Shown: positions 1-59,874, numbered from the stretch's first letter. The stretch is DNA of 59,874 nucleotides from an uncultured Armatimonadota bacterium (GCA_903899015.1 CAIUHP010000083.1:1-59874); one strand, 5' to 3'. Made by a program: numbers and translations. The notes: generated from the sequence alone by a model not told the origin.

Positions 1-85
1 CTCGCTCAGATCCACCGAAGACACAGACCAAGAAGAAGTCAAGCCCAAAAGAGAAGTGAAGAAATCTACGTCACGCACGCAATAA
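1..85 (+). CDS. Possible 3' end of a gene entering from the left edge
   Basis: Reading frame 2 is open from the window edge to a TAA at 83-85 and encodes a highly charged tail (EDTDQEEVKPKREVKKSTS). Such Lys/Glu-rich tails are common at protein C-termini, but 27 residues are too few to assign a family. From 86 to 311 the DNA is AT-rich and I see no gene or clear signal in it. Confidence 0.3.
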   Translation, partial: SLRSTEDTDQEEVKPKREVKKSTSRTQ

Positions 86-311
86 GACTACGCGAACCCA
101 CACAATTCTTCATAGACCCAGAAAAGTCTTGCATTCGATTGTTATCATTCGGATAAAAATCCTATTTCTTAATAGAAAGCCAATAGGTAGCCTGATAAAA
201 ATAGGGGTATTTGATCGTAATTGTTGGTGCGAATAGTGCACGCAATTATCGCTCTAATTGTTAAGGTAATGTGATAAGACGAGTCAACTTTCGATTGATC
301 GTATCAGATGG

Positions 312-701
312 CTAAGCTGTTTGAGCAGGGAGCGATGCTGATTGACTGGAAAATGGTAGAGATCCATCCTTTATTTCGGTAAGGATCACATGAATGTCGC
401 GGTTTCCAACATTTCGCAAGGAGTGAGGCGGCAACGGAGGTGCCCAAATGGCCGTTCCGGGTTCTGGAGTTTGGGCAAGATTCTTGCTTTCCAGCATCAC
501 GTTTCGTTGGTCATCGTATCGAACAAAATCGCTCCAACTCAATATGAGTAGGTAACCGCCCCAAATATGGGTGTGAACGCGTGTCTCGTCTCCGGGATGA
601 ATCAATGTCTCCAAGACCCGGATTCGATCGTCTTCGAGAAGCACTTTATGATGCTCTGGTGCCGCTGTAACTGCATCAAGGGCGTCCAACCTCGTAATCA
701 C
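312..701 (-). CDS. Small single-domain cupin protein
   Basis: The product is about 129 residues and looks like a cytoplasmic beta-barrel cupin. The core has a metal-site-like segment (HPGDETRVHTHIWGG), a middle strand region, and a second motif with PPLPPHSLRNVG ahead of the last strands. Cupins of this size bind small molecules or metals, and the ligand cannot be told here. The frame is open back to a TTG at 761. I prefer the GTG at 701 because a TAGACT hexamer lies 7 nt upstream of it and the protein then begins just before the conserved region. The neighbours do not suggest a pathway. Confidence 0.65.
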   Translation of the reverse strand: MITRLDALDAVTAAPEHHKVLLEDDRIRVLETLIHPGDETRVHTHIWGGYLLILSWSDFVRYDDQRNVMLESKNLAQTPEPGTAIWAPPLPPHSLRNVGNRDIHVILTEIKDGSLPFSSQSASLPAQTA

Positions 702-708
702 GAAAAGC

Positions 709-714
709 AGTCTA
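709..714 (-). promoter_or_regulatory. -10 element of the cupin gene
   Basis: TAGACT on the minus strand, 7 nt before GTG 701. No Shine-Dalgarno sequence lies between, so the transcript would be leaderless. Confidence 0.45.
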
Positions 715-864
715 TAGGATTGAGCCAAATCCTGCTGACTCGTCACCGTTACACACCGCAAATTGCACTGAGGCGAAAGATATTCAATCGCATTTTAAAG
801 TACAGGAGTGAACCAATCTGATGAAATCCCCTAAGAGTCAATTACCGCGTCCTCATCCCGTTTT

Positions 865-1149
865 ATGACCGGAAGCGTGAAATGGCTGTACTTGAACGGG
901 CATGGGCCAAACGCAAATCCGGGCTTGCAGGTTTTAGACGTGGCCCGATACTGGAGTCGAGACGGTCAATTTGAAATCTATCAGATCGCAGAAATTGAGG
1001 ATGGCATTTATCTTTTTGGCGAAAGTAAATGGAGCTCTCACTCGATTGTTGGAACCGACGTCATTTGGAGAATTCGCTCGAAAATCGAAATGCTTCCTAA
1101 CTCCTGTTGGAAAGAGAATCCACCATTTGCGCCGGTTAGCCGAGAGTGA
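865..1149 (+). pseudogene. Decayed C-terminal remnant of a DUF234-type ATPase
   Basis: The 94-residue frame contains ARYWSRDGQFEI, then YLFGESKWSSHS, then VGTDVIWRIRSKIE and a Pro-rich end. This order (aromatic-R-D-G-EI, FGE-KW, VG-DV-LR-K) resembles the nuclease-like C-terminal DUF234 domain of archaeal-type AAA ATPases. The segment that should precede it (LERAWAKRKSGLAG) is found in the +2-shifted frame starting at ATG 882, so a frameshift near 930-945 seems to separate the two. The AAA ATPase domain itself is absent. I read it as a truncated and frameshifted relic. A short genuine hypothetical protein is the alternative. Confidence 0.45.
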
Positions 1150-1219
1150 AGAGAACTTGACTCTCGTGAATGGTGACCGCCTATTCTCGTAAGAAAGGAT
1201 CGGCGATCACACCACTATT

Positions 1220-3628
1220 CTATGATTTGTTTGGGTGTCTCAAGAGTCGGACGTCGTAGATCCCACCTGCTAGGCCCGAATTAGCCGAGAACTTGATCGT
1301 AATCCGATTGTCTTTTGCGGACGCGAGTACCTCTTGGGAAAGGGGATACAGTTTTTCGACAAATTGCCCCGGTTTGGCACCGACTAACACTTCGGTGGAG
1401 ATGAGTTTCCCGTTGACATAAACGCCAAAGGTTCGGCCCGAATCGCCTCCGTGGTAGGTGACTGAAAGGTCAACGGATTGAGCACCTTTTGTGGTGAGGG
1501 TGTACTGAAACCAACGTCCATGACGCCAGCGATGGTCGTTGAAGATTCCTGATTCCATCCCTTCGCCTGTAAGGGCATGGTCCACTTCGGGTTGTTGCTC
1601 GCCGATCGCAACAGAATCAATGGTTGCAGCATCGCGGGCCATTTTCTTTCTTTCGGCCTCTGCGAGTCGAAAAGTTCGAGCCTCCAGCCCAGCTTTGTCC
1701 GTCACTTCCCAGTACATCTGATATCGTGTGTCTTGCAGCCTGAAGAAGGGTGCCAACGGCAATCCAGCCTTGTTGGCAGGGGTGGCAATATCCATTAATC
1801 TAAAACGCATTGGCCCAGCCGCAGTGTCTCGAGTGACATGTTGGGCGAGCTCCGATGGTTGGGTGAGGAGTACGGGCACCGTATCCAAAGGCACAAGCGG
1901 ACCAAACGCAATGTGATCTCCGCGACCGTCGCCAGCTCGAAGCCCAACCTGGTTCTCGGTGCCCGATGGCCAGGCGAGTACGATCGGCCCGTGGAGGATC
2001 GCGTACCAATTAGAACCATCCGGTAAGCCTTCAATGGTCGTTTGCATGGGGAGATGTAAATCGATCCGGTCCCCATCTTTCCAGACCCGATGGATGGGCT
2101 CATAGCTTGATGGTGAGGATTGAGTCGCGATAACTTTGCCGTTGATTCGAACCTCAAACGCACCCGCTTTCACCCAAGCAGGATGGCGGAGATAAAGCGT
2201 AAAGGCAGACGCCTTATTGAGGCGAAGAGTGAGATGCGAGTGCTCCTCATCGGGGAAGGAAGTCTGCTGAGTCAACTCGACGCCTGATTCTCTATCGGAC
2301 AATTTTGATGCAATGTAGAGATTTACGAAGATCCCACCTTTCGCTTTCGCGTAAATGAATTGACCGTATCGCCCAGGGTTCTCCATCCCAGTTCCGACGC
2401 AACACCAGAATCCTTTGCCGGCCTGAGAGTAGACGCGATAATGCTCGGGGCGGATCGGCGTGAAATAGACATAACCGGGATGCTCTACGTTGATGGAAGC
2501 AAGCAGGTGGTTGTAAAGAGCTCGCTCATAGTAATCGGCATAATTGGCTTTTGGTTCAACCGTGAAAAGTTGCTCGGTGAGCCGAAGCATGTTGTAGGTA
2601 TTGCAAGTCTCTGGGCCCTCCCGGTGTTCAAGCAAACCACGGAAGTCCTTTGGATCATTAAAATGCTCTGAGACACTATTTCCACCAAACGCCACCGATC
2701 GGTGACCCGTGACATTCTCCCAGAAATACTTGGCCGCACTGTCTGCTTTACGGTCTCCGGAGAGCTCGGCAATGCGCTCAAAGCCGATCACTTTTGGGAT
2801 CTGGGTATTTGCGTGAAGGCCCGTGAGACGGTCCTCATGGTTTTCCAGCGGTTCGAGAATCGCTTGATGGGTAAAGCGACGCGCGAGGTCCAGGAACTTC
2901 GTATCTCCCGTGATCGCGTAGATGTCTGCTAGCACTTCACACATGCCACCATGCTCATAACCGAGCATGCGCTGCATCTGCTCGTTGGAAAGGCCTGCGA
3001 CTTCGTTCGCGGTCCACTCACCCAGTCGGACAAGCACTTCTCGAGCTTGCGGATTTCCAGCGACCAAATAGGCGTCTCGAAGACCTGCAAATGTCTTATG
3101 CAGGTTGTACCAAGGCACCCACTTGTTATTGAAGGCTTCAATGTGGCCCTCAGCGACTTGTTTCCAGAATTCGCGGCTTCCGGGGATGCCCCCGACATAG
3201 CCATCGGGAGCTGCCTTTTGGCATTCGGCTAACTCCGTAACCATGTACGTAAGGCGTCGACGAAGCTCACCGTCAGGTGTATCTTCGCCCGACGCAACCA
3301 TGTCCGACAAGGCGGAAAGGTAGTGGCCGGCGGTGTGACCATCGAGACCCATACTTTCCCAGTTTTCATACTGCGGCTTGCGTACTTTCAGGCCCGCCTC
3401 GCGTCGAAACGGAGCAAGTAGGCGATCGGTATCGAGATCGAGCAGATACTTCCTATTCGCTTCAACGGCGGCGGTGAAAGGGCTCTTCAGAAGTCGGACC
3501 GAGCTCAGTGGGAATAGATAAACTTGTTGGATCACAGTTTTTTGGGGGTTGAGGTGAGGAGTAAGACTGGCAAATCCGGTCAAGAAAAGCGATGAGACAA
3601 GGACAGTGGACGGAAATCGTAGATTCAT
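1220..3628 (-). CDS. Secreted GH127 beta-L-arabinofuranosidase-like enzyme
   Basis: The 802-residue protein starts with a signal peptide (about residues 1-22), followed by the (alpha/alpha)6 barrel of the DUF1680/GH127 family. The residues that in this family coordinate zinc and form the Cys nucleophile are present: E340 and C342 in GPETCNTYN, and C409-C410 in FWCCVGTGMENPG. E321 (SVSEHFND) matches the other conserved acid. A C-terminal beta-sandwich (about 680-800) resembles the DUF6805 domain found on such enzymes. It should remove terminal beta-L-arabinofuranose from plant glycans outside the cytoplasm. Its ATG overlaps the stop of the upstream GH27 gene (ATGA, 3625-3628), so the two are probably translationally coupled. 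Confidence 0.92.
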   Translation of the reverse strand: MNLRFPSTVLVSSLFLTGFASLTPHLNPQKTVIQQVYLFPLSSVRLLKSPFTAAVEANRKYLLDLDTDRLLAPFRREAGLKVRKPQYENWESMGLDGHTAGHYLSALSDMVASGEDTPDGELRRRLTYMVTELAECQKAAPDGYVGGIPGSREFWKQVAEGHIEAFNNKWVPWYNLHKTFAGLRDAYLVAGNPQAREVLVRLGEWTANEVAGLSNEQMQRMLGYEHGGMCEVLADIYAITGDTKFLDLARRFTHQAILEPLENHEDRLTGLHANTQIPKVIGFERIAELSGDRKADSAAKYFWENVTGHRSVAFGGNSVSEHFNDPKDFRGLLEHREGPETCNTYNMLRLTEQLFTVEPKANYADYYERALYNHLLASINVEHPGYVYFTPIRPEHYRVYSQAGKGFWCCVGTGMENPGRYGQFIYAKAKGGIFVNLYIASKLSDRESGVELTQQTSFPDEEHSHLTLRLNKASAFTLYLRHPAWVKAGAFEVRINGKVIATQSSPSSYEPIHRVWKDGDRIDLHLPMQTTIEGLPDGSNWYAILHGPIVLAWPSGTENQVGLRAGDGRGDHIAFGPLVPLDTVPVLLTQPSELAQHVTRDTAAGPMRFRLMDIATPANKAGLPLAPFFRLQDTRYQMYWEVTDKAGLEARTFRLAEAERKKMARDAATIDSVAIGEQQPEVDHALTGEGMESGIFNDHRWRHGRWFQYTLTTKGAQSVDLSVTYHGGDSGRTFGVYVNGKLISTEVLVGAKPGQFVEKLYPLSQEVLASAKDNRITIKFSANSGLAGGIYDVRLLRHPNKS

Positions 3629-5400
3629 TCTTTTTCGCCCCTCAAGGTCACTCGGTAAAGCCCGGCGCCGTGTAGTGGAAGCGATTGACCAAAAGTGCCC
3701 GAAAATAAACCGAGGTCCTTCTTATTCCAGAGATCGCGAACGGTGACGTCGCCATCTAGGCCAAGGTCGCTAATGGAGACACTTACGAGGCTGTGATCTG
3801 GAACGGGCCGAGAAGCTTTGTCGGTTAAGACGACAAATTCAACCGAGCCTTTTCCTTCACTTCCGGCGGTTAGCACGCCTTTAGCTCGGAACGTGTCAAA
3901 TCCATCGGGAACGTCATACTCGATGATCGAGACGGAATGTGTCCCAATGCCATTGATAACGTGGTCATCGACGGTCTTGTTTACTCGAGCTTCTCGCCAG
4001 CCCGCGGTGGCCTTCGTCCACTTGAGGTCCGTCAATTTAATCGTTCCTTTCGGACCGGAAAGCGTGGGTTCAAGCCATGCCACTTGATCGTAATAGTTGT
4101 TGTCGCCCCCATCGGTTACAACCAAGGCTAGTTTGTGAGTTTGACCAAGGACAGCCGAGATCTCCGCGAATTGTGCTCCGGGAGCGCCTCGAATCACCGA
4201 ACTTCTATAGACTGCTTGAGACAAATCATATGGCATTTCATTGCTTTGAGCGTTGAACAAGGCTAAGTATTTATCGTGACTTCCGCTGACGTCTGCCACC
4301 CACGCCACAAGATCTCCTTTTCGCCACAATTGCCGGTTATTGAGGCTGGACTGGTTAACTCCGAGCACTTCAGAATTTGTTAGTAGATTTAGCGTAAAGG
4401 GATCGAGTCGTGTCATATCCGCGCCGAGGATAAGCGGTGATCGGGCGATAGACCACAGGGTCATGCACAAAGTCTGTTCGTCCTGGGTGAACCGAGTGGG
4501 GCGATTGAATTCGACAATTCCAAACGGCAGCATGTCGGCGTCGGGCCAAGCCCCGTTGTGACGAAAGGGGGTCCATTTGTCCAAGCGACCAAACATGCCG
4601 TAAAGCGGATGCCATTGATCCCAGAAGTCATCAGAAATACGCCACATGTTGGCGTGCTCGGAAACATGCGCCCCTTGTTCAATCGGAGTGTCTCCCGGGG
4701 AGAGGCTTAGAACAATGGGGCGTCCCGATTGATCGATCGCTCGGCGTATCGCCTCAATCTCTGCTTTTTGAACGGCGTCATACGGGCGAGCAATATCATC
4801 GACCTTTACGAGATCGACTCCCCACGAGGCGTACATCTTGAATAGGGAATTGTAGTAAGCCTGCCCACCGGCAAGGGTTGCATCCACTCCGTACATGTCA
4901 GGGTTCCACGCGCAAATGCTTTTGGGATTGGCAACATCTTTAGCTCGGAGTTCGGTGCCGATAATGGGCGTGTTTGCGTTTACGGCTTGGCGAGGAATCC
5001 CTCTCATGATATGGATTCCGAACTTGAGGCCCTTCTTGTGAACGTAGTCCGCAAGGGGTTTGAAGCCTTTGCCGTTTGCTGAGGACGGGAATTTGTTGAC
5101 TGCGGGAATCAATCGGCTGTGGTCATCCATCTCCAGCCGCGCACCGGGCTGATAGTCATGCCCTTTCGCATTCGGTTCGTACCACTGGATGTCGACGGTT
5201 AAGAACGTCCATCCAAATGGTTTGAGTTCCTTCGCCATCGCGTCGGCTTGAGCCTTCACTTGGGATTCCGTGATGGTGGTTCCAAAGCAGTCCCAACTGT
5301 TCCAGCCCATCGGCGGAGTTCTCTGATAGGACCAGTGTTTAGGTTCAGGCAGGACAGGATTCATCGAAGAATTCATGGCGAGAAGGGCGAGAAAAAGCAT
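3625..5400 (-). CDS. Secreted GH27 alpha-galactosidase with C-terminal NPCBM-like domain
   Basis: GH27 retaining enzyme. TPPMGWNSWDCFG opens the barrel, the nucleophile is the first Asp of LVKVDD (D201 from ATG 5400) and the acid/base is the second Asp of RISDD (D258). About residues 330-410 form the small C-terminal beta domain. The following 170 residues resemble an NPCBM galactose-binding-like module. It would release terminal alpha-galactose (or alpha-GalNAc or beta-L-arabinopyranose, which GH27 members also use). The open frame begins at a TTG (5415), but ATG 5400 gives a cleaner signal peptide (MLFLALLAMNSS). The GH127 gene follows with a 4-nt overlap, so galactose- and arabinose-bearing side chains are likely handled together. 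Confidence 0.9.
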   Translation of the reverse strand: MLFLALLAMNSSMNPVLPEPKHWSYQRTPPMGWNSWDCFGTTITESQVKAQADAMAKELKPFGWTFLTVDIQWYEPNAKGHDYQPGARLEMDDHSRLIPAVNKFPSSANGKGFKPLADYVHKKGLKFGIHIMRGIPRQAVNANTPIIGTELRAKDVANPKSICAWNPDMYGVDATLAGGQAYYNSLFKMYASWGVDLVKVDDIARPYDAVQKAEIEAIRRAIDQSGRPIVLSLSPGDTPIEQGAHVSEHANMWRISDDFWDQWHPLYGMFGRLDKWTPFRHNGAWPDADMLPFGIVEFNRPTRFTQDEQTLCMTLWSIARSPLILGADMTRLDPFTLNLLTNSEVLGVNQSSLNNRQLWRKGDLVAWVADVSGSHDKYLALFNAQSNEMPYDLSQAVYRSSVIRGAPGAQFAEISAVLGQTHKLALVVTDGGDNNYYDQVAWLEPTLSGPKGTIKLTDLKWTKATAGWREARVNKTVDDHVINGIGTHSVSIIEYDVPDGFDTFRAKGVLTAGSEGKGSVEFVVLTDKASRPVPDHSLVSVSISDLGLDGDVTVRDLWNKKDLGLFSGTFGQSLPLHGAGLYRVTLRGEKE

Positions 5401-5638
5401 GGGATTGATAACCAACGTGCCAATCAGAACCTACCGCAATCATGGGTTGAAATACTTCGTTGATCCAAACGATCCTCTCGAAAGCGTAGGTCCATTTGCA
5501 AGCCATGGATTTCACATTCGATAGCATGAGTTGCATGGGTGAATCCATCCAAGAAAATACAGCCTAAATCAGGGAAGGATTGGCTTGGACCTAGCCGGAG
5601 GTCGGGAAGGCATTTCCCAAGTAAACTTCGTGGCCAAC

Positions 5639-7060
5639 ATGTTTGAAAATGGCCAAGAGATCCTTCCAATTTGGGCAAAGGCAGCAGTATCTGCGACGGG
5701 ATATCGCGAACGGCTAAACGACCAACCCCAGCGACCCATTCATACCTATCGCGAGTCGCTCCAGGTTTTTGAAGAGGCTACGCCTAAGACGGGGACAGAC
5801 GGTCATGACGTCATTGAAGAGCTTGTTCGGAAATCCGAGCCTGGGCTCCATGCCATGACGGGTTCCAGATTTTTTGGCTGGGTGATTGGTAACTCGCATG
5901 AAGTCGGAGTCGCGGCCGACTGGCTTACAGCCGCATGGGGGCAAAACGCTGGAAACCATTCCGCCACACCCGCCGCTGCGGCTGCCGAAACAATCGCTGC
6001 TCTATGGCTCCTCGATATCTTAGGATTGCCCGCAGATGCATCGGTCGGTTTTGTCACCGGTTGCACAATGGCTAACTTCGTTGGCCTGGCCGCCGCTCGA
6101 GGCGAAGTGCTCCATCGACTAGGCTGGGACGTGGAAGGCGACGGACTCTTTGGAGCGCCACCCATTAAAGTGATTCTCGGAGAAGACGCTCACTCCACCG
6201 TTTTCTCGGCCCTTCAGTATCTTGGGCTCGGTCAAAACCGAGTTGTTAAGGTACCAACTGACGGACAAGGCGCAATGATTCCCGAGGCGTTTGCACAGGC
6301 TATCAAGGATGCCCAGTCCGATTCGGCGGTCATCGCAATTGCCCAAGCTGGCCAAATCAACACCGGAGCATTTGATCCCCTGATCAAAATCGTCGAAGCG
6401 GCGAAGACTCACTCAAATTGCTGGCTCCACGTGGATGGTGCGTTCGGACTCTGGGCCCGTGCGAGCCATGAACGTGCCGAATTAGCGGTAGGGATTGAGG
6501 GAGCAGATTCATGGGCAACCGACGGTCACAAGTGGCTCCAAACTCCTTACGATTGTGGCTATACGATCGTGCGAAACGGAGACGCGCATCGCCGTGCCAT
6601 GACGATTGCAGCAAGCTACTTACCGTCCAACACCGAGGGCGAGCGAGATCCATCCCACTATGTTCCTGAGTTATCGCGACGAGCACGAGGTTTTGCGACT
6701 TGGGCAATGATCAAGCACCTCGGGCAAGATGGAATCGCCGAAATGGTCACTCGACACTGTCGACTTGCCCGACTGATCGCCGATATCCTGGCCGGGGAGG
6801 ATGGCATCACGGTTATGAATCAGGTTGTCCTCAATCAAATCGCCGTTCATTTTGGACCGATGTCCGAAGAAGGCGATGGACTGACGAAGCAAACCATTGA
6901 AGCAGTTCAGAAAGTCGGAACCTGTTTTGCCGGTGGAGCGCTTTGGAAAGGTCGTTGGATCATGCGACTTTCGGTGATTAGCTTCAGCATGACAGACGAA
7001 GATGCTCGTCAGTCAGCCCAAGCCATCATCCAAGCCTGGCGTCGAGTTCGCATGGCTTAA
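5639..7060 (+). CDS. PLP-dependent group II decarboxylase-like protein
   Basis: Fold-type I PLP enzyme of the group II (aromatic-L-amino-acid/glutamate) decarboxylase family. The 473-residue frame has FTGCTMAN-type phosphate contacts (VGFVTGCTMANF), the cofactor-facing Asp in HVDGAFGLW (D266), and the Schiff-base Lys in TDGHKW (K298). The family makes amines from amino acids, but several relatives are aldehyde synthases or unknown, so the substrate is open. Start choice is uncertain: TTG 5585 and GTG 5630 are also in frame. A TAAACT at 5622-5627 sits 2 nt before the GTG and 11 nt before the ATG. The protein is cytoplasmic. It is transcribed away from the GH27/GH127 pair. Confidence 0.85.
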   Translation: MFENGQEILPIWAKAAVSATGYRERLNDQPQRPIHTYRESLQVFEEATPKTGTDGHDVIEELVRKSEPGLHAMTGSRFFGWVIGNSHEVGVAADWLTAAWGQNAGNHSATPAAAAAETIAALWLLDILGLPADASVGFVTGCTMANFVGLAAARGEVLHRLGWDVEGDGLFGAPPIKVILGEDAHSTVFSALQYLGLGQNRVVKVPTDGQGAMIPEAFAQAIKDAQSDSAVIAIAQAGQINTGAFDPLIKIVEAAKTHSNCWLHVDGAFGLWARASHERAELAVGIEGADSWATDGHKWLQTPYDCGYTIVRNGDAHRRAMTIAASYLPSNTEGERDPSHYVPELSRRARGFATWAMIKHLGQDGIAEMVTRHCRLARLIADILAGEDGITVMNQVVLNQIAVHFGPMSEEGDGLTKQTIEAVQKVGTCFAGGALWKGRWIMRLSVISFSMTDEDARQSAQAIIQAWRRVRMA

Positions 7061-7066
7061 TAAGGG

Positions 7067-7600
7067 TTACCAACTCGGCAGTTCCATTAGCAGGGCACGT
7101 TCTTCGTCGAGTTGAAGATCGGGAGGCACGGAGGTAGGTGCGAGAGATGCCGCGAGCAAAGCAATTTGGCCGGCATGATAGCCATCGTGGTGGATCACCG
7201 TCGCGATAATCTTCCAACCAGGACGCCGGTCACCTCGGAAATGGAGGAAATCCGCGTCAAGATCCTCTTCTGCGAGGCTCTCCCAACTGGCTAACCAATA
7301 GGCATGTGCTTCATCTAGGTACGCCAGAGTTTCGTTCCACGAGGTTCCGATCTTCTCTAGACGATCCATGCAATCTCTCCATCGAATCTCACTCCCTCGA
7401 AAGGCGATGCTGCCATAGATGAACTTGCCCACGGCCATGTGCTGAACGATACCGATGATGGTCCCGTTTGAATGGAGATATTCGTCGGGCATCAAAGAAA
7501 TACTCGCCCAAGCCTTATGTTCAGAAACGCCCCTCAGCGCTTCTTGTAGTTGTTCGTAGTACCACTGAGCTTCATTTTTGAGATATTGAATGGACGTCAT
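7067..7600 (-). CDS. DinB-fold four-helix protein
   Basis: The 177-residue protein has the DinB/YfiT-like four-helix layout with the three metal-site histidines expected of the fold: one in GIVQHMAVGK (about H54) and two in IHHDGYHAGQIALL (about H138 and H142). DinB-like proteins of this size are usually thiol transferases or unknown metalloproteins. DNA damage induction is known for only a few. It converges with the decarboxylase gene (6-nt gap), so the two are not an operon. No clear ribosome binding site precedes the ATG. Confidence 0.8.
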   Translation of the reverse strand: MTSIQYLKNEAQWYYEQLQEALRGVSEHKAWASISLMPDEYLHSNGTIIGIVQHMAVGKFIYGSIAFRGSEIRWRDCMDRLEKIGTSWNETLAYLDEAHAYWLASWESLAEEDLDADFLHFRGDRRPGWKIIATVIHHDGYHAGQIALLAASLAPTSVPPDLQLDEERALLMELPSW

Positions 7601-7706
7601 ATTGGGAGTTTCCTCGGTTTCAGTCGCGACCCGGTTCCAAGATTTTAAGGCTGAGCCGACTCAACCATTGTAGTGGTTTGGAAATTCTCTAAGTTCGAGA
7701 CGATAA

Positions 7707-8321
7707 CTAAAGGGTCAAAAGAGCTTGTTCCCAAACGGGCAAATTGAGCTCGAGCTTCAAGATGAGGCGTTTCACCTCCGGTGAGGACTGATGCTCTGGA
7801 CCTAGCTCTCTGAGTTCATTCAGAACGGTTCTCAGCAAAGGTGTCATCCGGACGACCACTTGTCTATCGGCGGGAGGCGAATCGGGAATATTGCGCCAAA
7901 GCATGTTGTAGGACACTCGGACCGCTCGTGCAAGCGGAATTCCCGTGAGGTTTCTCAGCTGTCCTTCCCAGCGACTACTCTCAAAGAGCACAGAGGGTGG
8001 TGACTTCAGAACCAACGTGTCGATCGATTCTAAAATGTCAGCCAACGAAGCAGATTCCAACTCTCGCATTTCAAGTCGCTGGAGTCGAATCGAAATGAAA
8101 GCCAGTACCAGTAGGTATGTAGCTGAGAATCCGAGCACGGAGAGCATAAAGGCAGACTGATGGTGTCTCCTTAGATATGTGCGTTCAGCTATGCTCAAAG
8201 CGCTAAAAACTGCAAGCAACGTAAGGGGAGTGAACGATACTATTCTCGAACTCGCTCGATACCTGCGAAGTTGCTGAAGCCGCGAAGTCTTCGCAGATAA
8301 ATTAGGTTCCGTGGCAGTCAT
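7707..8321 (-). CDS. Hypothetical two-helix membrane protein
   Basis: 204 residues with no family I recognise. After a basic N-terminus (RLQQLRRYRASSR) there are two hydrophobic helices at about 28-45 and 57-77, then a mainly helical cytoplasmic-type domain of about 120 residues rich in Leu, Glu and Arg. A TATCGT hexamer lies 8 nt before the ATG with no ribosome binding site. It ends 56 nt downstream of the polysaccharide deacetylase gene on the same strand but appears to have its own promoter. Confidence 0.6.
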   Translation of the reverse strand: MTATEPNLSAKTSRLQQLRRYRASSRIVSFTPLTLLAVFSALSIAERTYLRRHHQSAFMLSVLGFSATYLLVLAFISIRLQRLEMRELESASLADILESIDTLVLKSPPSVLFESSRWEGQLRNLTGIPLARAVRVSYNMLWRNIPDSPPADRQVVVRMTPLLRTVLNELRELGPEHQSSPEVKRLILKLELNLPVWEQALLTL

Positions 8322-8329
8322 CCATCGTT

Positions 8330-8335
8330 ACGATA
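8330..8335 (-). promoter_or_regulatory. -10 element of the 8321 gene
   Basis: TATCGT on the minus strand, 8 nt from ATG 8321. Confidence 0.35.
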
Positions 8336-8376
8336 CAACAAAACCCGGCTCATCCAAACTCGACGTCCGTTAATGC

Positions 8377-9201
8377 CTAACCTCGTTTGAGATCGTCAAG
8401 AGAGACGAACTGAAAACCTCGTCTCTTGCAGGACTGGATGAATCTCGCTAACGTATCAATCGTATTTTGCGATCCGTCATGCAGCAAGATGATTCCGCCC
8501 GGAGACAGTCTTACCGTCTCCGTTTCGAGAAGGATCGTGTCACCTGGGTTGTTATAGTCACCGGGATCATCGGTCCAAAGAACGGTGGTAAGCCTCTGAC
8601 CATACGCGGATTCTAAGACGTTCAGGTCAAAGTCTCCCCCTGGTGGTCGGCAATATCGAGGCGTCTTTCCCGTTAGTTTCCTGAATAGATCGTTCGTTGC
8701 CTGATATTCGGTATCGATCTGATCGTCGGTCAACTTGGTAAGCGTCACGTGACTATAGGTGTGATTCGCAATCTCAAAGCCGTTGCTGTTCACGAGTCGA
8801 ACCAATTGAGGATAGGTTTCGGCCATGTGCCCGATCATGAAAAAGGTTGCCGGGATCTTTTCAGCTTTGAGGATCTCGACGAGTTTAGGAGTGAATTCTG
8901 GATGGGGGCCGTCATCAAAAGTAAGAGCAATCTTCATGCCACGCGTTGGGCCGCGTCGTAACACAAATTTTTCGAGTTCCGATCGACTTAGTCTTCGAAG
9001 CTGGTGATCGATTCGACCTTGATCGGCATGAACCTCTTTTGCGGCATCAATCCAATTGGGATCGTTTGTGAGCATCTTAGCGGGATTAACTCGAGCAAAG
9101 GCCACCTCCGCTTTGTGCTTCGCGGGAAGCTGTTTGGGCCCGTGAAGCCCCAAACTGGCATCAAAGAGGATTGAAACAAGGAGGATGGCAGTTGCAGTCA
9201 T
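8377..9201 (-). CDS. NodB-domain polysaccharide deacetylase, exported
   Basis: The 274-residue protein carries an N-terminal signal or anchor helix (about 1-20), a linker and a complete NodB domain. The catalytic base and metal Asp are in TFDDGPH (D96-D97), the metal histidines in ANHTYSH (H147, H151), and motif 3 is RPPGG (185-189). WTDDPGDY and a final LHDG contribute motifs 4 and 5. Such enzymes remove N-acetyl (or O-acetyl) groups from peptidoglycan, chitin-like or exopolysaccharide chains at the cell surface. Cell-wall GlcNAc/MurNAc deacetylation is the most likely role, but neighbours give no help. Confidence 0.9.
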   Translation of the reverse strand: MTATAILLVSILFDASLGLHGPKQLPAKHKAEVAFARVNPAKMLTNDPNWIDAAKEVHADQGRIDHQLRRLSRSELEKFVLRRGPTRGMKIALTFDDGPHPEFTPKLVEILKAEKIPATFFMIGHMAETYPQLVRLVNSNGFEIANHTYSHVTLTKLTDDQIDTEYQATNDLFRKLTGKTPRYCRPPGGDFDLNVLESAYGQRLTTVLWTDDPGDYNNPGDTILLETETVRLSPGGIILLHDGSQNTIDTLARFIQSCKRRGFQFVSLDDLKRG

Positions 9202-9256
9202 GGACGATTAGTCTGAACCAATTTCCATGTTTACATGAATCCGTTCGTCACGCAAT

Positions 9257-9291
9257 CTCAATTAATTGCTTCGAATTGAGTGCGATCGCAC
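9257..9291. repeat. Overlapping inverted repeats between two minus-strand genes
   Basis: CTCAATT (9257-9263) pairs with AATTGAG (9274-9280). It is followed at once by the 12-bp palindrome GTGCGATCGCAC (9280-9291). It lies in the 165-bp gap downstream of the arabinofuranosidase-like gene and upstream of the deacetylase. It may be a terminator without a T-run or an operator. The evidence is weak. Confidence 0.3.
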
Positions 9292-9366
9292 ACCATCTCA
9301 TCCGAGTGACTCATCAAATGTTGAGCGTAACCAGTGGGTAACAAAAAGGTCGTTCCGATCTGTAAG

Positions 9367-11307
9367 TCACTTTGGATTAAAGGCAATGACGGTAATCGAA
9401 TAGGGTGGGAAGACTATCGTTGTCTTGGTTGCCGCATTGCTAATCGTGGATTGAGTAACCGCTTGAGATTGTCCAATCGAAGCGGCATTGTCGTTCGGCA
9501 TTCCATAGAAATACTGAGTTGCCTGAGCGGCCGGAGTGAAGCCTGCCAACGTGATTGCTCCGGTCAGGGAAGCGGTCGAGTTCTTGTTGATAACCATGAC
9601 CCGAATCGTTCCGTCGGCACGTTTTGTGGAATAGGCGGTGAGCAAGCCGTAAGTTGAAGTAGTCGTGAGGACTTTATCCCGAGGAGCAGCAAATAGATTG
9701 AGCATCTGCTCTGCGTAATAGATCGGATACACCTGCGTGAAATCGGGTGAGAACATTCCTTCGTCTCCGTACGGGCGCCATCCATAAAGCCAAGGTCCGT
9801 CGGCTGAATTGGTGCTTTGGCCGTTGATCAGGTCCCACCACATGAAGGAATTGCATTCCGTTTGGAGAAGGGTGCCGAACCCATCGGCTAGGTAAAGCGC
9901 ATTGACCAAACTGCAGAGCTGTTTTCCAGGAGTCCCAGCGTCTGCGTTGTTCTCCGTACACATGATCTGAGTCTTGGTGTTCTTCGTGCCCAAATAGTCT
10001 CTAAGCTGTTGCCGAAGGTCGGATATGTCGATCAGCCATCCGGAATTACCAACGAGCAGAGTGAAATCGCAGTCCACAACATATTCCGGATAACGGTGAA
10101 GAATGACGAAATCGGGAGTGACTCCTGCCTTCGCCAAAGTCGCGAGCATCACCGCCGTCCAACCGCTGTGCTTGGTATTCGTGCGTGGGTTGGTCACCGC
10201 TTCATTGGGATAGTTTGCGTAGGCATCTTCACCGGGAACGGCGACGGCACCGACATTAATGGTCGGATCAACCGCTTTCATCTGCTTGTAATAGAGCGCA
10301 AATTGATTGGCGTAGGTCACGGGATCATGAGTCACGGCATGGGTGTCCTCTTCCCAATTTCCGTAACACTCGTTACCCACTTCCCAATACTTGAGCCCAT
10401 ATCGTTTGACGATGTTGGAATATCGAACCCAAGCGGCCGCTTCGGACGCGGACCCCGTCCCGTAATTCGTTGTGATGAAGCATTGCCCCATGCTGGAATG
10501 GGCCGCAACGCTCGCGAAAGCATCGAAGTTGGTGGCCCACTCCCACGTGTTGCTATCGGTTTTGTTTGTTTGCCAGTTATAACCGTCTGAAAGTGATCCA
10601 CCCGGAAATCGATATGCCTTGAATCCACCTTTCGAGATCAGATCTTTGCACGTGGAACTCGTGAAGTTATTGTCCCAAACCGCGGTGTTGACTCCAAACA
10701 TCTTGGGGTCGACCAACCTCTGATTGGTAGCGGTGCCGACATTGATGCTGATGGCACCCGTCGGCACGTTCGGCGTCCAGCCAATTTGATCCACGTAAAA
10801 GGGAGGTTGAGCGGCTCCCGTTCCTTCTTGAAGCAAAACCTGACTGATTGTGTCGGTCGGTTTTAGTTTGAAATCAGCAAGAGGAATCGAAACCTTTCGC
10901 CATGTATTAGCCGCGACGCTTCCGCCCGCAATGTACTTGTTGAGGTTCAAACTGGCCGATTGACTGCCATTAACCGTCAGGACAACGTTGATCGTTCGAC
11001 TCGAAGTCGCGCCGCCGTTGATGTTGAAAGCAAGAGCAGAAAAATAGGTCGCAGGGAACGATCCGTTGGCGTTGAGGAAGAAACCTTGCCAGCCACTTGT
11101 GTAGGTGACTTCGATTGAATAGGGGCCCTTGTTGACGTACTTGGTGCTTTTGAAATTGTCCGAACACCATGACCAGTCCGCCCATCCGTTCTCTAAAACC
11201 CCTGACGTCTCGTAAATATTGAAGGTCTGAGCGTGTAATTCGCGAGGGGCAAGAAAAAATAGTCCGCTCAATGCAAAGAGGAAAAAATGTCGAAGCAACG
11301 ACGGCAT
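9367..11307 (-). CDS. Secreted clan GH-A hydrolase, arabinofuranosidase-like
   Basis: Counting from ATG 11307 the protein has 646 residues: a signal peptide ending near HAQ (residue 27), a beta-sandwich of about 150 residues resembling a carbohydrate-binding module, and a TIM barrel. Barrel signatures are YRFPGGSLSDGYNW, the putative acid/base Glu of YWEVGNECYGNW (E313) and the putative nucleophile Glu of MCTENNAD (E452). The WEVGNE motif is typical of GH51-type alpha-L-arabinofuranosidases, and GH39-like relatives are possible. A C-terminal beta domain follows. The frame runs open to 11445, but a GGAG 10 nt before ATG 11307 and the signal peptide favour the shorter start (11316 is also possible). 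It fits the arabinose theme of the GH127 gene. Confidence 0.75.
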   Translation of the reverse strand: MPSLLRHFFLFALSGLFFLAPRELHAQTFNIYETSGVLENGWADWSWCSDNFKSTKYVNKGPYSIEVTYTSGWQGFFLNANGSFPATYFSALAFNINGGATSSRTINVVLTVNGSQSASLNLNKYIAGGSVAANTWRKVSIPLADFKLKPTDTISQVLLQEGTGAAQPPFYVDQIGWTPNVPTGAISINVGTATNQRLVDPKMFGVNTAVWDNNFTSSTCKDLISKGGFKAYRFPGGSLSDGYNWQTNKTDSNTWEWATNFDAFASVAAHSSMGQCFITTNYGTGSASEAAAWVRYSNIVKRYGLKYWEVGNECYGNWEEDTHAVTHDPVTYANQFALYYKQMKAVDPTINVGAVAVPGEDAYANYPNEAVTNPRTNTKHSGWTAVMLATLAKAGVTPDFVILHRYPEYVVDCDFTLLVGNSGWLIDISDLRQQLRDYLGTKNTKTQIMCTENNADAGTPGKQLCSLVNALYLADGFGTLLQTECNSFMWWDLINGQSTNSADGPWLYGWRPYGDEGMFSPDFTQVYPIYYAEQMLNLFAAPRDKVLTTTSTYGLLTAYSTKRADGTIRVMVINKNSTASLTGAITLAGFTPAAQATQYFYGMPNDNAASIGQSQAVTQSTISNAATKTTIVFPPYSITVIAFNPK

Positions 11308-11408
11308 GCGGGCCATGCTCCATTTTGCTACAGATTTGCGGACCAGAGCAGGGACAAATGGCCCAAAGGGGCAAATAATTAATCGGCGCGAAGAAGTTTT
11401 CGAGATGT

Positions 11409-11414
11409 TACAAT
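11409..11414 (+). promoter_or_regulatory. -10 element of the 11422 gene
   Basis: TACAAT, 7 nt before ATG 11422. Confidence 0.4.
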
Positions 11415-11421
11415 CCACATC

Positions 11422-11886
11422 ATGGCGGTCCCGAAGTTTATTCACACAGCAAAAGGTTCATGGCAAGGGACATCGAGGCTCCACCTTTCCTTTCTTCCTC
11501 CAGAAGAAAGAATTACCGAATCGAACTCTAGCTTGAAAATTGAAACGGATGAGCGCGAGAACTTTGCGACTCTGACTTACTATTGGTACCACGAAGGACA
11601 GCGACAACAGGGAACAATCTTGTTGTGTGGATCCTCCGAAAATAAGAACCTGCAGATGAGTTGGGTCGATTCTTGGCACCAAAACTTCGCGATTATGAAC
11701 CTCGAAGGATCAGACACAGCCGCTCAATACATTCAGGCGAAAGGAAACTATTCGGGCGGCGACGAAATTTGGGGATGGAGTATTCGCCTGGAACTGCAAG
11801 GAGACAATCTGATCCTGTCGATGGACAACCATTCCCCTAATGGAGAGTCGGAGTGGGCCGTTCAGGCTAGCTATATCAGGGATTAG
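11422..11886 (+). CDS. Small beta-rich protein, DUF1579-like
   Basis: 154 residues, no signal peptide and no membrane helix. The order of strands (GTSRLHLSF, TLTYYWYHEGQRQQGTILL, a middle SWH stretch, then YSGGDEIWGWSIRLEL and a final SEWAVQASYIRD) resembles DUF1579-type lipocalin-like barrels. The family has no settled function. It is transcribed alone and converges with the small lipoprotein gene downstream (11-nt gap). Confidence 0.6.
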   Translation: MAVPKFIHTAKGSWQGTSRLHLSFLPPEERITESNSSLKIETDERENFATLTYYWYHEGQRQQGTILLCGSSENKNLQMSWVDSWHQNFAIMNLEGSDTAAQYIQAKGNYSGGDEIWGWSIRLELQGDNLILSMDNHSPNGESEWAVQASYIRD

Positions 11887-11897
11887 CCTGAGTTTGG

Positions 11898-12233
11898 CTA
11901 GTGCTTTGGCTCGACGATCGTCACGGCTGTTTTTCCGCCTGCCGCAGGAGTCACGATGATCGTGAAATCGTGGCCATTCTTCGTACCTTTTAGGTTTCCA
12001 GCCCCGCTCGGATCCGGTGTAACGCCTAATTCTTTTGCATAGAACGCAATTACTTTGGCGGGTGAGTCCGTTATTTCAAGGTTCGCTCCAATCACACCAT
12101 TATTCTCACCGTTGGATGTAATTTTTGCTCCCGGATAAATGGCTACATCTGGCAAGCCAGCGTCTTTCCCGATCTTAGCATCGCAACCGACAAGAACGAA
12201 GATGGCAACAATGACACCTTGACTAAATTTCAT
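11898..12233 (-). CDS. Small lipoprotein of unknown function
   Basis: From ATG 12233 the product is 111 residues with a typical lipoprotein signal (MKFSQGVIVAIFVLVGC), so it should be anchored in a membrane by its Cys. The mature part has DVAIYPGAKITSNG and a segment with FYAKELGV, a pattern of small periplasmic alpha/beta domains in which a peptide of about 80 residues follows a Pro-Gly-Ala strand. I do not recognise a named family. The open frame extends 21 nt further upstream, but the lipobox spacing and a TATGAT 6 nt before the ATG favour this start. Confidence 0.6.
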   Translation of the reverse strand: MKFSQGVIVAIFVLVGCDAKIGKDAGLPDVAIYPGAKITSNGENNGVIGANLEITDSPAKVIAFYAKELGVTPDPSGAGNLKGTKNGHDFTIIVTPAAGGKTAVTIVEPKH

Positions 12234-12239
12234 GGGGAA

Positions 12240-12245
12240 ATCATA
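12240..12245 (-). promoter_or_regulatory. -10 element of the 12233 lipoprotein gene
   Basis: TATGAT on the minus strand, 6 nt before ATG 12233. An alternative TAATCT lies just upstream. Confidence 0.35.
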
Positions 12246-12286
12246 CATTGCCAAAGATTACGTGTCAATAAATCTTGAGATGAAGG

Positions 12287-12781
12287 CTAAAGGATCGTAA
12301 TGTGAAGTTGTAATAGATTCGATCGGATGCGTTTCGAAAGGTCCGACTCGTTCTGGCCACCGCTCATTAATATGGCCTTTATCGGATCTTTATCCTTGTC
12401 CTTCCAAATGAATTCGACCGTTTGCCGCCCATTTTCGCAAGGGCCAAAAACGACATGGCTGAGGCTATTCACAGAACTTTGCCATAGCTTGATCGGTTGA
12501 TATCCGACGACTTCTGTGACTGAGATCCGCCCATCTGGAACTGAGACGTGAAATTGGTATCTCGCGCGGTGAAACCACATCAAGGGGCAGGCAAATAGGA
12601 GCACCATCACGAGGAAAAATCCCGCGAGAGGAGGATTTTCTACGGCGAGCAGGCTACCAATCGCAGATCCATACATCGGAACGGCAAGCGCTTTCCAAAT
12701 AAGTGGATCTGGGCGAGCAAACAGTGTGAATCCAGACGCATCTGCTTTTGCCTGGTTAAGAATTGGCGGCCTAGTCGTCAC
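12287..12781 (-). CDS. Hypothetical membrane protein
   Basis: 164 residues beginning at a GTG with a GGAG about 10 nt upstream. Two adjacent hydrophobic helices (about 32-48 and 52-68) are separated by a short ENPPLAG turn. A soluble domain of about 90 residues with beta character follows (SVPDGRISVTEVVGYQPIKLWQ region). The topology resembles PH-like bacterial membrane proteins with a two-helix hairpin, but I cannot assign a family. It starts 15 nt downstream of the broken acetyltransferase gene on the same strand. Confidence 0.5.
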   Translation of the reverse strand: MTTRPPILNQAKADASGFTLFARPDPLIWKALAVPMYGSAIGSLLAVENPPLAGFFLVMVLLFACPLMWFHRARYQFHVSVPDGRISVTEVVGYQPIKLWQSSVNSLSHVVFGPCENGRQTVEFIWKDKDKDPIKAILMSGGQNESDLSKRIRSNLLQLHITIL

Positions 12782-12796
12782 TGGAATGCACTCCGA

Positions 12797-13591
12797 CTAC
12801 ATGTTTATGACCCATCGTTCAAACATTCCGCATTCTTCGAAGCCAAGCTTCTTGTAGACCGAAATCGCGATTTCCGATGATTGAAGAATCGCAAACTTCA
12901 ATCCTAATTGATGAGCGTCTACCATGGCTGCTTGAGTGACGGCACGACCAAGGCCCTTGCCTCGTGCCGACTTTAAGGTTGAGACACAAAAAATGCCGCC
13001 CACCCCTTCATCGCAATAGAGGGACGACGTCGCGACGGGTACGCCATTGAAATAGGCTAAGTAAGCTCGCAACTTTTGCTCGGGTCCGAACCCTGCAATC
13101 CGAAATGGGTCCGTAAACAAGCCTTGAAGCTCGTCGGGGAGGTGAAATACTTCGGTTAGGACGCTACTCCAATCCTTGAGATCCGACAGATTTTCAACCA
13201 TCTTCACCGAAATTTCGGTAGGAAGTTCCTCGTCTAGTTCGATAGCCTACAAATCGGCGATCATTCCCGGATTTTCAAACAACTTCCTGAACCCAGCTCT
13301 TTCGAGTTCTGCACGCAGGGAATCATTAGACTGCGAAGTTTGAAAGAACCAACCTCCCGGAACATTGAGTGCTTGATAGTCGGCAACAACCTCGGCGATG
13401 GAATCGACGAGTTGTTCTGGCCTGATATCCGACTTCAGCACAGTATTGGCGATGTAGTGCGGCAACCCAGATACATAGCGTGTGATGTCCTCACGCTGGG
13501 TCACTTTCGTCTCGCTATGCGATGAAGCGAAGTAAACGAAGGCGTTTGTGTTCACTTGTTCGACGATTTCGGCTGAATTTGAAGGGAGCAT
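12797..13591 (-). pseudogene. GNAT acetyltransferase gene interrupted by one in-frame TAG
   Basis: Two minus-strand reading frames, 13591-13247 and 13207-12797, are in the same phase and separated by one amber codon at 13249-13247. Thirteen sense codons follow before the GTG at 13207. Read through, the product would be 264 residues, the usual length of a two-part GNAT protein: an N-terminal half with VPGGWFF and a Pro-Gly-Met segment before the break, and a C-terminal half with the acetyl-CoA loop (SARGKGLGRAVTQAA) and SVYKKLGFEECGMFERW. Both halves are otherwise intact, so the mutation is recent, or the stop is suppressed, or the GTG restarts translation of the catalytic half. A sequencing error is also possible. 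Confidence 0.75.
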
Positions 13592-13610
13592 CTCGGGTTC
13601 GCTGAGTTAT

Positions 13611-13642
13611 ACCGTCTGCAACGTGCGACTGTTGCAGACGGT
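13611..13642. terminator. Perfect 12-bp hairpin after the ClC gene
   Basis: ACCGTCTGCAAC (13611-13622) and GTTGCAGACGGT (13631-13642) are exact complements around an 8-nt loop, starting 6 nt beyond the ClC stop. Neither side has a strong T-run, so it may act as an RNA-stabilising or weak termination hairpin between ClC and the acetyltransferase gene. Confidence 0.6.
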
Positions 13643-13648
13643 GTCACT

Positions 13649-15415
13649 TTAAGCCATGAACCGAAGAGGTCGTTCGCGAATATGTTCCTCCTCGTACCAT
13701 CGAAGGTGTGCATCCATGACCGTTGATCGGTCGAGATAGCCAACGATCTTTCCCGCTTGGTCAGAGTCGACCACGATCAGCCGCTCAATGTTACTGGTCA
13801 AGAGCTTGACGACGGCTTCTCTTACAACATCGGTGTCTTTGATCGTGACGACCTCGTCATTCCCAGCATCAAGTAGAGTTGCATCATCCATGTCTTGAGC
13901 GTCAAGCGCTCGAAGATAATCGCCTTGAGTAATGATCCCTACGAGTCGATCGGAAGAGTTGACGAGCGGCAACGCTCGCTCTTTGACAAACCAATCGAAG
14001 CCGGCGAAGTTCGGATTTGATAGTTCGGATATCTTGGCTTGAGAAGAAGCGGAAACGAAGGTAGTCGTCATGATCTCGCCCACTCGATGGATTTCAAAGG
14101 GATCAATTGAGTACTCGCGAGTCAAGTGGTGGCCACTGCGAGCGACTTTCTCCGTGAGAATGGAACGCTTCAGCCAGAGAACGGTGACCATCTCGGAAGC
14201 GATGCAAGCAACTAATAGTGAAGGAAGAGTTTGGATATCGTAGGTGAGCTCAAGCGCGAAGATAACCGCTGTAAACGGCGACCGCATTGTTCCACCCATC
14301 ATGGCCGCCATTCCAACTAAGGCCCACAGCCCGGGGCTACCAACAGGAATGACTTGTCCGGCAAGCGCACCTAAGGTTCCTCCCATCATGAGTAAAGGTG
14401 CCAAAACGCCGCCCGAAGTGCCCGAACCGAGCGACAAACTCCATACGATTGACTTGCTGATCAACAAACTCAGGGCAGCCACTCCCACAATTTGACCGCT
14501 AAGAAGGAGTTGGATGGTGCCGTAACCCACACCAAGGACGCGTGGGTCGAAGAAGCCACCGAGTCCGACGAAGAGTCCTCCGATTGCAGGCCAGTACATC
14601 CAGTGGATTTTAATCTTAGGAAAGAGGTCTTCGAAGCCGTAAACCATCTTTGTAAGAACGCCAGAACCTATGCCTGCCACCAGACCAACCAAACAGGCAA
14701 ATCCAAGCCCAATCATTCCCGTTGAGGGGTGGGACGGCAAGTCGAAAATCGGGCCATGGCCAAGAAGAGGAACCCTCAAGGCCGACGCAGCGATGCTTGA
14801 GAAGGCTACCGGAATGAGACTTCGAGGCTTCCATTCGAACAGCAGCAACTCGACCGCAAGGAGAACCGCAGCACAAGGTGTGCCGAATACGGCGGACATT
14901 CCGCCCGCTGCGCCTGCTACGAGAAGAGTCTTCCGTTCGGCTGACGATAGGTGAAAGAGTTGTGCGATGAGTGAGCCGCAAGCACCACCCGTCATGATGA
15001 TGAGGCCTTCTGCGCCGAAGGGACCTCCTGTACCGATTGACAACGCCGAAGACAGCGGCTTCAGAATCGCGACCTTAGCTTCGATCTTGCTTCGACCCAG
15101 CAAGATGGCTTCGAGCGCTTCTGGAATTCCGTGTCCTCGAATCTTTTCCGAACCAAATCGGGCCATGAACCCGATGATCAACCCTCCGATGGCAGGAACC
15201 AAGACGACCCACAATCCGAGATGACTCTCAGCGGGCGTTTTTGACGAAGTTGAGAGTTGTCCAAAGAAAGCGATGTTCGTAAACAAGGCAATCAGTTTCA
15301 ATAGAACGAAGGCGACGATCGCGCTTACACATCCGATCACAAGTGCTAACCCAGTAATGGGAATCACGCGACGGTCAGTTGTAAAGTCTCCAAGTGTTTC
15401 GGTGACGTGTTTCAT
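13649..15415 (-). CDS. ClC-family anion transporter with C-terminal CBS pair
   Basis: The 588-residue integral membrane protein has the ClC core (about 10-430) and two CBS domains (about 445-580). The selectivity motifs are present but altered: GHGIP at 94-98 where GSGIP is typical, GAEGL at 134-138 keeping the gating Glu (E136), and GVLAP at 336-340 in the GSGTSGG segment. The Ser that normally contacts the central anion is therefore His. It could be a chloride/proton antiporter or a channel-like member with different anion preference. CBS domains suggest control by nucleotides. It is divergent from a MarR gene with a palindrome between them, so it is a probable target of that regulator. Confidence 0.9.
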   Translation of the reverse strand: MKHVTETLGDFTTDRRVIPITGLALVIGCVSAIVAFVLLKLIALFTNIAFFGQLSTSSKTPAESHLGLWVVLVPAIGGLIIGFMARFGSEKIRGHGIPEALEAILLGRSKIEAKVAILKPLSSALSIGTGGPFGAEGLIIMTGGACGSLIAQLFHLSSAERKTLLVAGAAGGMSAVFGTPCAAVLLAVELLLFEWKPRSLIPVAFSSIAASALRVPLLGHGPIFDLPSHPSTGMIGLGFACLVGLVAGIGSGVLTKMVYGFEDLFPKIKIHWMYWPAIGGLFVGLGGFFDPRVLGVGYGTIQLLLSGQIVGVAALSLLISKSIVWSLSLGSGTSGGVLAPLLMMGGTLGALAGQVIPVGSPGLWALVGMAAMMGGTMRSPFTAVIFALELTYDIQTLPSLLVACIASEMVTVLWLKRSILTEKVARSGHHLTREYSIDPFEIHRVGEIMTTTFVSASSQAKISELSNPNFAGFDWFVKERALPLVNSSDRLVGIITQGDYLRALDAQDMDDATLLDAGNDEVVTIKDTDVVREAVVKLLTSNIERLIVVDSDQAGKIVGYLDRSTVMDAHLRWYEEEHIRERPLRFMA

Positions 15416-15489
15416 ATATCGTCACTCTTTGGAAGTCGGATCGATGAGATTTGAGTTTCGGACACAAATTGATTCATAAAGGAGTGCCT

Positions 15490-15516
15490 AAATTATATCG
15501 CATTGCGATATAATTT
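15490..15516. promoter_or_regulatory. 27-bp perfect palindrome, probable MarR operator
   Basis: AAATTATATCGCA (15490-15502), one central T, then TGCGATATAATTT (15504-15516). The arms match exactly. It sits in the 123-bp divergent ClC/marR intergenic space and overlaps the region of the marR -35, as expected for an autorepressor site that also blocks the ClC promoter. Confidence 0.8.
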
Positions 15517-15532
15517 TTGATTTGCGTAGAAT
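15503..15532 (+). promoter_or_regulatory. Promoter of the MarR gene
   Basis: TTGCGA (15503-15508), an 18-bp spacer and TAGAAT (15527-15532). The -10 ends 6 nt before ATG 15539, which implies a leaderless mRNA. The -35 lies inside the palindrome. Confidence 0.6.
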
Positions 15533-15538
15533 AGACGC

Positions 15539-15943
15539 ATGATTCGAAAGGAGGATTACATTGCGTTAGCGGCTTTTCGTAAGGCTCTACGTAAGTTCCT
15601 TCGTTTTGCAGAGCAGGGAGCGATCGAGGCTGGTCTCACTCCTCAACAACATCAGGTCTTGCTGGCCATCAAAGGCTTTCCCGACCGATCTTGGATGTCT
15701 GTCGGCGATCTTGCGGATTCACTTCAACTCAAGCATCACGCAATCGTAGGTTTAGTTGATCGATGCCAATCAGCGGGATTAGTCGAGCGGACGACGGACG
15801 ATGCCGACCGCCGAGTCGTCAGAGTTTCGTTAACCGAGAAAGGGGAGCAAGTACTCGAACATCTGACTCAAAGGAACCTTGACGAACTTAGAATCCTGGG
15901 AAGGTTGACGAGTGAGCTTGAGGAACTAGCACTCAATAAATAG
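15539..15943 (+). CDS. MarR-family transcriptional regulator
   Basis: 134 residues with the MarR winged-helix plan: an N-terminal dimerisation helix, GLTPQQHQVLLAIKG, the recognition segment MSVGDLADSLQLKHHAIVGLVDR, the wing with DDADRRVVRVSLTEKG, and a C-terminal helix for the dimer. MarR proteins usually repress their own gene and a divergent transporter gene until a ligand binds. Here the divergent gene is a ClC transporter and the intervening palindrome fits as operator. A role in anion or acid stress is an inference from that neighbour. Confidence 0.9.
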   Translation: MIRKEDYIALAAFRKALRKFLRFAEQGAIEAGLTPQQHQVLLAIKGFPDRSWMSVGDLADSLQLKHHAIVGLVDRCQSAGLVERTTDDADRRVVRVSLTEKGEQVLEHLTQRNLDELRILGRLTSELEELALNK

Positions 15944-15971
15944 TTGGCTAAGTTTTCTAGATAAGGCAGAC

Positions 15972-16439
15972 ATGAATACTCATGAGTTTGACCGCTTATT
16001 GGAATTCCTGTCCCCTTATCCCATCGAGGTTCAAGAGTTGGCACTTGCTGCTCGGGCTGCTGCCTTGCCCATGTTCGAACATGTGAGTGAGATTTTTTGG
16101 GATGCCACCCAAGCGGTCTGTCTCGGATTTACCTTTACGCATTCGACCAAGGAAAATTTCTTCAACTTTGCCGTTTACGCCAATCATGTCACGTTGATTT
16201 TTCCGTGGGGAATCAAGCTCGTTGATACCGAGAAAAGGCTCAAGGGTGAAGGGAATCAAGTTAGGAACCTTCGCCTCCTTTCAATTGAAATGCTGAATGA
16301 TCCCTATGTCTTGGACCTCATCAAGCAAGCCGAGGCCATCGCTGTAAAGCCCGCGGAGCCACTTTTGAGTATTCAAATCGTCCGCGTCATGAACGGACCC
16401 AAAAGAAGGCCGAATCCCAACGGCAATAAAGAAAGCTGA
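15972..16439 (+). CDS. DUF1801-like small protein
   Basis: 155 residues starting 28 nt after the MarR gene on the same strand, so possibly cotranscribed. The segments WDATQAVCLGFTFTHS, FFNFAVYANHVTLIFPWG and RLKGEGNQVRNLRL follow the pattern of DUF1801/YdhG-like folds. These small alpha/beta proteins of unknown biochemical role often sit beside regulators. No membrane segment. The start ATG has AAGG 5 nt upstream. A specific function cannot be given. Confidence 0.65.
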   Translation: MNTHEFDRLLEFLSPYPIEVQELALAARAAALPMFEHVSEIFWDATQAVCLGFTFTHSTKENFFNFAVYANHVTLIFPWGIKLVDTEKRLKGEGNQVRNLRLLSIEMLNDPYVLDLIKQAEAIAVKPAEPLLSIQIVRVMNGPKRRPNPNGNKES

Positions 16440-16457
16440 TAGGATAGGGGTTGCTTT

Positions 16458-17165
16458 ATGGCAACCGGTGCTACAACTCATAGCTGTCCAAACTGCGGCG
16501 ATAAAGAGGTATCCCGTTTTTGTCCTCAGTGCGGTCAAAAGAAAGCTGAGGAATTGCCTTCGGTGGGAGAGATGCTTCACGAAGTGCTTGCAGCGCTTTT
16601 CTCTTACGACGGCAAGCTTTGGAGGACGATCCGGGTTCTCGTGACTAGTCCGGGCAAGCTGAGTCTTGAGTACGTTGCGGGGCGACGTGCAAGTTACGTT
16701 GGGCCATTTCAACTGTTTCTATGGCTTCAGGCGATTGCCTTCGGTGTTCACCGATTGTTGTTTTCGAGCGAGCCGGGAGTAGCTGATCGAAAATCGTTGG
16801 CCATTCTTACGCTTGGCATTGTGCTTTCGGTTGTCGTTTGGATATTGAACTTCAAGCGCTTGAAAAATTACACCCATGCGCTCCTAATCTGCACTCACGT
16901 TTGGGCCTTCTTAATGTTCTGGTTGGTATTGGAATATGGATTTTCCGTTCCGGTAGCCAGTCAACTGGTGCGACTAAATATCCTGCATGGCAATGTCCCG
17001 GTGGGACAATTCGTGACGCTGAGCACGATGATGATCGTGACAGGATATCTCTTCGTCGCCTTAAAGAAGTCCATGTCACTGACATGGATGACGGCGCTGT
17101 TTCAGGTCACTCTATCGGCGGCTATTTTGGTGGGAGCAATGGTTCCCCTTGCTCCCTACCTATAA
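16458..17165 (+). CDS. DUF3667-type membrane protein with N-terminal zinc ribbon
   Basis: The 235-residue protein begins with a zinc-ribbon (CPNCG at 10-14 and CPQCGQKK at 22-29). The DUF3667 signature follows: a segment with SYDGKLWRTIRVLVTSPGKL and then SLEYVAGRRASYVGPFQLFLW. About five hydrophobic helices follow up to the C-terminus. The family is widespread and functionally uncharacterised. It begins 18 nt after the DUF1801-like gene with AGGGG upstream of the ATG, which suggests a three-gene unit with marR. Confidence 0.8.
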   Translation: MATGATTHSCPNCGDKEVSRFCPQCGQKKAEELPSVGEMLHEVLAALFSYDGKLWRTIRVLVTSPGKLSLEYVAGRRASYVGPFQLFLWLQAIAFGVHRLLFSSEPGVADRKSLAILTLGIVLSVVVWILNFKRLKNYTHALLICTHVWAFLMFWLVLEYGFSVPVASQLVRLNILHGNVPVGQFVTLSTMMIVTGYLFVALKKSMSLTWMTALFQVTLSAAILVGAMVPLAPYL

Positions 17166-17184
17166 TTGCAGCCGATCATTAGGA

Positions 17185-17433
17185 CTAGATCTCTTCAGAC
17201 CGGTTTCGGTGGAAGACTTTCTTGAGCGATTCTTTTAAGTCCTCGCTTCGTTCCTTTGTGCTGTCGCGAAACTTACGACAGAAATTCTTAGCATCTCCAA
17301 CAAATTCATTCCACGTCCCTTCGCAAGGACGATAAGCATCAGGCAAAAACAAGGTAGCTGGTTCGCCAGTATTCTCAATAATGACTAAACCGTCTGCGGC
17401 CCCATTGGTCGATTCATAAATGGATTCGGTCAT
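17185..17433 (-). CDS. Short hypothetical protein
   Basis: 82 residues, acidic at the start and strongly charged and helical at the end (RKFRDSTKERSEDLKESLKK). No family recognised. GGAGAGAAAG directly before the ATG is one of the clearer Shine-Dalgarno sequences in the window, which supports a real gene. The 5' untranslated region would contain the hairpin-rich block at 17447-17579. Confidence 0.55.
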   Translation of the reverse strand: MTESIYESTNGAADGLVIIENTGEPATLFLPDAYRPCEGTWNEFVGDAKNFCRKFRDSTKERSEDLKESLKKVFHRNRSEEI

Positions 17434-17446
17434 CTTTCTCTCCGAT

Positions 17447-17579
17447 AGCAGACCCTCTCCCGGCGGAAAAGCCGAGTCTTTCTGCTAAGTCATTTGACTG
17501 CTTTTCCGTGACAAGGGGCTAGAAAACGGCAAGGGTTTTCTAAGGAAAGGTCTTTCGACCTGGCAGCTCCACTAGAGCT
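17447..17579. other. Hairpin-dense non-coding block, candidate structured RNA
   Basis: Five non-overlapping stems follow each other: AGCAGA/TCTGCT (17447-17452 with 17481-17486) enclosing CGGC/GCCG; AGTCA/TGACT (17488-17499); AGAAAAC/GTTTTCT (17521-17541); AGGTC/GACCT (17548-17561); and AGCTC/GAGCT (17565-17579). On the minus strand the fourth stem is closed by a GAAA tetraloop. It lies between the divergent 17433 and P5C dehydrogenase genes. I could not match it to a known riboswitch. It may be the leader of the minus-strand gene or an independent RNA. Confidence 0.4.
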
Positions 17580-17632
17580 ATTAATTGTATTTAGGCGTAC
17601 GTCCATTTTAGAGGGGCAGGGCGGGTACCCGG

Positions 17633-17638
17633 TAAACT
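17633..17638 (+). promoter_or_regulatory. -10 element of the P5C dehydrogenase gene
   Basis: TAAACT, 7 nt before ATG 17646, with no ribosome binding site. Confidence 0.5.
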
Positions 17639-17645
17639 ATCTCAC

Positions 17646-19277
17646 ATGGCCAACGGCACATTTAGCTATCCAATGCCCATCAACGAACCTGTCCTCACCT
17701 ACTCACCGGGGAGTAAGGAGCGTGCGACCCTTAAAGCCGTTTTGAAGGAACTTAAGGGACAACAAGTTGATGTACCCATGATCATCGGTGGAGAGGAAGT
17801 GCGCACCGGTAAGCAAATCGCTTTGCATCCGCCCCATGAAATTGCTCATACCTTGGGACATTTCCATGTTGGAGACGCAAGCCACGCAACTCAAGCCATT
17901 GAAGCGGCGCTCAAGGCACGAACGGAATGGGCGAACACGAATTGGGAGACTCGAGCAGCAATCTTCCTTCGCGCCGCCGATTTGATCGCAACGAAATACC
18001 GCCCCTACATGAATGGCGTGACGATGCTCGGTCAGAGTAAGAATGCCTTTCAGGCTGAAATTGACAGCGCTTGTGAGTTGGTAGACTTTCTCCGCTTCAA
18101 CGTTCACTTCTTGAGCGAGATTTACAAGCAACAGCCAATCAGCGGTCCGGGAATGCATAACCGATCTGAGTATCGCGCGCTCGAAGGGTTCGTACTTGCC
18201 GTCACCCCGTTTAATTTCACAGCAATCGGCGGAAACCTCCCTACAAGTGCGGCTATGTGTGGCAACGTTGTTGTTTGGAAGCCAGCGAACACCGCTGTTT
18301 ACAGCGCGCACATGTTCATGAAGGTGCTTGAGGAAGCGGGGCTTCCAGCGGGAGTCATCAATCTCGTGTTTGTGAGCGGACCGGTCATTGGCGACGTCTG
18401 CTTCAATCACCCAGACTTCGCCGGGGTTCATTTTACGGGTTCAACCGGAGTCTTCAACTCGATGTGGAAGACGATCGGCGCCAACATGTCGAACTATAAG
18501 ACCTACCCCAGAATCGTCGGCGAAACAGGAGGCAAGGACTTTGTAGTCGCTCACTCTTCTGCCAACCCCGACGTAGTCGCGACAGCGCTCCTCCGAGGCG
18601 CCTTTGAATATCAGGGCCAAAAGTGCTCCGCTGCGAGCCGTGCTTACATTCCTTCGAATATTGCCGAGGAAGTTAAGTCCAAGCTCATTGCGGGCGTGAA
18701 GTCGATGAAGGTTGGAACGGTGGAAGACTTCTCGAATTTCGTCAATGCTGTCATTGACGAGAAGTCTTTTGACAGCATCCAAGCTTATATTGAGGCGGCA
18801 AAATCGAGTCCAGATGTGAACATTTGGGTAGGTGGCGGATGCGATAAAAGCGTGGGCTACTTTATCGAACCTACCGTGATCGAAGCAAAGGATCCCAAGT
18901 ACGTAACGATGTGCGAGGAAATTTTTGGCCCGGTCCTTACGGTTTATGTCTATCCGGCCGACAAGTTCTCTGAGACCCTCGATCTCGTCGATCAGACTTC
19001 GCCGTATGCATTGACTGGCGCGGTTATCTCTCAAGATCGGGCAGCAGTTGAACTTGCAACCGTTAAATTACGAAACGCCGCAGGCAACTTCTACATCAAT
19101 GACAAGCCAACGGGTGCAGTTGTGGGTCAGCAGCCGTTCGGAGGCGCACGAGCGAGTGGAACGAACGATAAAGCGGGTTCTATGCTGAATCTCTACCGAT
19201 GGATCAGCGCCCGAACCGTAAAAGAGACGTTCGTGCCCCCTACCGATTACCGGTATCCATTTCTCGAAGAAGCCTGA
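17646..19277 (+). CDS. pruA: L-glutamate gamma-semialdehyde (P5C) dehydrogenase
   Basis: Full-length (543 residues) aldehyde dehydrogenase of the monofunctional 1-pyrroline-5-carboxylate dehydrogenase type. It oxidises glutamate semialdehyde to glutamate with NAD+, the second step of proline catabolism, in the cytoplasm. Diagnostic parts are LAVTPFNFTAIGGNLP, the general-base Glu of VGETGGKDFV (E293), the nucleophile Cys of YQGQKCSAASR (C327) and EEIFGPVLTVYVY. The C-terminal PFGGARASGTNDKAG segment fits the P5CDH subgroup. No proline dehydrogenase gene lies beside it. It has its own promoter and a terminator, so it is transcribed alone. Confidence 0.93.
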   Translation: MANGTFSYPMPINEPVLTYSPGSKERATLKAVLKELKGQQVDVPMIIGGEEVRTGKQIALHPPHEIAHTLGHFHVGDASHATQAIEAALKARTEWANTNWETRAAIFLRAADLIATKYRPYMNGVTMLGQSKNAFQAEIDSACELVDFLRFNVHFLSEIYKQQPISGPGMHNRSEYRALEGFVLAVTPFNFTAIGGNLPTSAAMCGNVVVWKPANTAVYSAHMFMKVLEEAGLPAGVINLVFVSGPVIGDVCFNHPDFAGVHFTGSTGVFNSMWKTIGANMSNYKTYPRIVGETGGKDFVVAHSSANPDVVATALLRGAFEYQGQKCSAASRAYIPSNIAEEVKSKLIAGVKSMKVGTVEDFSNFVNAVIDEKSFDSIQAYIEAAKSSPDVNIWVGGGCDKSVGYFIEPTVIEAKDPKYVTMCEEIFGPVLTVYVYPADKFSETLDLVDQTSPYALTGAVISQDRAAVELATVKLRNAAGNFYINDKPTGAVVGQQPFGGARASGTNDKAGSMLNLYRWISARTVKETFVPPTDYRYPFLEEA

Positions 19278-19309
19278 TCCCAACCATAGCCAAGCTCTAG
19301 ATAAGAGAT

Positions 19310-19348
19310 GCTCGCCTCAACGGAACCTCCGTCGGGGCGAGCTTTTTT
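19310..19348 (+). terminator. Rho-independent terminator of the P5C dehydrogenase gene
   Basis: GCTCGCC (19310-19316) and GGCGAGC (19336-19342), with an internal ACGGA/TCCGT pairing, followed by TTTTTT (19343-19348). Confidence 0.88.
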
Positions 19349-19418
19349 GTTCGGTGATTCCATTGCGTCGAACGTAGGAAGGATATCCATTTGTCGGAAT
19401 CGAACCTAAGGTGGAGTC

Positions 19419-21755
19419 ATGGTCACATTGGTTTATATTTCGCTTCTACTGTTTCGACCGCAGTGGGAGGACGTCAGCCCGAACTTGCCTCATGGCGTTT
19501 TGAAAACCCGAGCATCGACGGCAGGATTGACACTTCAAGTTGTCGGTAGCCACAAAGCGCTCTACGCCTTGAGTCTCAACGCGGGGGTTTGGCGATCAGA
19601 TAACGGAGGACCGTGGCACCAACTTCCCGAATCCTCCCGGAATGCTACTTGCATCGCAGTCGACCCAACGAACTCGAATCACCTCGTTGTTGGGGAGCGT
19701 AATGGCTTCGCGATCGACATGAAGACCAATCGATGTGGTGTTCAGGAGTCCTTTGATTCGGGGAATCATTGGCGTTACACCTTTGATCCGCTTTCAACGC
19801 AGAAGGCAACATCGCAGGTTGTGCCCGCAGTGGCATTTGATCCCACTGGAAACTTGTATATCGGTACCGCAAACTGCATTGGAGTTAGGCGGCGCAATCA
19901 TCGAACATTTGATTTCTCTGGCTCGCCGATCGGAACGGGGTTAGTCACCGCTATTTCGGCGACCTCCCATGCCGTCTGGGCTCGAACGGTTACTCAGCTC
20001 TTGGTATCGAGCAACGCAGGAGCCAGTTGGAGTGTGCTATCGATTCCGTCGAGAATAGGCGAGGATAAGGTTAGTTTCTCGAGTCGAGGCGACGCGTTCT
20101 CACTTGCGGCAACGCCTAACCTCGTTGTGATGCCTTGCATTTTAAGCCCTGGAAAACGTGATAACCGAAACTCCGTGCTCATTTACAATATTGAATCCAA
20201 GGAATGGCGCACGGCAACACTCGCCTCCGGAAACGGAACTGGTTTAGGCGGAAGAAGATTTACCAAAGCATACGCTGACAATTTGCTTTACGGAGCAGGT
20301 CAGGAAATTCACCAAGCTAAGGTCAACGATCGCCCTTCAGACGCAAATCTACCGATTCCTTTTGACCAGCCCGTGCAAACTAACTGGGGTGGACCATACG
20401 GATCTCCACCTCACGATATCCATTCCGACACTTGGGACATGCACCTTGATCCTGGGTTTGGTATCTCAAATAATCATGCTTGGATTGCTTGCGACGGGGG
20501 AGTATTTACCGCAAGCGCCGAACTGAGAAAAGCCAATATTGACCCGAATCAACTCTTCAATCATCGCTGGCTCCCCTTCAATGATGGATTGCACACTCAT
20601 CATGTTCACACCATCACTGCACTCGAGATGCCAGGCGCTTTTGCCCGACTCGCTTATCCAACTAGTGACAACGATGCGTTCTACTTTGACCCCAAACTAG
20701 GTTGGATGAACGAAGCCTGGCTAGGCGATGTTAACTGGACTCTGGGGGATGTCGGCAACCCCAATCTCGCCCTAATGGTGCGTCGATCAGCTGGGTTCGC
20801 GATGCTCACTGCGTTCCATCAAGGATTTCCCGAGGGATCTCAAGTCGGGGAAGACGAAGCCTTCACGATCTCTAATGATGAACACTACGATGGTCCCACT
20901 TCGCTATCGGTCATTCAAACGAATTCCGACGAGAAGCTCGACTATCCTTTACTGGATGCGGTCCGATTAGTAGACTTGCCACTCAAAACGTACGATGGAG
21001 CTGGGAAGCTCCAAGAGGTACCCGGCCCGCTTGGAGAGGGACCGAAGCGAACGGTTTTGATCCGCAATCGAGCTTTCGCGGCGAGTCCAGATGCCAACCG
21101 CACCAAGTACTCCGGATGGACCCTAGAGCGGGATTCGATTCCGCTCGGCACGACCGCGTTTTGGACTTCAGGTGGTCATACCAACCCCACCTACTACGCC
21201 TATGGATCAGGGCATCTGTATCGATCCAGACGATCAGGGTGGGAAACGTTACCAAACATAAGTAGCGGCAAGTCCTTTGAGATCTTGGAAGGAAACCAAT
21301 TTGGCCCCGCATTTGTGAACCCTTTCGATCCAGACATTCTTCTTGTTCTCGCGAAAGATGGAGTCAAAACTTCCCACGACGGCGGAGCGAGTTTTACCGA
21401 TGACACCTCGCTGACGAAGTTAATTACCGAAAATGGAAAGTATCCGATCATGGTTGGAGAGCTCACGGGAAACGGACGGGGCGTGATATTGGCTACTCGA
21501 TCCAACGCAAGCGCAACCCTTGGGCAAGTTGCATTTGACCGTCATCATCCCGGAATAATGGCGGCTTGTTCTCCTTTTACCGGAGTTATGATTTCGAACG
21601 GTAGCGGACATTGGACTTCGATCCGTCATGCGCTGCCGAGCCCATTACCTGCGATTGTTTCCATCTCGATTGCCAACGACGCCATTTACTGCGCAACGGA
21701 AGGCAGAGGCGTTTTGCGTATACCGAACTATCGGCAATTCATCATGGCCAAGTGA
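19419..21755 (+). CDS. Large secreted beta-propeller protein with BNR/Asp-box repeats
   Basis: The 778-residue protein has a short hydrophobic N-terminus and Asp-box-like repeats (S-x-D/N-x-G-x-x-W/F): [37 protein letters not shown] and [13 protein letters not shown]. This arrangement matches VPS10/sortilin-like and exo-glucanase propellers often annotated as WD40/YVTN or glycosyl hydrolase BNR proteins. The catalytic role is unknown, since many members are non-enzymatic. AGGTGGAG before the ATG is a good ribosome binding site. The last 14 nt overlap the end of the convergent pilin-like gene. Confidence 0.75.
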
Positions 21756-22497
21756 ACGCCGAGCATACGTTTGGTTGGCCCGGCTGGGCGCTTGCAGATG
21801 ACGTGGTGGGAGGATTCGGACCGCTGAAAGGGAACGAATTTATCAGTTCGCAACCCGTAAGGTCTTTGCTTGCTCGAATGGATCCGCCATTCTTGGATTT
21901 TGCGTGACTATCGAAGAAAACCGCGTTCATCTGTTTGGCGTGTCTATCGGCCGCTTTGTAGGTACGGGTTGAGTCGTGGGCATCTACCGAAAAATCACCG
22001 TTATAGGGTTCGATCCAAGAGTCACTGACGATTCCGGTGTAGTCTTGCCCCCACTTTTCGGTGATAACAACCGTGTCTACGACATTAGGCAGAATGCTTC
22101 CAATGAGACTCTCGGCGGGAAAGATCGCGATATAGGATCTCAAAATGGAAAGATTGCCGTTCGCATCCTTGCTTGGCGTCGGCTGGCTATCGGATGGGCA
22201 ACGGAAAATGTCCTTATTCTTCGCATACGGCATGAGCAGGTTCCACCAGCGGTTGTCGTTGCTAGTGGGGATATTTCCTGAACGTGAGTTCGCCGAGCCG
22301 GATCGGAAAAACATGCGGTCATCGTTATCGGTGAGATACATCTGCACACTAAGCCCGATTTGCTTCATGTTGGATAGGCAAGCGGTTTTTTTAGCTGCCT
22401 CCTTCGCCTGCGCGAATACCGGAAACAAGATCGCGGCGAGAATGGCGATGATTGCGATCACCACCAATAATTCGATGAGCGTGAACGCTTTTCTCAT
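21742..22497 (-). CDS. Pilin-like protein with type IV prepilin N-terminus (copy 1)
   Basis: From ATG 22497 the product has 251 residues. A short leader (MRKA) precedes [14 protein letters not shown], so cleavage and N-methylation by a prepilin peptidase would occur at A/F. The hydrophobic helix is followed by the conserved [19 protein letters not shown] stretch and a globular C-terminal domain with [11 protein letters not shown] near the end, the DUF1559-like H-x-DG region. It should sit in the inner membrane or be assembled on the surface. No pilus assembly ATPase, platform or secretin gene occurs in the window. The long frame starts 12 nt upstream at a TTG. Confidence 0.9.
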
Positions 22498-22674
22498 GAT
22501 GTCCGTCAAGTGTAGTGGAAAATCGAGCCGTTGTATCCAGTTCTTAAAGTGATCTTAAATCAAGGTCTGAGAGTTTCAGCTTTCACCTATCTAAGGTTCC
22601 GTATTACTGAAGAATATTCTCAGACATCGTTTCAAGTACCCTATTCAGAGACCTCGTAAACGGCTGCTCAACCT

Positions 22675-23490
22675 ATGAAAAATTACACTCGAAAATCGTG
22701 TCTGTTGCCAGTGGCTGTTGGATTGATTTCTCTCGCGGGATGTGGCGGCGGTGGAACTTCGGGATCCTCAGGAACGATTACCGACAAGGTGCCTTCTGCA
22801 AAAACAAAAGCCGATGTTGCGTCTCACTTGGCGGCCTATTCTCAGGGCGTTGTGAGCTACAGCTTCTTATCTTACGGGCCGAAGATGAAAACTCTGGGTA
22901 CGGTTTTCTTCGATAACGGGCTCGGGCTTTATGCGAAGATTAGGTTGGGAGCATCGGTCCTCTTCGAAGGACTCTATCAAGACCAAGAGCTATCGTTACC
23001 GGCTGGGAATCTAAATTACAACACGTTCGACGTGACTCACAGTCAATCGGGTGACATTACGGTTACCCAGGGTCTCTATGCAGGACTGACCGGTACCTAT
23101 ACTTCCGCTCGACAAACCTCTGGCCAGAGTGGAAACATCAATTTCAACATGCCTGGAGTTGCCGACACAGTCTGCCAATTTGTGGTTCAGTTTGATTCCA
23201 ACGGGAACATGTACGGGACCGCTACGACTGCAGTCGCCATGCAAACGGGTTACTCGCAGACAGAACAAGTGACTTACAATGCCGACGGCACCACCCTGAT
23301 CGCAGGTTCGGATGCTAACAAATGTAAGAGCTCGCTGAAGTTCACGAAGACTCTTTCAGGGGGCGGCACGATCTCGGGTACCGATCCTGGTTTGCCTGCG
23401 AAACTCACTTGGAACTCTGCTGGTTCTGGTCAGATTACATACGCCGACGGATCAACGGCTGCCTTCACCAACTGGAAACTCGCAAACTAG
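22675..23490 (+). CDS. Secreted lipoprotein of unknown function
   Basis: 271 residues. The signal ends in LISLAGC and is followed by a Gly/Ser-rich linker (GGGGTSGSSG), both typical of lipoproteins. The mature domain is Gly/Thr/Ser-rich with predicted beta structure and repeated short strands (YSQGVVSYSF, GDITVTQGLYAG, TKTLSGGGTISGTD). No enzyme motif seen. It is divergent from pilin-like copy 1 (177-bp gap) and ends in a strong hairpin shared with the convergent di-heme gene. Confidence 0.7.
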   Translation: MKNYTRKSCLLPVAVGLISLAGCGGGGTSGSSGTITDKVPSAKTKADVASHLAAYSQGVVSYSFLSYGPKMKTLGTVFFDNGLGLYAKIRLGASVLFEGLYQDQELSLPAGNLNYNTFDVTHSQSGDITVTQGLYAGLTGTYTSARQTSGQSGNINFNMPGVADTVCQFVVQFDSNGNMYGTATTAVAMQTGYSQTEQVTYNADGTTLIAGSDANKCKSSLKFTKTLSGGGTISGTDPGLPAKLTWNSAGSGQITYADGSTAAFTNWKLAN

Positions 23491-23503
23491 AACGTTCGAT
23501 CAC

Positions 23504-23532
23504 CATCCATAGGTCAGACCGACCTATGGATG
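23504..23532. terminator. Bidirectional hairpin between convergent genes
   Basis: CATCCATAGGTC (23504-23515) and GACCTATGGATG (23521-23532) pair perfectly around a 5-nt loop. It follows the lipoprotein gene and contains the stop codon of the minus-strand di-heme gene in its right arm. Confidence 0.7.
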
Positions 23533-24681
23533 CTTTCCTGGAGTCGGTACCACGTAGCCGTCGGTGAGGGTGTTCATGAAGGCAACGATGTCCGATGACT
23601 CTTGGGCAGTTAGCTTAAGGTCGCCAAGCTCGGTTTTATCCATTGTTTGAGGAACTTCGGGAGGATCAAAGCCACCTAAGTCGCGAGTGTTGTAAAAATT
23701 CACGACTTGGTCAAGAGTCGAGAAGACTCCGTTGTGGAAATATGGGGGCGTTACCGCCACATTTCTTAACGTAGGCGTCATAAAGTTTCCTGCATCCGAA
23801 GCGCTCGCCGTCGTCGTTTGCAGTCCAATGTCAATGAAACTTGATCCGAGTGGATTGAACTTGCTGGGCAGGGTGTAGTAAGGATTATTCTTGTTCTTCG
23901 GTAGCCCTAGATTTGCGTAACAGAAGTTCGTGAAGAGAGGTGGCGTACCATCGGGTGCAGAAGTGCTTGTGTGGCACCCTGAGCAACCACCCTTGCCGTT
24001 AAACAATCCGAGCCCGCGCACTTCAGCAGCGCTCAATTGAGTCAGTCCTTTCAAAAAGGCGTCGTATTTCGAACTGAATGGTGAAACAGCTGGAGTACGT
24101 TCAAATGTCGCAATTGCATCCACGATCGCGTCAAATGCCTTGTTTGTGTCGTCGAAAATCGTCGCTCCATACAATCGCTTCATGGCCGAAGCAGAAGAAC
24201 CTTTTGCTACCGCAGCAACAACCGCTGCCGCGGACGGATTATTCATCTCGATCGGATTGAGAAAAGGGAATTTAGCCTGAGATTGTAAATCGGCTGCACG
24301 CCCATCCCAAAATTGACCGCCAATCGCTCCGCCACCTTCACCGCCCGAGATGGAGAAGGTGGGTGAGTAAGCCATGTACTTGATTGATGGGGTGTTTCGG
24401 AAGCCGAAAAGTCCGGGCACAACTCCCGCCGAAGTCGGACCAGGACGTGGATCGGTGAAATTTCGATTGGGAGAGTGACATGTGCCACATGACATGCCGC
24501 TGGGAGTGGAAAGCGTGGTGTCGAAGAACAACGCTTGTCCAAGTTGGGCTTTCGTCTGTAGGCTAGTTGTTCCACCGCCGTTACTTGCACCGCCTCCCCC
24601 ACAACTCACAATTCCGGCCAAAACGCCTATGACTCCGACTCCGGCGACGAGGTTCTTAGTAAAACGGTGCTCTGATTTCAT
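23524..24681 (-). CDS. Di-heme cytochrome c peroxidase/MauG-like lipoprotein
   Basis: From ATG 24681 the product is 385 residues with a lipoprotein signal ending at C27 (GIVSCGGGG). Two heme c sites are visible: CGTCH (C65-H69) followed by SPNRNFTD, and CSGCHTS in the second domain. The C-terminal VFSTLDQVVNFYNTRD is typical of the CcpA/MauG superfamily. It should work in the periplasm on peroxide or as an oxidising maturase. The open frame extends 81 codons upstream but lacks signal character, so the shorter start is preferred. It lies divergent from the PNGase F-like gene. Confidence 0.85.
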   Translation of the reverse strand: MKSEHRFTKNLVAGVGVIGVLAGIVSCGGGGASNGGGTTSLQTKAQLGQALFFDTTLSTPSGMSCGTCHSPNRNFTDPRPGPTSAGVVPGLFGFRNTPSIKYMAYSPTFSISGGEGGGAIGGQFWDGRAADLQSQAKFPFLNPIEMNNPSAAAVVAAVAKGSSASAMKRLYGATIFDDTNKAFDAIVDAIATFERTPAVSPFSSKYDAFLKGLTQLSAAEVRGLGLFNGKGGCSGCHTSTSAPDGTPPLFTNFCYANLGLPKNKNNPYYTLPSKFNPLGSSFIDIGLQTTTASASDAGNFMTPTLRNVAVTPPYFHNGVFSTLDQVVNFYNTRDLGGFDPPEVPQTMDKTELGDLKLTAQESSDIVAFMNTLTDGYVVPTPGKHP

Positions 24682-24878
24682 CCTGTAATTCTTATTCCCG
24701 ACGATTGACGAACTTGGAGGCGGATATCGTTCGGATATCCGTCTCGATAGTGTTCCTTGTCCTCTGAACTGTTTGGCATGAAGCAACCGGAAATAAGAGA
24801 GGGATTCGCATTCTGTATGAACAGCCCGAGAAGTCCATTTTCCGTTGAGAATCCTCTCACCCATCAACATTGATCGAG

Positions 24879-24884
24879 TAGCCT
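24879..24884 (+). promoter_or_regulatory. -10 element of the PNGase F-like gene
   Basis: TAGCCT, 8 nt before ATG 24893. Confidence 0.35.
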
Positions 24885-24892
24885 TCATAGAG

Positions 24893-26485
24893 ATGTCGAT
24901 TGTCGCTGCGTTACTCTTGTCCATTGTTTCGACTCCGAACCTTCACGTTGTTTACGATTTCACGCGAACCAATGAATCGGCGAAGTTCGTCGTGACTCAG
25001 GGGGGCGAAGGGAAGAGAAAGGATGGAGCACCCCATGTCGAAAATGGTCAGCTTGCTTTACTCGGCCCCTGGTCCAAGTCTTGGACGGCAGTTGGGTTTG
25101 CGGCACCGTCAAAACAGCTCTATCGGGTTCTCGACGTAGAGTGGACGACGACGCTTAGTCAGGGAACAGAGGGATACGGCTTTGCCTGGTGTAACGGTAC
25201 GGAAGGTGCGGCGCCGGAGAATTCTAAATGGGAAGAGCCGGATATCAATGAAGCTTTTAGCGTTGGATTCCAAGCGTCCGATCCCGTCAATAAGGATCCA
25301 TTTCGAGGGTCAGGAAACATTGAGGGACGACCTCAGCACGAAGCGTCCCTTCATTGGAATGAGCGAGAAATCATCAAGGCTGTTACACCAACTGAATATC
25401 GGGATGAGAAACCTCACGTTGTCAATCTTCACGTGGAATATGTGGTGGGCGGCGCAGAAGTAACCCTCAAGATTTCAAAAAAGGCGGTTTGGGACCGCAT
25501 CTTCATTCCAGGAATGACTCCTCAGGCGGGGCGTCCCGTCTTTGGCTCTCGGAACGGAGAAACCGCAGGTGAAATCTCGCTCAAAGACATCAGTCTCACC
25601 TTGACCGATGCCATTCCTAAGCCTCAAGAGCCCGTTCACCTGGTGGCCCTCGACCACGTACTAAACGATAAAGACCATGGTACAAACGCGAACTTGACCC
25701 AGTTCCCAGCAGATACCAGCGAGTTCGGCCGCATTATCATGACCCTACGTCTCGACAAACCGGCGAGTCGATTTGATCCATGGGATCGTATTGCGCACGT
25801 ATGGATCGAGGGTGATGACCACGAGAAGTACGAATTGCTGCGCTACATCACGCCTTACAGCAAGGGCTGGGAATGGAAACTGGATGTGACCGATCTACGC
25901 CCACTTCTTACCGGCAAGCATCGGGTCATTCAGGAGTGCGGGACCTACGGCGAAGGATGGGTGGTTTCCGTTAATTTTGACTTTTACGCTGGAAAGGTGG
26001 ATCGTCAAGCCTACAAAGTAGTCAAGCTTTGGTCGGGCGCACCCGAAATCGGGAATCCAGACAAACCTGCTGAAGCTTTTTATACGCCGCAAACGATTCC
26101 CACTGACAAGCAAACCACGGGAGCGAAAGTGCTTGTAACCGTTACTGGACACGGCATGGATCCCAACACCAACAACGCGGCCGAATTTATGCCGATTGGC
26201 CGTACTCTCACGATCAACGGAAAGTCATCGCGCAATTTACTTTGGAAGACGGATAACTACCTCAACCCATGCCGGCCACAAGGGGGAACGTGGAAATACG
26301 ATCGGGCGGGATGGGGCCCTGGAACCATTGTTTTGCCTTGGTCGGTTGAAGTGGGGAGTCGTCTCAACCCTGGAAAGCCAATCGAAGTTTCTTATCGACT
26401 TGATCCCTACCTCAATAAAGGTCGGGGGAAAACTTGGGCACCTACTCACGCTACCGAAGCCGTGATCGTGCTTTATAAAAAATGA
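24893..26485 (+). CDS. Secreted peptide-N-glycosidase F-like protein
   Basis: 530 residues from ATG 24893, with a signal peptide (MSIVAALLLSIVS). The N-terminal 230 residues look like a lectin-type beta-sandwich (VVYDFTRTNES, GYGFAWCNGTEG, FGSRNGETAGEISLKDISL). The C-terminal half carries the paired jelly-roll signatures of PNGase F: GHGMDPNTNNAAEF, then PQGGTWKYDRAGWGPG near residue 461. PNGase F removes N-glycans by cleaving the glycosyl-Asn amide bond. The Cys usual in the GWCPG position is Gly here, though a Cys lies just upstream in NPCRPQ. The catalytic acids need alignment to confirm. If active, it would let the cell strip plant or animal glycoproteins. Confidence 0.7.
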   Translation: MSIVAALLLSIVSTPNLHVVYDFTRTNESAKFVVTQGGEGKRKDGAPHVENGQLALLGPWSKSWTAVGFAAPSKQLYRVLDVEWTTTLSQGTEGYGFAWCNGTEGAAPENSKWEEPDINEAFSVGFQASDPVNKDPFRGSGNIEGRPQHEASLHWNEREIIKAVTPTEYRDEKPHVVNLHVEYVVGGAEVTLKISKKAVWDRIFIPGMTPQAGRPVFGSRNGETAGEISLKDISLTLTDAIPKPQEPVHLVALDHVLNDKDHGTNANLTQFPADTSEFGRIIMTLRLDKPASRFDPWDRIAHVWIEGDDHEKYELLRYITPYSKGWEWKLDVTDLRPLLTGKHRVIQECGTYGEGWVVSVNFDFYAGKVDRQAYKVVKLWSGAPEIGNPDKPAEAFYTPQTIPTDKQTTGAKVLVTVTGHGMDPNTNNAAEFMPIGRTLTINGKSSRNLLWKTDNYLNPCRPQGGTWKYDRAGWGPGTIVLPWSVEVGSRLNPGKPIEVSYRLDPYLNKGRGKTWAPTHATEAVIVLYKK

Positions 26486-26513
26486 CCTTCCACTCGCCAG
26501 AGTAGAAGGTCAT
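26482..26513. terminator. Hairpin terminator between convergent genes
   Basis: ATGACCTTCCACT (26482-26494) and AGTAGAAGGTCAT (26501-26513) pair with one mismatch. On the minus strand it is followed by TTTTTATAAAG, so it terminates pilin-like copy 2. Its left arm contains the stop codon of the PNGase F-like gene. Confidence 0.7.
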
Positions 26514-26525
26514 GGGAGTGGCTAC

Positions 26526-27266
26526 TTACCACTGTTCGGGGCCGTCAAGCCATGGGAACCATTGGTTGTAGCCTGTGTTCTGGGCGATGGTCGTGTTCGA
26601 CCAAGTGCTGTCCGGAATTTGGGTCCAAGTCTTTGGCATCACATGGTAGTGAGCATGGGTGTCGCAATAAACGTAGTTCGCCCCAAGAACGTGGCGACTG
26701 AGACCAACTCGCTTCGTTGACGCGGGAGTCACGACTTCTTGGCTGATGCTTGATGCGCTCTCGACAATGAAGAGTTTCGTGGACGGGTTCAAGATCGTGT
26801 CCATCGAAGTTCCCGTTGATCCAAGGAATCCAGGAAAGCCTGCGAGTCCGAGGTAGATGTACATGTTCAAGGCATAAGAGAGCGGATATCCTGGAACCGG
26901 CGTTCCGTTGACCACCAACGGGCCACTGTTGTCATCCGGACATTTGAAAAGTTGATAGCTCTTAGAATATGGCTGGATCAAATCGGCCCAGTTAAGGGCG
27001 TCAAAATGGTTCTTGGTTGCCTTATACGAGAAGGCCGAAGGGATATTGCCGGGGGTGTTCGGATAATTTGCCATCGGCAAGTTATCGTCGTAATCGTTCA
27101 AGTAAAGGTAGAGCCCGACACCCATTTGCTTGTTCGAACTCAGGCAAGCGGTTTTCTTCGCCGCTTCTTTAGCTTGAGCAAAAACGGGGAAGAGGATCGC
27201 GGCCAAAATCGCGATGATGGCGATCACGACCAGGAGTTCGATGAGGGTAAACGCTTTGTTTTTCAT
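26526..27266 (-). CDS. Pilin-like protein with type IV prepilin N-terminus (copy 2)
   Basis: 246 residues: leader MKNKA, then the invariant helix, then [21 protein letters not shown]. The C-terminal part contains YCDTHAHYHVMPKTW, the position of the H-x-DG motif, and ends in a Trp-rich tail. The mature domain is Tyr-, Pro- and Asn-rich, with paired Tyr residues (NMYIYLGLAG). A terminator follows. The upstream neighbour on the same strand is a lipoprotein gene 104 nt away, which precedes rather than follows the pilin. Confidence 0.9.
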   Translation of the reverse strand: MKNKAFTLIELLVVIAIIAILAAILFPVFAQAKEAAKKTACLSSNKQMGVGLYLYLNDYDDNLPMANYPNTPGNIPSAFSYKATKNHFDALNWADLIQPYSKSYQLFKCPDDNSGPLVVNGTPVPGYPLSYALNMYIYLGLAGFPGFLGSTGTSMDTILNPSTKLFIVESASSISQEVVTPASTKRVGLSRHVLGANYVYCDTHAHYHVMPKTWTQIPDSTWSNTTIAQNTGYNQWFPWLDGPEQW

Positions 27267-27370
27267 GAGGAAGAGATAAGAACAAGCATAGTTTAATAGA
27301 TTTCTTAGAAAATTGACCAGAAAGGGAAATGAATTTGACGCGATGACGCCAATAGTGTAAATAGCACTAA

Positions 27371-28003
27371 TTACGAACCGAATTTGAAGCCGGTTCCAGG
27401 CATGAGCCGGGCACCAACCTTTGATTCGCCACCCTTCTTTGGGGCCTTAGACGACTTGCCCCAGCCAAGGAAGCCAACTCCGGTTACAGTTGCTGCGTCG
27501 TCAATTTTCTGAACGTCTTTGGTCGGATGGTATTTCTCTTCAATTTGCTTGCGAGCTTCGGTAATTTGAGCTTCAAGTGGGCTGCCCTTACAGTTTGCCG
27601 GGTCGGGGACTTCGACGACGGTTTGACCGCCCTTCTCGCCCTTCATCACCAAGTAGTAGTCGCCGTCCTTCATCAGCTGAACAGACTTGAGTCGTGCCTT
27701 GACTTGCCAAGTCGATGTCTCAAATGGGCCCTGACGACCAGCCAGCTTTTCGGGAGCCTTCTGTCCGACGATATCTTCGATCGTCGTTTCCTTAGCAGTT
27801 AGGTCGATTTTGGAGGCATCAAGGTCGGTGGAAGTCTTTACTGAGCGTCTGACAGAACTGCCGCCATTCTTAGCCGAAGTATTCGAGGTTGCGCCCGGTG
27901 CGGGTGCCTTTGCCGTATTCGTGCTCGGAGCAGAATCAGATTGGCAACCGACGAGAATGATCCCGCAAAGAGCCAGGTAAGAATAACGGTGTATCGTCGT
28001 CAT
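27371..28003 (-). CDS. Lipoprotein of unknown function
   Basis: 210 residues with a lipoprotein signal (MTTIHRYSYLALCGIILVGC), an Ala/Pro/Ser/Thr linker to about residue 60 and a compact domain. The central part (WQVKARLKSVQLMKDGDYYLVM, then VEVPDPANCKGSP) resembles small exported domains often described as nuclease-inhibitor or OB-like, in which a single Cys follows PDPAN. The tail is basic and Gly-rich. It is divergent from pilin-like copy 3 with only 59 bp between starts. Confidence 0.65.
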   Translation of the reverse strand: MTTIHRYSYLALCGIILVGCQSDSAPSTNTAKAPAPGATSNTSAKNGGSSVRRSVKTSTDLDASKIDLTAKETTIEDIVGQKAPEKLAGRQGPFETSTWQVKARLKSVQLMKDGDYYLVMKGEKGGQTVVEVPDPANCKGSPLEAQITEARKQIEEKYHPTKDVQKIDDAATVTGVGFLGWGKSSKAPKKGGESKVGARLMPGTGFKFGS

Positions 28004-28062
28004 ATTAAATAGCTTCTTACCCGCTCCGAGAGATGGTCAGCTAAAATATTAGGAAATTCTAT

Positions 28063-28800
28063 ATGGATTCTCAAACAAGGGCCGCATTTACGCTTATAGA
28101 ATTATTGGTCGTCATTGCGATCATTGCGGTTCTTGCGGGAATCCTTTTTCCAGTCTTTCAATCAGCCAAGTCTGCAGCAAAGAAAACCGCTTGCTTTTCC
28201 AACGAGCGTCAACTGGTGTTAGCGATGTCGCTCTACCTTGGCGACTCTTCGGGCACATATCCCCAAAGTAAGGACGCATTGGCGGATCCATCGGTTGAAG
28301 ATCGAGACGGCTCTCTGAACGAGCCGGATTATGGATCCACTTTCAACTTGATTCTGCCGTATGTGAAGCTAGCAGGGGTCGTCCGGGGCGACCAGTTATT
28401 TATGTGTCCGGCCGGAACGGATGCATTCGGTACTCGCTGTCTCGAGTTGAATCCCGACGTTCCCGACTTGACCTCCTATGTGGTGAATGGGAGCTTCATT
28501 TTTGGGCTCAATGAGTCGAGTGTTTCCCAGCCTTCGAACACGATCCTGTTAGCGGAGCGAAGAAGCGAAGATGCTCACGATGCCGCGCCTTACTGCGATT
28601 ACGCCTATTACCCGTGGTTCAACTCTGCCAATTCGGAGACCCCGGAAGATGACATGGACGCTGATTTCGGTGCGGTCGCCTCAAAACGACACAGCGAAAG
28701 ATCCAACTTTGCTTTCGCGGATGCTCACGTCCGAAGTCTCAACTGGACGCAAACTTACTCACCGCCATCTGTCAATCTTCACTCGGTTAACCGACCCTAA
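28063..28800 (+). CDS. Pilin-like protein with type IV prepilin N-terminus (copy 3)
   Basis: 245 residues. The leader MDSQTRAA is acidic-basic mixed, and the helix has a V-L-A-G variant (IIAVLAGILFPVFQSAK) that differs from the other copies. The late motif is FADAHVRSLNW. The mature domain is unusually acidic and Tyr-rich around DAAPYCDYAYYPWFNS. It starts 59 bp from the divergent lipoprotein gene. An AGGA about 10 nt upstream may be its ribosome binding site. Confidence 0.88.
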   Translation: MDSQTRAAFTLIELLVVIAIIAVLAGILFPVFQSAKSAAKKTACFSNERQLVLAMSLYLGDSSGTYPQSKDALADPSVEDRDGSLNEPDYGSTFNLILPYVKLAGVVRGDQLFMCPAGTDAFGTRCLELNPDVPDLTSYVVNGSFIFGLNESSVSQPSNTILLAERRSEDAHDAAPYCDYAYYPWFNSANSETPEDDMDADFGAVASKRHSERSNFAFADAHVRSLNWTQTYSPPSVNLHSVNRP

Positions 28801-28866
28801 AATTGAGTCGGTCCGAACAATGCTTCTTTGCTGAGAATCGACACCCAGACTATTGGATTTCGAGAA

Positions 28867-30585
28867 TCAAGTTAGTAAATTGGCCACGTCTCGGTTCGGG
28901 TGAACGGTGGAATCAAGATCGGCTTGGAACCTGGGGCAGGGCTCACTATCCGGTTTGACACTCGCGGTTACCCATCCATAACTCACTAAGGCCTCAAGTG
29001 ATTTGATAACTTGTGACCAGAAGAACCGATATTCCTCAACGGTCATCGCACCCGTTGCGTGTGCTTTAACTGCAGCTTTAATATCCGCATACGACTGCTC
29101 TTGCCGTAGCAATTTCGCGGTCCACCCCATGGTATTCACCATCGGGAGAGTGTGTTGACCTCGTCGGTATGACCGATATCTCGTTATTCGACCGTTCGAT
29201 AATTGAGCGACCCAGTCTTTGGTTGCGTCCTCGATTTCAAGTTTGAAGTGCGTTTTCCCCTCGATAGCGAAGAAAGCCTCCTCACCCGTAAAGGAGGAAA
29301 TGAGTTCTTTTGTAGCGAGTGAGCCAAAGAATCCGATATCCGTTCCACCGTTCGAATCGATAAACCCACCTTGACCGAGCCATTGCCAGGCTTGCTCCGG
29401 CGTCATGTCTAGCCCGGCATCACCGGCAATCGTTTGAGCGTGAACTCTAAGATCGGGGAATGCGCCATGGGCGGTATACCAATAATCGGCAAACCGGATG
29501 TGTTGACGAATATGTCCTCGGTGGTTGTGACTGTATTGGTCTCGAAGCCAGTCTGGTTCGAAGTCTCCTCGATCGAGAGCCAAGATCACGTATGCCACTT
29601 CCCGTGCTCCCGATTGAGACAAACTCATTCCCGCACTCAGGATTGGGTCCGCAAACCCGGCACACTCACCTGCCAAAAACCAATTTTCTCCCGCCAGTCG
29701 TTCGGCAACGTAGCTCCAGTCCTTGGTTGTCCGTACCGTATCCTCATGCGTGGCATTCTCAGTGAGCTTCGCAACGATCTTGTCGGAGGCGAGTGTTTCG
29801 TAATAGATCTCTTCTGGGCGCTTGTTCTGTTCCTTGTAGTAACTCGCGGGAAGAATCAGACCGATCGACGTTCGCTGGCGTCCAACGGGAATGAACCAGA
29901 TCCAACCGGTTTCCTGGGCCAGAATCTGTACGCGGGTACCGCCATAACCAATCGTCACTGCCCAATCAGCATCGTTCCAGTAATTCCAAATCGCGATGTT
30001 CTGTAAATTGGTCGGCTGATCCAGGGGGATCTCCATCGTTCGACGAAGAATCCCAGAGTTGCCACTAGCGTCGATGTAGTAACGGGCTCGAATGGTCGAT
30101 TCGTTACTTAGTACTAACCCTTCGACACGATCGCCATCCCGGAGCACTTCCCGTACGGAAGTTGATTCATAAACTTCGCATCCAAGGGATGCTGCATGCT
30201 TCAGTAGGATGTCGTCATAGATGGCACGATCGACTTGAAACGCTGTATTTTGCCGTTGGCCAGTAAAGGTTCCTGGCCGAGCCGTCGTGTTGAGTTTTCC
30301 ATCCTTGATGAAGTCGAAGTCCCACAGATCGTCGGTTCGCCCCCATCGGTATGTGCCTCCAACCTTGATAGGGAAGCCAGCCGCTTCTACCTTATCCCAT
30401 GCACCCATCTCGTGAAGGATTCGAGAAATGAGAGGAAGTTGGCTTTCGCCGACGTGTTCTCGTGGAAACTTCTCTCGTTCGATAACCGCTATTTTTAGCT
30501 TGGGGTCGTACTTTGCAAGCAACGATGCCGCTGTAGAGCCTGCTGGCCCTCCGCCAATAATGGCGACATCAAATTCACGATTCAT
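28867..30585 (-). CDS. FAD-dependent oxidoreductase of the flavin halogenase type
   Basis: 572 residues. The Rossmann motif GGGPAGSTAAS (11-21) is followed by IEREKFPREHVGES, and GWIWFIPVG (227-235) matches the W-x-W-x-I-P signature of flavin-dependent halogenases. The C-terminal third is an extra helical domain, as in CmlS/Chl-type enzymes. It would use FADH2, O2 and halide to halogenate an electron-rich substrate, or act as a related monooxygenase or geranylgeranyl-reductase-type enzyme. No flavin reductase or biosynthetic carrier protein is encoded nearby, so the substrate is unknown. TAGACT lies 6 nt before its ATG. Confidence 0.8.
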   Translation of the reverse strand: MNREFDVAIIGGGPAGSTAASLLAKYDPKLKIAVIEREKFPREHVGESQLPLISRILHEMGAWDKVEAAGFPIKVGGTYRWGRTDDLWDFDFIKDGKLNTTARPGTFTGQRQNTAFQVDRAIYDDILLKHAASLGCEVYESTSVREVLRDGDRVEGLVLSNESTIRARYYIDASGNSGILRRTMEIPLDQPTNLQNIAIWNYWNDADWAVTIGYGGTRVQILAQETGWIWFIPVGRQRTSIGLILPASYYKEQNKRPEEIYYETLASDKIVAKLTENATHEDTVRTTKDWSYVAERLAGENWFLAGECAGFADPILSAGMSLSQSGAREVAYVILALDRGDFEPDWLRDQYSHNHRGHIRQHIRFADYWYTAHGAFPDLRVHAQTIAGDAGLDMTPEQAWQWLGQGGFIDSNGGTDIGFFGSLATKELISSFTGEEAFFAIEGKTHFKLEIEDATKDWVAQLSNGRITRYRSYRRGQHTLPMVNTMGWTAKLLRQEQSYADIKAAVKAHATGAMTVEEYRFFWSQVIKSLEALVSYGWVTASVKPDSEPCPRFQADLDSTVHPNRDVANLLT

Positions 30586-30591
30586 GAAGTT

Positions 30592-30597
30592 AGTCTA
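30592..30597 (-). promoter_or_regulatory. -10 element of the halogenase-like gene
   Basis: TAGACT on the minus strand, 6 nt before ATG 30585. Confidence 0.5.
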
Positions 30598-30728
30598 CAG
30601 TGATTAGCTGGATTGATGATTCTTGACTCGTATAAATACTTGGTTTAGAGTTGACAGGGTCCTTTCTTGCTCAGAAATTCGAACTTTTTAATCTTGTTTC
30701 CCCCCTCCCCAAAAAGATATTACTGTCG

Positions 30729-30734
30729 TATAAT
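30729..30734 (+). promoter_or_regulatory. Candidate -10 upstream of pilin-like copy 4
   Basis: A perfect TATAAT lies 76 nt before ATG 30811. No convincing -35 is present 16-18 nt upstream. If used, the transcript has a leader of about 70 nt, unlike the leaderless genes of the window. Confidence 0.35.
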
Positions 30735-30773
30735 GACCACCTCCTTGACATATTCTTAATGCAAGGGCAATTT

Positions 30774-30791
30774 GGCCTGATATTGCAGGCC
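30774..30791 (+). promoter_or_regulatory. Leader hairpin of pilin-like copy 4
   Basis: GGCCTG (30774-30779) and CAGGCC (30786-30791) pair around a 6-nt loop, 19 nt before ATG 30811. It could stabilise the mRNA or modulate initiation. Confidence 0.35.
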
Positions 30792-30810
30792 TGGATAAGT
30801 GTGGTTAGCC

Positions 30811-31782
30811 ATGTTAAATACCCCTCGTCACGATAAGAAGTCTTCGGGCTTTACCTTAATCGAACTTTTGGTGGTAATTGCAATCATTGCAATTCTCGCC
30901 GCGATCCTTTTCCCGGTTTTCGCTCAAGCTAAACAGGCTGCGAAGAAGACTGTCGCAATTAGCGACATGAAGCAAGGAAGCTTGGCCGTCCAGATGTACC
31001 TCGGTGACTCCGACGATACTTTCCCACTTTCTGATAGTGGAAGCATCAACGGACCTGGTTGGGGCTTCGGACCTCCTGACACAGTTCCTTTCCAAGTACT
31101 TCAGCCATACTGCAAGAATACTCGGTTCGAAATCGATCCAATGGATCCTTGGCAAAGCGAAGATCAAAGAATCTCCGACCAGTGCCAATATATGGGATGC
31201 ACACTTGCCAACGCGACTGCCGTTCAAAAGGCATACGCTCTTGGCGTTCGCAGCAATATCGGTTACAACTTCGCTTTCTTTAGCCCTTGGATTTATCAAC
31301 TTCAAGGTGGCGGATTCTATATCGGCTCTGCTGCCATCAACTCGAGCCTAGTCACACAGCCTGCTCACACGCTCCTTTTCGCAACTTCGATTTGGAACCG
31401 CGTAGGTGGAGCACCGAGTGGCGGTGGAAACTGGGTCGTTCAGACTCCATGCTGGAAAGACTCTAACGGCGCACTTCTTCAGCCAATGTCGAATTTCCAG
31501 AACTATGCTGGAGCTGGACAAGTATATGGATATAGCAGTGGTTGGACTCCAAATCCCACCGCATGGAACGTCTATGGTGGCGTTTGGCCATTCTATAACC
31601 AGACTTCAAGCACTGCCGCAACTGGTGCGCAGAACGGTCAAGCTGTCATCGCGTTTGCTGATAGTCATGTGAAGACGATGCCAATTAGCCAAATCGCTGC
31701 GGGATGTTCCGCATACGGTGTTGGTGCTCTGGCAGGAAACGTTACCGATCCAACCAAGTTCATTTGGGCTCTCAATCAATGA
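30811..31782 (+). CDS. Pilin-like protein with canonical Gly-Phe prepilin site (copy 4)
   Basis: 323 residues from ATG 30811 (the frame also starts at GTG 30799). The leader MLNTPRHDKKSSG ends in the classical Gly before FTLIELLVV, unlike the other copies, which have Ala. The helix continues into FAQAKQAAKKTVAISDMKQGS. The long mature domain is rich in Gly, Asn, Trp and Tyr, with FADSHVKTMPIS near the end. The 225-bp upstream gap, the longest for any pilin here, carries a possible dedicated promoter. Its stop overlaps the ATG of a lipoprotein gene (ATGA, 31779-31782). Confidence 0.9.
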   Translation: MLNTPRHDKKSSGFTLIELLVVIAIIAILAAILFPVFAQAKQAAKKTVAISDMKQGSLAVQMYLGDSDDTFPLSDSGSINGPGWGFGPPDTVPFQVLQPYCKNTRFEIDPMDPWQSEDQRISDQCQYMGCTLANATAVQKAYALGVRSNIGYNFAFFSPWIYQLQGGGFYIGSAAINSSLVTQPAHTLLFATSIWNRVGGAPSGGGNWVVQTPCWKDSNGALLQPMSNFQNYAGAGQVYGYSSGWTPNPTAWNVYGGVWPFYNQTSSTAATGAQNGQAVIAFADSHVKTMPISQIAAGCSAYGVGALAGNVTDPTKFIWALNQ

Positions 31783-32048
31783 AACTAGGACTATTCTTAT
31801 CTTCATTCGTTCTCCTTGGTGCATGCGTAATTTGCGGATGTAACAAGGAAGAGGCCGCCACCAATGATCCAGCTCAAGATAATGCTTTCCAAAAGGAACT
31901 TGCAGATGCTGCAGCTAAGAACGGCGGGAAGTCTGCTCAGACTAATATGAAGAGGGAGTTACCTCCTGAAGTAACGGGTAAGGGCGGAGCCAAGCCATCG
32001 GCTAAAGCTCCTGAAGAAAAGCCCGGTGCAGACGGCGCTTCCAAATAG
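31779..32048 (+). CDS. Small lipoprotein coupled to pilin-like copy 4 (R-x-LPP family, member 1)
   Basis: 89 residues from ATG 31779: signal MKLGLFLSSFVLLGACVICGC with Cys21 as the lipidation site, then a hydrophilic and apparently disordered mature part. KRELPPEV lies before a Gly/Lys/Pro/Ala tail. The same R-x-L-P-P-[GE] motif occurs in the lipoproteins that follow copies 5 and 6. The 4-nt overlap with the pilin gene implies translational coupling. A strong terminator ends the two-gene unit. Confidence 0.75.
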   Translation: MKLGLFLSSFVLLGACVICGCNKEEAATNDPAQDNAFQKELADAAAKNGGKSAQTNMKRELPPEVTGKGGAKPSAKAPEEKPGADGASK

Positions 32049-32065
32049 GAACTAGTGACATGAAT

Positions 32066-32103
32066 AGGCGGAGCAACTAATTGAGGTTGTTCCGCCTTTT
32101 TTT
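32066..32103 (+). terminator. Rho-independent terminator of the pilin-lipoprotein pair
   Basis: AGGCGGAGCAAC (32066-32077) and GTTGTTCCGCCT (32086-32097) pair with one G-T, followed by a run of seven T. Confidence 0.9.
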
Positions 32104-32140
32104 GTGCTCTACGTTGCGGAGTTAACCGCCGACAAGCTCT

Positions 32141-34003
32141 CTATAGGAGATGGGCGAGTGGGCCCAAGTGCTCCCGATACTTTTGCCAACGGGCGACCGA
32201 AGTTCGATAGACGGGTTGACGTACCTGCCAAACACTCGGAGTGACAACCGTGCGTTCATTTCGGTGGGGACTTAAACAGGCGTCATCCCAATCCAAATTG
32301 CAGAATGCGATCATTTGTCGAGCTGCTGATTCTAGATCGGTCACTACATCCTCGTAGTTCAGCTCCATCAAAGTAGTTGCGGGGAGAACCTCTCTCCAGT
32401 GGTTCATCAACGACAAGTACTGTTCGTAGTTGAAAGTGATATTTGCCTTGTCGTTTGCCCAACTCATTCGAGTGCGATTGGGCGTCGTGTAAATCGATAG
32501 ACAAGTATCGACCGGATGGCGCTTGATGTGAATGATCTTAGATTGCGGGAAGGCAACGTGCAAGAGCCCCAATATCTCGTAGTTCATTGGCATCTTGTCG
32601 ACTATATAAGCCGAATCTTGATCAATGGATCGTAGCTGTTTAAGATATTTTTCCGTGAATTTGATCAACAGGCTCGAATTCAGCTCTCCGTTCGAAGACA
32701 AGAAGACATTTTGATTGTCCAGCCAGTAGCTTTGCTCACCAGCGGCACCTACGTTAGGATGGCTGGAGAGGATTTGCTCAATGAGGGTTGTTCCGGAGCG
32801 GATCATACCGACGACAAATATGGGAACCTTGGATGTCGAACCCAATTGGGTGTGATTCGCAAGAAACTCTCGACTATAGGTTTCCTTGATTTTGGCAAGC
32901 CGCGCCTGATCAACCCGACGATCAAATGCCTGTTCTCCAAATTTGATGCGATAGGCCAACTGGTTAGCCTCGTCAAAATGCTTCATCGCATCGGCGTAGT
33001 TGCCAATATCCTCGTTTGCCTTACCTAGTGCGTAATGAAGCTGGCTCAAATGCTCTGAAGAGAGTCCCATATTGCCCGTCAGCAACTCCATCTGCTGAAT
33101 AAGCTCGTGATTTTCGGACTTAACTTTTCGGTTTGAAACGAGAGCCAGGTAAGCATCGCCCTGGACGGGAGCTAACTCGATTGATTTGCGAAAATGAGCG
33201 TCCGCTTTGTCGAGATCTCCGTTCATCTGTTCGATGGATCCGACTAACGTGTGAGCTTCGGCACTTTTGAGAGATTCGCGGTCAATGGTCTCAAGCACCA
33301 TTGCGGCTTCATTTGCCCTGCTTGACTCCAACAGAATTCGTACCAACCAGAGTTTGGCTTCACTTGAAGAAGGAAGTAGTCGAACCACTGAACGCGCTTG
33401 GTCGATTGCTTCTGATAATCGGTGCTCTTCTAGAAGCAGATCTCGAAGCGCAATGAAAGTAGGCACTGAAGATGGATCCAGAGTCGCCGACTTCCTAAGT
33501 GCTTTGATCGCTTCTTCATTCCTTCGGAGACCTTTTTGCGCCATACCCGCGGAAAAGTGAACGATCGCCACAGCCGGAGCGACCGTGAGTACGCGGTGCA
33601 ATATCGCCAATGCTGATTCAAAATCACCGAGCGCAATGAGACATTGAGCTAGGTGATGTTGAGCAATCGGGTCGGAAGGGTTCAGTGCAACGGATTGCTT
33701 GGCGTGTTTCAACGCATCTTCTAAACTGCCGTCTTGCTGGAATGTCATCGATAGCCAGAGGTGGGCGGCAGCCGATCTTGGGTCAGCCGCGATCGCTCGG
33801 CTAAAGAATTGAATGGCGTCTTGAACCTGGTTGAGCTTTGAGCCGATCATTCCTCGCAGCACGAGAACGGGAACATTTCTGGGCAACGACTCCAAAATGA
33901 GATCGCACAATTTGGCGCTGACATCCAATCGTCCTTGTGAGTAAGCAATATTTGCTTGCTGCATCAATTGATCGAGATTCTGGTTGGGTTGCTCAGAGCT
34001 CAT
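32141..34003 (-). CDS. TPR-sulfotransferase (array copy 4)
   Basis: 620 residues, cytoplasmic by sequence. About ten tetratricopeptide-like helix pairs fill residues 10-380. A PAPS-dependent sulfotransferase domain follows. The 5'-phosphosulfate loop is VVGMIRSGTTLIE (398-409), AGEQSYW (421-427) aligns with the GEE of tyrosylprotein sulfotransferases whose Glu is the catalytic base (E423), and IIHIKRHPVDTCLS is the 3'-phosphate motif. The TPR part probably binds the acceptor. No PAPS synthesis genes are nearby. It lies 24 nt after array copy 3. Confidence 0.88.
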   Translation of the reverse strand: MSSEQPNQNLDQLMQQANIAYSQGRLDVSAKLCDLILESLPRNVPVLVLRGMIGSKLNQVQDAIQFFSRAIAADPRSAAAHLWLSMTFQQDGSLEDALKHAKQSVALNPSDPIAQHHLAQCLIALGDFESALAILHRVLTVAPAVAIVHFSAGMAQKGLRRNEEAIKALRKSATLDPSSVPTFIALRDLLLEEHRLSEAIDQARSVVRLLPSSSEAKLWLVRILLESSRANEAAMVLETIDRESLKSAEAHTLVGSIEQMNGDLDKADAHFRKSIELAPVQGDAYLALVSNRKVKSENHELIQQMELLTGNMGLSSEHLSQLHYALGKANEDIGNYADAMKHFDEANQLAYRIKFGEQAFDRRVDQARLAKIKETYSREFLANHTQLGSTSKVPIFVVGMIRSGTTLIEQILSSHPNVGAAGEQSYWLDNQNVFLSSNGELNSSLLIKFTEKYLKQLRSIDQDSAYIVDKMPMNYEILGLLHVAFPQSKIIHIKRHPVDTCLSIYTTPNRTRMSWANDKANITFNYEQYLSLMNHWREVLPATTLMELNYEDVVTDLESAARQMIAFCNLDWDDACLSPHRNERTVVTPSVWQVRQPVYRTSVARWQKYREHLGPLAHLL

Positions 34004-34027
34004 TAAGATTCGGTTCGTACAGGCTAA

Positions 34028-35893
34028 TTAAATGTCATCCAGAAGCTCGCGAAATTCTCCGAGCCAAGGTTCGTAATTCTTCCATCTCTGTTGGGACCGA
34101 ATATTGATCGGTTGACGAACTTGAAAAACGCTAGGTGTAAGAACTGTTCCGATATTGGCTTCCGGGGAATAACAGGCTTCTTCGTGATCCAATTCTAAGA
34201 AGTCAAGCATAGAATCAATGGTCGCCTTTGGCTGGCCCGTCAAATCTTCGTAATTAAACGTGGCAAATCGATCTGCGGGAAGCACTGACTCCCAATGTTT
34301 CCAGAGTCTGAGATACTCCCGATAGGCGAAAACGAGGTTTTCGCGCTTCGAGGCGTATGCTACGTTTCCGCTCATACGAGTCATCCATAAGGACAGCAAA
34401 TTGTCGACCGGGTGGCGTTTAAGGTGTACGAATTTGGCGTTTGGCAGAGCGCAGTGCAGCGAACCTGCGAGATCAAAATTCGCTGGGTTTTTGTCAACGA
34501 AGTAATGAATATCCTCTCGATGTGGGTCGACAAAGGCGAGATAGTCAGCTGCAAATTTCAACACCGTGTCATGGTCGTAATTGAGACCTTGATGATCGGT
34601 ATGGATAAACTCGATTGCACGCTCTGTCCAGAAGGATTGTTCGCCACCACCTACAACCTTCGAGTGGGCACTGAGGATCGTTTCAGTTAGGGTCGTTCCA
34701 GATCTCATCATGCCGACCACAAACAATGGAAGGTGGCTTGGCAATCCATCTTGAGTTAGTTTTTGAATAATATCGGGAGTGAAACTTGCGATCATCAAAT
34801 CCGTGATGGATTTCAATTGGCTTGTTTCGAAGTTGCGACGTAGAGGATAGATCTCGAGGCAATATTGGTTGGCAAGATCGAATTGCCCGATCGCTCGTTC
34901 GTAATCCTTGAGGTCATCGAAGCTCTTGCCTAACCCGTAGTGTAATTCTGAGAGTTCACCTGGGCTAAGCGAAGCGCTTTTGCCTGCTTCCACCATGCGT
35001 TCAATCAGGGGCAAATCCTCCTCCGTCATCTTTCGAGCTGTCGTCAAGATTTGGAAGGATGTGGGGACGTCAATGCCTCGATTGATGAGGTCGCCAAGAA
35101 GTCTTTGAGCAATCTCAAATCGTCCCGTTGCGATTTCTACTTTCGCTCGTTGCTGGGTTACCGAGATCTTATTGGGAGATAGCTGACTTGCGAGTTTCCA
35201 CCTGCTATCTGCCTCATCAAATTGTCGCATCATCGCTAATGACTCGGCGAATAACGCATGAGGAACGGCTTCCTTGGACATGTAAGGTTCAATGCCATGT
35301 AGAACATCGAGGGCCGCTTCGGGATGGCTTTCCTTCAAAAGGATTTTAGCTAGATCCACAGCCGCAGCCGGAGTGGGGCGAATGGATATGGCTTGTCGAT
35401 AGATTTCGATGGATAGCGCTGGCATACGAAGCGATTTCAGAATACGGGCTTTTAATACAAGGCAATCTACATCGTCAGGTTTGATGACAAGGGCCTTGTC
35501 GACCATCGTAAGTGCTTCATCAAACCTGTCTTGTGCACGTAGTGAACTGGACAGAAGATAGAAGGCCCGAAGGTTGTTGGGCGCGATTTGGGTAAGCCGC
35601 CGAGCATACATTTCGGCGTCGTCAAATCGGCGCATGTTCATGCAGACAAATGCGGCCGACCCGAGAGCGTCAGTCGAGTCTGGAGATGCTTCGAGGCTCT
35701 TAGTGAATGAATTGAGCGCCGATTCAAGATCACCGCTTGCCATCTGAATCATCCCTTGTGCCAATCGGATATCGGCTCGATCGGGATGGACTTTGGCAAG
35801 TCCTTCAATGAGCTGGCGTGCAGCGGGGATGTTGCCTCTCTGATATTCCGACTGCGCTTGAGCAATCTGGACGGCGATCGGATCGGCATTCAT
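34028..35893 (-). CDS. TPR-sulfotransferase (array copy 3)
   Basis: 621 residues from ATG 35893 (the frame also starts at TTG 35899). The TPR part is followed by FVVGMMRSGTTLTETIL, VGGGEQSFW, and FVHLKRHPVDNLLSLW. The acceptor-side loop NVAYASKRENLVFAYREY is closer to that of copy 4 (MSWANDKANITFNYEQY) than to copies 1 and 2, so copies 3 and 4 form one branch. The -10 TAGAAT is 6 nt from the chosen ATG and decides the start. The gene therefore has its own promoter within the array. Confidence 0.88.
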   Translation of the reverse strand: MNADPIAVQIAQAQSEYQRGNIPAARQLIEGLAKVHPDRADIRLAQGMIQMASGDLESALNSFTKSLEASPDSTDALGSAAFVCMNMRRFDDAEMYARRLTQIAPNNLRAFYLLSSSLRAQDRFDEALTMVDKALVIKPDDVDCLVLKARILKSLRMPALSIEIYRQAISIRPTPAAAVDLAKILLKESHPEAALDVLHGIEPYMSKEAVPHALFAESLAMMRQFDEADSRWKLASQLSPNKISVTQQRAKVEIATGRFEIAQRLLGDLINRGIDVPTSFQILTTARKMTEEDLPLIERMVEAGKSASLSPGELSELHYGLGKSFDDLKDYERAIGQFDLANQYCLEIYPLRRNFETSQLKSITDLMIASFTPDIIQKLTQDGLPSHLPLFVVGMMRSGTTLTETILSAHSKVVGGGEQSFWTERAIEFIHTDHQGLNYDHDTVLKFAADYLAFVDPHREDIHYFVDKNPANFDLAGSLHCALPNAKFVHLKRHPVDNLLSLWMTRMSGNVAYASKRENLVFAYREYLRLWKHWESVLPADRFATFNYEDLTGQPKATIDSMLDFLELDHEEACYSPEANIGTVLTPSVFQVRQPINIRSQQRWKNYEPWLGEFRELLDDI

Positions 35894-35899
35894 AATCAA

Positions 35900-35905
35900 A
35901 TTCTA
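35900..35905 (-). promoter_or_regulatory. -10 element of array copy 3
   Basis: TAGAAT on the minus strand, 6 nt before ATG 35893. Confidence 0.5.
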
Positions 35906-35974
35906 ACTGATTGCCTCAAAGTTCAGAGGCCACCCCCGAAAAACTGGTGATCCAGTAATTGAGCAAGTGGGCGA

Positions 35975-36445
35975 TCAATTGGTTCGCTTCAAGCGACTGA
36001 CTATCGAAATCCAAACGAAATAGACTTTGCATCCGACACAAACATTGGCAATGGCTTCAAGAAGGGCAAAGCATATGAGGATGGCGGCGAAGAGTTTTGC
36101 TGGTGTGGAGAGCCCAACCAGATGTAAGATGGTTATGAGTAAACACATTTGAAGTCCGATTCCAGCCGCGAATCGTTTCGGTTCAGCATTGACCAACTTA
36201 CCATTGGCTTGAAATGACTTTCGAATGGTATCAGCTAGCCACCTTACGACACTCAATCGAGCATTGCCGAATGATCGCATCCAAAAATCGATGGCGAGCA
36301 GGGCAGGCAGAAGCGGTGAACCAAAAAGTAAGTAAGTCGCCATTATCAAGGCCACTACGGTTGCCCCAATGCGAACCGTTATCTCATTCACTTGGGTGAG
36401 CCCCACCGGACATGATTCAAAAGATGTGGGTGGGTTCCGTTTCAT
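35975..36445 (-). CDS. DUF4395 membrane protein inside the sulfotransferase array
   Basis: From ATG 36445 the product has 156 residues. It begins with a Cys-Pro segment (FESCPVGLTQVNEITVRIGA), has hydrophobic helices at about 25-55 and 100-145, and contains IDFWMRSFGNARLS. CP-VNE-x-x-x-R and DF-x-R are features of DUF4395, a membrane family of unknown function sometimes beside thioredoxin-like or sulfur-handling proteins. The open frame runs to 36556 and would overlap the end of array copy 2, so the internal ATG is preferred. Its place between copies 2 and 3 suggests a link to sulfur or sulfate metabolism, which is inference only. Confidence 0.65.
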   Translation of the reverse strand: MKRNPPTSFESCPVGLTQVNEITVRIGATVVALIMATYLLFGSPLLPALLAIDFWMRSFGNARLSVVRWLADTIRKSFQANGKLVNAEPKRFAAGIGLQMCLLITILHLVGLSTPAKLFAAILICFALLEAIANVCVGCKVYFVWISIVSRLKRTN

Positions 36446-36521
36446 GGGGGATATTTCGAACAATTGTAATGGAAGGCAACGAAGATCAAATCTCTCAATC
36501 TTTAATACGGAATCTAATCTT

Positions 36522-38348
36522 CTAAATTTGGCAAAAACTGGTGAAGATTGAGCCATATACCTGTCGCTTGCCTATCGACGTGCGGTAGATCGGTTGCCGA
36601 GCTTGCCATCGGCTGGGCGTGTTGACGGAGCGAGCGTTTGCTTCATGACGAAGACAGTTTTCATCCCATGACAACTCTAAAAAATTCAAGACCGATTGAA
36701 TCGTCGGTTCGGGATCGGACACGAGCGATTCATAGTCCACCTCAAAAAAGTTTTCAGGTTCCAATGTAGTTCGCCAATGTTCCATGTACGTCAGATAAGC
36801 GCGATAGAAAGTGACGATGTTATCTTGATGATAGGCAAAATTCGGTCCTCCTGCGAAGAAGGTCGAAAAGATCGAAAGGCACGTGTCAAAGGGATCACGA
36901 CGAATGTGAATGATCTTCGCATTTGGAAAAGTGGCGCGAATCAAACCGATATTTCGATAGTTCAACGGCATCTTGTCCGTGAATCTGCCTGACTGATTTC
37001 CCCGATCTATGGAAAGGAGATAGTCGTGGGCAAGGAATTCCAGATCGGTTTGGGATGGTGCCTCATCGGCCCAACTTGCGTGCAAAGGGTTCGATCGATT
37101 ATTCCAAAAAGTGGCTTCACCCACAGCGCTGACAAGCGGATGGGAAGTTACAATTTGATCCAAAAGTGTGGTTCCGGACCGGATCATGCCAACGATGAAA
37201 ATGGGATCCTTGTTAGGCGTACCCGCAGGTCGGAGCTGCTCGAAAAATGTCCGAGTGAACCTTTCTTTGATTAAGTTAGGCTCCCTTTGTGTCCAGCCAG
37301 GATCAAAAGTTCGACACGCGGGATACAGGCGGTAGGCGATTTGATTGGCTTGAATCAAGCTTGCGGCTGCGAGTTCCCAAGCCTGATCGCGCTCGTGAAG
37401 TTTGGCGATGGCGTATGCAAGATGCATTTTGCCAGTATCGTCCAATGACGTATCGTCCATGATTTTCTGCGCAATCGGTAACAACGGTTGCGTATTCAAA
37501 GTGAACTGTCGTGCCTCGACTAAGCTCCGAATCGGTAATCCTTGAATCGGTTGGATCTCAAGGGAGCGTTCGATAATCGGGATGGAATCCTCAGATCTTC
37601 CTTCATCTTGAAGCCAAGTAGCATAACTGTTAGCAGCACTGTAACTTAGCGGTGCGATGGCTCTGAAGATCTTCTCGGCTTCGTCAGGACGCCCGAGACG
37701 ACCATAAGTGAGCGCAAGTGCTTCGGCAAGTGCCAGGGAATTTGGGTGAACTTGGAGACCTATCTGAATGGCTTCAAGCGCCTCACTCCAACGAGAAAGT
37801 TGCTGGAGTTGTTTGAAAACTTGCAGGTGGTTTTGAGCGAGATTGGGTTCAAGTTTGCGTGCCTGAACAAACGCCTGCAATGCTTCTTCACCCCGGTTTT
37901 GAAGTCTTAGGCACATCCCCAAGTTTGCGAAACCGGCCGCATTCTTCGGATCTTGTTCAATAGACCGGCGAAGATAATCTTCTGCCTCATCCCCACGCCC
38001 CAAAGAAATAAGGTTCGAACCCAGAAGATTGAGAGACTCGACATTTCCCGGTTCAATTTGAAGAACCTTGTTCAGAATTTCGATCGATACTTCAAAATTG
38101 CGCTGAGTACGACGAGCGACCGCGAGCCAGGTGAGCGCTTCGCGGTCCGATGAATTTAGACGGAGTGCCCGCTCAAGGTATTCCGCTCCGTAGCCGATTC
38201 GGTTGGTTTGAACGGCGATGATTCCCAAAAGAACATGGGCTTCGAAGCTTTGGGGATGGTCCTTGAGAATGGCTTGAAGTCGAACTTCCGCTTCACGAGA
38301 TTGGCCATTTTGAATCAGGGCGCGTATATCGTTTAGCATGAAACTCAT
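36522..38348 (-). CDS. TPR-sulfotransferase (array copy 2)
   Basis: 608 residues. TPR helices (for example ALQAFVQARKLEPNLAQ) precede the sulfotransferase domain with FIVGMIRSGTTLLDQIV, SAVGEATFW, and IIHIRRDPFDTCLSIFS. The catalytic-base position is a GEA rather than the GEQ of the other copies, but the Glu is kept. The loop NFAYHQDNIVTFYRAY matches copy 1 almost exactly. It starts 22 nt after copy 1 and probably shares its transcript. A TAGACT is also found 19 nt upstream of its ATG. Confidence 0.88.
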   Translation of the reverse strand: MSFMLNDIRALIQNGQSREAEVRLQAILKDHPQSFEAHVLLGIIAVQTNRIGYGAEYLERALRLNSSDREALTWLAVARRTQRNFEVSIEILNKVLQIEPGNVESLNLLGSNLISLGRGDEAEDYLRRSIEQDPKNAAGFANLGMCLRLQNRGEEALQAFVQARKLEPNLAQNHLQVFKQLQQLSRWSEALEAIQIGLQVHPNSLALAEALALTYGRLGRPDEAEKIFRAIAPLSYSAANSYATWLQDEGRSEDSIPIIERSLEIQPIQGLPIRSLVEARQFTLNTQPLLPIAQKIMDDTSLDDTGKMHLAYAIAKLHERDQAWELAAASLIQANQIAYRLYPACRTFDPGWTQREPNLIKERFTRTFFEQLRPAGTPNKDPIFIVGMIRSGTTLLDQIVTSHPLVSAVGEATFWNNRSNPLHASWADEAPSQTDLEFLAHDYLLSIDRGNQSGRFTDKMPLNYRNIGLIRATFPNAKIIHIRRDPFDTCLSIFSTFFAGGPNFAYHQDNIVTFYRAYLTYMEHWRTTLEPENFFEVDYESLVSDPEPTIQSVLNFLELSWDENCLRHEANARSVNTPSRWQARQPIYRTSIGKRQVYGSIFTSFCQI

Positions 38349-38370
38349 TTTAGGATGCGAAAGGGGAAGT

Positions 38371-40251
38371 CTATTCTGCGGACGCCCTGGAGACAGGGTG
38401 AGTGATCGAGCGCAACTCCAGCAATTTGCCTAACCACGGTTCAAACTTCCGCCATCGTTCAACTGATGCGGTGTTGACGGGCTGGCGAGCGGTCCACAGG
38501 CTTGGCGTGCTCACTTGGGAGCGGACCTGCTCATGGGTAAGACAGGCATCATCCCATTCTAGGCCGCAGAAAGGTAGCAGTTGGCGCAAGACTCGTTCCT
38601 TGTCGGATACTAGCTCCTCGTAATCGACCTCAATCATTTGCTCGGGCGAAATAACGGCCCGCCAGTGTTCCATGGTCCTGAGGTAAGCCCGGTAATACTC
38701 AAGAATGTTATCCTGATGATAGGCGAACTGGGTGCCGCTCCCTAGGAAAGTGGTGTAAATCGATAAGCAAGTGTCGAGTGGGCTCCTGCGCATGTGGATG
38801 AATTTGGCTCGCGGGAACACGCTGCTCATCAGACCAATGTGCATGAAGTTGGTTGGCATCTTGTCCGTGATTCGTCGAGAACCTCTGGTAGTTCCGTTCA
38901 GTACCGCCAAATAACGCTCTTCGAGCTCACGAAAATCGCCAGGTTGAGCACCTAATTCCATCAACCGTCGGTTGGCCCGTCCCGCGCTTATCTGCCAAAA
39001 CGGTTGCTCTCCCGCTGACTTCACATCAGGATGGGCTGCCAGAATCTGATCAAGCAAGGTCGTACCGGTCCGAATCATTCCCACAATGAAGATGGGCGTT
39101 TCGCTTTTTGAACCTAGTTTACGTAACCGATTAAGAGCGTCGGCAGAAAACAGCTCTCGAATCAGTTGCTGTTCTCGGTCGACAGCGGGGCCATCGTGAG
39201 TAATTTCTGAATTAAAAAGTTGATAGGCGATGCTGTTCGCTTGATCGTAATGATGCATCGCGGACTCAAAGTCTTTGCGTTGTTCAAAGGACTTTGCCAA
39301 TGCATATTGTAGAAACATCTTCTCGTCCAGGTTAATGGAGGCATTCTCAAGTAGTGGTTTGGCTTCTTCGATCAGCGAGCGGTTGTCGAGTTCGAAGCAT
39401 TTCGCGATCGTGAGGTTGTAATACGCTTGCCCCTGAAGTGGTTTCCTGCGGATGGACTCCTTTAAAACCGGAATGGAGGGTTCGAATTGGCCCTCTTCTT
39501 GTAGCCAGTGAGCATAAAGCGTGGCGGCGGCTGGGTCAGATGACATCGCTTTCTGGAAGAGACGGCTTGCTTGGTCCGCTTGACCGACTTTGCCGTACGT
39601 TGAGGCGAGCGCGAGTTGTAACTGGACTGATTGGGGATGTCTCGCCAATCCTTCCTCAAGAATAGGAAGCCCCTCACGCCAGTTGAGTTGGAGGCGCATT
39701 TGATGCCAAAGCTCAACGTAAGCATCAACAAAGTTCGGATTGAGCTCGATGGAGCGTTGAAAGGTAGTGAAAGTTTCGAAAGAGCTGCCCGCAGACTTGA
39801 GTGCCATTCCAAGGTTAAAGTAGCTGTGAGCAGCATTTCGATCCATCTCGATGGCTCGCTTGAAGGCGCTACTCGCTGAAACATAATCACCAAGCTGAAG
39901 GTAACAGGACCCGAGTTGATTTTGAACATCGGCAGATTCATGTCCAGATGCGATCATGAGCCTGAACATGGATGCGGCGCCATTTGGGTCGGACTTTGCC
40001 AGGCAAATCACAGCGAGCAGCCCCATCGGTTCCGCGGCTTGGGGATGTTTCTCGTGAACCTCTCGAAGGATGGATTCAGCTTCGTCAAGTCTGCCTGACT
40101 TTAGCAACACGACGCCCAACATCGACAGTGCGGAGCTGTTTTGCGGATCGAGTTTAAGAGCCTGTCGTAACTGAAGTTCGGCGGCTTGAATCTGATTGGC
40201 CCGAAGAAGCTGTTGGGCAGCAAGCAGGTGTGTCGATAGAGTCGAAGACAT
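38371..40251 (-). CDS. TPR-sulfotransferase (array copy 1)
   Basis: 626 residues from ATG 40251. The open frame reaches 40413 but would run into the upstream lipoprotein gene, and a TAGACT 8 nt before the chosen ATG, with lengths equal to the other copies, settles the start. TPR units (LDPQNSSALSMLGVVLLKSG and others) lead to FIVGMIRTGTTLLDQIL, SAGEQPFW and FIHMRRSPLDTCLSIY. Note Thr for Ser in the MIRTGTT loop. FAYHQDNILEYYRAY links it to copy 2. It is the first gene of the array after the pilin-lipoprotein pair. Confidence 0.88.
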   Translation of the reverse strand: MSSTLSTHLLAAQQLLRANQIQAAELQLRQALKLDPQNSSALSMLGVVLLKSGRLDEAESILREVHEKHPQAAEPMGLLAVICLAKSDPNGAASMFRLMIASGHESADVQNQLGSCYLQLGDYVSASSAFKRAIEMDRNAAHSYFNLGMALKSAGSSFETFTTFQRSIELNPNFVDAYVELWHQMRLQLNWREGLPILEEGLARHPQSVQLQLALASTYGKVGQADQASRLFQKAMSSDPAAATLYAHWLQEEGQFEPSIPVLKESIRRKPLQGQAYYNLTIAKCFELDNRSLIEEAKPLLENASINLDEKMFLQYALAKSFEQRKDFESAMHHYDQANSIAYQLFNSEITHDGPAVDREQQLIRELFSADALNRLRKLGSKSETPIFIVGMIRTGTTLLDQILAAHPDVKSAGEQPFWQISAGRANRRLMELGAQPGDFRELEERYLAVLNGTTRGSRRITDKMPTNFMHIGLMSSVFPRAKFIHMRRSPLDTCLSIYTTFLGSGTQFAYHQDNILEYYRAYLRTMEHWRAVISPEQMIEVDYEELVSDKERVLRQLLPFCGLEWDDACLTHEQVRSQVSTPSLWTARQPVNTASVERWRKFEPWLGKLLELRSITHPVSRASAE

Positions 40252-40259
40252 CTGCAAAT

Positions 40260-40265
40260 AGTCTA
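40260..40265 (-). promoter_or_regulatory. -10 element of array copy 1
   Basis: TAGACT on the minus strand, 8 nt before ATG 40251. The array can be expressed independently of the upstream pilin pair. Confidence 0.5.
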
Positions 40266-40369
40266 CAAGGGAAGCGAGTGCAAGAGCCTCAAATTCGGCA
40301 TCTGCAATCGGCGATTCAATGGAGGATTGAAGCGCGGTCGTTTCGATCGAAATGACCGCGCGGTCGTGG

Positions 40370-40594
40370 CTACTGCGGAGGAGTAGCTCCGGGTGGCAAC
40401 CGTCGATGAGCACGTGCTCTGTCGGCTCCTATTTTGTCGGCCGCCGTGTTGCCGGTGTCGATGTATTTGCTGTTGCTTGTGTTGGTAGGAGCGGGTTCTT
40501 TATCACCGCAACCTGTGATCGCCATCCCGGCGACCCCAACAACGAGCCCTGCAAGAAGCATCGAAAGCGAAGAGAAGGAAGGTTTGAATCTCAT
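40370..40594 (-). CDS. Small lipoprotein after pilin-like copy 5 (R-x-LPP family, member 2)
   Basis: 74 residues: a long signal with lipobox at GMAITGC, then a hydrophilic mature peptide of about 45 residues ending RRLPPGATPPQ. No folded domain is apparent. It starts 1 nt after the pilin gene stop, so the pair is cotranscribed and probably translationally coupled. The LPPG end is shared with the lipoproteins at 31779 and 45548. Confidence 0.7.
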   Translation of the reverse strand: MRFKPSFSSLSMLLAGLVVGVAGMAITGCGDKEPAPTNTSNSKYIDTGNTAADKIGADRARAHRRLPPGATPPQ

Positions 40595-40595
40595 C

Positions 40596-41555
40596 CTATT
40601 CGCTCATAGTGAAGTACGTCATGAAGTAGTAACCACCAGGGCTCTGCGTGACGTAGTTCAATGGATTGCGTGTGATGTGCTTGGAATGTCCATCAGCAAA
40701 GGCATAATTTCCGCCGCCGGTGTGAACCGCGCTTCCACCACCCGGGAACGTGTACAGAACGAAGACAGGAACTCCACCCGCCGAATTTTGTTGAACTTGG
40801 GTTTCTCCGTCCGAAGCCACAACTGTTTCAGCTGGACGAGCAATTGAAGTAAGGCTATTGTTTGTTGCGAATTGACCACTCCAAACCGCGCCCTGAGCGC
40901 TCTGTAAGGTACCGGGAACGCCTGGCCCGTTACCAGGAGGGTTCATACAAGGATTCGTAGCTGAACCCGATGGTCCGGAGGTTCCACCAGCTTGTCCGGT
41001 ACCGTCACCGGGGCAGCCAGCCGCGGATGCACCGTATTTGCCGCCATCATATAGCCACGAGATATAGTCATGCAGACCACCGAAACCCGTCGTCGCGTAG
41101 GCGTAATCGGCCAGAGTTGTGAATCCCGGCCGGCCGGCGTAGTCGTATCCAGGATAGACCGCGCTGTTGTTCAGAGACGCAATACTTGCACCAGGATCGT
41201 GCATGACACCCGTTCCAAATTGCTGCTGATACTGGGCGACCGTGACATTGCCGCTCTTTACGTAGGGTTGGAGCAAGTCATTCCAGAAACTTAATGGCTG
41301 AGCGTTTCCGGCGGCAGTTGTTTCCCAAGACGAAGGTGTCAGGGTGTAGGAAGGCATAACTTGGTCGTCAACGTCAGCGGAGTACATAAGACCGCCCACG
41401 CCGATTTGCTTGGTATTGCTCAAGCAAGCAGTGGATTTTGCTGCTGCTTTTGCTTGTGCGAACACAGGGAAGAGGATGGCAGCTAGAATCGCGATAATAG
41501 CGATAACGACTAGAAGCTCGATAAGCGTGAATGCTTTGCGTGTGCTTGTTTTCAT
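40596..41555 (-). CDS. Pilin-like protein with type IV prepilin N-terminus (copy 5)
   Basis: 319 residues: leader MKTSTRKA, invariant helix, [21 protein letters not shown]. The mature domain is rich in Gly, Ser and Tyr with a [14 protein letters not shown] stretch, several Cys (possible disulfides) and the late motif [13 protein letters not shown]. First gene in the co-oriented series pilin, lipoprotein, TPR-sulfotransferase copies. No ribosome binding site is obvious before the ATG. Confidence 0.9.
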
Positions 41556-41875
41556 ATTTACTCTGGCACCATTGCTCAGTCACGTGTCATAAGCTTAGAG
41601 AAAGTTTCTTTCCGCCCATATCGTGATGAATTTTGTCTAATGCGATTACTGATGGAGAAAATCGAAAGGCGAGTGCCCATCAATGCTAAGCATGAATGTC
41701 TCGAGACTCCGTAGTCTTTTGAATTTCAACCCTTCTCCACTAAGTGATCGTCGGTATAGTACGAATATATATGAGTAGTTAGTTGCTTTCCAGGCGGTAA
41801 ATCCAGCAATAGTGATTTCTAAGATTCTCGCGATTAACTCGTAATCACGCCGTGGGCCATTGGGCCCATTCGGAT
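41556..41875. other. 320-bp AT-rich gap without a convincing gene
   Basis: This gap precedes pilin-like copy 5 and follows the GH32 gene on the same strand, so it should contain the copy 5 promoter and possibly a GH32 terminator, but I see no clear hexamers or stem. A weak 83-codon frame (41897-41646) overlaps the GH32 end and looks non-coding. Confidence 0.4.
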
Positions 41876-43738
41876 TTAGTGAATCTGCTTGGGCCAAGCT
41901 GACTTCAGGCTGTAAATGCTAAGAGTTTTGATCTCGACCAGGCCCCCTGAAGAAGTGAGGGTAATGCCTTGGCCCTTTGGTAAAACGAAGCGAGTTGACG
42001 AGACCTCACCGTCGTTGATGAATGTCTCGATCGACGTCCGGTCGAGCAGGATCTCAAATGTCTTAACCGAGCCCACTACAGGGGCGGGCCCCGTTCCTGA
42101 AGTGATCGAGTGGGTATTAAGTGTTACATGCTCCCCTCGATCATTCAAAGTTAGCTGCGCGCCTTCGGGAATGACGACTTCCCCTTTAATCTGGAACAAG
42201 TCTCCCTTTTCCGAGAGAACTAACGATTGTCCAGGTGCTAACGAGACATCTTTCCAACCGTGACTTTCGGTTCTCAAAGACTCGATTTCGTGAATTGGCT
42301 TCCGGAAGACTCGTAATCCTTCAATAGTTGATCGGAGAGTCAACTCACATGGGAAGGAGATTTGTTGGTTGAACGGCATGTCTGGAAAATCTGCTCCTCG
42401 CATCCATGCAGTCTGGATCTTTCGGCCATCGCCAGTGTCGTTGTTGGCCCAACTTTGAGTGGCATAGAAATTGGGGCCTACGTCGCATGCGTGACGTTGG
42501 GTTTCTTCTGAAAACTTTGTTCCGTTGAATGTCCCAATCGAATAATTCCCGTTGCCTTGAATAAGCACCCATTTTTTGTTCTTCGAGTTTTCATCAAGGG
42601 GCAACTCAAAGAAATCGGGACATTCGAAGCTGTGATCGATGGGGTTCTTTTCGTCGTTCCAGTTCAGAAGATTCTTCGAAGTTAAGATGTGGTACTGACC
42701 GTTTCCATAGAGCATCATCACCCAGTGCTTCCCGGGCGCATACCAAAAGACCTTGGGGTCTCGCTCAGGGTAATCCATGAGTGGATTCTTGGCGTAACGG
42801 GTCCAAGTTCGGCCTTTGTCAAGGCTGTAACACAAGCACTGACTCTTGTTGTCAAATCGAGACCAAAACGCAATCATCGGAGGATGAGCTTTATCGACTC
42901 CAAGCCCGGATGTGTTCTCATAGTCGATGACGCAGGTTCCAGATTGGGTTCCGCTATCCAACTCTTCTTCCCAAAATGCTGGTTGGAGTTCGGTCCAGTG
43001 AATGAGATCTTTGCTCACCGCGTGGAGCCAGCATTTGGCCCACCTCTGGGCAAAAAGGTGATATTCGCCCTCGTAATAAATAAGGCCGTTGAGATCATTG
43101 ATCCAGCCCTCTTCTCGTTGCTGAGGGTTGAGTCGCGACATCGTCCACTGTCTGGCCGTGAAATGGAACTGAGGGCGAAGTGCCTCTTGATAGAGCGGTC
43201 CGGTTGGCAACGGAAATGATTCTGGCTGGTCGGTTTGAATGATGTTATCCACGTTAATGTGTCCCCAGTCTCCACGAGACTCGTCGATCATTTGAAGTTG
43301 AGCATCTTTCCCATTCCACTGGCTTACATCCCAACTGTCTGCTCTGAGGTCATCGCTTCGCCGACCAGTTGCACTCTTTGCAACTTTCCCATCGATTACG
43401 AGATTGAGGCACGTTCTTTGCTCGTAATTTCCGCCACTGATCTTAAAGCCTATATATTTTCTTGAAATCTGGAAAAGTGGAGACTCTAGAGTTCCTACCG
43501 GAGCGTCGCCTTCTCGTTTCGTACTGATGAGCGATCTGCCGATTCCGTTTTGAATTCCAAATTCGGCTTGAAGTTTCTTATCGAATAGAGCGTGACGAAA
43601 CGCCGTGCCGGTTGCATGCCAAAGAGAAAGCTCTTGCTGATTGCGAACTCCGATCATGATATCAGAGCGATGAATCGGCTGATCCATCTTGGAAAGGATT
43701 AGAACTTGAAGTCCAGCGAGCACAATTGGGATCGGCAT
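41876..43738 (-). CDS. Secreted GH32 beta-fructosidase with an N-terminal extension
   Basis: 620 residues: a hydrophobic N-terminus (MPIPIVLAGLQVLIL), an extra beta-rich region of about 165 residues, then the five-bladed propeller and a C-terminal beta-sandwich. Catalytic Asp is D215 in the GWINDLNGL motif, which is WMNDPNG in most members. The transition-state Asp is in RDPK (D327) and the acid/base Glu in FECPDF (E372). It should release fructose from sucrose, inulin or levan outside the cytoplasm. TAGATT lies 8 nt before the ATG. The extension resembles the DUF4980-type module seen ahead of some GH32 domains. Confidence 0.9.
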   Translation of the reverse strand: MPIPIVLAGLQVLILSKMDQPIHRSDIMIGVRNQQELSLWHATGTAFRHALFDKKLQAEFGIQNGIGRSLISTKREGDAPVGTLESPLFQISRKYIGFKISGGNYEQRTCLNLVIDGKVAKSATGRRSDDLRADSWDVSQWNGKDAQLQMIDESRGDWGHINVDNIIQTDQPESFPLPTGPLYQEALRPQFHFTARQWTMSRLNPQQREEGWINDLNGLIYYEGEYHLFAQRWAKCWLHAVSKDLIHWTELQPAFWEEELDSGTQSGTCVIDYENTSGLGVDKAHPPMIAFWSRFDNKSQCLCYSLDKGRTWTRYAKNPLMDYPERDPKVFWYAPGKHWVMMLYGNGQYHILTSKNLLNWNDEKNPIDHSFECPDFFELPLDENSKNKKWVLIQGNGNYSIGTFNGTKFSEETQRHACDVGPNFYATQSWANNDTGDGRKIQTAWMRGADFPDMPFNQQISFPCELTLRSTIEGLRVFRKPIHEIESLRTESHGWKDVSLAPGQSLVLSEKGDLFQIKGEVVIPEGAQLTLNDRGEHVTLNTHSITSGTGPAPVVGSVKTFEILLDRTSIETFINDGEVSSTRFVLPKGQGITLTSSGGLVEIKTLSIYSLKSAWPKQIH

Positions 43739-43746
43739 TTTGGTTC

Positions 43747-43752
43747 AATCTA
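43747..43752 (-). promoter_or_regulatory. -10 element of the GH32 gene
   Basis: TAGATT on the minus strand, 8 nt before ATG 43738. Confidence 0.5.
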
Positions 43753-43945
43753 CTTTATATCACTCGGGGTCAAAAGCACTTGGCTTTTCTGCGTCCGGGC
43801 AACGTCAAACACTCTCGTTTGGAATGGCGTAGTAGCCATTTTAAGCCGCACCTTTGCTCTCAACGATCGAAGTGAGTGGAGTAGGGACATCAATCCTAAA
43901 AAGGTGACTTGCCTCACTTTCACTTAAAAGGAATAGTGTGAGTCC

Positions 43946-43951
43946 TAGCTT
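43946..43951 (+). promoter_or_regulatory. -10 element of the 43958 gene
   Basis: TAGCTT, 6 nt before GTG 43958. Confidence 0.3.
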
Positions 43952-43957
43952 GAATTC

Positions 43958-44326
43958 GTGTTTGTGAGGTCGATGAAGGACTCTGCAACTAAGATATTCC
44001 AAACCATATTGAAGAATCATGTCTTGCCCGAGACGATTCTGATGGTTGTGCTGTGTACTTTTGATACGCTGTACACGCTTTTCTGCGTGCGTGCCGGACT
44101 CGCGGAAGAGACCAATCCGGTACTGCGGCATACCTTGGCGGTTTCTGACTTCGCCTTTCTGCTGGTTAAAGGAGCGAGCTTTCTCATTCCACTGACGCTG
44201 CTTGAACTGATTCGCGCGAAGCGACCCAAGTTCGTGGAACAGGCGATGCGATTTGGATTTATGGCTTACGCCGGATGCTACTTTGGTGGCAGCGTCCTGA
44301 TCGTGCTCGTGAAGCTTTACCGGTAA
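43958..44326 (+). CDS. DUF5658-like small membrane protein
   Basis: 122 residues with three hydrophobic helices (about 25-42, 55-75 and 95-115 of the GTG-initiated form). The first helix contains FDTLYTLFCVRAG followed by EETNPVLRHTL, the D-x-x-x-T ... E-x-NP pattern of DUF5658, a membrane family of unknown role. The GTG has a promoter-like hexamer 6 nt upstream. ATG 43973, with GAGG before it, is the alternative start. It converges with the esterase gene. Confidence 0.65.
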   Translation: MFVRSMKDSATKIFQTILKNHVLPETILMVVLCTFDTLYTLFCVRAGLAEETNPVLRHTLAVSDFAFLLVKGASFLIPLTLLELIRAKRPKFVEQAMRFGFMAYAGCYFGGSVLIVLVKLYR

Positions 44327-44388
44327 TGATCACCAACACGACGGACCCATGGCTACTGCAGAAACCGGCGGTCACTTTCCTCCAATTC

Positions 44389-45261
44389 TCACTTAGCGAC
44401 GAGGTGCGTTTCGAACCAGTCTAACGCTGGCTGGAGGCCCTTCAGTAGCGTTGCGGCATCGTGGCCCGTGCCAGGAACAATCACAAGTTTGTGCTCGATG
44501 TGAGCCTTCTCAAACGCGGCATCCATGATCTTAGATTGCTGAACCGGGACCAACTTGTCGGCATCTCCATGAACGAGGAGAGTTGGAGGAAATCCTGCCT
44601 TGACGAGGAGTATCGGTGATACAGCTTGGGCAATCTTGGTCGCAACTTCTTTTGGCGTCTGCTTGGTGACGCCAAATGCAGGATAGAAAATCTCCATTCC
44701 TGTCACTTGAAACGGGGTATTCCCAGTTTCGCCCCAATTCAAAAAGTCAGTCGGCGGGAAGAATGCAACCACCGCATTCACACGACTACTCACTCGCTCA
44801 ACTGGATCTTTAGCATTGGGGTCGCCGTCGTCTCCAAGACCAGCAATTTCAAGTGAGAGATGGCCGCCTGCACTTCCGCCAGAAACTCCGATCGCGTTTG
44901 GAGAGATGTCGTACGTAGCCGCGTTATCACGAATGAAGCGGATCGCTCGCCGGACCTGCGGGACAATTTCTGGGATTGTGTATTTGGGCTGGGAACCATG
45001 GACAACTTGGAACACCGTAAAGCCTTTTTCTGTAAACGGCGTAGCAAGGAACGGGTTGATACTCTCGTGATTAGAGACCCATCCACCACTCACCATCCAG
45101 ACAATCGCTTTGTGGTTCGATGTCTTAGGCTTGAAAACGTCCATCGTGTAGGCGCATCCGCCTTGCTTCAGATAGATGACGTCTTTGACACGACTCTGGG
45201 CCGGTGCGATTCCGGCAATGAGGGCAAATGCTACAACAATGGTCCCGCGCATAATCGGCAT
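44389..45261 (-). CDS. Exported alpha/beta hydrolase (esterase/lipase type)
   Basis: 290 residues from ATG 45261, where AGAGGGG 4-5 nt upstream is a good ribosome binding site (the frame reaches 45294). A signal peptide ends near IAPAQS. The catalytic triad can be read as Ser130 in GVSGGSAGGH, Asp in LLVHGDADKLVP and His in GTGHDAATLL. The oxyanion segment is WMVSGGW. The type is close to bifunctional feruloyl/acetyl xylan esterases and BD-FAE-like enzymes, which would fit hemicellulose use. The exact substrate is not evident. Confidence 0.82.
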   Translation of the reverse strand: MPIMRGTIVVAFALIAGIAPAQSRVKDVIYLKQGGCAYTMDVFKPKTSNHKAIVWMVSGGWVSNHESINPFLATPFTEKGFTVFQVVHGSQPKYTIPEIVPQVRRAIRFIRDNAATYDISPNAIGVSGGSAGGHLSLEIAGLGDDGDPNAKDPVERVSSRVNAVVAFFPPTDFLNWGETGNTPFQVTGMEIFYPAFGVTKQTPKEVATKIAQAVSPILLVKAGFPPTLLVHGDADKLVPVQQSKIMDAAFEKAHIEHKLVIVPGTGHDAATLLKGLQPALDWFETHLVAK

Positions 45262-45383
45262 CGTACCCCTCTCGCACGGCAGATTTGCAGTCATACCAAA
45301 TAAGTCCTGGTTAAGTCAGGAGCTTGGTCCAGATGAAATTCTTAGTGTTTCTGGAATATTCACCTGGACCGACTGATGAATCG

Positions 45384-45409
45384 TTCCGATCAGGATTTAT
45401 TGATCGGAA
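45384..45409. repeat. Inverted repeat at the end of the 45548 lipoprotein gene
   Basis: TTCCGATCA (45384-45392) and TGATCGGAA (45401-45409) pair around 8 nt and include the stop codon. There is no T-run, so it is a weak terminator candidate. Confidence 0.35.
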
Positions 45410-45548
45410 GCAAGACGTCTTTTGGTTTCTGTCCTGGAGGCAACGTCCTCGTTTGCTTTCCAGTTGGATCGGCTTCGACGGAGTTGGATTCGCACCCAAA
45501 GGCGCACAAGATGACAACTGCTGATAGGATGAGGAAAATCTTTTTCAT
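45390..45548 (-). CDS. Small lipoprotein after pilin-like copy 6 (R-x-LPP family, member 3)
   Basis: 52 residues from ATG 45548: signal MKKIFLILSAVVILCAFGC, then about 33 hydrophilic residues with TRTLPPGQKPKD. The shortest of the three pilin-associated lipoproteins. The same frame is open 24 nt further but the Met-Lys-Lys start fits a lipoprotein signal. It follows pilin-like copy 6 by 47 nt, and a perfect hairpin lies in that gap. Confidence 0.65.
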   Translation of the reverse strand: MKKIFLILSAVVILCAFGCESNSVEADPTGKQTRTLPPGQKPKDVLLPINKS

Positions 45549-45559
45549 AGCAAATGTGT

Positions 45560-45587
45560 GGGTCCCAGCCATGTCAAGCTGGGACCC
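45560..45587 (-). terminator. Perfect 10-bp hairpin between pilin-like copy 6 and its lipoprotein
   Basis: GGGTCCCAGC (45560-45569) and GCTGGGACCC (45578-45587) around an 8-nt loop. A short T-poor tract follows on the minus strand. It may attenuate read-through so that pilin exceeds lipoprotein, or protect the pilin mRNA 3' end. Confidence 0.6.
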
Positions 45588-45595
45588 CTAACCGA

Positions 45596-46567
45596 TTAGT
45601 GGTTTGTGTGAGTGATGTCAGGTCGGAAGAGTGGAGTGTGGCAATACTGGTCCCACACCGCTTCGTGACCTTCATATCCTGGGGCATTGTCAGGAATACC
45701 GTTGATGTCGTAGCCTCCGATTGGCCATGGATCGATGTTCTGATCGCCAGTACCCATCGGTCGGTTCTTTGCATGTCCGTCGGAGAAGGCCCAGTTTTCG
45801 CGTTTGCCGAAGCAGAACGAAGTGGCATGGATGTTGCCCATTCCCGATTGGCTACCGTTGGTGTTACCACCTTCAAGTGAGTTGCTCGATACTGAGTCGT
45901 TGTGGCACTTCCCAGCATCGTTGATCAGAACACCGCCGCCGTTGAAGACACAAGCCTGATTAGGATCGGGGCAGATAAGGAATGGCTCGGCATAGGTGTC
46001 GCCAACTCGTGCAAGCTGTCCAAATGCGGGCCACCAAGTGGGTGTTCCAGATGGATCAACGATCGCAGTTTGGCTGAGCGAACTCACCAGACCATTCATG
46101 TTGTACGAAACTTTGGCAGGATTCTCGCCAGCGGCTGGGTCGACAAAGCCTGCTTGAAGCTTGGCACCTGGCATCGTCATCATTCCCCAACTCTTATTGT
46201 ACGGATAAAGAGTATTGGGTGCCGATACGAGGGATGCTTTAACTCGCTTTCCGTTACCACTGCAACTGTCGTTGGATGGGTTATAGAGCGCGTTTGTAGC
46301 CGTCGACCAGTTTGCGGGCTCGGCCATTCGGGAGTCGATGTTCCAGTTACCGCCGCAATCTCTACCGTATGCGGATGGGAAAAGGTCATCGCTGTCGGCA
46401 CTGTACATGATCGTGCTCAGCGCAAGTTGCTTGGTGTTGCTAAGATCTGCGGCTCCTTTTGCGGCAGTTTTAGCTTGGGCAAAAACAGGGAAGAGAATCG
46501 CTGCGAGGATTGCGATTATCGCAATTACAACAAGCAGCTCAATAAGAGTAAACGCTTTAGATTTCAT
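45596..46567 (-). CDS. Pilin-like protein with type IV prepilin N-terminus (copy 6)
   Basis: 323 residues from ATG 46567, with GGAG 8 nt upstream (the open frame reaches 46630). Leader MKSKA, invariant helix, FAQAKTAAKGAADLSNTKQLA. The mature part has several Cys (for example CGGNWN, CSGNGK, CPDPNQACVF), suggesting disulfides, and FSDGHAKNRPMG. The last 40 residues contain Tyr in acidic/Gly contexts (GGYDINGIPD, APGYEGHEA). The gene heads a two-gene unit with the 45548 lipoprotein. Confidence 0.9.
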   Translation of the reverse strand: MKSKAFTLIELLVVIAIIAILAAILFPVFAQAKTAAKGAADLSNTKQLALSTIMYSADSDDLFPSAYGRDCGGNWNIDSRMAEPANWSTATNALYNPSNDSCSGNGKRVKASLVSAPNTLYPYNKSWGMMTMPGAKLQAGFVDPAAGENPAKVSYNMNGLVSSLSQTAIVDPSGTPTWWPAFGQLARVGDTYAEPFLICPDPNQACVFNGGGVLINDAGKCHNDSVSSNSLEGGNTNGSQSGMGNIHATSFCFGKRENWAFSDGHAKNRPMGTGDQNIDPWPIGGYDINGIPDNAPGYEGHEAVWDQYCHTPLFRPDITHTNH

Positions 46568-46790
46568 CGAAACATCTCCATTGAAAGCACTGCCCCCAAC
46601 ATCGGGACTATGCAGTGTTAATGTTATCAATAAATTAAATCGAATGGATCATTTTTATATACTATTATTCTTTTGGCAGTCACCAAGCAGACAAGGTGGT
46701 GAATTAGATGGACTTCTTGGCCCAGTACCTTGCCCGACTACTTATATCGCATTCCGATTGAGTAAGGTGCAATGACAAAAGGTGGTGACC

Positions 46791-47786
46791 ATGAAGAACT
46801 GGTTGAGTTTTGGGTTAGGTATTGGGTTGGCGACGATTGCAATGGTGGCAATTTCACAAACGAATGTGAAAAAGCCCAATCCCGATTCCCAGTATCGCCT
46901 GGGCCCAGATTCGTTTCCGCAGGAAGGAGTTCCTAAGGGTGAGATTAAGGGGCCATTCGTGATTAAGAGCGACGTCTATCCTGGCACCCAGCACACATAT
47001 TGGGTTTATGTACCTGCCCAATACGATCCGAAAGTTCCGACTGCGCTGATGGTTTTTCAGGACGGGCAAGCATTTAAAGACGAAAACGCGGACATGCGGG
47101 CTCAAAACGTGATGGATAACTTGATCTACCGTCGCGAAATTCCGGTCATGATCGGTGTCTTTATCAATCCCGGCCGCACTCCTGAGCAAACTGAGCCTTC
47201 GCCAAAAGCAGGCTGGGGTGATGGTTTCACAAATCGGGGCGTGGAATACAACACTCCTGATGACAAATACGCTCGAGTGATCTCGGAGGAGCTGATGCCA
47301 GCGCTCGACAAGGATTACAACATCTCGAAAGACCCTGAGCAGAGGGGCATCGGTGGATCAAGCTCAGGTGCGATCGCCGCATTCATGGTTGCATGGGAAC
47401 GTCCCAACGCCTTTAGAAAGGTTCTGAGCAACGTCGGAAGCTTCACCAACATCCACGGTGGAGATATCTATGCGGAACGAGTTTCTAAATCGAAGAAGAA
47501 GCCACTTCGAATTTTCTTGTGCGACGGTCGAAACGATAATCGAGGCATTCGTAATGGCGTCTACGATCAGCGTTGGGATTGGTTCTATCAGAATGTTCGA
47601 CTGCAGAAAGCACTTACCCAGAAGGGATATGATCTGAATTACACCTGGGGCATGAATAATCACGGCCAACGGTTTGGAGGTGCGATTCTGCCCGATATGA
47701 TGCGTTGGCTCTGGCGCGACGGACCCGTTTCCACCGATCCAAATGACCAAGTGGAACGAGGATTTCGACAACCCGTGATGCATTGA
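46791..47786 (+). CDS. Exported alpha/beta-hydrolase esterase, Fes/esterase D-like
   Basis: 331 residues from ATG 46791 (AGGTGG upstream; in-frame GTGs at 46782 and 46785 are less likely). A signal peptide (about 1-22) is followed by [13 protein letters not shown] and LMVFQDGQ, typical of the enterochelin-esterase/feruloyl-esterase fold. The nucleophile is Ser191 in [11 protein letters not shown] and the His is in [10 protein letters not shown]. It probably hydrolyses esters on carbohydrates or siderophores. Enzymes of this group often accompany glycoside hydrolases, and no siderophore genes are seen. Confidence 0.82.
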
Positions 47787-47821
47787 GCCTCCGTTCAAGA
47801 TTCATTGCTCTTAAACAGGGC

Positions 47822-47827
47822 TAGACT
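47822..47827 (+). promoter_or_regulatory. -10 element of the branching enzyme gene
   Basis: TAGACT, 5 nt before ATG 47833. Confidence 0.4.
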
Positions 47828-47832
47828 AAGCC

Positions 47833-49956
47833 ATGGATCTCGTACCTCGCAAATCGCTGGCAGACCGAGATTCATGGTTGGTTCCTTATAGGGAAGTGCT
47901 CGGTCGCCGCGATCTTTACTTTGGCGAGCTTCTTCATCAAATGGAGGGTTCAGGCGGTTTGCTTGGATCCATCTCGCTAGGACACAAGGTTTTCGGTCTC
48001 AATCGGGGTGAGCGAGACGGCGTTCCTGGATTCTGGTTTCGGGAGTGGGCTCCCGCAGCAAAGAGCCTGAACCTCATTGGCGACTTTAACGACTGGGATC
48101 GAGAAGCTCACCCGGCGACATGCGACACGTTTGGCATCTGGAGCCTTTTTCTTTCAGATGTCGAGGTAGCAGGAAAGCTCATTCATGAAAGCCGTTACAA
48201 AATCCATGTAAAAAGTGCGGCTGGTGAGCTGGACCGTATTCCGGCCTATGCGCGCCGCGTTCTTCAAGAATTCGATCGATCTTTCGTGGCGCGTCACTGG
48301 ATGCCGAAAGTGGGACATACCTTTCAGAATCCTCGACCGACGATCCCGCGCCATCAGGGGCTGCGAATTTATGAGGCCCATATTGGAATGGCTCAAGAGG
48401 ATTGGAAGGTTGGCTCGTTTGACGAATTCCGAACCCAAGTTCTGCCTCGAATAGCGTCGCTCGGCTACAACGGGCTCCAGTTAATGGGGATTCAAGAGCA
48501 TCCATACTATGCGTCGTTTGGATATCACGTAAGCAGTTTCTTCGCCCCTTCCTCTCGATTTGGAACCCCAGATCAATTAAGAGCTTTGATCGATGCGGCG
48601 CACGGCTTAAGCATGGTCGTTTTGCTTGACCTGGTTCACAGTCACGCGGTGAAGAATACGGCCGAAGGGTTGAACCTCCTAGATGGAACTCAGCATCAGT
48701 ACTTCCATGACGGCCTAAAGGGACAACACCCCGCGTGGGACTCGATGCTGTTCGACTATTCGAAATTCGAAGTTCGGCGATTTTTGCTGAGCAATATCCG
48801 ATATTGGCTTGAAGAGTTTCAATTCGACGGTTTTCGGTTCGACGGCGTGACGAGCATGCTCTACAACGATCACGGCCTGGGAGCCGAGTTCTCGAACTTG
48901 GACGCCTACTTTGGAGCAAATGTCGATGACGAAGCTCTGACTTATTTGAAGCTGGCAAATGCACTCGCGAAAGAGGTTTATCCGAGTTCTATCTCGGTTG
49001 CAGAAGACGTTTCAGGCATGCCAGGGATTGCGTTACCGATCGAAGAAGGTGGAATCGGATTCGATTACCGCCTGAACATGGGTGTGCCCGATTACTGGAT
49101 CAAGCTGGTTAAAGAACGGCGAGACGAGGATTGGAGTTTAGGCGATATCTACCATGTCATGCTCAACCGCCGACGAGACGAGAAGCATATTGGCTACGCT
49201 GAAAGCCATGATCAGGCATTGGTCGGAGACAAGACCCTCGCCTTTTGGCTGATGGATGCAGAAATGTACGAGTCGATGGCCAATGATCGGCAAAGCTTGG
49301 TGATTGATCGAGGAATATCGCTCCTCAAAATCATTCGGACTCTTACCTTTTCACTTGCGGGCGAAGGTTATCTCAATTTCATGGGTAACGAATTTGGCCA
49401 CCCAGAATGGATTGATTTCCCACGTCCGGGCAACAACGATTCCTATCAATATGCTCGCCGACAATGGTCGCTTGTGGACAATGGGTACCTTCGCTATTCC
49501 AAGCTCAACTCCTTTGATCGGGCTCTGCAAACATTGGATCAAGTGTTCGGTCTCTTGACCGACCCATTGATTGAGCAACTTGCCCTTCATGAGGATTCTC
49601 GACAAATGGTTTATCGACGAGGTCCACTGGTGTTCGTCGTGAACTTGCATCCGACCGAATCTTTCCCAGATCTACGAATCCCTGTTCCTGAACCCCAGGA
49701 TTACCACCTTGTTTTGACATCCGACGATGTGCGCTACGCAGGGTTCGGAAGGGTGAACGAACAAGAACCGATGGTATGGCAAGATGTTCCGATGTACGGG
49801 TGCGCACAATCGATTCAGAGCTACCTGCCGAATCGAACGGTAATGGTTTATGCGCCGAATCGATTAAGTAACGAAGTACGTGCCTACCGCACGACGATTT
49901 CATCGAGGAACACCCAGGATTTGCCGCCCGCAGATGTATGCCAATCTGGTAACTGA
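47833..49956 (+). CDS. glgB: 1,4-alpha-glucan branching enzyme (GH13)
   Basis: 707 residues, full length. An N-terminal CBM48-like domain (FWFREWAPAAKSLNLIGDFN) precedes the GH13 barrel, with nucleophile D337 in FDGFRFDGVTSM, acid/base E391 in SVAEDVSGMPG and transition-state D460 in YAESHDQALVGDK. The features agree more with the eukaryote-like GH13_8 subfamily (GVTSMLYNDHG) than with the classical bacterial GH13_9 GlgB. It makes alpha-1,6 branches in glycogen in the cytoplasm. No glgA, glgC or glgP lies beside it. Its 3' end overlaps the convergent DUF4838 gene by 73 bp. Confidence 0.92.
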   Translation: MDLVPRKSLADRDSWLVPYREVLGRRDLYFGELLHQMEGSGGLLGSISLGHKVFGLNRGERDGVPGFWFREWAPAAKSLNLIGDFNDWDREAHPATCDTFGIWSLFLSDVEVAGKLIHESRYKIHVKSAAGELDRIPAYARRVLQEFDRSFVARHWMPKVGHTFQNPRPTIPRHQGLRIYEAHIGMAQEDWKVGSFDEFRTQVLPRIASLGYNGLQLMGIQEHPYYASFGYHVSSFFAPSSRFGTPDQLRALIDAAHGLSMVVLLDLVHSHAVKNTAEGLNLLDGTQHQYFHDGLKGQHPAWDSMLFDYSKFEVRRFLLSNIRYWLEEFQFDGFRFDGVTSMLYNDHGLGAEFSNLDAYFGANVDDEALTYLKLANALAKEVYPSSISVAEDVSGMPGIALPIEEGGIGFDYRLNMGVPDYWIKLVKERRDEDWSLGDIYHVMLNRRRDEKHIGYAESHDQALVGDKTLAFWLMDAEMYESMANDRQSLVIDRGISLLKIIRTLTFSLAGEGYLNFMGNEFGHPEWIDFPRPGNNDSYQYARRQWSLVDNGYLRYSKLNSFDRALQTLDQVFGLLTDPLIEQLALHEDSRQMVYRRGPLVFVVNLHPTESFPDLRIPVPEPQDYHLVLTSDDVRYAGFGRVNEQEPMVWQDVPMYGCAQSIQSYLPNRTVMVYAPNRLSNEVRAYRTTISSRNTQDLPPADVCQSGN

Positions 49957-52115
49957 AGTGTTCCTTTGATTTGGAATCTCACATACCGAACGGCCGTTGG
50001 TTGCCACTGGTACTTAAAGTGTTTGATGCCTGCCGTGCGTTGCTGAATGGCGGAAACAGATTGATAGCCTACTGAGCGATAATGCTGTCCATCTAGGGAG
50101 ATGGAACAGGAAATCGATTTGGGATAAAGAATCCAGCTGTGCCAAACGTTAATCGCATCGAGGCTTGTTTGGCTCGATCTTGTCGACTTTCCGAGATCGA
50201 CGATCAGGTTAAAGTCGGTACCTTCCCAACCCACCCATTGAGTGTTGAAATCATTCGATCCGTGAATTCCGTTGGTGAGTTCTTGGTCGTCGCCGTGCGC
50301 GTACTTTTTAGATGGAGGGGGAATGGAGTAAATCTTCTTGCGGAACGCGCGATTGCCGACTGTCTCAAGTTTGAGCATGCGGCGAACCGAAGTCGCATAC
50401 TCTTGAGGAGTGACGTTTGCTTCGTTCACGCTTCGAACTTGATTGAGCGCGCTGGTCACTTCAAATTCACGAATCGTCTTTGTCACATTCTTTCGCATCA
50501 GGGGCTGCCCATTTACGTTCTCAAAGAATCCGCGAGGGCCAAATGCGTCGTCAGCGGCAATACTCAGCGCAGCATAGTCCAGGGAGAGCCTTGCGGTCTT
50601 CACCCTTTGAAGAAGAACGATATTCCCCTCTGTTGCGGCTTCCGCTTGGTCGAATAGCCGGTTGTATCGAGCCATTGCAGGACCGGAAAGGAAGTCGGAC
50701 TTATGCGCGACCGGGCTACCAAAAATATCGAGCCGAGTTCCCGACTTGACTAAGTTATCGGTTAGCTCTGCGATGTACTTTCTTAGGAATGGAGCCGCAT
50801 TCCCATAGTAGCCAGATAGGAATTCGGCGATGACTTGGTCAACATTGGTGGCTGGATTCCAGAGCAATTTCGCGATGACGTAGCTCTTTAGTTCAGAGAA
50901 TTCGTGTCCCGGACTTGTGTTGGTCTGCTGGAAATGCCATCGGGCATTGTTCTTTACGAAGAAATCGATATTTGGCTTGAGGACATGAAGGTTGGGGAAA
51001 GGCGCAATCTGGTGCGTGAAATCAACGGTGTAATCCCACAAATAGATCTTGTGACAAATCCTTCCCCAGTCGACAATATCCTTCACGAAGCTAGTGCTGG
51101 TTGGGTCACTAACGATTGGTCGACTTCGATTCATCTCAATCGTGCAAAGCATGATTTGCACGTTTGAGGCAGGTACGGTTAATTTCGGTGCTGAACGAGA
51201 ATATTCGTAGGCAAGCGTGGAAATTGTTTTGTCCGGAAAGTGTTTAGCGACCGTGTTTACGAATCGCAGGATGGGGCCCGAAGGTGAACCTTCCTCTTGA
51301 ATGGCTTTCAAGCAATCTGGGCACTGGCAATAAGAGCCGTTATCGTTCTGGCTGACAGACCAAATCTGTTTCTCAGGATCTTCAGCCATTGCGTGGGTGA
51401 GGGTTTGCACCGCAATTTGTACGTTTTCTGCACGGCTCGGGCAAAGTTGGGCAACGTCTCGCTTTCCGTTGACGAGCGCGAAATAATCAGGATGAGCTTT
51501 GAAGTAGGTCGTAGGTGGGACAAGCTTTGCAAAGGTATGAACGTAATAGCCGTTTCCGAATAAATCGGAAGTGTTGCTGAGTCTTTGCCAGTCCAACCAA
51601 TCTTGATTCAGGCTGAAATCTCCATTCACCGCTCGAAACGTGTTTACCGGCGAGTTGGAATAAGCCTGAGCCACTAATTTGAGATTTGAACGCTTAGGGA
51701 AGAGATAGGCGGTAGGGCTGAAACATCGGCACCCAAATGCTTTTTCGAGGATGTCAACGACCGCGTAGATCGATCCTTTCATGCCCCCCGAAACGATGTT
51801 GACCCGGTCGGCATTGACGTTAATCGAGAAACCGTCTGGCCTCAAAAGCCGAGTGACAGGGCGATTCTTGAACCCTATGATGAAGTTGTGACCCTCATCG
51901 GGAGCGCGAACGAACCGGATGGGAAGAAGACCTCCGGTCATCGATTGAACCGAGCTTTGAAGAATCTGGGCTGCCCGCCGGTCGGCAACCGTTGCTCGCA
52001 AGGGCAAGAGGATGGTTGCCTTTGGCGCACCGTTCTCAACCAAGACAAATGGGTTCGTCTGTCGAGAGCCACTTGAGGTCGCAATTCCCACGAGTGCGAC
52101 AAGACTCATCACCAT
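49884..52115 (-). CDS. Secreted DUF4838 glycoside-hydrolase-like protein
   Basis: 743 residues from ATG 52115: signal peptide (MVMSLVALVGIATSS), an N-terminal alpha/beta domain like that of GH20/GH67 enzymes (about 30-130), then DUF4838. Diagnostic parts are CPSRAENVQIAVQTL, VSQNDNGSYCQCPDC, the TLAYEYSR strand and the WDYTVDF / HFQQTNT barrel pieces. The last 130 residues form a discoidin-like sandwich (LDAINVWHSWILYPKSI, YVRFQIKG). Alpha-glucuronidase-like activity is a possibility, but the family is poorly characterised. The start is favoured by TAGATT 7 nt upstream. The end overlaps the branching enzyme gene. Confidence 0.85.
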   Translation of the reverse strand: MVMSLVALVGIATSSGSRQTNPFVLVENGAPKATILLPLRATVADRRAAQILQSSVQSMTGGLLPIRFVRAPDEGHNFIIGFKNRPVTRLLRPDGFSINVNADRVNIVSGGMKGSIYAVVDILEKAFGCRCFSPTAYLFPKRSNLKLVAQAYSNSPVNTFRAVNGDFSLNQDWLDWQRLSNTSDLFGNGYYVHTFAKLVPPTTYFKAHPDYFALVNGKRDVAQLCPSRAENVQIAVQTLTHAMAEDPEKQIWSVSQNDNGSYCQCPDCLKAIQEEGSPSGPILRFVNTVAKHFPDKTISTLAYEYSRSAPKLTVPASNVQIMLCTIEMNRSRPIVSDPTSTSFVKDIVDWGRICHKIYLWDYTVDFTHQIAPFPNLHVLKPNIDFFVKNNARWHFQQTNTSPGHEFSELKSYVIAKLLWNPATNVDQVIAEFLSGYYGNAAPFLRKYIAELTDNLVKSGTRLDIFGSPVAHKSDFLSGPAMARYNRLFDQAEAATEGNIVLLQRVKTARLSLDYAALSIAADDAFGPRGFFENVNGQPLMRKNVTKTIREFEVTSALNQVRSVNEANVTPQEYATSVRRMLKLETVGNRAFRKKIYSIPPPSKKYAHGDDQELTNGIHGSNDFNTQWVGWEGTDFNLIVDLGKSTRSSQTSLDAINVWHSWILYPKSISCSISLDGQHYRSVGYQSVSAIQQRTAGIKHFKYQWQPTAVRYVRFQIKGTLQLPDWHTSAGGKSWVFLDEIVVR

Positions 52116-52122
52116 ATTTGAC

Positions 52123-52128
52123 AATCTA
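52123..52128 (-). promoter_or_regulatory. -10 element of the DUF4838 gene
   Basis: TAGATT on the minus strand, 7 nt before ATG 52115. Confidence 0.45.
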
Positions 52129-52288
52129 CCTTCTTGAAGGTCAATGTCTTGCATTCAATGCTCGGATACCCTTTGCCGATTCGGGACCTTTTACGCTTTT
52201 AGTTCAATTCGAGCCGTGACATGAAACAAGCTCATGTTGTCGGTTAGTCCGAATCAAGGGCCTTTCTAGCACATCGGAGCCCGGTTGG

Positions 52289-52294
52289 TAAACT
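52289..52294 (+). promoter_or_regulatory. -10 element of the methyltransferase gene
   Basis: TAAACT, 8 nt before ATG 52303. Confidence 0.45.
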
Positions 52295-52302
52295 GCCTTG
52301 TC

Positions 52303-53019
52303 ATGAATCCTTCTCTGGGTGGTTGGGACGTTTCGGCGGAGGCTTGGATCAAAGGGCAGGGAGAATTGGGGGACTGGAGTCGGAGGGAAATCCTCGATCC
52401 GGCGCTGGATCGGCTGCTCGAAGACGTTGACTGCCTTTCCGTTTTAGACCTGGGGTGCGGAGAAGGTCGGTATGCCCGCAAGCTGGCGAAGCGAGGAGCG
52501 ATTGTTACCGGAATCGATCCGGTTAGCGCCTTTGTGGAGAGGGCCAAGGAACTGCTTCCGGCAGGGACGTTTCTCGAAGCTTTCGCGGAATCCCTACCTT
52601 TGCCGGACAGCTCGTTTGACCTCGTCTTGAGCTATTTATCGCTGGTTGATATCCAAGACTATGTGAAAGCGATTCAAGAGATGCGTCGAGTCTTAAAACC
52701 GGGCGGACGGATTGTCGTTGTCACGGTTTCAAATCTGGCATCTCCATCTGATGGATGGATTAAGGATCAATCAGGTAAGAGGCTTTACCGCGCCGTTGAT
52801 CGCTATATGGAAGAATTCAGCCTTGAGCTTTCGTGGAGCGGCATTGAAATCATCAATTTTCATCGCCCCCTAAGCGCCATTCTGAAAGCGTTCTTTGATT
52901 GCGGTCTTGTGATGGATGGGTTTCTGGAACCGTTGCCCGATCAAGATTCGCCCGAATACGCTGACGAGTTTCGAGCACCGAATTTTCAAATGATGTCCTT
53001 TCGTTGGATTGCAATTTAG
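52303..53019 (+). CDS. Class I SAM-dependent methyltransferase
   Basis: 238 residues from ATG 52303 (the frame also starts at TTG 52285). Motif I is VLDLGCGEG (47-55), the acidic loop GIDPVSAFV follows, then AESLPLPDSSFDLVLSYLSL (motifs II/III) and EMRRVLKPGG. This is the Methyltransf_11/UbiE-like group. The C-terminal part (HRPLSAILKAFFDCG) is common in small-molecule methyltransferases. The substrate is unknown. It is transcribed alone, 97 nt before the GT-C gene, which has its own promoter. Confidence 0.88.
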   Translation: MNPSLGGWDVSAEAWIKGQGELGDWSRREILDPALDRLLEDVDCLSVLDLGCGEGRYARKLAKRGAIVTGIDPVSAFVERAKELLPAGTFLEAFAESLPLPDSSFDLVLSYLSLVDIQDYVKAIQEMRRVLKPGGRIVVVTVSNLASPSDGWIKDQSGKRLYRAVDRYMEEFSLELSWSGIEIINFHRPLSAILKAFFDCGLVMDGFLEPLPDQDSPEYADEFRAPNFQMMSFRWIAI

Positions 53020-53102
53020 CGAGATTCACTTCAAACCTGTCGTGAGGTTAGGTGAGAAATTGCTGATTGCAAGACTTTATCAGAACTGTGAATCGTGAAG
53101 GG

Positions 53103-53108
53103 TAGAAT
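53103..53108 (+). promoter_or_regulatory. -10 element of the GT-C gene
   Basis: TAGAAT, 8 nt before ATG 53117. Confidence 0.5.
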
Positions 53109-53116
53109 CCTTGGCA

Positions 53117-54910
53117 ATGACGCGTGGTGCTGAAGCCAATCGAGGCTCTCGACTTACCTTGATTGTGGGCGGAGCGGTATTGTTGCTCCTTCTTGGAATC
53201 GTCTACGGACTGAATTGGCATAACACCTTGAGCCAGACGGAAGGGCACTTTACTTACGGCCTTGACGATCCTTACATTCACCTCGCGATCTCAAAGAACC
53301 TTGCTAGTCACGGCATTTGGGGAGTGACCGCACACGGATTTTCGTCGGCATCTTCGTCGCCGCTGTGGACCGCCTTGCTCGCGCTGACAATCAAGGTTGC
53401 CGGGAATCACGATATCATTCCCTTCATTTTGGGAGTCATCGCTTCCGTCGTGGCCGCTCTCATTTGCTATAGCAAGTTCAAGCAAACGGGATTTCACGTG
53501 GTTCTGGCCGTCATATCAGCCTTTGCAGTTTTCATGGTGGGTCCGCTTCAGCTCCTCCCGTTTACTGGGATGGAACACTGTCTCCAGATTCTGTTGGACG
53601 TGATGTTTGCATGTTGGGTGCTCGACCTTTTTAACTCGCCGGTCACGCTGAAGCAAGTTAAGTTTGCCGCGCTCATCACGATGTTGATGTGCGCGTGCCG
53701 ATATGAGAGTGCCTTCCTGATCGTTATTCCGTTCTGCGTGAGTCTGTGGCGAAAAGAGTGGAAGTTGGCGACCGCATTTGCGATAGGGCCACTCGTAGCT
53801 ATCGGAGGATTTGGGCTCTACTCAACGGCGGTTGGGATGCCATTCGTGCCCAATTCGATCATCCTCAAGGGCAAAACTCCCTCCTTTTTGCCCGAAGTTA
53901 TTGTTCGTGCGATTGGTTTCTTGTGCAACGGAACGCCTGCGGTTTGGGATTTATTTGTCCTAACGGTCGGTGCGGGGCTTTTACTACGGCTCAAAGGATT
54001 GCGGGAAACGACTTTGTCGCTTCAAATCTGGATTTGGACGGTGGTGTCAGCCACTTGTATGCATGCTGGTCTCGCGGTGATCGGCATTTACTATCGCTAT
54101 GAAGCCTACTTGGTGGTCTTGCTTGCGATGGCGCTTATCCTGGCAATTGATCGGATCCTGAAGTTTGTGTGGGAAGGGTCAGATATGGAAGTGCCAACCG
54201 TCCATTGGCTTCTCGCGATTTTGGTGGGAGTTGTACTCCAATTTGGTTTGACGGCGATCCTGTGGACCTACCGCTTAACCTCACACGTGTCGATGGCGAG
54301 CAACGTTCTCGTCGGTGCGCTTCTGGCCGCGATGTTGCTAGCGCCCAAGACGCAAAGAAATTTGATGCGCGTGTTCGTCGGCACGACGTTTTTGATTGCC
54401 ACAGTAATGACGATCATCGATCGATCTCAAACTGCCCATATGGAAATGCCGCTGGCGAGTCGAGATATTTATCTGCAACAAGTGCAGATGGGGCGATTCA
54501 TCGACCGTTATTACCACGATGGGAAGCTTGCCGCAAACGATATTGGCGCCGTTTCATATTTCTCAAATGTTCATCTGCTTGACCTGGTAGGACTAGCATC
54601 GGACGAGATTCGGATTCTGAGACGAGCCCACAATTTTTTAACCGACACCGTGGGTGTTCAACTTGCCAAGTTTGACCCGGACGTTATAATCGTTTACAAG
54701 GAGTGGTTTAAAGGGATCGAAGCCCTTCCTGCTTCGATGGTGCTCGTTTCCGAATGGACCATTCCTCAAAACACTACCGCAGCGGGTCGAACGATTCGAC
54801 TCTACGCACCCAATCTTGAGAAAGCGAAGGTTCTTCGAGCGAACATTGAGGATTTCAAGAAGTCCTTGCCATCTCGGGTCGATGTTCTTATGGTCGACTT
54901 GCCGGAATGA
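53117..54910 (+). CDS. Polytopic GT-C glycosyltransferase-like protein
   Basis: 597 residues from ATG 53117 (the frame begins at TTG 53111). A first helix at about 13-31 is followed by an extracytoplasmic loop with the GT-C acidic signature (GLDDPYIHLAISKNL, D50-D51) and SSASSSPLWTALL. About ten more helices follow up to residue 440, then a soluble C-terminal domain. The layout is that of AftB/ArnT-like lipid-linked sugar transferases, which use polyprenyl-phosphate sugars outside the membrane. The specific sugar and acceptor cannot be told. Confidence 0.7.
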   Translation: MTRGAEANRGSRLTLIVGGAVLLLLLGIVYGLNWHNTLSQTEGHFTYGLDDPYIHLAISKNLASHGIWGVTAHGFSSASSSPLWTALLALTIKVAGNHDIIPFILGVIASVVAALICYSKFKQTGFHVVLAVISAFAVFMVGPLQLLPFTGMEHCLQILLDVMFACWVLDLFNSPVTLKQVKFAALITMLMCACRYESAFLIVIPFCVSLWRKEWKLATAFAIGPLVAIGGFGLYSTAVGMPFVPNSIILKGKTPSFLPEVIVRAIGFLCNGTPAVWDLFVLTVGAGLLLRLKGLRETTLSLQIWIWTVVSATCMHAGLAVIGIYYRYEAYLVVLLAMALILAIDRILKFVWEGSDMEVPTVHWLLAILVGVVLQFGLTAILWTYRLTSHVSMASNVLVGALLAAMLLAPKTQRNLMRVFVGTTFLIATVMTIIDRSQTAHMEMPLASRDIYLQQVQMGRFIDRYYHDGKLAANDIGAVSYFSNVHLLDLVGLASDEIRILRRAHNFLTDTVGVQLAKFDPDVIIVYKEWFKGIEALPASMVLVSEWTIPQNTTAAGRTIRLYAPNLEKAKVLRANIEDFKKSLPSRVDVLMVDLPE

Positions 54911-55067
54911 GAAAAGCAGTCCGACTAAGTAACTGAGACGCACTAAACGGCAGGAACTCAGCCCTATTTTGGGAATCATGAGGCGGTTTGTTAGAGGAAT
55001 CTTAGAATCTTCATTTCTCCTTCATGACTGCGTTCCTAGAATGCGATCCTATCAGAAGCCCATTCTG

Positions 55068-55074
55068 AAAGGAG
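55068..55074 (+). promoter_or_regulatory. Strong ribosome binding site of the di-heme peroxidase gene
   Basis: AAAGGAG, the best match to the anti-Shine-Dalgarno sequence in the window. Its spacing favours the second of the two consecutive ATG codons. Confidence 0.7.
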
Positions 55075-55081
55075 ACCCATG

Positions 55082-56146
55082 ATGTTTGTTCGCATTTGCA
55101 GAAGTATCGGCTTGCTCGGAGTTGGCGCAACCGTGGTTGTACTTGCTCAAGGGCCCGGAGGAATTCCACCTGGGACAACCCGCTACAAATTATCGGTACC
55201 AACTGGAATTCCGGCTCCCCCGATTCCTGTCGACAATCAGCTCACCAACGAAGGAGTTGCGCTTGGATTGCGTCTGTTCAACGAGAAACGGTTATCGGGG
55301 AATGACACTCAAGCTTGCTCAACCTGCCATCGGCCAGCCGCGGCATTTAGTGATGCAGGTAACGCAGTCAGCACCGGAATTTCGGGCCAAAAAGGGACCA
55401 GGAACGCTCCAGGACTATTCAACTTAGCCTATCAGCACACCTTCTTTTGGGATGGTAGGAGCCCTTCGCTCCGGGCGCAGGCACTTGCACCGATACAAAA
55501 CCCAGTCGAAATGAACCAGTCGCTGACCGCAGCCCTCAAGAAGCTAAGCGCTGATAGCACTTACGTCGCGCAGTTCGCAAAGGCTTTCGGTTCTCCTGGC
55601 GTGACTTCTGCTCGAATCGGGCTTGCTCTGGAGCAATACGAAGAGACCCTGCTAGCGGGCTCTTCCAAGTTTGATCGAGCGAAAAGCGGATTGATTCGGT
55701 TGACTGCTCAAGAATTGCGAGGGCAGCAAGTGTTCAATACGCCGTTCAATCCTCGTCAAAACCAGTTTGGTGGCGACTGCGTTCGATGCCATGGTGGACC
55801 GCTTTTTAGCGACTTCAAGTTCAGAAATAATGGACTGGATGCCCAACCCAAAGATCCGGGCCTGCAGGCTGTAACGGGTCGAACAAGTGACTTTGGGCTG
55901 TTCAAAACGCCTTCGGTTCGCAATCTGACCGCGACCGGACCTTACATGCACGATGGTCGCTTTCAAACCTTGGAGCAGGTTGTTCAACACTACAGTTCTG
56001 AAATTGTTTCGAGTCCAACCCTAGACAACGGGCTGGCCCGTCAGCCTGGCGGAGTTCAGTTGAATGCAGCAGACCAAGCCGCATTGGTGGCGTTCCTAAA
56101 GACTCTGGTTGAACCTCAATTCCCATCGAAGGTGATCAGTCCTTAG
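55082..56146 (+). CDS. Di-heme cytochrome c peroxidase-like protein
   Basis: 354 residues with a signal peptide (about 1-22). Heme sites are CSTCH (C79-H83) followed by RPAAAFSDAG, and CVRCHGG (C233-H237). The C-terminal MHDGRFQTLEQVVQHYSS is shared with the lipoprotein paralogue at 23524. Such enzymes reduce hydrogen peroxide or act in MauG-like oxidation in the periplasm. AAAGGAG lies 7 nt before this ATG. The adjacent ATG at 55079 would be only 4 nt away. A TAGAAT at 55037-55042 may be its -10, giving a leader of about 30 nt. Confidence 0.88.
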   Translation: MFVRICRSIGLLGVGATVVVLAQGPGGIPPGTTRYKLSVPTGIPAPPIPVDNQLTNEGVALGLRLFNEKRLSGNDTQACSTCHRPAAAFSDAGNAVSTGISGQKGTRNAPGLFNLAYQHTFFWDGRSPSLRAQALAPIQNPVEMNQSLTAALKKLSADSTYVAQFAKAFGSPGVTSARIGLALEQYEETLLAGSSKFDRAKSGLIRLTAQELRGQQVFNTPFNPRQNQFGGDCVRCHGGPLFSDFKFRNNGLDAQPKDPGLQAVTGRTSDFGLFKTPSVRNLTATGPYMHDGRFQTLEQVVQHYSSEIVSSPTLDNGLARQPGGVQLNAADQAALVAFLKTLVEPQFPSKVISP

Positions 56147-56159
56147 TAGGCTCTTGGAA

Positions 56160-56188
56160 GGGATGCCTTTAATGGGAATAGGCATCCC
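56160..56188. terminator. Hairpin between the convergent peroxidase and GH78 genes
   Basis: GGGATGCC (56160-56167) and GGCATCCC (56181-56188) around 13 nt, followed on the plus strand by AGCTCTCTTTGTTTC. Confidence 0.65.
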
Positions 56189-56218
56189 AGCTCTCTTTGT
56201 TTCAGGGACTCAGATAGG

Positions 56219-58885
56219 TCAGTTTCGGGGTCTAAGTTGACTCTCGAAGCTGTAGGTTCCGGAACCAATCTCGACGAACGTTGATAGTGGCTCTCTTCGT
56301 AGGATGCGGTACCCCATAGGATGGATGATCTCTCCAGGCAGTTGTACGGTTGCTGAGCTATTGGCAGGGATGGAAACCTCCAAATGAAAACGGTTGCCCG
56401 TTCGCTTCCAAGAAGACTCGATTTTGCCGTACGGACCGTCTTCAGTTGCCTTTGCCCACGTAAGTTTGCCTACGGGTTGAGGATGAATAACGACATGGGA
56501 GAAACCGGGTGATTTAGGATCGAGCCCAATTCCCGCAACCCACTGGAACATCCAGTTGCTGACATCTCCGAACATGATGTGATTAAGTGAAGACTCCCCT
56601 TTCCAGTCTTCCCAAAGGGTCGTTGCACCTTGTCCAATCCACCATGCCCAGCTTGGTTGTTCTTTACGAGTGATCAGATGATAGGCGAGATCCGGGCGGC
56701 CCGCTTCCGAGAGCACTCGAATGACATACACGGCGCCCAGGATGCCGGTATCGATATGGCCCTGTTTTTCAACATTACGCACGAGAGCGGCCAGACAGTC
56801 ACTCTTTGCTTTCCCTTCAACGAGATCGAAATAGATTGCCATGGATAGAGCAGTCTGAGTACTCGAATCGATGGCGGCAGGAGGGAGGAATTGGCGCACA
56901 AATGCCGCCTTCACCTTCGCAGCTATTTCGGCATACTTCAGGGCGTCTTCGTGTTTGCCTTGCATTGCAGCCGCATTGGAAACGATGTTCGCATCGACAG
57001 ATAGGTAGACCGTCGACGTGAGCTTGCTGGATGTTTCGGTCGACCAGGGAACCCAGTCTCCAAGGCTATCGAACGGAACGACATCGTCTTTCGCCTGAGC
57101 ATAAAGGTAGTCGACATACTTCTTGAGATGATCGTAATGCTTCGCAAGGATTTGCGTATCCGCGCCATACCTATAGAGATCATCGGCGATAATTTCGTAG
57201 GCGCTATCCCACGCTGGATGAGTGGCACCTCGTCCCCAACCGCCGGTTGGAATGATCAAGCTCATGCTGCCTTTTTGACCTTGGTCGTCCGCTAGGTCAT
57301 CGAGCCACTTGGTATAGAAAGTAGCGGATTTGAAGTTCATAAGGCCGGCTTCGGCGGCCAGCTGAGCGTCCCCCATCCAACCATTTTTCTCTCGCTGAGG
57401 GCAGTCAGTAGGAATGCTTTGAGCGTTGCTGAGATAGGAATACCGAGTCGCCCTTTGGATTTTGTTCAGCACTTCGTCTGAGCAATCAAACGAGCCTGCG
57501 CTCTCGAAATTGGTATGGGCGAATCGTGCTCGGAAGTTATCTTCCGTTGGCTTTCCAGGAAAACCGGTGACTTCCATGTATTGGAAGCCGCTGTAGGAGA
57601 ATCGCTGCTCCCATTCTTCGGTGCCTCCATCCTTACAGATGTAAGTATCACTTTGGAATGGCTGAGGAGGAGTTGTTTTCTCCATGAATTGCTCAATTTG
57701 CGAGCGCTCAATCATGCCTTTCGAGTCAATACGCTCGCTGTAGCGCATCGTGATCTTGGTTCCCGCGGGGGCTTGAACTTTTAGCTTCACATGACCGGAG
57801 ATGTTTTGGCCGAAATCGACCACGAAGACACCCGGTTTGGGCTCACGGATTTGCTTGGGCTTGATGCTCTCGGTGATGGCGACAGGTGGGCAAATGCGAG
57901 CGACAGGAAGCTTGGTTGGGATAGCCATCGCCACCGCGGTGTCCCAATTTCGATCATTAAAGCCGGGAGTGTCCCAACCAGGGAATTCTAATCGCGCATC
58001 GTAGGTCTCACCGGTGTAGATTCCATCCGAAAGAATCGGGCCGCGAGATGCCTTCCAGTTTTCTAAACTAGAGATCCAACCGTGACTTCCGTCTGCGTAG
58101 TCGAGGTGGAGAATCAAGCGCAGGCGGGGGCGACCTCTCCATGGGGCATTTTCAAAATGCCATGTTGCGATGTCGTGAACGTCGTACCAACCGGTCCCCA
58201 AGATCGCTCCAATTGCATTGGTGCCAGGGTGAATGAGTGACGTGACATCATGTGCGACATAGAGATTTCGCTTTTGGAAATTGGTATAACCTGGTTCTCT
58301 TTCGGAGGCTCCCCCAAGCTTCTTTCCATTGAAGTGGAGTTCTGCATAGCCAAGTCCGCTTGCGTAGATGATCGCCCGCTTGACCTTTCCTTTGAGATTG
58401 AATTTGGTTCGTAAATACGGAGCGGGTTCCGAAGTCTTGGAGGGAGATCCGAGCCCGATCCAAGAGCTGTCTGCCCAGTCTGCGTCGCCCAACAGACCCA
58501 TGGTCCAAGTCGTGGGTTTGCTCCAAGCAGTTGGATTGCCATTAGCGTCCCATGTTCGGACCTTCCACCAGCACTCTTGGCGTGAGGAGAGCGGTCTGCC
58601 GTGATAGGAAATGAGGAGGCTCTCGTTGGAACGGACTTTTCCGGAATCCCAAAGATCACCCGAATCAGCCGAGAGTTTGTCGGGAGTTGATGCAACTAGG
58701 ATTTCGTAGGCCGATTGCTTCCAGCCTCGCTGCCTCGAATGAGTTTGAAAACTCAACCGAGGTTTGAGCGACTCCACTACGAGCGGCCTGGCTTGATATT
58801 CGCAAAGTAAACCGGTTACTTCTGCGGGCGAAGCCATGGCTTGTCCGTGTAGGGCAATAAGAGCAAGTGAGGTTAGGAAGCTCAT
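56219..58885 (-). CDS. Secreted GH78 alpha-L-rhamnosidase
   Basis: 888 residues from the second of two ATG codons (58885). A signal peptide ends near AMAS. N-terminal beta-sandwiches (about 20-340) precede the (alpha/alpha)6 barrel. The acidic residues match the family pattern exactly in spacing: D495, E500 and D507 in TDCPQREKNGWMGD (numbered from the first ATG), and E760 in LWEDWKGES. It hydrolyses terminal alpha-L-rhamnose from pectin side chains, saponins or flavonoid glycosides outside the cytoplasm. TACAGT lies 7 nt before the chosen start. It converges with the di-heme peroxidase gene. Confidence 0.93.
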   Translation of the reverse strand: MSFLTSLALIALHGQAMASPAEVTGLLCEYQARPLVVESLKPRLSFQTHSRQRGWKQSAYEILVASTPDKLSADSGDLWDSGKVRSNESLLISYHGRPLSSRQECWWKVRTWDANGNPTAWSKPTTWTMGLLGDADWADSSWIGLGSPSKTSEPAPYLRTKFNLKGKVKRAIIYASGLGYAELHFNGKKLGGASEREPGYTNFQKRNLYVAHDVTSLIHPGTNAIGAILGTGWYDVHDIATWHFENAPWRGRPRLRLILHLDYADGSHGWISSLENWKASRGPILSDGIYTGETYDARLEFPGWDTPGFNDRNWDTAVAMAIPTKLPVARICPPVAITESIKPKQIREPKPGVFVVDFGQNISGHVKLKVQAPAGTKITMRYSERIDSKGMIERSQIEQFMEKTTPPQPFQSDTYICKDGGTEEWEQRFSYSGFQYMEVTGFPGKPTEDNFRARFAHTNFESAGSFDCSDEVLNKIQRATRYSYLSNAQSIPTDCPQREKNGWMGDAQLAAEAGLMNFKSATFYTKWLDDLADDQGQKGSMSLIIPTGGWGRGATHPAWDSAYEIIADDLYRYGADTQILAKHYDHLKKYVDYLYAQAKDDVVPFDSLGDWVPWSTETSSKLTSTVYLSVDANIVSNAAAMQGKHEDALKYAEIAAKVKAAFVRQFLPPAAIDSSTQTALSMAIYFDLVEGKAKSDCLAALVRNVEKQGHIDTGILGAVYVIRVLSEAGRPDLAYHLITRKEQPSWAWWIGQGATTLWEDWKGESSLNHIMFGDVSNWMFQWVAGIGLDPKSPGFSHVVIHPQPVGKLTWAKATEDGPYGKIESSWKRTGNRFHLEVSIPANSSATVQLPGEIIHPMGYRILRREPLSTFVEIGSGTYSFESQLRPRN

Positions 58886-58892
58886 CATCCCG

Positions 58893-58898
58893 ACTGTA
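58893..58898 (-). promoter_or_regulatory. -10 element of the GH78 gene
   Basis: TACAGT on the minus strand, 7 nt before ATG 58885 (4 nt before ATG 58888). Confidence 0.35.
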
Positions 58899-58975
58899 CC
58901 GCAGGTTAGATCTTGGTATGTCGTTCAAAGGCTTGACCTGATTTTTATGGACTTTCAGGGATGCCGAAATCGGTT

Positions 58976-58981
58976 TATTCT
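58976..58981 (+). promoter_or_regulatory. -10 element of the Crp/Fnr gene
   Basis: TATTCT, 8 nt before ATG 58990. Confidence 0.4.
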
Positions 58982-58989
58982 AAATTGGT

Positions 58990-59700
58990 ATGTCCCCCGT
59001 CGAAATCTCGGAAAAACCCAATGTGACTGCGGTCTTACAGTCAAATGCTTTGCTTAAAGCCATTTCAGCGGAAGATTTGAGTGAACTCACCCGTGTGAGC
59101 CGGCTTGTTCGGGCAGAAAAGGGCGAAGTCCTTTGGTTTAACGGTTCCGAGGTGGACTATATCGGGTTAAGCGCCACCGGCTTTGTTAAGATGGTTCGCA
59201 CGAATTCGATGGGAAATGACGTGACCATTGAATTATTTGGTCCTGGACATCTTTTTGGACTCATGGGTGCAATCACCGGGACGGGTTGCCCGCTAACAGC
59301 GCGAGCGATTTCGGATCTCTGGTATCTGCGTGTTCCGAAGTCTGCGATTCTCGATATTTACGGACATAGCATCGCGTTGAAGGATGTGTTGATTCGCAAG
59401 TCAGCTTTGAGATTGCACGGAACCGTCGAACTCATGGCACGGCTATCCAGCGGCAAGGTTGAAGAGCGAATTGCTGCGATATTGTTTATCGTTGCGGAGT
59501 CTTATGCCCAAACCGATTCTTACGGAATTCGGCTCATGTGCCCTCTTACCAGGCAAGAGATTTGTGAGATGGCGGGTACGACGGTTGAGAGCACTATTCG
59601 AGTCATGAGCCGGTGGCAAAAAGAAGGCATCGTCGCGACCGATCGACAACAGATCGTGATTCTCGACGAGAAGCGATTGAACAATATTCTCGTGTCATAA
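58990..59700 (+). CDS. Crp/Fnr-family transcriptional regulator
   Basis: 236 residues: a cyclic-nucleotide-type beta-barrel (about 20-120, with GHLFGLMGAITG), a dimerisation helix and a C-terminal winged helix (LTRQEICEMAGTTVESTIRVMSRWQKEG). The Arg/Ser-Ala phosphate-binding pair of true cAMP receptors is not evident, and no Cys cluster of the Fnr type is present, so the signal is unknown. It is divergent from the rhamnosidase gene with about 100 bp between starts and could control it. No obvious TGTGA-type palindrome is seen there. Confidence 0.9.
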   Translation: MSPVEISEKPNVTAVLQSNALLKAISAEDLSELTRVSRLVRAEKGEVLWFNGSEVDYIGLSATGFVKMVRTNSMGNDVTIELFGPGHLFGLMGAITGTGCPLTARAISDLWYLRVPKSAILDIYGHSIALKDVLIRKSALRLHGTVELMARLSSGKVEERIAAILFIVAESYAQTDSYGIRLMCPLTRQEICEMAGTTVESTIRVMSRWQKEGIVATDRQQIVILDEKRLNNILVS

Positions 59701-59775
59701 GTCCGTTATGACAGCGGTCATAGACGCAGTTTTGTGGCTCTATGAACTTCTGTGTGGGCAATCGCATTTGAGTGG

Positions 59776-59841
59776 CGCTGTTCTTCCTCTGATTTGAACC
59801 TCTAGTGCCCATGCGCAGGTTCAAATCAGAGGAAAACAGCG
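59776..59841. repeat. Long inverted repeat with 25-26 nt arms
   Basis: The core TTCCTCTGATTTGAACCT (59784-59801) is exactly complementary to 59817-59834 around a 15-nt loop. Beyond one bulged C (59783) the pairing continues with CGCTGTT/AACAGCG to 59776 and 59841. It is far longer than the other terminator stems here and has no T-run. It may be a mobile intergenic repeat or a strong bidirectional terminator after the Crp/Fnr gene. Confidence 0.75.
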
Positions 59842-59874
59842 TTTCTGATCCGGCCAGAACCATAGGTTGAATCC

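Follow-up and report, generated by a model that had tools for sequence, protein, structure and literature searches.

The row of four sulfotransferase genes described here is two older modules joined. Module A runs from a pseudopilin gene at 40596 to the genes c4 and c3, module B consists of a flavin (FAD) enzyme, a second pseudopilin gene at 30799, c1 and c2, and a DUF4395 gene lies at the seam. The genes c1 to c4 encode TPR-sulfotransferases (TPR-STs) and are numbered by rising coordinate in the window, which is the whole stretch of DNA analysed (59,874 nucleotides, contig C83 of the source genome). The source, with a genome of 4.94 Mb that is 99.9% complete, is presumably a soil bacterium of the genus Fimbriimonas (Armatimonadota). 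Judged by fold and catalytic residues, the four proteins are PAPS-dependent sulfotransferases of a kind similar to the tyrosylprotein sulfotransferases (TPSTs), their activity being predicted. Because each module is tied to a pilus-like surface protein, pilin sulfation is suggested. We tentatively favour, at a little under an even chance, the reading that TPR-STs are TPST-like enzymes dedicated to individual pseudopilins, probably sulfating their tyrosines before export.

Gene content of the row

The original prediction described four co-oriented genes of 608-626 residues with TPR repeats and PAPS motifs, and four intact ORFs on the minus strand were confirmed. These are c1 (32141-34003, 620 aa), c2 (34028-35899, 623 aa from a TTG start, or 621 aa from an in-frame ATG at 35893), c3 (36522-38348, 608 aa) and c4 (38371-40251, 626 aa; a longer form starting at GTG would overlap the neighbouring lipoprotein gene). 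All four combine TPR repeats and the PF13469 domain in one protein, with PF13469 scores of 132.6, 119, 147.6 and 157.4 bits, respectively (119-157 bits against a cut-off of 27). Pairwise identity among them is 25-38%. They had also been called tandem; they are co-oriented but not purely tandem, as the DUF4395 gene (35975-36556, minus strand; PF14340, 101.6 bits) lies between c2 and c3.

In order of transcription, the minus-strand row consists of pseudopilin A (40596-41555, 319 aa, its 11 C-terminal letters not shown; PF07963 32 bits, with an HX9DG motif), a small lipoprotein of 74 residues (40370-40594; lipobox AITGC, read from the sequence), c4, c3, the DUF4395 gene, c2 and c1. Facing it on the plus strand is pseudopilin B (30799-31782, 327 aa, C-terminus KFIWALNQ; PF07963 39.8 bits), directly followed by a second small lipoprotein (31764-32048, 94 aa, identified by the lipobox rule). 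A terminator-like hairpin with a 13-pair stem and a T run (32066-32097, plus strand) ends the pilin B unit, though promoter and terminator scans of the region, the hairpin scan included, gave no more matches than shuffled sequence. Beyond pilin B lies the FAD enzyme (28867-30585, minus strand, 572 aa; PF04820, 124 bits). Both pilins carry the prepilin N-terminal methylation motif, with PF07963 and TIGR02532 above cut-off in each. Counterparts of the 74-residue lipoprotein were found in loci L111 and L121, and counterparts of the 94-residue one in L129 and L143.

The genus sample comprised 20 Fimbriimonas genomes, 11 with PF13469 proteins and 9 without. In the genomes with STs, a combination of ORF calling and a domain HMM identified 107 TPR-STs, which fall into 86 loci. 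Simple ORF rules defined the genes and a motif the pilins; several genomes are fragmented, and contig ends truncate some of the loci. The source genome has 15 TPR-ST genes in 10 loci, one of which, the four-gene row, is the largest array seen in the 11 genomes.

Fold and active site

An AlphaFold2 model of c4 was confident (pLDDT 89). Its domain at 381-624 was closest to TPST1 (Z 25.3), TPST2 (24.4) and the tick TPST (24.1), at about 2.6 Å over 243 residues, and the next sulfotransferase listed after the TPSTs was that of olefin synthase (Z 19.0). By sequence also, the best solved relatives of the ST domain were TPST1 and TPST2, while the TPR part of the TPR-STs matched the TPR of O-GlcNAc transferase.

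The catalytic set of TPST2 is R78, E99, K158 and S285 (PMC5562738). Counterparts of all four are present in c1 (R402, E423, K470, S590), c2 (R399, E420, K470, S590), c3 (R390, E411, K459, S579) and c4 (R394, E415, K464, S584). In TPST2, E99 is the catalytic base; it is the second Glu of GEE and falls 21 positions beyond R78. The single Glu of the GE-x triplet in c1-c4, which is GEQ in c1, c2 and c4 and GEA in c3, has the same spacing from the loop Arg, with no gap in the HMMER alignment. The original prediction placed GEQ and GEA where TPSTs have GEE; the Glu is equivalent to the catalytic one, as had been proposed, but the triplets are offset by one. The counterpart of K158 follows the Glu, in DK[MN]P. 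The counterpart of the Ser stands seven residues ahead of QP, as S286 of TPST1 stands seven ahead of KP; this match was placed by hand where the alignment program put a gap. As far as register and fold bear on it, nothing places the Glu away from PAPS, and both agree with a TPST-like active site.

The four residues were invariant in the alignment of family members. The Glu was present in 118 of 118 relatives having the loop, and the catalytic Glu is therefore a family trait. The letter after GE varied freely in these relatives (L 44, Q 43, P 7, others). GEQ and GEA were rejected as a specificity signal on these grounds, and they are no evidence for divided specificity among the four copies. 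In a simple scan c1-c4 had no signal or strongly hydrophobic segment, from which we infer that they are cytosolic.

Origin of the row from two modules

The four copies fell into four separate orthologue groups in a tree of 118 domains, and a smaller, more careful tree agreed. AU tests, which assume their model, were applied to the groups of the original prediction, named beforehand; they rejected the grouping of all four together (p 4e-6), of c1 with c2 (2e-5) and of c3 with c4 (2.6e-12). A history of two duplications, as had been proposed for the row, is rejected by these tests (p 2e-5 to 3e-12) and is at odds with the four orthologue groups. All four copies do belong to one family, and they diverged before the sampled species split. 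The pairing by acceptor loops, with FAYHQDN in copies 1 and 2 and another loop in copies 3 and 4, was partly recovered. FAYHQDN is common to one pair, c4 and c3, but there is no second shared loop, c2 having YASKRENL and c1 WANDKANI.

Orthologues of c3 (L121 331, L111 7303) and c4 (L111 9135, L121 2180) adjoin each other behind the same pilin, the counterpart of pilin A, in G004 (L111) and G005 (L121). An orthologue of c1 (L101 6620) was found in G013 next to one of c2 (L101 8487), in the identical order of FAD enzyme (minus), pilin (plus), ST (minus) and ST (minus), the FAD enzyme being at the same place. Other orthologues of c2 were L143, L117 6196 and L129 8904, and the counterpart of pilin B was present in L101, L129 and L143. 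Since the orthologues of c4 and c3 and those of c1 and c2 form separate modules elsewhere, the four-gene row is the meeting of the two.

Linkage to pseudopilins across the genus

A type IV pseudopilin was found within 3 kb at 64 of the 86 ST loci, compared with 12.8 expected from pilin density; the other 22 loci of the genus had none at this distance. At 36 of the linked loci the pilin gene precedes the ST in the same orientation. The source genome has 80 pseudopilins. A FAD enzyme was present within 3 kb at 22 ST loci (2.3 expected, assuming PF04820 densities for genomes not searched with this profile). Outside the genus, a pseudopilin was near a TPR-ST at none of 12 loci from Planctomycetes and Proteobacteria (L009-L020).

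The persistence of module-mates is stronger evidence than proximity. When orthologous loci were compared through reciprocal-best ST pairs from different genomes, the pilin was kept in 78 of 87 comparisons (90%) and the halogenase-like FAD enzyme in 48 of 51 (94%), while other neighbours were kept in 61 of 507 (12%). Because some loci enter more than one of these comparisons, the comparisons are not independent, and the ratio carries more meaning than the p-value. When the linked pilins of orthologous STs were compared, the best match among the pilins retrieved with the partner genome's loci was the linked one in 56 of the 62 pairs, where 11 were expected; four of the six exceptions involved loci with a second pilin. 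Conservation was higher for the pilins (median 71%) than for their STs (51%).

A small lipoprotein gene directly followed 39 of 68 linked pilins and 14 of 49 unlinked ones (Fisher 0.003). As it follows unlinked pilins too, it was rejected as a defining partner. Several small lipoproteins, including that of module B, contain no tyrosine. The conserved neighbours that were listed included no cluster of glycosyltransferases.

The FAD enzyme of module B

Flavin-dependent halogenases are recognised by GxGxxG, WxWxIP and a conserved Lys (PMC5945002). The FAD enzyme in the window has GGGPAG, WIWFIP, FADPILSAG and FPIKVGG, which includes the conserved Lys, all read from the sequence. WxWxI[PA] was found in 33 of 37 relatives and the FPIK-type Lys in the relatives read. 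The best NCBIfam match was CmlS; as the CmlS and QhpG matches were both below their cut-offs, the enzyme, halogenase-like in its motifs, may instead be a hydroxylase.

Donor supply and copy number

The distribution of the sulfotransferases is matched by that of the donor pathway. APS kinase, the source of PAPS, was found in exactly the same 11 of the 20 genomes as PF13469 proteins and in none of the nine others (Fisher 6e-6). Presence of the two changed about four times on an rpoB tree, so that the 20 genomes are not 20 independent events, and a phylogenetically independent test of the association, with too few changes, gave no significance. Six genomes have one or few copies, and in five of them (G011, G008, G014, G015 and G002) CysD and CysN/C were encoded close to a TPR-ST and a pilin. 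In the sixth, G007, which is fragmented and 77% complete, CysN/C and the ST were on different contigs. G008 has three PF13469 proteins, all of them TPR-STs, together with a CysD-CysN/C-pilin-ST cassette, whose pilin gene lies at about 3,398,084-3,398,929 of contig C1 (locus L061). In the source genome CysD and CysN/C are encoded elsewhere than the row.

TPR-ST copies per genome ranged from 0 to 39 in the genus, and one subclade including the source genome had 14-39. Some copies in G013 and G004 appeared to be split into pieces.

The acceptor and alternative explanations

Pilin comparison found no single standout Tyr in the linked pilins. Their Tyr content was slightly higher than that of the unlinked pilins of this genome (6.45 vs 5.38%, p 0.003), and within the source genome alone the enrichment was not significant. 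A conserved C-terminal acceptor Tyr was not supported, as the tails of cassette pilins were FWGAYW, FWGAPW and FWGASW. Linked pilins were depleted in Arg relative to pilins of ST-less genomes (p 2e-9); the difference did not hold up when the comparison was with unlinked pilins from the same genome (p 0.05, 0.33) and is probably an effect of base composition. The copies may have divided acceptor specificities, possibly for protein Tyr, as the original prediction inferred; as a guide to the acceptor, the pilin linkage is more concrete than the difference between GEQ and GEA.

This meagre signal from tyrosine, together with the relatives outside the genus that work without a linked pilin, would fit enzymes that have a surface glycan, a lipid or a secondary metabolite as acceptor, with the pilin, lipoprotein and FAD enzyme linked to them through a shared envelope or attachment trait. 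Sulfotransferases with other acceptors also share much of the fold, as seen for olefin synthase. We consider this unlikely, if deserving of real weight, since fold and catalytic set match TPSTs better than they match other sulfotransferases, and a shared trait would not need ST families and pilin families to pair one to one; the listed conserved neighbours, moreover, lacked a glycosyltransferase cluster. Another protein, perhaps the small lipoprotein or a partner whose gene lies elsewhere, might be sulfated instead, with the pilin only exporting or displaying it; this is improbable in our view. A TPR arm suits protein partners generally and the lipoprotein gene is more frequent behind linked pilins, but the rule applied recovered no such gene at many linked loci, and tyrosine is absent from several of the lipoproteins.

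A further possibility is chance: duplication has multiplied pilins as well as TPR-STs, and that they are neighbours would then have no functional meaning. The wide range of copy number within one genus and the apparently split copies agree with this. The retention of module-mates at 90-94%, the 64 linked loci against 12.8 expected, and the tracking of ST presence by APS kinase make it very improbable. We return to sulfation of the pilins themselves. PAPS made by CysD and CysN/C would bind the TPST-like domain, and the TPR superhelix would serve as a protein-recognition arm, by analogy with O-GlcNAc transferase, holding the prepilin by an extended stretch while it is still in the cytosol, or else holding a factor produced together with it. 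Donor handling would fall to the conserved Arg, Lys and Ser, and the invariant Glu would act as the base that takes a proton from the acceptor hydroxyl, most likely that of a tyrosine, to which the sulfate would pass; the sulfated pilin would then be exported. Pilins are usually exported early, which would leave little cytosolic time for modification. This reading also has against it the slight Tyr signal, the absence of pilins beside TPR-STs at the 12 loci from other phyla, the 22 loci in the genus with no pilin within 3 kb and the small number of changes behind the APS kinase correlation. Each pilin family would have its own enzyme or pair, with c4 and c3 serving pilin A (40596-41555) and c1 and c2 serving pilin B (30799-31782), and the halogenase-like enzyme may modify another aromatic residue of pilin B.

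Extended to Fimbriimonas as a whole, this would amount to a pseudopilin-decoration system in which dozens of pilins are each matched with a tyrosine sulfotransferase guided by its TPR arm, some also with a halogenase-like flavoenzyme, and in which surface filaments carry sulfotyrosine and perhaps halogenated aromatics. This broader proposal is possible but somewhat doubtful. If true, it would mean that bacteria sulfate surface filaments on a large scale with enzymes dedicated to their substrates, it would assign a class of acceptors to one or more branches of the widespread TPR-sulfotransferases, and it would make enzymes with TPR arms available for directed sulfation.

Comparison with known systems

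In the open literature searched, a search that was not exhaustive, we found no description of a module of pseudopilin, small lipoprotein, TPR-ST and, often, halogenase-like flavoenzyme, and nothing relevant on pilins and tyrosine sulfation. To our knowledge few bacterial protein-tyrosine sulfotransferases are known, RaxST being the standing example. RaxST of Xanthomonas (raxX-raxSTAB) is a bacterial, cytosolic PAPS enzyme that has been modelled on TPST2 and modifies tyrosine before export (PMC6637879). It has no reported TPR domain and acts on a small peptide beside its exporter; among the neighbours scanned here with Pfam and NCBIfam there was no linked small precursor peptide and ABC exporter of the RaxX/RaxST type.

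As enzymes, c1-c4 fall within a known bacterial family, TPR-Sulfotransfer_3, and have a TPST-like active site. They share architecture and invariant residues with the planctomycete and proteobacterial members (L009-L020), from which those of Fimbriimonas differ in being amplified and pilin-linked. With TPST1, TPST2 and the tick TPST they have in common the domain fold (Z 24-25), the 5'-PSB loop and the counterparts of R78, E99, K158 and S285. Identity to TPST1/2 is 22%, and the TPR-STs, TPST-like in fold and sequence, are bacterial, lack a Golgi anchor and are fused to a TPR superhelix. O-GlcNAc transferase likewise has a TPR superhelix before a protein-modifying catalytic domain, although that domain and its donor are different. 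The FAD enzyme of module B shares GxGxxG, WxWxIP and the conserved Lys with flavin-dependent halogenases, but its gene adjoins those of pilins and is not part of a natural-product cluster.

Neighbouring genes of the pilin modules

The halogenase-like FAD enzyme family is amplified in the genus, and the motif WxWxI[PA] was present in 33 of the 37 halogenase-like FAD enzymes. These enzymes were also found in modules combining a pseudopilin with TPR-repeat sulfotransferases (TPR-STs), in the window (28867-30585) and at loci L025, L125, L081, L089 and L115, with a maximum of three or four per locus. At L180, L190 and L200, in the window's own genome, a pseudopilin adjoins such an enzyme with no sulfotransferase nearby. 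The flavoenzyme-pilin pairing thus also occurs independently of the TPR-STs.

A very small lipoprotein gene (48-108 residues) often directly follows the pseudopilin, as at 40370-40594 and 31764-32048 in the window. It was found at 39 pilin loci linked to a sulfotransferase and at 14 unlinked ones, and is commoner at the linked pilins. Regulators recur next to the modules (L025, L026, L064, L068, L087, L118) and belong to the small set of further neighbours that orthologous loci retain. We read them as GntR-like, the family name being taken from N-terminal sequence.

Divergent and outlying sulfotransferases

Three more PF13469 proteins of the window's genome, much more distant, lie away from the TPR-ST loci (C43:66904, C81:46497 and C28:140115). 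Two congeneric genomes possess single open frames in which the PF13469 match is in two pieces, G013 at C123:12282-12812 and C72:12769-13311, and G004 at C52:144557-145069 and 241611-242129. These may be copies that have diverged or are decaying.

In G039, from another family of the same order (L074 and L075), an APS kinase lies close to several PF13469 proteins that are shorter and of another type; no pilin was detected near them. Nor was one found near the TPR-ST of L132, in the congeneric genome G018 (C73, 6851-8707). In the tree this Fimbriimonas protein is placed among its relatives from proteobacteria and planctomycetes; it may represent a separate acquisition.
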